A stretch of DNA of 24,056 nt from Candidatus Schekmanbacteria bacterium (GTDB taxonomy: Bacteria > CSSED10-310 > JACPHN01): the NCBI GenBank assembly GCA_016188575.1, contig JACPHN010000127.1, positions 1-24,056 on the forward strand, written 5' to 3'. Under the pieces are notes generated by a model. It saw nothing but the letters and a program-made list of their open reading frames with translations, was not told where the DNA came from and did no database searches. Position 1 is the first letter of the stretch, and each line of letters opens with the position of its first letter. Shown piece after piece: positions 1 through 24,056 of the stretch. The translations under genes and the position numbers were made by a program.

Positions 1-209
1 CCATCCGGCACGCACTGAGGGCGAAGCGGTTCATGGGGTTCGCGACCGGGGACCTCGTGCGGGCGGTGATCCCTACGGGCAAGCACCGCGGCGTCCACCT
101 CGGGCGGGTCGCGATCCGACACCGGCCGAGCTTCAAGCTCCACGGGTTCGATGTCCACCCGAAGTACCTGACGCTCCTTCAGAAGGCAGACGGGCATGAG
201 TACGCGTAA
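1..209 (+). CDS. iscB: IscB-type RRXRR/HNH nuclease, C-terminal fragment (5' partial)
   Basis: The open frame enters from the left edge (first full codon at position 3) and ends with TAA at 207-209, giving about 68 residues. The visible part contains GFATGDLVRAVIPTGKHRG followed by HLGRVAIR and ends with LLQKADGHEYA. I recognise this as the extreme C-terminus of IscB/RRXRR-HNH proteins, where the usual pattern is GFxTGDxVxAxVPxGK, then GxHxGRVAxR, then an RxDGxxY end. IscB is an IS200/IS605-associated RNA-guided nuclease and the ancestor of Cas9. The RuvC, bridge-helix and HNH parts, and the omega-RNA normally encoded upstream, lie outside the window, so activity cannot be judged. The call rests on recalled family motifs. 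Confidence 0.75.
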   Translation, partial: IRHALRAKRFMGFATGDLVRAVIPTGKHRGVHLGRVAIRHRPSFKLHGFDVHPKYLTLLQKADGHEYA

Positions 210-372
210 CGAAGGCAAGAGCGCCGCTTCCCCACCCCCCAACCGCGGCGCGGTATGGGGAGAGCACCCGCGGCGCGATCCGGTGGACAAAGCCCCGATC
301 CCGGGGGCGAGGGCGATTCGCGCGTACCGCCACATTGACCTGCGACCTCGCCGGATGCTAGATGCTCAATGA
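196..372 (+). CDS. Small hypothetical ORF overlapping the iscB end
   Basis: A 58-codon ATG frame starts inside the last codons of the IscB-like gene (14-nt overlap) and stops at 370-372, 18 nt before the kinase start. An AAGG sits 9 nt before the ATG and could be a ribosome site. The product would be basic and rich in Pro and Arg, with no domain I recognise. It could be a translationally coupled small protein, or simply an open frame in GC-rich spacer DNA; the composition gives no strong coding signal. Confidence 0.2.
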   Translation: MSTRNEGKSAASPPPNRGAVWGEHPRRDPVDKAPIPGARAIRAYRHIDLRPRRMLDAQ

Positions 373-390
373 GGTGACGGAGCTCCGACG

Positions 391-3300
391 ATGATCCAGG
401 CGCTTGCTGCGCAACAAGACACGATCCCGAAACGACTGGGCCGCTTCGCCGTCGCGGAGTTTCTCGGGCGTGGCGGTATGGGCGAGGTCTTCCTCGTCCA
501 GGACGGGGATAGCGGCGCGACCTTTGCTCTCAAGTGGCTGCACCGCACCGAGGAGCGGCATGCGCTGCGCTTCCAGCGCGAGTTCCGCACGCTGCATCGG
601 CTGCGGCACCCAGGCGTGATCCGCGTGTACGAATGGGGTCTCGTCGCCGACCGACCGTTCTTCACCATGGACTTCGTGCGCGGCCGCAACCTCGGGGAGG
701 CGGTCGCCGTGGTCCGGGGCGGCACCGCGGTGCCCGGCACCGAAGCGATGGTTTGCGCCGTCGCGGCCCTGGTGGGCCGCATCCTGCAGCCGCTGGGCTA
801 CGTCCACGCCGAGGGCGTCGTACATCGCGACCTCAAGCCCTCCAACGTGCTGGTCGCGCCGTCCGGAGCGATCAGGCTCATGGATTTCGGCCTTGGCCTG
901 GACATGTCCGCGGACACGCGCTTGACGACGACAGGATTCACCATGGGTACGCCGGCCTACATGGCTCCAGAGCAGGCCATGGGCGAGCGCGTCGACTACC
1001 GTGCGGACCTCTACGCCTTCGGTGTGGTGCTCTTCGAGGCCGTTACCGGTCAGCTGCCGTTCGACGGCCAAAACGCGGTGCAAATCGCGATGAAGCACGT
1101 CAACGAGCTCCCCGTGCCGGCGCGCCGGCGCAACCGCGTCGTGCCGCAGGCGCTGTCCGAGCTGATTGCGGCGCTGTTGGAGAAGCAGGCGCACAACCGC
1201 CCCGCGGACGCTCTGGATGTCCTCGCCACGCTTACCGGCATTGTTGGCGCGGACCTGCTCGCGACCCTGGCGCCCGTGGCGTCGTTGCCGCCGCTGACAG
1301 TGAGCTCGTCGGCGCTGCTCCCCGAGGCGGAGACCGCCGCGACTGCCGCCGCCTCACCGGCCCTGGTCACCTCCCCGCTGCGGCGGCCCGGTGCGACCGG
1401 CCCCGGCGCCGCTTCGCCCACCGGCGCTGCCGACCTCGAGCTACAAACGACGTCCCTGGCACCCACGCGGCTGCCGCTGGTCACCGACAGTCGCTTCGTC
1501 GGTCGCGACGCGGAGCTCGCCGTCGCTCAGGAGCACCTCGAGAGCCTCCTCGCGGGGCAGTCCGGGCTGCTCTTGTGGGGCGGCGAATCCGGCTCCGGAA
1601 AAAGCCGGCTGCTCGCCGAGATCCGCAAGCGCGCGCTGTTTCGGCCGCTGCGCGTCGACCTCGCCGTGGCCGCCGTCAGCGACGCCGCGCCGCTTTCCGT
1701 GTTCGACGGGCTGCTCCGCGACGAGGCCGAGCGCCTCGAGAAGCTGCTGCGCAAGGGGGTTACCGAGCTGCCCGACCCGTGGAAGCGTTTGCTCCCCATC
1801 CTGGCCAAGGCGCATTACCGGCTGTATGAGGCCGCGCGGGCCTACGGCCTGCCCGAGCCGGTGCCGCTCGAATCCGAGCAGGAGCGGTTCCGCCTGCTCG
1901 ACGCGATCCGCGAGGCGATCATCGAGCTGGCCCGGGAACGGCCGCTACTGCTCTTGGTAGACGACCTGCAATGGGCGGACGAGCTGAGCGCCGGCGCCGT
2001 GGCCGTGATTTGCCGATCGATTCTTTCTGGTAGCGGGCGCGCGCGCTCCAATCAGGCCGGGTCGGCGGTCTTGGTCATCGGCTTCTACCGCCTCGGCGAG
2101 CTTCCGGAAGGCGGCGTCATCGAGTCGCTGCTGCAAGCGCTGCCGTCGCACTGCACCCGTGAGCTTTCCTGCCTGAGCGAGCCCGAGGGGCTGGCAATGC
2201 TCCGCTCCATGGTGCCGCGCATGGAGATCAGCGAACGGATGCTCGCGCGCATTCACCGCGCCGGGGGTGGTAACCCATTTTTTCTGGAGGAGATGTTGCG
2301 CGCCACCGTCAACGGGGAAAGCGACCTGGCGGCGTTCGGCGCCGAGCTGACGCCTCCGGTCATGGCGGCGGTGACCCCGCATTCGCGCGTGACGCCGCCC
2401 GAGCCGCCGGATGACGGCGCTGTTCCCGTTCCCCCCGCCGTCCGCCGCGCGCTGTCGGACCGCTTTCGGCGCCTTTCCCCTGGAATCCAGGAAATCGTGT
2501 CGCTCGCCTCGCTGCTCGGGCGCGAGCTTCAACTGTCGCTGCTGCTGGAGCTCGCCCGGCGCTCCAATGAACGTCTCCTCGATGACGTCGAGACCGCAAT
2601 CCACCAGGGAATCTTCGCGGAGTCTCGGCGGGACGGCCGCATCTGGCTCAGCTTTCGGCACGACAAGCTGCGCGAGGTGGTCGCGGCCCAGATTCCGGGA
2701 AGCCAGCGCCGGGCGCTCCACGGAGCGATCGCCGAAGTCCTTGAGGCGCACTGGAACGAGGCCGAGCACGGCGGCGCCGACTGCCCGACTCCCGCCGAAC
2801 ACGTGTTCCTGCTCGCTCACCACTTCGAACAGGCCGACAATCCGCGGCAGGCCGTCAAATACCTGCGCCAGGCCTGCACCATTGCGAAGGGCGCAACCGC
2901 TCAGGAGGAAGCTCTGGCCTACGCGCGCCGCGCCTACGAGGCGCTGCCGGACGATGCCGCGGAGGCGGAACGCGCCGAAGTGCTGGTGGAGCTCCTTGAT
3001 CTGCTCGGCCGCAGCGCCCGTTACCAGGAGGCGCTGAGTCTTAGCGAGCGCCTCCTGATCGGTGCCCGCCAGGGCGGTGACGAGGTCGCGCTGGCGCAGG
3101 CTCATCACGCCAGAGGCAAGCTGCTCATTCGCTCCGGGCGCCACGAAGAAGGGGTGAAGTCCTTCCTCGAAGGGATCGCCGTTCTCGGCGAGAGGCTGGC
3201 GCAGTCCCGCTCCGGGCTCGTGCTGCAGTTCGTCTCACGGCTGTTCACCGCGGCGATTCCGTTCGGCTACTACCGCCTCAGGAACCGCCTGCGCCGGCCC

Positions 3301-4578
3301 GAGCGCGTGCCGAGGTTGGCCGACCGGTCCGCCCCCTGCTGGCGGCGGACCGCCGTCCTGTTCGATCTCTACTACGAGATCTGCGAGAACTATTTCTTCT
3401 TCATGGTGCCGTATCACCTCCTCTTTTTCGGCATCGTGATCTGGCGCATGCTGTACCTCGGTGAAGCTCTCGGCAGCGCCTGGGAGCGCATCCTCGGCTA
3501 TTCGAGCTTTGCGGTCGCGCTGCTGGCGGTGCCGCACCCGAAGCACTTTGCGGCGAAACGCAACTTCCGGCGCGCCACGGAGCTCGCCTATCGCGCGGGG
3601 CTCGAGCTCGGCATCGCGCGGATCGCGGCGCTGCAGTCGTTCAGCTCGCTGCTGATCTCCGAATTCGACGCCGGCCGGGCCTCGGGAGCGCGAGCGCAGC
3701 AGGCCTTCGAGAAGCACGGTGACGTGTATTGGAGCATCCTGTCGCAGTGGTTCGTGGGGGAGAACATCTTTTTCCTGGGCGACTACGCGACGGCGGAGGA
3801 GATCTGGGAAGAGATGCGGGAACGGTCGCTCGCGGTGGGCGACGAGTCCTGCGCCTCCTTTGCCACGGCCCTCCTCAGCTTTGCGGCGGCCCACCGGTTC
3901 GACTTTCAGCGCGCGGCGTCGCTGGCGCAAGAGGCCCGCTTTCTCGCGCGCAACACGAGCAAGCCCGCGCTCGACGATATCCTCGCGCGCGTCGACGCGA
4001 TGGTGAAGGCGTCCAGCGGCGAGATCGAGGAGGCCATCGAGATCCTTCAGGCCGCTCACAAGCGCTCGTCGCCGTTACGCGTCTCCGCGTTTTTCGCCTC
4101 GGCGTTGCGCGCGGATCTGGCGGCGCTGTTGCTGGCCGACATGTTTCCCGCCGCGGCCCCACCCTGGGCCGACACCCGCGACCACGTGGCCCGGCGCTCG
4201 ACGTGCCGGCTCACCGCTGCCGCGAGCGCTCCTGATTCCCAGGCGGGACCGCGCGGCAGCGTTGCCTTCGGCCGCGTCCTGATCGAGGCGTTCCACCTCG
4301 CCAGAGGAATCCCGTTTCAGCGAGCCGTGACGCTCCGCGTCGTCGCCCGCTACAACGCCGCCAAGATGCGCCCGCGCCGCGCCCGCCGGCACTACAACCA
4401 GGCTCTGAAGCTGTTTGCGCGCTGCGGAGCGACCGTCGAGTTGGCCTGGACGCGGCTCGAGCTCGGCCGCTTTCTCGCCGGCAGTGCGCTCGACGTCAGG
4501 AAGGGCAAGGAGCTGCAGGAGGAGGCGGAGGAGGTGCTGTCGCGCGTGGGGCTGCGAGGGACGAGACCAGCGTGCTGA
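391..4578 (+). CDS. Large Ser/Thr protein kinase fused to an AAA/STAND-like ATPase with TPR-like C-terminus
   Basis: A 1395-residue multidomain signalling protein. The N-terminal Hanks-type kinase domain (about 19-275) has the glycine loop GRGGMG at 26-31, lysine K48, catalytic HRDLKPSN at 145-152, DFG at 165-167 and APE at 192-194, so it should be active. A Pro/Ala-rich linker (about 285-365) leads to an ATPase module with Walker A GESGSGKS at 398-405 and Walker B VDDLQWAD at 523-530, the LQWAD form typical of AAA_16-type predictors. The rest is helical and TPR-like, as in PknK-like or adenylate-cyclase-associated regulators. An unusually aromatic, hydrophobic stretch lies at about 1000-1050 and could touch a membrane. 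The ATG is preceded by GGAG with 8-nt spacing. Family knowledge suggests an ATP-gated sensor kinase; the ligand and substrates are unknown. No obvious partner gene is adjacent on this strand. Confidence 0.93.
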   Translation: MIQALAAQQDTIPKRLGRFAVAEFLGRGGMGEVFLVQDGDSGATFALKWLHRTEERHALRFQREFRTLHRLRHPGVIRVYEWGLVADRPFFTMDFVRGRNLGEAVAVVRGGTAVPGTEAMVCAVAALVGRILQPLGYVHAEGVVHRDLKPSNVLVAPSGAIRLMDFGLGLDMSADTRLTTTGFTMGTPAYMAPEQAMGERVDYRADLYAFGVVLFEAVTGQLPFDGQNAVQIAMKHVNELPVPARRRNRVVPQALSELIAALLEKQAHNRPADALDVLATLTGIVGADLLATLAPVASLPPLTVSSSALLPEAETAATAAASPALVTSPLRRPGATGPGAASPTGAADLELQTTSLAPTRLPLVTDSRFVGRDAELAVAQEHLESLLAGQSGLLLWGGESGSGKSRLLAEIRKRALFRPLRVDLAVAAVSDAAPLSVFDGLLRDEAERLEKLLRKGVTELPDPWKRLLPILAKAHYRLYEAARAYGLPEPVPLESEQERFRLLDAIREAIIELARERPLLLLVDDLQWADELSAGAVAVICRSILSGSGRARSNQAGSAVLVIGFYRLGELPEGGVIESLLQALPSHCTRELSCLSEPEGLAMLRSMVPRMEISERMLARIHRAGGGNPFFLEEMLRATVNGESDLAAFGAELTPPVMAAVTPHSRVTPPEPPDDGAVPVPPAVRRALSDRFRRLSPGIQEIVSLASLLGRELQLSLLLELARRSNERLLDDVETAIHQGIFAESRRDGRIWLSFRHDKLREVVAAQIPGSQRRALHGAIAEVLEAHWNEAEHGGADCPTPAEHVFLLAHHFEQADNPRQAVKYLRQACTIAKGATAQEEALAYARRAYEALPDDAAEAERAEVLVELLDLLGRSARYQEALSLSERLLIGARQGGDEVALAQAHHARGKLLIRSGRHEEGVKSFLEGIAVLGERLAQSRSGLVLQFVSRLFTAAIPFGYYRLRNRLRRPERVPRLADRSAPCWRRTAVLFDLYYEICENYFFFMVPYHLLFFGIVIWRMLYLGEALGSAWERILGYSSFAVALLAVPHPKHFAAKRNFRRATELAYRAGLELGIARIAALQSFSSLLISEFDAGRASGARAQQAFEKHGDVYWSILSQWFVGENIFFLGDYATAEEIWEEMRERSLAVGDESCASFATALLSFAAAHRFDFQRAASLAQEARFLARNTSKPALDDILARVDAMVKASSGEIEEAIEILQAAHKRSSPLRVSAFFASALRADLAALLLADMFPAAAPPWADTRDHVARRSTCRLTAAASAPDSQAGPRGSVAFGRVLIEAFHLARGIPFQRAVTLRVVARYNAAKMRPRRARRHYNQALKLFARCGATVELAWTRLELGRFLAGSALDVRKGKELQEEAEEVLSRVGLRGTRPAC

Positions 4579-4676
4579 GCGCCGGGAGCGGAGCGCGGGG
4601 CGGGCGCCCGACGATGCCCGCGAACCCCCACCGGCAGCGCCGAAAAACGCTGGAATCGTCGGCTCCCGGATCAAAC

Positions 4677-4709
4677 AAAAAAGCCGCAACCAGCATGGTT
4701 ACGGCTTTT
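4677..4709 (-). terminator. Rho-independent terminator, probably bidirectional
   Basis: Arms 4679-4686 and 4702-4709 pair as AAAAGCCG/CGGCTTTT. An inner AACCA/TGGTT stem (4688-4692 with 4696-4700) follows after one mismatch, closing on a 3-nt loop. Read on the minus strand the stem is followed by a run of six T, just past the tRNA 3' end. The A/T-flanked symmetry means it can also stop plus-strand transcription coming out of the kinase gene, whose stop is about 100 nt away. Confidence 0.8.
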
Positions 4710-4716
4710 CTGAAAA

Positions 4717-4789
4717 TACGCCCGACAGGATTTGAACCTGTGACCCCCAGCTCCGGAGGCTGGTGCTCTATCCGCTGAGCTACGGGCGC
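4717..4789 (-). tRNA. tRNA-Arg, anticodon CCG
   Basis: On the minus strand a full cloverleaf of 73 nt can be folded. It has a 7-bp acceptor stem (one G-U pair), a D arm with GCTC/GAGC, an anticodon stem CCAGC/GCTGG with loop CTCCGGA, a 5-nt variable loop and a T arm ACAGG/CCTGT with loop TTCAAAT. The anticodon CCG reads CGG arginine codons, which are frequent in this genome. The 3' CCA is not encoded. Its own promoter lies about 45 nt upstream and a terminator directly downstream, so it can be expressed alone, though read-through from the TonB operon is also possible. Confidence 0.95.
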
Positions 4790-4833
4790 GCGGTGTCGGG
4801 GCTGCGCCGCATGGGCGCCGCACACACTTGACG

Positions 4834-4862
4834 AGTATAGTCGTCCGCTGGCGGCCCCGCAA
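4834..4862 (-). promoter_or_regulatory. Sigma-70-type promoter for tRNA-Arg
   Basis: On the minus strand a -35 TTGCGG (4857-4862) and a -10 TATACT (4834-4839) are separated by exactly 17 bp. The expected start of transcription is about 35-40 nt before the tRNA 5' end. The site sits in the gap between the TonB-receptor stop and the tRNA. Confidence 0.65.
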
Positions 4863-4876
4863 GTCCGCGGATGCCG

Positions 4877-7201
4877 CTAACGGCGCGGCTGATACCGATA
4901 TGAAAGCCCGAGAAAGGCGCGAAACCCCTGTTGCAAGATCGCCGCGTTGTAGCCGACGCCATCGGCGCTCCGCGGCGCCGGGTCGTAGTAGTCGGTGTCG
5001 AGCAGGTTGAAAACACTCAACCGCGCATCCGCCCCCCTGAACAGGTCGAGCCACGACAGGGTCAGATCGCAGGTCGCATAGGACCCGACCGTCTTCTTGG
5101 AGTAGATGCTGTCCCTGTCCCACGTTACCGTGTCGCGCTCGGAGACGTAATGTCCCCGCAGCGATACCCCGATATGGTCGCCGAACAGCAGGTCGGTACC
5201 GGCATTCGCCTTGACCGGCGCGATATCGCCCGGCTCCCGATCACTCACGGTATCCAACGTGCGGGTAACCGTCACGTTCGCGTAGACGGACTTGGACTTC
5301 CCGAGAAAGAACCGGCTCTCGAGCTCCGCCCCGAGAATCCTGAGCGAGCCCAGGTTCGCGAACCTCGTCACGGTATCGCCGTTCTCATCCTCGTAGCTCT
5401 CCGTCCCGATCACGCCTTCTACCGTGGAATGATACGCACTCAGCGAGCCGTCCCAAAGATCGCTCGCCCTGGCCCCATACGTCACCTCGAACGTCCCGAG
5501 TCGTTCGGGGTCCAGGTCCGGTGATGGACTTGGGCGGACCGCCGCATCGGTTGAAAACTTGTGCCAACTGTCCGGCGCCTGAAAAGCCTGGCCGTAGATA
5601 AGCTTGACGTACTGACCGTCCGCCGGCGTGAGGATCCCCGCTACCCGCGCCGTGTAGAGGCTTCCGAAACCACCCGACTCCCCCTGCAAGTAGTTGTAAT
5701 CGTAGCGCAGACCCGCCGTGAGCGAGAATGTCTCGAGGACTCTTGCCTGAGCGTTTCCAAAAACGGCCGCATTGCGTTCGTCGTGCCTCGGCGTCTCCTT
5801 CCAGGGCTGGGTTTCTGCCGCCCGCATGTTGTAGTCCTCGGAGTTTCGCAGCACGGTGTATTCGGCGCCCAGCACCGCGGCAAGCGCCTCCTTCACGTAG
5901 TTGAGCTGGTTACCGACACGCACCTCTTCGTTGTCGAGATAGTAATAGGTATCCGGTCTGAGCTGGTAGACGAGCAATTCCCGGGGATCGGCAACGTCGC
6001 CGGTGAAGTAGCTCTTGAAGCTGGCGTCGCGGCTCTGCTCGTCGATCCCGGACTGACGCCAGATCGCGTAGATGCGCGAATGCCCGTTCGCTCTGACGTC
6101 CATGTCGTGGGCTAGCGTGAGCGCGCTGCCGGTCGGTATCCAGACGCCGTTGATGCGCTTCTGTGGGGTGTACCACGGCCCTTCCGATTCTTCGCGATAC
6201 CACGTGAAGGCGCGCAGGTTAAACCCCTTGTAGCCGACGCCGGCTTGCAAGAACCAGTCCTTGGTCTCCTGCTCCATGCGGCTGTTGAATCGCGTGCGCT
6301 TGCCGTTCGTCGTCCAGTAGAGCTGACCGTTCTCGACGTCCAGCGCGTAGCTCGGGTCCGATGCCCCGGCATACCCCGCCGGAAACGAGGCTGAGTAGTA
6401 CCGCTTTCGCCCGACATTGTCGACCCAGTACTCGCCATTGAAGTCCATCTCATCGCTTTTGTAGAACCGGCCGTTGGCCATGAAGCGCCAGTTCTTGACT
6501 TCTTTACCGAAGTTGAGCTCGGTTCCAGAAGTATTATAGGACCCGTAAAACGCACTTACCTGAGCTCCATCAGTAACGCTTTCCGTTCTCAGAATCACAT
6601 TGATAATTCCGGAGAATGCGTTCGCTCCATACAGCAGCGAGGACGGGCCGTACATGACCTCGATACGCTCCACGTTGGTCAATGGGTACTGACGCGAGAG
6701 CCAGTTGGACTGTTTCCAGGTGTCGTTTTGAATCACACCGTCCCAGATGAGCAGAAAGCGATCGGAGTTGTCGCTGCGGAATCCGCGCATGAAAATAGTG
6801 GACCAGTCGACGCCCATGCCTTTGTCGAAGTCGAAGCCAGCGAGGTCGTGGAGAATGCTTTCGAGATCGACGTAGCCGCGCAGGCGGATCTGTTCTGCGG
6901 TGATGACGGCGACCTTCGCCGGCGCATCTTCCTGGCGCTGCTCCTGTTTGCTTGCGGAGAGAACCCAGTTACCGAGGACGTCGCCGAGCATCTCCTTGCC
7001 GGTAAACATCTCCTGTTCGCCAAAGTAGACATCGCCTTTGTCGTCCGCGGTCGCCTGCCCGAACGCGGCCGGGGCGGCGACGACGGCACTGAGCAGGAAG
7101 GCGAGGAAGGCGGAGCCGCCAGCCCGCCACAGGCGCGCGAGAGCGCGCATTGGCAGCTCGGGGGCGTGCGAAGCCGGGAACAGGATCAGCAGTTCCGTCA
7201 T
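4877..7201 (-). CDS. TonB-dependent outer-membrane receptor
   Basis: A 774-residue predicted outer-membrane transporter. Residues 18-49 form a signal peptide (basic start, hydrophobic core, AAPAAFG end). A plug domain at about 80-205 includes WVLSASKQ, DAPAKVAVITAEQI, the FMRGF segment, NVERIEVMYGPSSLLYGANAF and GIINVI, all typical of TonB receptors. The remainder is a beta-barrel pattern of alternating aromatic strands. I chose the ATG at 7199-7201 because it overlaps the stop of the upstream gene as ATGA and has GGAG 11 nt upstream. The next ATG at 7150 gives a tidier signal peptide and is the alternative. The frame is open further upstream, but that part overlaps the preceding gene and should not be counted. 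Family role: energised uptake of a scarce ligand through the outer membrane; here the ligand is unknown. It is the last gene of a three-gene operon. Confidence 0.95.
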   Translation of the reverse strand: MTELLILFPASHAPELPMRALARLWRAGGSAFLAFLLSAVVAAPAAFGQATADDKGDVYFGEQEMFTGKEMLGDVLGNWVLSASKQEQRQEDAPAKVAVITAEQIRLRGYVDLESILHDLAGFDFDKGMGVDWSTIFMRGFRSDNSDRFLLIWDGVIQNDTWKQSNWLSRQYPLTNVERIEVMYGPSSLLYGANAFSGIINVILRTESVTDGAQVSAFYGSYNTSGTELNFGKEVKNWRFMANGRFYKSDEMDFNGEYWVDNVGRKRYYSASFPAGYAGASDPSYALDVENGQLYWTTNGKRTRFNSRMEQETKDWFLQAGVGYKGFNLRAFTWYREESEGPWYTPQKRINGVWIPTGSALTLAHDMDVRANGHSRIYAIWRQSGIDEQSRDASFKSYFTGDVADPRELLVYQLRPDTYYYLDNEEVRVGNQLNYVKEALAAVLGAEYTVLRNSEDYNMRAAETQPWKETPRHDERNAAVFGNAQARVLETFSLTAGLRYDYNYLQGESGGFGSLYTARVAGILTPADGQYVKLIYGQAFQAPDSWHKFSTDAAVRPSPSPDLDPERLGTFEVTYGARASDLWDGSLSAYHSTVEGVIGTESYEDENGDTVTRFANLGSLRILGAELESRFFLGKSKSVYANVTVTRTLDTVSDREPGDIAPVKANAGTDLLFGDHIGVSLRGHYVSERDTVTWDRDSIYSKKTVGSYATCDLTLSWLDLFRGADARLSVFNLLDTDYYDPAPRSADGVGYNAAILQQGFRAFLGLSYRYQPRR

Positions 7202-8196
7202 GGTTGCAACATCTCCAGGGGTGAGGACGAGACAGGAGGAAACATGGCCGCCTGGTCGCCACTCGACTCGTTCCAGGTAGCCGCTTGCGCGGGCATGACC
7301 AGCTCGGGCGGTCGCGGCGCAAGCTCGGCGAGCGCCAGGTCGCGCCCGTGAAGAAACTGTGTAATGAGCTCCGGTGCGCCATCTACTCGCCATCTGTCGA
7401 TGCCCATCTTTTCCAGCACGAGCCGCGTGGCGGCATCGCCGCTCATCCCCGCAAGCAATCGCCGCAGGGCGGCGATGCGATCGGCGCCGAGAGCTTCGAC
7501 GCGCCCTACGAGCATCAGGTTCGGAGCCGGAATGGTGCGGGAGACCACGCGCACGCTGCCGTCGCTGATCAGTCTCTGAGCTTGAGGCAGGGAGGCGGGC
7601 ACGAGCGCGGCCTGACTCAGTCGGTATTTCACCGCCAACACCGCTGACTGCGCGGAGGTCTGCAGGGCCAGCTCGCCAAAGTGATGGACCGGATCGATGA
7701 CTCCCAGGAAGAGCAACCGGCCGGCGTCTTGTAGGCCGAGGTCGGCGGTCAGAGGGGTCGCCAGCGTGGCGCCGTGCAGGTCCGCAAGGTTGGCCGCCGC
7801 GGAGCTCGCATCGACGATGATGATCCAGGGGCCCGATGTCGCGCCGGCGACCTCGGCGACAGCAAGGACGGTATATGCGGCTCCCAACCCGTCCCAAAAG
7901 CCAGCGAAAGGGGATGTCAGGGCCAGCTCGGGCGAGCTTTCGGAAACCGCGCCGCGGAAATCGGAAAACCTCTTGAAGATGGAAGGGACAATCGCGATGG
8001 CGCCGCCACTCGTCTTCTCCACCGCCAGTGCGAGCTCCTCGAGCTCCTGAATGCTGTCGATGACGTCCTCATGGGGGCTTTCAGGCCAGAAGGCGGCCAG
8101 GCGCAGCGCCTCGCCCGCCGCGCGGCCGGGCGCAACGGCAAGCGCCGTCGCCAGCAGGAGGAAGGGGACAACGGCCGCCAGCCCGCGCGCAGTCAT
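7198..8196 (-). CDS. PhnD-like periplasmic substrate-binding protein
   Basis: A 332-residue protein with a Sec signal peptide (about 1-27, ending PGRAAG). The body begins RLAAFWPESPHEDVI and contains the segments TSPFAGFWDGLGAAY, LHGATLATPLTADLG and ALVPASLPQAQRLI. This is the pattern of phosphonate/phosphite-type solute-binding proteins (PhnD-like, PF12974), in which an early strand is followed by SPF/GPLSY-like and DLxGxxLA-like segments. It overlaps the TPR gene by 4 nt (ATGA) and the TonB receptor by 4 nt (ATGA), so translation of all three is probably coupled. No ABC permease or ATPase is nearby. It may therefore be a sensor or a periplasmic relay for the receptor's ligand rather than part of a classical ABC importer. 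The family call is by pattern and moderately sure; the ligand is not inferable. Confidence 0.75.
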   Translation of the reverse strand: MTARGLAAVVPFLLLATALAVAPGRAAGEALRLAAFWPESPHEDVIDSIQELEELALAVEKTSGGAIAIVPSIFKRFSDFRGAVSESSPELALTSPFAGFWDGLGAAYTVLAVAEVAGATSGPWIIIVDASSAAANLADLHGATLATPLTADLGLQDAGRLLFLGVIDPVHHFGELALQTSAQSAVLAVKYRLSQAALVPASLPQAQRLISDGSVRVVSRTIPAPNLMLVGRVEALGADRIAALRRLLAGMSGDAATRLVLEKMGIDRWRVDGAPELITQFLHGRDLALAELAPRPPELVMPAQAATWNESSGDQAAMFPPVSSSPLEMLQP

Positions 8197-10928
8197 GAAG
8201 GCGCCCCGTCGAGAATGGCGCGCAGGGCTCTGACCCAGCTCTCGACCAGCGCGCGGTCCGCGCCACCGGCGGCCAGATACGCGGCGTAGGCATCCACCGC
8301 CTCGCGGGCGTTGCCGCGCTGACGTTCCAGTTGAATGCCGAGGTTTCGCAGCACGGCCGCGGGGAGCGGCACCAGGTTTTTGGCGACCTGGAGGTGGGCG
8401 TCGGCCAACTCCTGATGGTGGGACGCGATCGCAATGGCGGCCGCATTGTTGCGAATCGCAGCGTTGCTGGCCTCGAGCTGGACGGCGCGTTCGATGGCAC
8501 GGGTGGCGGCGGTGAGGTCGCCGAGCTTGAAGCTCGCCAGAGCGACGAGCTCCAACAGCGCTGCGGACTCGCCGCCGAGCTCCATGGCGCGGTTGGCGGC
8601 CGCCAGTGCAGCGGGCGTCGATCCCGTGGCAAGCAGGCTCCGAGCGGTTTCGACCAGCAGCGCTTCGGCCTGCGGCGGTAGCGGCGTGGATAGCCGCGAC
8701 AGCGCCGCCAGAGCCCGGTCAGGAGCGCCGGCCCCAAGATGCATGCGGGCCGCCTCGACCGCCAGGTCCGCGGCGCTCAACGGATCGCCGAGAGCGCACC
8801 GAGAAGCGGGGTTTCCCTCCGAATCACCGCCCGCCGGCGTCTCCGGCTCGCTCACCGCGGCCTCCAGCTCCGCCGCGCCCGCCGCCTTCTCGCCATTCGC
8901 CGCCAGCACGCGCGCCAGCGCCACCCGGGCGACGCGGCATCGGGGATCGGCTGCCAACATCCGGCGCAGGCGCTCCGCGGCGCCTTGCCAGTGCCCCTCA
9001 CGCGCCTCATGGCGCGCCAGCGCATACTGGCACTGCGCGTTTCCGGCGGCCGTCTGCACGCAGCGCCGCAGCGTTTCCGCCGCACCTGCCGCATCTCCGG
9101 CGTGCTCCTGGGCAGCCGCCAGCGCCGCCGCGTACCACGGCCGCGCGCCCTGCTCATCGCTGTCGAGCGCTGCCCGGTAGGCCTCGATCGCCTTTTTCCT
9201 CTCTCCCTTACGTTCCAGCAGGCTGCCTCTCAACATCAGCAGGTCGCCGCCTACCACCGCTGACTCACCTGCCCTGGCGGGCGCACCGAGCGCGGCAAGA
9301 CCCTCGTCGGCAAGCTCGAGCGCGCGCTTGTCCTGCCCGAGGCGCGCCACCACGAGCCCCCAGGAAAGCGCGTCAAGTGGCGCTTTCCCCTGGCGATAGG
9401 CCGCCGCAAGACTCTTGTCCGCCGCCGCCAAATCGCCGCGGCGCGCCTGCAGCGACCCGCGCAGGTGCCGCGTCTCACGGCGCTCAGGGTGCTCGGCAAG
9501 CAGTTTTTCGAGGATTTCCGCGGCCCTGTCCTCCTGGTGCAGCGCCAGGTGTGCCCGCGCGACCAGGCCGCGAATCGCCGGGTCATTCGCGCTGCGCGCC
9601 AGCGCGCTGTCCGCCAGGGGCAGAACCTGCGCCGCGTCGTTCCCGCTCACATAGAGCCCAAACAAGTGCCCATAGGCTGCGGCGTCGGCGTGCTCCGGAT
9701 CGTCCTGGATCCCCTTTTCGTAGGCGGCGATCGCCGCGGCGGCGTCACCCTTGAGCCGGTAATAGTCGCCGAGTCGATACTGCGCGCGCGGAAAGTCTCC
9801 GCGCCGGGCAATGGCCTCGAGGTGCTCGCGCGCCTCCTCCAACTTTCCTTGCCCGAGCAGCGCGCTGGACAGGTTGAAGTGCGCCAGCGGCGAGCTGGCG
9901 TCGAAGCTCAGTGCCGTCCGATACGCGGCCTCGGCATCGGCGAGCTGCCCGCGCTGAAACAGGATGTTGCCGAGGCTTACGTAAGCGAGCTGATACTCGG
10001 GATCGAGCAGAATGGCGCGGCGAAAAGCGGCCACCGCGTCATCGGGAAGCCCGAGCCGAAACAGGCAGTTGCCGAGGTTGTAGAAGGCCGGCGCGTACTC
10101 CTTGGGTGCGGGCTTTCCCTTGTCGATGGCGCGGGCCACGCGTTCCAGACCTTTTTCGTAGTACTCACGCGCCAGGTCGTATTGCTGGCGATCGTAGTAG
10201 AGGCTGGCAAGATTACTCGCGGCCTGGACGATCTCCGCGTCGAGCGCCACGGCTTTGCGATACTCGGCGATCGCGCGGTCCGGATCACCGAGCGCCAGGT
10301 GCACGTTGCCAGCGATGTAATGGAGACGTCCATCGGCATCGTCGCGATCCACGTACGCGAAAAACGGCGCCGCGGCCGGGGCATTGGCAGGTATTTTCGC
10401 CTCCAGCAGCGCCATCCCGAGCAGGTAGGCCGCTTCCTTACGTTCCGGCGCCAAGGCCAGGCACGCACCCAGCGGCTCCAACGCGTCGGCGACCTTGCCG
10501 CTGAGGCGGTAGGCGGCGCCGAGGCTGAAGAGGATGCCCGGTTCATCCGGCAGTTGCGCACGCGCCTGCTCGAGAATCGGCACGGCCTCCGCGGGGCGTT
10601 CGAGCTTGAGGAGCACGAACCCGAGGTCCGACTTTGCGGTGGCCGCGGCAGGGTCCAGGGCCAGCGCTTGCTGCAGGAGCTGCGCCGCTTCCGGCAGGCG
10701 ATCCTCCCGGATCAGCTCGCGCGCGCGCTGGTGAAGGCGCTCCGCGCCCGCGCTGTCGGAGGCCACCGCCGGGGTCGGCCCTGGGGGTGCCGCCGGCGCC
10801 GGGGTCGCCGCCTGCTCGGCATCCGCGGCCCCCCAGCCGAAAAGCGCCGCCAGGCACCACAGCGCGAGCACCGCGGCCATCTTTCTCGGGCTTGTGGTGC
10901 TGGTGCGGTGCGAAGCTAGCATGTTCAT
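8193..10928 (-). CDS. Exported tetratricopeptide-repeat protein
   Basis: 911 residues. Residues about 1-38 form a signal peptide (basic start, AAVLALWCLAALFGWGA core), then an Ala/Pro linker, then TPR units nearly end to end. Typical units read ALDPAAATAKSDLGFVLLKL, YNLGNCLFRLGLPDDAVAAF and LAYVSLGNILFQRGQLADAE; I estimate fifteen or more. TPR arrays are protein-binding scaffolds, here probably periplasmic. The gene is first in the operon, ending with TGA inside the ATGA that starts the binding-protein gene, so it likely organises or supports the binding protein and TonB receptor. A second in-frame ATG lies two codons downstream of the chosen start; no strong Shine-Dalgarno is visible for either. 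No enzyme domain was found. Confidence 0.92.
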   Translation of the reverse strand: MNMLASHRTSTTSPRKMAAVLALWCLAALFGWGAADAEQAATPAPAAPPGPTPAVASDSAGAERLHQRARELIREDRLPEAAQLLQQALALDPAAATAKSDLGFVLLKLERPAEAVPILEQARAQLPDEPGILFSLGAAYRLSGKVADALEPLGACLALAPERKEAAYLLGMALLEAKIPANAPAAAPFFAYVDRDDADGRLHYIAGNVHLALGDPDRAIAEYRKAVALDAEIVQAASNLASLYYDRQQYDLAREYYEKGLERVARAIDKGKPAPKEYAPAFYNLGNCLFRLGLPDDAVAAFRRAILLDPEYQLAYVSLGNILFQRGQLADAEAAYRTALSFDASSPLAHFNLSSALLGQGKLEEAREHLEAIARRGDFPRAQYRLGDYYRLKGDAAAAIAAYEKGIQDDPEHADAAAYGHLFGLYVSGNDAAQVLPLADSALARSANDPAIRGLVARAHLALHQEDRAAEILEKLLAEHPERRETRHLRGSLQARRGDLAAADKSLAAAYRQGKAPLDALSWGLVVARLGQDKRALELADEGLAALGAPARAGESAVVGGDLLMLRGSLLERKGERKKAIEAYRAALDSDEQGARPWYAAALAAAQEHAGDAAGAAETLRRCVQTAAGNAQCQYALARHEAREGHWQGAAERLRRMLAADPRCRVARVALARVLAANGEKAAGAAELEAAVSEPETPAGGDSEGNPASRCALGDPLSAADLAVEAARMHLGAGAPDRALAALSRLSTPLPPQAEALLVETARSLLATGSTPAALAAANRAMELGGESAALLELVALASFKLGDLTAATRAIERAVQLEASNAAIRNNAAAIAIASHHQELADAHLQVAKNLVPLPAAVLRNLGIQLERQRGNAREAVDAYAAYLAAGGADRALVESWVRALRAILDGAPS

Positions 10929-10968
10929 TGTCCGGCGGCAGTGGCGTCACGTCCTCTTCGAAGCAGGA

Positions 10969-10997
10969 AGGTTACACACACCGCACGGCTCTTTCAA
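10969..10997 (-). promoter_or_regulatory. Candidate promoter of the TPR/PhnD-like/TonB operon
   Basis: On the minus strand TTGAAA (10992-10997) is 17 bp from TAACCT (10969-10974), and the TPR start codon is about 40 nt downstream. The -35 is good and the -10 is poor, so it may need an activator. This is the best match in the gap, chosen by eye. Confidence 0.35.
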
Positions 10998-11028
10998 GAT
11001 GACCGGTGGGCGCAAGGGGAAGGAGGGT

Positions 11029-11100
11029 CCCTGAATCCACCGCCTGTTCGCCCGCACGCTGAGTGGAAAGCGCATCACAGGGACCCCCACACCTTACCTC
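11029..11100 (+). repeat. Dispersed ~70-bp intergenic repeat, copy 1
   Basis: This stretch begins CCCTGAATCCACCGCC and aligns along its length with 18382-18452 in the same orientation, sharing TGAA.CCACCGCC.GTTCGCC, GCGCATCAC and CCCCCAC blocks. It lies between the TPR operon and the truncated ATPase copy. The rest of the 10929-11278 gap holds the candidate promoter, a tandem 16-mer and a 7-bp-arm hairpin (11218-11233, CCTCAGG/CCTGAGG); I see no gene in it. Confidence 0.6.
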
Positions 11101-11119
11101 CCCCGCACGCGGGAGGAGG

Positions 11120-11151
11120 GGAGGAAGTGACAGGCGGAGGAAGTGACAGGC
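11120..11151 (+). repeat. Tandem 16-bp duplication
   Basis: Two exact head-to-tail copies of ggaggaagtgacaggc occupy 11120-11135 and 11136-11151, directly after the dispersed repeat. Probably a slippage product; no function is visible. Confidence 0.8.
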
Positions 11152-11278
11152 GATGGAAACAATGCCCGTCGCCGTCGACATCGCGAAGTGGGATGGGTGG
11201 AACGTCGCCACACCCTCCCTCAGGTGCCTGAGGACCCCGGCGGCCTGCTGCTGGAGGCGTGACCACCGGGAGCCGCGG

Positions 11279-12508
11279 CTACAACCGCATGACGCGGATC
11301 GCCTTGCCCCGGTGCGCGATCTGTTGCGATGAACAGCGCTCCTCGATCGGTGGGGCGATCGAGCGCCGGTCGAACACCAATAGCGCCCCATGCCCGAGCC
11401 CGAGCCGCAGCAAATAGTCCGTAAGCTGCTCCAGCCCCTCCGCCAACGGATCGGCCTTTTTGTCGCGCCAGACCTTGATCTCGAACGCCTCGCGTTGCTC
11501 GCCGCTGGCAAGTCGCCATCGAACACAGAGGTCCATGCGCCCGGAGCCCACGGCATACTCCCGATCCACGGTCCCGCCGCCGTTGACGATGCGCTGCAGG
11601 AACCCGAAGAAGATCAGGTGTGGCGCCGCTTCCGGATACGCCTGCTGCCTCAGGAGCGGCTCAGCGTGCTGCAGCCAGAACGCCTGGAACTCGTCGAGCA
11701 GCTTGTCCGTCAGCAGTGAGCCATCCGTGCCTACGTACCAGACCGTGCGCTGCGGCAGCGACTCTTGCACGGCGAACGCGAGCGCGCGCGGGATCACTTC
11801 ATGGTAGATCGGGTTGGCGATGCGCGGCGGCGCGCCCATTCGCCGCTCGATCAGTCCGAGGTCCTCGACGTAAGCGGCATCGTCGTCGTAGCGGTCAGCA
11901 TCGGGCGAAACGCCCGCAAGAATCGGCTCGATGACACGGCGCACGCGTTCTTCGCGCAGCTTATCCGCAAGGGAGTCCAGATGCGTGTCGCGGCGCAGGA
12001 TCAAGGTGTCCTTCGCCGCCTCGACGTGGGCGCGCGTCACAGCCACCGAGCGGTCCCGCACGTCTTTCTCGACGACCTGCCGCGCCAGCGCGTTCACCAG
12101 CCACGGCTGGCCGCGCGTCAGCTCCCAGGCCAGGGAGACCGCGTGAGGCTCGAAACGCTGCCCTGTCTCGGCGGTATGCTGCTCATACAACGCGGCAACC
12201 TCATCGGCCGTGAAGCTCGATAGAGTCAGGGAACGCACCTTGACGTTGAACGGCGAGGACGTTCCCAGCGACGCGCGTTCGGGCCGAATGCGCACCTTGT
12301 AGTCCCGGACATCCCGAAGGCCGATCAGACCGATCGACTGCGGAAGGCGATCCGGTCTTTCGCCGTATCCATCACGAAGTTGGCGCAAGACCGAAAGCAA
12401 GGTCTCGTCAAGCAGCGCGTCGATCTCGTCGAGGAACAAGACCACGGGCAGCGGCGCGGTCTCGGCCCAACGTGTCAGGTAAACCAACAGGCGGTTCTCG
12501 GGCGCCAC
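11279..12508 (-). pseudogene. AAA ATPase/PD-(D/E)XK nuclease paralogue, 5'-truncated
   Basis: Roughly nine residues in ten match the intact copy at 14534-16105 by eye, starting at RLLVYLTRWAE and running to the common C-terminus. It keeps Walker B (VVLFLDEID), the winged-helix-like region and the C-terminal GRMDL...FEIKVW nuclease signature. It has lost the N-terminal ~115 residues, including Walker A APRQSGKT. The frame stays open to 12589, but the extra codons match nothing in the family. Homology breaks at about 12508, within 40 nt of the end of a decayed transposase. A protein made from this frame could not bind ATP normally. The absence of internal stops suggests either recent truncation or retained use of the nuclease half. 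No good ribosome site was seen for a shortened start. Confidence 0.75.
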
Positions 12509-12545
12509 CTGCGGCTTGTGCGCTTGACAATAACACAACGCGTGT

Positions 12546-13580
12546 CTAGCACCAAGGGAGAGCGCCAATGGCGTTTCGGCACTCAGCACTCAACAGCTTC
12601 TTGGCTTTGCTCCGCAGCTCTTTCCGACGTTCGGCACCAGCGGCCTTGAATGCGGCGCTCTTCAGGTAGAGTCCAGGCAGCAAGGCGCCACGCACGAGCT
12701 CCTCGCGGTCACCGCTGAGCTGGAGTCCAGCCAGAACGAGGCGCATCCTGAGGAAAAAGAGCTCAACGTGGCGATCAGCGAACCGATCTGGCGCCGAGCC
12801 TTGGCAATCCGCGCCAGGCTGGTCTCGCCGAGCTCGACGCGGATGGCGACTATCTCGATGTGGTCGAAGCGCCTCGTCAGCTCAACTTGGCGGTCTTCGA
12901 GCGTGCGGAGCTGCCCATCCTCGAGTCGCACCGGATGAAAGCAGGAGCCAATGGCCCGGGTGGCCTCCGCGCACCGCGATCGGCACTGTTCCGCCTGTTG
13001 CGCCGCGAGCACCGCCTGCTCCGCGACGACGCCATCGCCGCGCGGCACGGGCTGCTCCAGCGCTCCGTCGTGCTCCGAATGGTCCGGCAGCCGAGCCCGA
13101 ACCGCTTCGAGCTGCTCCGCGGCCAGTCGGACGTGCCGTGCCAAGGGCCAAGCCTGTCGCTTGCACAAGCTCGTGCTGCACGTGGAAGAGATCCCGGGGT
13201 GTGATGCGCTCCGAGTCCTTCGCGCGCGTGCGCAAGCAACCCCTTGGCTTCGTCGCTGACGGCCTGCACGATGCTCACATCGAGGTCGCAGGTGTAGCCG
13301 CTCGCATCTTGTCGCTCCAGGTCACGGCGTCGCGCTTCTCCGATTAGCGCTCCAAAAGAATGAAGTCCGAGACGGGCTCGATGCTGGCCAGGCAAGGTTG
13401 AGGATGGGAGGTCTCATCCTGGGCCACCGTGATGAGCCGCCGAGGCATGGTCGACGCCAGCCGTTTGCGTTCGGCACTGTGGAGAGTCGATCCCATCGCG
13501 GTCGTCTCTCGGAGGGTTTCCACGTAGCACGATCTCCATCGAACAGGGCTCGGCTCCGGCGCTGGAGGATGTTCCAACAA
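12546..13580 (-). pseudogene. Decayed transposase (DUF6399-like family), one nonsense and about four frameshifts
   Basis: Pieces in three minus-strand frames join into one protein. In order they are RRLITVAQDETSHPQP and SIEPVSDFILLER, then a TAA (13344-13346) where the family has Tyr, then SEKRDAVTWSDKM, VSDEAKGLLAHAREGLGAHH, DLFHVQHELVQATGLAL, HVRLAAEQLEAVRARL, SLARIAKARRQIGSLIATL and finally MRLVLAGLQLSGDREELVRG to the TAG near 12546. I recall this order of motifs (VAQDETFHP, EPVSNFILLE, SDEAKGLL, GAHHSPDLFHVQHEL) from large transposase-like proteins annotated with DUF6399. The frame changes cannot be explained by one sequencing error. The 5' boundary is uncertain and may extend to about 13670. 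No terminal inverted repeats were identified. Confidence 0.7.
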
Positions 13581-13600
13581 TTCCGCATGCCCGTCCGGGC

Positions 13601-14533
13601 CGTTTCTTGTCGAGTGCTCCCCGTGTCGCTGCTTCTCTCCTCGCCATCTGCAGACGCGCTGTCACCAAGTCACGTAACCCGGAACCCTTGCCCCGTTGTG
13701 AGGCAAGTGGTCCAAACGATGAACGAGGCTCGTATCAGGCTCGTGCTCCTGTCCATCCTCATCCTCCTACGTGGCGGTGCACAGTCATTCCTGCCCGGAC
13801 TGCGGCGGCGCTGATTGGGGCTCGGGTCAGGGGAAGAAATCGCTGCGGCTTTTCGGCAAGCGCTCCGCCGGTCGGCACGCGACGGCGGCGGAAAGACGCT
13901 CAGATGAGAAGAGGCCACCGGACGCGCGCAACGCCTGCACGGGAGCCCGTGGCGGACCGTTGCCTTGCATGCGTGCGCAGAGGCTCAGCTCAGGCCGTCG
14001 GCGGCGGATCGGCGCTTACGCGCCGTATCGTCACGCGGGACCAGGCAATGAAGGCAAAGCCAAGGAAGGAAGGAAGGAAGGAAGGAAGGAAGGAAGGAAG
14101 GAAGGAAGGAAGCAAAACCCATGCCTCCGCTAAACGGCCGCGCGTCGTGCCGCTCAAGCAGCCACCGGCTCGCCCTACCCAACACCCGATGGCGTGCTCA
14201 ACGACCAGCACCGACGGCGCCCGCTCGAGGCAAGCCGACGCATCGCCAAGGGCGCCCATCGCGCGCTGCATTCTCGCCATCCCCTCATGTCATCACATAG
14301 GTGAGACGAGATCTTGCAGGCAGCGCACAAGATTGTCAATGGCGTCCCCCGACCCACGCGAGGCCCCTGAAAACCTACCGCGATTGATTCGATTGTCGCC
14401 CCAAACAGGCCTGTGTCCTTCCGCGGTGCGCGTCTAGGCTCAGGCCTCCAGCGCCAGTGAGCGCCGATGGCGTCGTCATGCGATCCAACTCAAGCGGGAC
14501 GACTTCTTGGATCGATTGCCAGGACCGTCATGA
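13601..14533. other. Gene-poor stretch of about 930 bp
   Basis: No gene is supported here. It contains the AAGG microsatellite and several short or overlapping open frames without recognisable domains. On the minus strand a TTGACA (about 14334-14339) lies 17 bp from CAAGAT, with GAGGGG before an ATG at about 14280 that opens a 96-codon frame (13990-14280) crossing the microsatellite. That arrangement is suggestive, but the protein matches nothing I know. The stretch may be remnant DNA left by loss of the missing ATPase 5' end and transposase decay; no ATPase N-terminal sequence was found in it. Confidence 0.5.
14062..14112 (+). repeat. Tetranucleotide microsatellite (AAGG)~12.75
   Basis: An uninterrupted run of AAGG units over 51 nt, read as TTCC on the minus strand. 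Perfect tetranucleotide arrays of this length are rare in bacteria and prone to slippage, so the copy number probably varies between cells. A change of one unit would shift any frame that crosses it. Confidence 0.95.
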
Positions 14534-16105
14534 TCACAGGCGCAAAACGCGGATCGATTTGCCCCGGTGCTCGATCTGTTGCGACGAACAGCGCTCCGCG
14601 AGCGGCGGGGCGGTCGAGCGCCGGTCGAACAGCAGCAGGGCGCCATGCTCGAGCCCGAGCCGCACCAGGTAGTCCGCGAGCTGATCCAGCCCCTCGGGCT
14701 GAGGGTCGGCCCGCTTGTCGCGCCAGACCTTGATCTCGAACGCCTCCCGCTGCTCACCGCCGGGGTGTCGCCAGCGGACGCACAGGTCCATACGCCCCGA
14801 GCCGACGGCATACTCCCGATCCACGGTCCCGCCGCCGTTGACGATGCGCTGCAGGAACCCGAAGAAGATCAGATGCGGCGCCGCTTCGGGGTACGGCTGC
14901 TGCCTGAGCAGCGGTTCGGCGTGTTGCCGCCAGAAGGCCTGGAATTCGTCGAGCAGCTTGGTCGTCAGCAACAAACCGTCCGCGCCCACGTACCAGACCG
15001 AACGCTGGGGCAGCGACTCCTGCACCGCGAACGCGAGCGCACGCGGGATGACCTCATGGTAGATGGGGTTGGCGATGCGCGGCGGCGCACCCGTGCGGCG
15101 CTCGATCAAGCCGAGGTCCTCGACGTAGGCGGCATCGTCGTCATAGCGGTCGAGGTCGGGCAGGTCGCCCGCAAGCACCGGCTCGATGACCCGGCGGACG
15201 CGCTCCTCGCGCAGCTTGTCCGCCAGGGAATCCAGGTGGGTGTCGCGGCGCAGGATCAAGGTGTCCTTGGCGGCCTCGACGTGGGCGCGCGTCACGGCCA
15301 CCGAGCGGTCCCGCACGTCATCCTCCACGACCTGCCGCGCCAGCGCGTTCACCAGCCACGGCTGGCCGCGCGTCAGCTCCCAGGCCAGGGAAAGCGCGTC
15401 GGGTTCGAACCGCTGTCCGGTCTCGGCGGTGTGCTGCACAAGCAACGCCGCAACCTCATCGGGAGTGAAGTTCGACAGCCTCAGAGAGCGCACCTTGACG
15501 TTGAACGGGGACGAGGTTCCCAACGAGGCGCTTTCAGGCCGTATGCGCACCTTGTAGTCCCGAACATCCCTCAGCCCGATCAGGCCGATCGACTGAGGAA
15601 AGCGATCCGGTCGCTCGCCGTATCCGGCGCGAAGCTGGCGCAGCACCGAAAGCAAGGTCTCGTCGAGCAGGGCGTCGATCTCGTCGAGGAACAAGACCAC
15701 GGGCAGCGGCGCCTTCGCGGCCCAGCGGGTCAGGTAGTGGATGAGGCGGGTTTCGGCTGGGACGCCGGCAAGCGCTTCGGGTGGCAGCGGCCGAAGGGCT
15801 TCGGGGAGGCGCTGCGCAGCGAATTCAACCGAGCTGAGAAGAGCCGCGATTCCACGATCGAGGTCGCCACCGGCGGGTTGCGCTGCCTCGCAGCTCGCCA
15901 GCACCGCGGCGTGGCGGCCCTCGGAGGTGAGCGCGCGGGCGAACGCCCGCAAGCAGGTGGTCTTGCCGCTTTGCCGTGGGGCGTGCACGACGAAATAGAG
16001 TTTCTGCACGATGAGCTCCCGGACCGATGGCAGACGATGCTCGGCCGGCAGCATGAAATGATCCTCGGGGTCACACGGTCCGGCGGTATTGAAAAAGCGA
16101 GGCAT
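14534..16105 (-). CDS. AAA ATPase with C-terminal PD-(D/E)XK nuclease-like domain
   Basis: 523 residues, intact. The N-terminal ATPase has a Walker A of the APRQSGKTT form (42-50; Ala replaces the usual first Gly, which I recall as common in AAA_35-like ATPases) and Walker B VVLFLDEID (136-144). A central helical region follows (REERVRRVIEPVLAGD). The C-terminus carries GSGRMDLCVRW and FEIKVWR, placing D440, E457 and K459 in a D...ExK arrangement expected of PD-(D/E)XK nucleases. I chose the ATG at 16105 because GGAG lies 8 nt upstream and the family usually begins MPRFFNTAGP; the open frame to 16228 is probably not translated. Such genes occur as multicopy accessory families of unknown biology; mobility, defence or genome maintenance are all possible. 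It follows a VapBC-like pair on the same strand. Confidence 0.88.
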   Translation of the reverse strand: MPRFFNTAGPCDPEDHFMLPAEHRLPSVRELIVQKLYFVVHAPRQSGKTTCLRAFARALTSEGRHAAVLASCEAAQPAGGDLDRGIAALLSSVEFAAQRLPEALRPLPPEALAGVPAETRLIHYLTRWAAKAPLPVVLFLDEIDALLDETLLSVLRQLRAGYGERPDRFPQSIGLIGLRDVRDYKVRIRPESASLGTSSPFNVKVRSLRLSNFTPDEVAALLVQHTAETGQRFEPDALSLAWELTRGQPWLVNALARQVVEDDVRDRSVAVTRAHVEAAKDTLILRRDTHLDSLADKLREERVRRVIEPVLAGDLPDLDRYDDDAAYVEDLGLIERRTGAPPRIANPIYHEVIPRALAFAVQESLPQRSVWYVGADGLLLTTKLLDEFQAFWRQHAEPLLRQQPYPEAAPHLIFFGFLQRIVNGGGTVDREYAVGSGRMDLCVRWRHPGGEQREAFEIKVWRDKRADPQPEGLDQLADYLVRLGLEHGALLLFDRRSTAPPLAERCSSQQIEHRGKSIRVLRL

Positions 16106-16214
16106 CGGCAGGTCTCCGGGCAACGGCTGCTGCACTCGAGCTTGGTGGAAGTCGTCGATTTCGGGAATGAAATGAGCCAAAGTGAGCATTACGTTACGCG
16201 ACCAGGCGCCTGAC

Positions 16215-16236
16215 CACCGGGTGATCATCCCCGGTG
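16215..16236 (-). other. Hairpin between vapC-like and ATPase genes
   Basis: CACCGGG (16215-16221) and CCCGGTG (16230-16236) form a perfect 7-bp stem with an 8-nt loop. It sits in the ~180-bp gap between the toxin stop and the ATPase start. There is no T tract, so it is a weak terminator or attenuator candidate. Confidence 0.3.
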
Positions 16237-16289
16237 TGCGGCACTGCCGCGATCGGCGAAGGTCGGGCGGTGAAGAGCACGCGCCTCCC

Positions 16290-16716
16290 TTAGAGCTCGG
16301 AACACGGGTTACGAAACCGCACGCCCTCGATCACTTGGGCGGCCGTGAAATCCTCGCTGAGCACCTCGGCAACTCCGTGCAACATGGCCACCGACCAACC
16401 TCGAGCATCCCAAGAGCTCAGCTTGTGATGGATAACGCCTCGGACCGCCTCCAATACTACAGCAGGGGTCAGCGGCCGCACTGGCCAGATGCGGCAAAGC
16501 TGCTCAAGATTTCGACGAGCCATTTCCGGTGCGATCGGTGGCGAAAGCTTGCGCGTCACTACGGCGAAGTACTCGGAGAGACTTTGGCTGGTCAGGGTTC
16601 CTTCGCGGTTGGTTACCAGTTTCTCCAGCATTTCGACAGCTCGGCGCTGTCTTTTTTGGAGTCGACGGATCTGCCGCATAGACCAGGAAATTCGTATCAA
16701 TCAGGATCTCAGGCAC
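16290..16716 (-). pseudogene. VapC-like PIN-domain toxin, frameshifted
   Basis: Two overlapping minus-strand frames form one PIN protein. The first starts at GTG (16714-16716) and encodes MPEILIDTNFLVYAADPSTP; the second continues RRAVEMLEKLVTN, then SQSLSEYFAVVTRKL and SSWDARGWSVAMLH and SEDF to the TAA at 16290. The four acidic PIN positions are all present across the join: Asp in LIDTN, Glu in SEYF, Asp in SWDA and Asp in SEDF. The shift falls in a run of six A at about 16655; one A fewer restores the frame. PIN toxins are Mg-dependent RNases that cut tRNA or rRNA. The start overlaps the antitoxin gene by 8 nt. It may be an inactivated toxin, a sequencing error in the homopolymer, or a gene rescued by slippage. 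Confidence 0.7.
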
Positions 16717-16969
16717 CGTCTTCGTATGCTTCCTCCCGGGTCCAACGGCGCTGCGTCTCTTCGCTCTTCATGATCGACCGCTCGTCGAAGAAGAGTTTGA
16801 GCTCGTACCAGGCACGCAACTCAGCACTCTCCGCGTCCGGACCAAGGGCACTTTCCAGCGCTTCACGAACTACCTCAGCCTGACTCCGCCCTACACGAGC
16901 GCACCGCTCCTTGAGGAGACGCTCGAGCCTCCTGTCCAGGTAAATCTGTTTTCTGACCATGTCAGTCAT
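16709..16969 (-). CDS. Ribbon-helix-helix (CopG/VapB-like) antitoxin
   Basis: 86 residues. The N-terminus VRKQIYLDRRLERLLKERC followed by GRSQAEVVREALESAL is a ribbon-helix-helix DNA-binding fold, with a basic beta strand, a helix, a turn at GRS and a second helix. The acidic C-terminal tail (SEETQRRWTREEAYED) would wrap the toxin. It ends 8 nt inside the PIN-toxin start, the classic vapBC layout. ATG at 16969 is used; a second ATG three codons later is also possible. A TGTATATACA palindrome just upstream is the likely autoregulatory operator. If the toxin is dead, this gene is a solitary antitoxin and may protect against related toxins. Confidence 0.85.
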   Translation of the reverse strand: MTDMVRKQIYLDRRLERLLKERCARVGRSQAEVVREALESALGPDAESAELRAWYELKLFFDERSIMKSEETQRRWTREEAYEDGA

Positions 16970-16986
16970 GCGTGCACTTTACGTGA

Positions 16987-16996
16987 TGTATATACA
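16987..16996 (-). promoter_or_regulatory. Palindromic operator/-10 region of the antitoxin gene
   Basis: TGTATATACA is a perfect 10-bp palindrome 18-27 nt before the antitoxin ATG. It contains a TATATA/TATACA that could serve as the -10 box. RHS-fold and RHH antitoxins commonly bind such short AT-rich palindromes over their own promoters; here the binding is inferred, and only the palindrome is seen. Confidence 0.45.
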
Positions 16997-17225
16997 CCGC
17001 CGAGGCGGGCTCGGAAAGTTTCTGCGGCGATCTGAATCAACCGTCTGCGCGACTGCGAGCTGTGCGGAAAACGCCTCGCGAAGGCCCCCTCCGGCCCTCC
17101 TTTCAGGGATGGGTATTTCACGCCGCGGTCTCTTCGGTCGCGCTCGGCCTCGACGAGGATCGAGCGGCCATGACGATCACGGTGACGTCGAGCTCTCCCC
17201 TTCCCCCTCTCTGCGCTCAGCACTG

Positions 17226-18290
17226 CTACTTCCCCAGCAGCCGCCCCACCTCTTCCGCGACGGCGCTCGGCCCGTGCAGCCGTGCGCCCCTCACGAGCTT
17301 GCCGTCGGGATCCACGAGGAAGACGCTCGGAATGGCATTCACGTCGTACCGCCTCGCAAGCTCCGATGAAAACCCGTTGCCATCGCAGATCTGCGGCCAA
17401 TCCATGCCTTCCTTCGCGATGAAATCCGCCACGACCGCGGCCTGATCGTCCAGGCTGACGCCGACAATCTCGAAGCCGCGGTGCTGGAAGCGCCTATAGA
17501 CCTTCACGAGCTCCGGGACGTCACGACGGCAAGGACCGCACCACGTCGCCCAGAAGTCGATGAGCAGCACCTTGCCCCGGTAGTCTCTGATCGAGACGGT
17601 GCGGCCCGCGGGGTCCGCCTGGTCCAGAGCCGGCGCCGGCGCCCCGCTGGCCAGTGCCCCGGCGAGGCTTTCCTCCTCGTCCCCTCGGGAGGCCACAGGG
17701 CTCCGCGCCGCGAGCGCCTCCGGCGAGCGACTGACGGTAAAGGTCGCGGTGGGTGCGGGGGGGTTATGCGCCACGAGCTCGACAACGATGTCCTGGACCG
17801 CCCACGTGGCGCCAGGCTGCATGACCTCCTCCGCCTCCAGCACGCCGCTGCGATCGCGATCGATTCCGACCGCGGGATCCAGGCCTGCGGCGCTCGCGCC
17901 GGCGATCACCGCCAGATGCCGTTCGCTGCCGAATACCCACACCTGGAGGCTTCCTTCCAGCCAGGTGCGACCACCCGCGCCCTCCACCGGCGCCAGCGCC
18001 ACGTCGACGGTGTAGGAGCCCTGGTCCTGAAGCTGCACGTAATAGGATGGAGCGAACGTCGACAGCTTCGCCCCGGGACGGCCGTCGGCCGCAGCGGGGA
18101 CCAGCGTCGCGCCCGCCGGCGGGGGTGTGGACGATATGTGCGTCACCCCCTTTTCATCTTTCCACTTGAAGGTCTCAGCGAGGGCACGCGGCGGCGGCAG
18201 CGCGGTCCAACACCACGCGAACGCGATCGCCATCAGCAGAGCAGCGCCGGGTCTCAGCCCGGCTGTGGAGCATGCGGTCAAGTTGGTCAC
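17226..18290 (-). CDS. Exported DUF4124/EF-hand/TlpA-type thioredoxin
   Basis: About 354 residues. After a signal sequence (hydrophobic AALLMAIAFAWCWTAL, then PRALA) comes a DUF4124-like patch FKWKDEKGVTHISSTPPP (about 41-58). Next is a beta-rich region with a canonical EF-hand loop DRDRSGVLEAEE (144-155). The C-terminal TlpA/redoxin domain has FWATWCGPC (cysteines 251 and 254) and the cis-proline segment AIPSVFLVD. TlpA proteins reduce periplasmic disulfides, for example in cytochrome maturation. The start is uncertain: GTG at 18290 keeps an Arg before the hydrophobic core, ATG at 18233 gives a shorter signal, and the frame opens at a TTG at 18380. It lies downstream of the pseudokinase gene on the same strand, about 180 bp away. 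Confidence 0.88.
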   Translation of the reverse strand: MTNLTACSTAGLRPGAALLMAIAFAWCWTALPPPRALAETFKWKDEKGVTHISSTPPPAGATLVPAAADGRPGAKLSTFAPSYYVQLQDQGSYTVDVALAPVEGAGGRTWLEGSLQVWVFGSERHLAVIAGASAAGLDPAVGIDRDRSGVLEAEEVMQPGATWAVQDIVVELVAHNPPAPTATFTVSRSPEALAARSPVASRGDEEESLAGALASGAPAPALDQADPAGRTVSIRDYRGKVLLIDFWATWCGPCRRDVPELVKVYRRFQHRGFEIVGVSLDDQAAVVADFIAKEGMDWPQICDGNGFSSELARRYDVNAIPSVFLVDPDGKLVRGARLHGPSAVAEEVGRLLGK

Positions 18291-18381
18291 GGCACCCGTC
18301 ACGGTTCGAGGATTGGGCTGGATTCCGCAGCGACTCCGGGATTGTATGGCGGCGGAGAGCACCGCCACAACACGGCGCAAC

Positions 18382-18452
18382 TCCCTGAACCCACCGCCGG
18401 TTCGCCTGCATGCTTCGCGGGATGCGCATCACGAAGGCCCCCACCTCACCTC
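18382..18452 (+). repeat. Dispersed ~70-bp intergenic repeat, copy 2
   Basis: Second copy of the element at 11029-11100, same orientation, starting CCCTGAACCCACCGCC. It fills most of the gap between the pseudokinase stop and the TlpA gene. A weaker third match (TGAATCCACCGCC) is at 20251-20263. Confidence 0.6.
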
Positions 18453-18468
18453 GTTTGGCGAGGCGCCG

Positions 18469-20103
18469 TCACTTGCCGGCGCCGCTGCCGCGCCCGATTT
18501 CGATCCAGTGCTGAACGGCGCGCTTGAGCATGATCTCGTCGATCGGTTTGGTGACGAAAAAGTCCATCCCCGAAGCCAGGCAGGCCGCGCGCTGGGAATC
18601 CTTCGCGTGTGCGGTCAGGGCGACGATGGGGACGCGCTCCCCGGGCTTCTCGCGCCGGCGTATTTCGCGCGCCGCACCCATGCCGTCCAGAACGGGCATA
18701 TCGGCGTCCATGAGGATCAGGTCGTAGGCGTTCATGGCGAACTGCTTGACCGCCAGGGCGCCGTTGGGAACCTCGTCCACGGCGTAGCCGGCGCTTCGCA
18801 GCACGCCACTGACCATCGTCGAGATCAGGCGTTCATCCTCGGCGAGAAGGACGCGGCCGCGCTCGGGCTCGGCGCTCGGTTGCGGCACCGCTCCCTGCGC
18901 CGCCAGCGGGGCGCTCGCCCGCTGCATGGTGATATCGAACCAGAACGCATTTCCGGACCGAGCATGGCTGCGCGCTCCGGCCTTTCCGCCCATGGCTTCG
19001 ACGAGGCGCTGGAACAGCGCGAGCTCCATGCCCGTGTCTCCGTAGTCGCGAAGGCTATCGAACTGCACCCCGGCGAAGGGGACAAAAATCTGGACCATCT
19101 GGTCGGCTGGAATGGCCGGCGCGCTATCTTCGACCTTGATGCGGACGGCACGCGTGCCGTCGCCCGTGAACAGCAGTTGCGCGGAAATCCGCACGTCATC
19201 GCGGCCCGAGCGCTGCACGGCCTTCTTGACGAGCAGTGAGAGGGCGCGTTTGATCTCCACCGGCATGCCGACGAGCGATTCCTCCGCCGGGAGCGGCTCG
19301 ACAATGCGAATGTCGATCTTTTTCTCCTTGGCGTGGTCCAGCAGCTTTTCACGCACTTCACCGACCAGTTTGCGGAGGTCACAGGCTCCGGGCCGCATGG
19401 TCGCCTTGCCGAGATCGAGCCGGGCGAGCTCGCCAAGGCTGTCCGCAAATGCCAGCAGGTGTCGAGCAGAAGCGCCGGCATGCCAGACCCACTCGGATTG
19501 ATCCGCGCTCAGTTGCGTATGCCCCAAGAGGTCCGCCGCCGCGACTATTCCGGTAAGGGGGACCTGGAGCTCGCGGCTCACCGTCGCAAGAAAGGAGGCA
19601 TGCTGGAGCTTGGCGCTGACGAGGTCTTTCCTGCCGCTCTCCTCGTCTTTTCGTTGCTCCTCGAGCGGGGGTGCGGGTGCCGGGGCGGGTGCCGGCGGTC
19701 GCTCGGCAGCCTCCACGGCCGCCTTCGGCGCTTCCACCTGTCGCATCGCGTCGAGATCCCGCACGGCGTACACGGTGCTCGAGCCGCCGCCGAGCGCCGC
19801 GGAGAGGCAACGCACGGCGACGGGGACGTCTCTTCCGCCGACGCGGCTGATCCTGCAGCAAACGGCCGGAGCGGCAGCGGGCCGCCCCGCCACGGCCAGG
19901 TCGCGCACGGCCGCGCGCGCCTCTTCAGGCTCATAAAGCTCGGAATGGTGGACGCCCACGAGTCGTCCGCCGCGAGCTCCCGTCAGCTCCTCGGCGGCTG
20001 GAGTGGCCGCCTGAATCTCGTCCGTGGCCGCATCCACTACGAAGGCGGCGCATTCGAGAAAATCGAAGAGGTCGATAACCGGTCCGAGCTCGCTCTGCGA
20101 CAT
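18469..20103 (-). CDS. PAS / degenerate histidine-kinase / receiver protein (histidine-less hybrid kinase)
   Basis: 544 residues, with ATG 6 nt after GAGGA; the frame opens earlier at 20241 but lacks such a site. A PAS-like domain (about 8-115) and a Pro/Ala linker lead to a HisKA-like helix FLATVSRELQVPLTG, where the phospho-accepting His is replaced by Arg177. The ATPase-like domain is degenerate: the N box reads LLVKKAVQ (no Asn), G1 reads VEDSAPAIP (Gly lost) and G2 reads GDTGMEL. The C-terminal receiver is intact, with acidic D423, phospho-acceptor D466 (LMDADMP), T497 and K519. It should not autophosphorylate but can probably accept phosphate from another kinase, so it may act as an allosteric response regulator. 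No DNA-binding output domain is present. Confidence 0.92.
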   Translation of the reverse strand: MSQSELGPVIDLFDFLECAAFVVDAATDEIQAATPAAEELTGARGGRLVGVHHSELYEPEEARAAVRDLAVAGRPAAAPAVCCRISRVGGRDVPVAVRCLSAALGGGSSTVYAVRDLDAMRQVEAPKAAVEAAERPPAPAPAPAPPLEEQRKDEESGRKDLVSAKLQHASFLATVSRELQVPLTGIVAAADLLGHTQLSADQSEWVWHAGASARHLLAFADSLGELARLDLGKATMRPGACDLRKLVGEVREKLLDHAKEKKIDIRIVEPLPAEESLVGMPVEIKRALSLLVKKAVQRSGRDDVRISAQLLFTGDGTRAVRIKVEDSAPAIPADQMVQIFVPFAGVQFDSLRDYGDTGMELALFQRLVEAMGGKAGARSHARSGNAFWFDITMQRASAPLAAQGAVPQPSAEPERGRVLLAEDERLISTMVSGVLRSAGYAVDEVPNGALAVKQFAMNAYDLILMDADMPVLDGMGAAREIRRREKPGERVPIVALTAHAKDSQRAACLASGMDFFVTKPIDEIMLKRAVQHWIEIGRGSGAGK

Positions 20104-20299
20104 CTGATTTCCTCTCGGAATGGGAAGGGGCCACGCCGGCGCTTGCCACCGCCCCACGCCGAAGACCGCCGCCGCCGTCGAGATGGGGATTCCTGGGAGA
20201 GGATAGCGCGGCACGTCGATGTCGGCCATACGGAGGCTCATCGCTCATCCTGAATCCACCGCCCCTGCGGCTAACCCTCGATTCGTGAGGGAAAAGGAG

Positions 20300-20421
20300 G
20301 CATCGGCCGAATGTCCGGTTTCGTCCATTACACTTCTTCCCGCCGCAGGTTCGGCGCGGAGGGGCGCGATTCATCGCGCCCCTGCGTGGCGGCTCAGGTG
20401 TAAACCACATTCGGCCGACGC
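20300..20421. repeat. 122-bp palindromic intergenic element (MITE/REP-like)
   Basis: Outer arms GCATCGGCCGAATGT (20300-20314) and ACATTCGGCCGACGC (20407-20421) are inverted repeats matching at 14 of 15 positions. Between them is a perfect 10-bp hairpin, AGGGGCGCGA (20360-20369) with TCGCGCCCCT (20374-20383) and a TTCA loop. The element lies in the 20104-20513 gap, which holds no gene that I can support. The central hairpin could fold in RNA read from either side, but there is no T tract for a classic terminator. Confidence 0.55.
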
Positions 20422-20513
20422 CCGAAATACTGTCCGTGCATCCAAATACCCCTGCGCCAGACTCCCGCCGAGAGGCCGCGCTACGTGTCGGCGTTGCTCA
20501 GGTCCGGCACGGT

Positions 20514-21209
20514 TTACTCGATGAATACCGTTTCCCACCACCGTATCGCCCACGAGCTGCCAGTATTCTCCAAGAAATAAAAGACGCCGGCACCTCCAAG
20601 GCCAGTGCGAAGGCGTACCATGTAAATTCCTGCCACTTTGCCATCTCGCGAGTATGCCGGAGAGCTCACATTCAGCGCTCCGACTGCGTTAGCATGGCGT
20701 GCCTGCCATGGATTCGGATCCTCGCTTCGAAAGTGCTTCTCCATGAATTCGTGTGACTCCAAAACAACCGCCAGCGGACCAGAAATGTCAGGAGGCGCCA
20801 CCCGACGCTTCTGGTCCTTGGTTTCCAGGCAAGCGTCGACAACTTCCCCTGGAATCACCTTGCCTTTGCCCACGACAATATCCTTTCCGGGTGTGGGAGT
20901 TGGCGATTTCAGTTCGGAGGCCAAGATATCGTCACCGTGGGCGATTCCCTCCATGTAAAGTTCCACGCGGTAATTCTCCTCCTCGCTCTCAGGGAGCTCG
21001 CATGCCGTCGTTTGATCGCTCATGACGATTGTCCGTCCAAGCTCCTTGATTTCCCAGGCCGAAATAATGTTAGAAATGGCAGAATCGGACAAGACTGCTC
21101 TAACGATGGCCATATCGTTTCTTGAAAGAGGCAGGAGATCGCTGGATGCATGAACGTGACCAAGAATAATAACAAAGAAGACCGAAGAAAAACGTACGAT
21201 ACCCTTCAT
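20514..21209 (-). CDS. Exported protein of unknown function; candidate RHS-toxin immunity protein
   Basis: 231 residues with a clear signal peptide (MKGIVRFSSVFFVIILGHVHA). The mature part contains DLLPLSRNDMAIVRAVLSDS, acidic stretches, and a C-terminal beta-rich portion ending GVFYFLENTGSSWAIRWWETV. I do not recognise the family. It starts 21 nt after the stop of the RHS toxin-tip gene on the same strand. Both genes are visibly more AT-rich than the surrounding DNA, as toxin tip/immunity pairs often are. Position therefore suggests an immunity protein, and its export would imply protection in the periplasm. It could also be an unrelated envelope protein. Confidence 0.8.
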   Translation of the reverse strand: MKGIVRFSSVFFVIILGHVHASSDLLPLSRNDMAIVRAVLSDSAISNIISAWEIKELGRTIVMSDQTTACELPESEEENYRVELYMEGIAHGDDILASELKSPTPTPGKDIVVGKGKVIPGEVVDACLETKDQKRRVAPPDISGPLAVVLESHEFMEKHFRSEDPNPWQARHANAVGALNVSSPAYSRDGKVAGIYMVRLRTGLGGAGVFYFLENTGSSWAIRWWETVFIE

Positions 21210-21230
21210 TTCGCCTGACCTAGAAAGTGC

Positions 21231-22628
21231 CTATCTAAACCTTCCGGGAAGGACGCACCCAATGCGGCAAGTATTGAAGAAGTCGGCTGGTTCATTCTCT
21301 ACAGTGTCCATCCTGGCCAGGTGCCCGCCCTCATGAAGGAGAATTGATGCCAACGTACACGGGCTCATTGGACCAGTGAATATGTCCCTGAAAAGATAGA
21401 TGTTTGTAAAGGCCATTGTCTTTTGTGCATGACCCTTTATGTCCTTTTCCGTAGTGCTTTCACGATCCTTTATCATGAAATACGGCGGCTGTCCATTGTT
21501 CTTGGTCCACTCCTCCATGTTCTTGAGCTGCGGGTTGTTGGCCTTGGCGAAGTACTCCTTGCAACTTATGCAGCTCGTGCTCGCCATCTGCTCCCGGAGC
21601 TCGGTCATCGCGTCGTGAATTCGCTCCTCGATCGCAGGGTCGGTGCCGGTCGGGATCGAATAGTACCCAGTGACATCAGTCAGGTTGATCGGATCGCCGC
21701 CGACGTACTCATACAGGTTTGGCTGGCCGCTCGCCCAGTACACCGGATCCCGACTCGTCCACCGCCCGACCTCCGGGTCATAATCCCGCGCCCCAAACCG
21801 CACGAACCCGGTATCCGGATCGTAGAGCCCACCCGCGAACCCGAACGGTTGGAAGCCCGGGTTCGTGTCTACGAGCACCCGGCCCCACGCGTCGTATTCC
21901 ATTCGCTGCGCCACCGCGCCGCTCGTCGTATCCACCACGAGTCTCACTGACCCGCGCTCGTCGCGGACAATCCCGTAGGTCACCCCGCCGCGCACCACCC
22001 CGCCCGGCACAAACCGACTTACGACGTTTCCGGTGCCATCAAGCTCCGCTGCGACCCGAAGCTGACTGCCGTAGAGCCATCCCGCGACCAGCACGCCATC
22101 CACGCGTTTGCCGACCCGCCGCCCGAGGCCGTCGACCACATAGTCGATCGCCCGCCCGTCCGGTAGCACAGCCGACCGCAGATTTCCGAGCGCGTCGTAG
22201 TCGTATGACGTTGTGCCGGCCCCATCCGTCCTCGCGGCCAACACGCCGTCCAGCGAATAGGCGTACGTCGCATCCAGTCGCGTTACCAGCCGGTCCTGAT
22301 CGTCGTAGCTCGCGATCGGCTCCGCCGCCGCCGGATCCTCGCTCAGGCGGTTGCCGTTAGCGTCGTAGGTGTAGTGAGCGATCTCCGCCCCGTTCTCCCA
22401 CACCCGCTCGAGCCGCCCTACGAGATCATAGGCGTAGCGATAGGTCGTGTCGGTGCCATCGACCCGTTCCACGCGCCCTCCGGTCGAATCCCTGGTCAGG
22501 GCCAGCCCGCCTGCCTGTGCGAGGAGGCCGTCCCCGTCGTACGCCATGTCCACCGTGTGGGCGCCGTTCACGGACTCCGCCGCCACCTGAAAGTCGTCGT
22601 TCCATGCCATTGTCACGCTGCCGCTCAC
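21231..22628 (-). CDS. RHS core with C-terminal HEGGH metallopeptidase toxin tip
   Basis: 465 residues from a GTG that has GGAG 7 nt upstream. YD repeats (for example YDALGNLRSAVLPDGRAIDY) run into the RHS-associated core: YDAWGRVLVDTNPGFQPFGF, then GLYDPDTGFVRFGARDYDPE, GRWTSRDP and NLYEYVGGDPINLTD. After TGYYS the sequence changes to a ~145-residue unique tip. It carries LLHEGGH (H432, E433, H436), a zinc-metallopeptidase HExxH motif, with E444 or E446 as possible third ligand, and six cysteines. RHS shells encapsulate and release such tips as effectors; this points to a peptidase toxin. The frame continues upstream without shift to a TGA at 22716-22718, so this is probably the 3' part of one larger gene, possibly re-initiated at this GTG. 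Confidence 0.88.
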   Translation of the reverse strand: MSGSVTMAWNDDFQVAAESVNGAHTVDMAYDGDGLLAQAGGLALTRDSTGGRVERVDGTDTTYRYAYDLVGRLERVWENGAEIAHYTYDANGNRLSEDPAAAEPIASYDDQDRLVTRLDATYAYSLDGVLAARTDGAGTTSYDYDALGNLRSAVLPDGRAIDYVVDGLGRRVGKRVDGVLVAGWLYGSQLRVAAELDGTGNVVSRFVPGGVVRGGVTYGIVRDERGSVRLVVDTTSGAVAQRMEYDAWGRVLVDTNPGFQPFGFAGGLYDPDTGFVRFGARDYDPEVGRWTSRDPVYWASGQPNLYEYVGGDPINLTDVTGYYSIPTGTDPAIEERIHDAMTELREQMASTSCISCKEYFAKANNPQLKNMEEWTKNNGQPPYFMIKDRESTTEKDIKGHAQKTMAFTNIYLFRDIFTGPMSPCTLASILLHEGGHLARMDTVENEPADFFNTCRIGCVLPGRFR

Positions 22629-22715
22629 TGTGCCGCTCCAAGTCGTACCGGTCGGGAGCGCGCCATCGGAAGAAAACGCCAGCAGCTCGCCCGCCGGCCC
22701 GTCCAGCGTGCAAGG

Positions 22716-24056
22716 TCACTCGCCTGGACACGTGCCGTAGCCGAAATGCAGCGTGCCGTCCGGCGTGGCGATCTCCGTCAGCCGGCCGCTGCCGGAGCTG
22801 TAGGAGCGCGTGATCGCGCCACCGCCCGGGAGGGTGATGGTCTTGACCTGGCGATCCGCGTTGTACGTCGCGTGCGCGTCGAAGGCGCCCGCCGTGTAGC
22901 CCGCGAGGTCCGGCGGGGAGTAGCGGTCGACGAGATCCACCTCGTTGAAGTCGAGCTCGTGCGCCGGCCGACCGGGCGGAGTAATGGATCTCAGGTTGCC
23001 GCTGGCGTCGTAGGAAAAGGCCACTATCTGTTCATCGGGTCGTGTCTCCGCTTGCGTTCGGCCAATGGCGTCTCCAGAAAATCTCGTCATTTGCAGCTCG
23101 GCATCGAGAGTGGTTTCGAGATACCGATCGGCGCCGTAGCCGAAGGTGGTCGTCCGCGCACCGCGCGCAAGTCCGGTCAACAGGCCGCGCGAGTCGTAGG
23201 TCAAGTCGGTCGACGCGCCCCGGGGAGGTGTCAGCCGGCTCGGATTCCCGGCCGCGTCTAGCGACATCACGCTTGTCCTGCCCATCTCCGTGGTCCGGGT
23301 GACGGTGTTTTCCACCGGGTCGAACGCGGTGGTAACGGTGCTGCCGTTTACGGTGTGAGCTACCGTGAGCGCGCCGCCGATTCCCGCCGGCGCGTCCACC
23401 GACACGGTCTCGACGCGCTCCAGACCGCCGGGGGTGCGGATCGTCGTCTGCCGGGCGACCGGCGCCAGGAGCCCCCAGCGCGGGTCGGGCTCCACCGTCA
23501 CCGCCATCTCCGTGCCGTCCGGGAACGTCACCGTCCGGCTCCCGCCGGCGCTCTCCACCCACGCCGTCCTGTTTCCCGCGCCGTCGGTAACGCTGCGCGC
23601 CGTCTCGCCCTCCCCGAGCTCCTCGACGGAGTGGATCGCGGTCCGTCCCAATGCCGTAGTTCCGGTGACGGTGCGGGCAGCGCCTTGCGATCCGGCCGCG
23701 AACGCCTTGCCACCGGTCACCGCATCCTCCCCGGACACGAGCAGCCCGAGATCGTCGTAGGCGTAGCTCGTTACGAAGTGCCGGGCGTTCTCGTACGTCT
23801 TCATCAACCCCGCGGCGTCGCCGTCGTAATAGGTCAGCTTGACGGTCTCGCCTTCGGGATTGCGGATTTCGGTGAGCCAGCCGGTGACGTCATCGGTGCT
23901 GAGCACCGTGCGCTGGCCGCCCGGCGCAACGAGCGCCGCCGGGCGACCGCCGGTGCGCTCGATGGTGACCGTGTTGCCGTGCGCGTCCGCCAGCGTCGTG
24001 AGGTCGCCGGCGCCGTCGTAACCGAAGCTGAGCTCGACGTTGCCGGTGACGCCGTC
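22716..24056 (-). CDS. RHS/YD-repeat protein, 5' part (continues beyond the window)
   Basis: The frame is open from the right edge (24056) to a TGA at 22716-22718, about 446 residues. It consists of RHS/YD repeats such as LSFGYDGAGDLTTLADAHGN, TYDSRGLLTGLARGARTT and FSYDASGNLRSITPPG, forming the shell wall of an RHS cocoon. The last residues are LHFGYGTCPGE before the stop. The same frame resumes immediately after the TGA and leads into the RHS core and toxin tip, so one point change separates the two halves. The true start, any secretion or signal domain, and a possible VgrG/PAAR partner are outside the window. It may be a pseudogene fragment or half of a split RHS gene. Confidence 0.85.
   Translation of the reverse strand, partial: DGVTGNVELSFGYDGAGDLTTLADAHGNTVTIERTGGRPAALVAPGGQRTVLSTDDVTGWLTEIRNPEGETVKLTYYDGDAAGLMKTYENARHFVTSYAYDDLGLLVSGEDAVTGGKAFAAGSQGAARTVTGTTALGRTAIHSVEELGEGETARSVTDGAGNRTAWVESAGGSRTVTFPDGTEMAVTVEPDPRWGLLAPVARQTTIRTPGGLERVETVSVDAPAGIGGALTVAHTVNGSTVTTAFDPVENTVTRTTEMGRTSVMSLDAAGNPSRLTPPRGASTDLTYDSRGLLTGLARGARTTTFGYGADRYLETTLDAELQMTRFSGDAIGRTQAETRPDEQIVAFSYDASGNLRSITPPGRPAHELDFNEVDLVDRYSPPDLAGYTAGAFDAHATYNADRQVKTITLPGGGAITRSYSSGSGRLTEIATPDGTLHFGYGTCPGE

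What the first reader, a model, noticed from the sequence alone, without database searches (positions are those of the whole stretch)
20514..22628. RHS metallopeptidase effector and exported candidate immunity protein
The RHS core ends in a unique AT-richer tip with LLHEGGH and downstream glutamates, followed after 21 nt by a signal-peptide protein of unknown family. A zinc-peptidase toxin with a periplasmic immunity partner could be a new toxin-immunity pair.
Basis: partly seen in the sequence, partly recalled or inferred. Interest (0 to 1): 0.75.

Follow-up and report, generated by a model that had tools for sequence, protein, structure and literature searches.

The report
RHS zinc-peptidase tip with exported neighbour
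A repeat-built bacterial surface protein ends in a probable zinc-peptidase warhead of a previously unnamed family, followed by an exported protein that probably protects its maker; this is a new example of a known kind of bacterial weapon, and as assembled here its gene is interrupted by a stop codon.

Summary
The RHS core ends at 21666 (- strand). A 144-aa tip (21234-21665) carries HEGGH at residues 432-436 of the 465-aa frame and is AT-richer (52% GC against 67% in the core). After 21 nt comes a 231-aa exported protein (20514-21209). The HExxH is not chance: two more RHS tips in the same genome (about 30% identical, on an unlike RHS core) and two free-standing proteins in Acidobacteriota MAGs keep HExGHL[AS]RxD and a C-terminal Cys pair. 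No Pfam, NCBIfam, PADLOC or PHROGs family names the tip. Profile comparison and a middling model point to a zincin. The neighbour is an orphan; it does not co-occur by homology, but the second complete locus has an unrelated exported protein in the same slot. Best reading: a new family of RHS metallopeptidase toxin acting in the cell envelope, with a periplasmic immunity partner; it works like Tpe1/VgrG2b and Tox-MPTases. Cautions: an in-frame TGA (22716-22718) splits the RHS gene, the N-terminus lies off the contig, no T6SS sheath gene was found, and toxicity and immunity are untested.

The parts
21666..24056 (-). RHS/YD-repeat shell and RHS core domain (core 21666-21896); N-terminus lies beyond the contig end; one in-frame stop inside
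   Evidence: PF05593, PF25023, TIGR03696; the window is the whole contig C241
22716..22718 (-). in-frame TGA that splits the RHS frame
   Evidence: translation and paralogue alignment
21234..21665 (-). C-terminal tip, 144 aa, candidate zinc metallopeptidase toxin domain; low GC; invariant HExGHLxRxD and C-terminal Cys pair
   Evidence: homologues and alignment; composition
21321..21335 (-). HEGGH motif (residues 432-436 of the 465-aa frame)
20514..21209 (-). P0002, 231 aa, signal peptide (probable cut after HVHA), two Cys in the mature part; candidate periplasmic immunity protein, no known family
21210..21230 (-). 21-nt gap between tip stop and P0002 start, with a weak SD-like stretch before the ATG

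Best explanation
An RHS polymorphic-toxin module. The RHS shell (probably exported by the Sec pathway, since intact RHS proteins of this genome carry signal peptides and no T6SS sheath gene was found) would carry and release a small C-terminal zinc metallopeptidase that acts in the periplasm or envelope of a competing bacterium. The downstream exported protein P0002 would bind and block the tip in the producer's own periplasm. Shown: RHS core, polymorphic tip, conserved HExxH family, exported adjacent orphan protein. Inferred: zinc binding, proteolysis, toxicity, envelope site of action, immunity by P0002, route of delivery.
For: Same tip family on a different RHS core (window core against L002 core 41% identical) and the same core (71-78%) carrying quite different tips elsewhere in the genome: the hallmark of tip swapping. 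HExGHL[AS]RxD, CxxYF and a C-terminal Cys pair invariant in five members; dN/dS about 0.14-0.18 between the two free-standing homologues. Profile-profile link (hhalign 95%, 91 columns) to a membrane-anchored HExxH family that scores near threshold to M48 and M56. Both complete loci have an exported protein immediately downstream. In-genome controls: TseH-like tip followed by exported Imm58; four eCIS_core-type HExxH tips followed by signal-peptide or lipobox proteins; nuclease-like tips followed by non-exported proteins. The tip's Acidobacteriota homologues are themselves exported, which fits an enzyme working outside the cytoplasm.
Against: RHS frame broken by an in-frame TGA upstream of the tip; the C62 copy is also frame-broken inside its core. 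Neighbour does not recur by homology. Free-standing homologues have no partner gene, so the domain need not be toxic. Window tip model pLDDT 38; homologue model pLDDT 60, no significant Foldseek match.
Confidence: 0.58

Rival explanations
1. A displaced or decayed RHS cassette: the tip and P0002 are an orphan or silent toxin-immunity cassette behind an interrupted RHS gene, kept as a recombination reservoir or for immunity only, not made as a full toxin. Compatible with the tip being an enzyme.
For: In-frame TGA at 22716-22718; the C62 homologue is frame-broken in its core; 27 RHS core ends in the genome, several with short frames such as C231, C16, C13.
Against: Tip and P0002 frames are themselves open; the assembly is fragmented (275 contigs) and stops in repeat-rich genes can be assembly errors; the C186 homologue is in an open 615-aa frame.
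Confidence: 0.3
2. The tip is a processing or releasing peptidase of the RHS protein, or an exported housekeeping peptidase domain captured by RHS, and not a toxin; P0002 is an unrelated or substrate protein.
For: Free-standing exported homologues without a partner in Acidobacteriota; PVC-metallopeptidases mostly serve as releasing peptidases (PMC3482391).
Against: The domain is at the extreme C-terminus with nothing left to release; it varies between paralogues sharing the core; exported proteins sit immediately downstream at both complete loci.
Confidence: 0.15
3. The effector is aimed at eukaryotes (such as predatory protists), and the exported neighbour is a second effector or chaperone rather than immunity.
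For: Most metallopeptidase toxin families listed in PMC3482391 have no immunity family named; P0002 has no known immunity family.
Against: Neighbour orientation, spacing and export match envelope immunity; other tips in this genome have recognised bacterial immunity families (Imm58; CdiI-like, sub-threshold).
Confidence: 0.08
4. HExxH does not mark an active peptidase: an inactive or other metal-binding fold.
For: Model quality low; third zinc ligand not identified (Asp at +5 or Glu at about +10).
Against: Motif invariant while the rest is about 30% identical; motif lies in a predicted helix; structural near-matches are mostly HExxH zinc proteins.
Confidence: 0.1

Closest known systems
Tox-MPTase1-5 (Zhang et al. 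2012, PMC3482391)
   Same: small zincin-like HExxH domains, C-terminal in RHS proteins, predicted toxins of polymorphic toxin systems
   Different: no Tox-MPTase model matches the tip at E up to 10; PMC3482391 lists no immunity family for them, whereas here an exported neighbour follows
Tpe1-Tpi1 / VgrG2b-PA0261 (PMC6899460)
   Same: HExxH metallopeptidase effector with a downstream small exported immunity protein; toxin active in the periplasm (shown there by experiment)
   Different: those are DUF4157/eCIS_core-type gluzincins on T6SS VgrG, PAAR or cargo; the window tip does not match eCIS_core, is on an RHS core, and no T6SS sheath gene was found; function untested here
eCIS_core (PF13699) RHS tips with lipoprotein-like neighbours in the same genome (L043, L046, L052, L055)
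   Same: HExxH tip on a closely related RHS core, exported neighbour
   Different: tip sequence not detectably related to the window family (hhalign probability 1.5%)
Acidobacteriota membrane-anchored HExxH family (A5) and M48/M56 peptidases
   Same: hhalign 95% over 91 columns; HExxH followed by an Asp at +5; C-terminal Cys pair
   Different: membrane proteins with a zinc-ribbon-like N-terminus, not RHS tips; Pfam M48/M56 scores near or below the cut-offs

Membership tests
RHS polymorphic toxin | RHS/YD repeats ending in the RHS core domain, then a variable tip | tested here: met
   TIGR03696 2.9e-20; cores 71-78% identical with different tips, same tip family on a 41% identical core
RHS polymorphic toxin | intact frame from N-terminal secretion domain to tip | tested here: not met
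   in-frame TGA at 22716-22718; N-terminus off contig. As assembled only; an assembly error is not excluded
RHS polymorphic toxin | adjacent immunity gene | tested here: inconclusive
   exported orphan 21 nt downstream; unrelated exported protein at the C62 locus; none before the C186 contig end
RHS polymorphic toxin | tip is toxic and neutralised by its neighbour | not testable with these tools
   needs expression
Zincin metallopeptidase (clan MA) | conserved HExxH on a helix | tested here: met
   invariant in five members; predicted helix in both (low-confidence) models
Zincin metallopeptidase (clan MA) | zincin fold | tested here: inconclusive
   homologue model pLDDT 60; best Z 6.9 (rmsd 3.7, 95 aligned) selecase, 5.5 (4.5, 113) Grifola zinc peptidase, 4.1 (4.8, 106) BlaR1; Foldseek E above 1
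Zincin metallopeptidase (clan MA) | third zinc ligand | tested here: inconclusive
   candidates Asp at +5 (invariant) and Glu of NE at about +10
Tox-MPTase1-5 / eCIS_core (Pfam) | score over the family cut-off | tested here: not met
   no such hit for any of five members at E up to 10; hhalign to an eCIS_core tip 1.5%
Tpe-Tpi effector-immunity | exported protein encoded directly downstream | tested here: met
   signal peptide in P0002 (h-region mean hydrophobicity 2.8, charge +2), 21 nt gap
Tpe-Tpi effector-immunity | T6SS delivery | tested here: not met
   no TssB/VipA (PF05591) in the 93.8% complete genome; positive control E. coli rang

The most novel reading that the evidence does not exclude
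A new clan of envelope-acting RHS zinc-peptidase toxins that arose from a free-standing exported peptidase of unknown role, repeatedly paired with unrelated exported inhibitors, in a bacterium without T6SS, implying a Sec-exported RHS delivery route to a rival's periplasm.
Probability: 0.25. Interest if true: 0.6.

Novelty: new member of a known kind. Interest (0 to 1): 0.42.

Why it matters
It adds an unnamed zinc-peptidase tip family to the polymorphic-toxin list, links it to free-standing exported proteins that may be its source, and comes from a genome with 27 RHS core ends in a sparsely sampled phylum, where tip class and exported or cytosolic neighbour can be compared side by side. If P0002 inhibits the tip, it is a new inhibitor of an envelope peptidase.

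Tried and rejected
Pfam, NCBIfam, PADLOC and PHROGs gave no family for tip or neighbour; the weak hits (DUF5329, CptIN, TraF 0.007 for P0002, CowN for P0003) are below cut-offs and were not used. The TraF hint was followed in plasmids: best E 0.5, 26%, rejected. Plasmids and viral contigs hold no relative of the tip. A single-sequence genome-contig scan found nothing; the three-row alignment found two loci. The Acidobacteriota phylum search gave many M48 proteins sharing only the motif; these were set aside and the 235-aa family kept. P0002 and P0003 show only a chance-like 17/68 match. The first AlphaFold model, of the window tip, was too poor for a fold search (pLDDT 38). Only window sequences and the search for related loci homologues were given to the folding tool, as its rule says, so the alignment was shallow. 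In the VIA list other rows (baculovirus shell, ChlB HExxH oxygenase, VC2308) warn against reading Z of 4-7 as proof. One call was a mistaken placeholder and returned an error.

Full report
What is there. On the minus strand the contig end (window 24056) opens inside an RHS gene. The RHS/YD repeats run to the RHS core domain (21666-21896; TIGR03696 2.9e-20, TEN_YD-shell 4.2e-22), then a 144-residue tip (21234-21665) with HEGGH at residues 432-436 of the 465-aa frame. After 21 nt a 231-aa protein, P0002, begins with a clear signal peptide (MKGIVRFSSVFFVIILGHVHA). Tip and P0002 are 52-53% GC, the RHS core 67%.

The 465-aa frame is not the whole gene. The same frame continues upstream of an in-frame TGA at 22716-22718 to the contig end; paralogues have no stop in the corresponding stretch. 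As assembled, shell and tip are therefore not one protein. This may be a true nonsense mutation or an assembly error in a repeat-rich gene; I cannot tell. The secretion domain lies off the contig.

The HExxH is real family conservation. In composition shuffles HExxH occurs in 0.7% of cases, so alone it is weak. But the same genome has two further RHS tips of this family: C186 (33% identity, E 9e-12) and C62 (31%, 4e-7). A profile scan of genomes of 84,980 species found two more, in Acidobacteriota MAGs (36% and 34%). These are not RHS tips but free-standing proteins of 193 and 161 aa; the first has a clear signal peptide, the second a hydrophobic start, and no partner gene follows on the same strand. 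All five keep C..YF, HExGHL[AS]RxD and a C-terminal Cys pair. The two free-standing ones show dN/dS of 0.14-0.18.

What fold. No Pfam, NCBIfam, PADLOC or PHROGs family reaches its cut-off. Profile comparison with a 235-aa membrane-anchored HExxH family from other Acidobacteriota genomes gives hhalign probability 95% over 91 columns; that family was itself picked up with the tip profile, so the figure is somewhat flattered. It scores 5e-4 to M48 and 1e-3 to M56 at best. AlphaFold on the window tip failed (pLDDT 38); on the free-standing homologue it reached pLDDT 60, pTM 0.59. Foldseek found nothing significant; the second look lists selecase (Z 6.9), a fungal zinc peptidase (5.5), BlaR1 (4.1), Pra1 and HtpX among nine rows. 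I read this as 'probably zincin, not proven'. The third ligand is open: the invariant Asp at +5, or the Glu of 'NE' near +10.

Polymorphic-toxin logic. The genome has 27 RHS core ends. The window's core is 71-78% identical to cores that carry quite different tips, while the same tip family sits on a core only 41% identical (C186). That is tip exchange. Some sister tips are recognisable: a TseH-like tip followed by exported Imm58 (PF25218 5e-17, PF15581 3e-8); four tips of one family (one member tested: eCIS_core 1.7e-12) followed by signal-peptide or lipobox proteins; and restriction-nuclease-like tips (sub-threshold PF18741) followed by proteins without a signal peptide. So tips of peptidase or hydrolase type go with exported neighbours in this genome. 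The classes were assigned after seeing the data and the numbers are small; it is a pattern, not a test.

The neighbour. P0002 is single-copy and has no relative in 59 other genomes, none at a significant score in the plasmid collection and none in the PDB. At the C62 locus the tip is followed, with a short overlap, by P0003, another exported orphan not related to P0002. At C186 no ORF follows before the contig end. Co-occurrence by homology therefore fails; co-occurrence of an exported protein holds in two of two loci where it can be seen. PMC6899460 notes that immunity proteins of T6SS toxins share little sequence with their orthologues.

How it would work. Intact RHS proteins of this genome begin with Sec-type signal peptides (C143, C154), and TssB/VipA is absent (E. 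coli control positive). I infer export by Sec, exposure at the surface, and release of the tip into a neighbour's envelope, where the peptidase damages periplasmic or membrane proteins, while P0002 guards the producer's periplasm. Motif, family, export signals and adjacency are shown; everything about activity, target, delivery and protection is inferred.

Compared with the known. It works like Tpe1-Tpi1/VgrG2b-PA0261 (periplasmic HExxH effector, exported immunity; PMC6899460) and sits where Tox-MPTase1-5 sit (RHS tips; PMC3482391), but matches neither family's model. I file it as a new member of the known kind 'RHS metallopeptidase toxin', with family status proposed and function untested.

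Noticed in passing
L043, L046, L052, L055 (genome contigs C216, C132, C172, C152): A second HExxH tip family (eCIS_core type, HELHHVEQY) on nearly the same RHS core, each followed by a lipoprotein-like or signal-peptide protein: a better-supported tip-immunity pair than the window's, in four copies.
   Followed up: partly
L047 (C42:100-4000): TseH-like RHS tip followed, 4 nt overlapping, by an exported Imm58 protein.
   Followed up: partly
L042 and L045 (C231, C15): Two near-identical Cys-rich tips of no known family, each followed by a membrane or signal-anchor protein.
   Followed up: no
L062 (C143): RHS protein (frame of 2671 aa, signal peptide) with a pretoxin HINT domain and unknown tip, followed by a non-exported protein.
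   Followed up: no
L065, L067, L068, L070, L073, L074, L081: An unnamed family of about 235 aa in Acidobacteriota: zinc-ribbon-like N-terminus, one membrane helix, HExxH domain near M48/M56, C-terminal Cys pair.
   Followed up: partly
window 391-4578 and 14534-16228: Large Ser/Thr kinase with AAA_16 and TPR, and a separate AAA_16 protein, near a TonB receptor and a TPR protein; no link to the RHS gene seen.
   Followed up: no
L003:1929-2067 (C62): The RHS frame of the second HExxH-tip homologue is also broken (frame change inside the core), so two of the three RHS genes of this tip family are interrupted in this assembly.
   Followed up: partly
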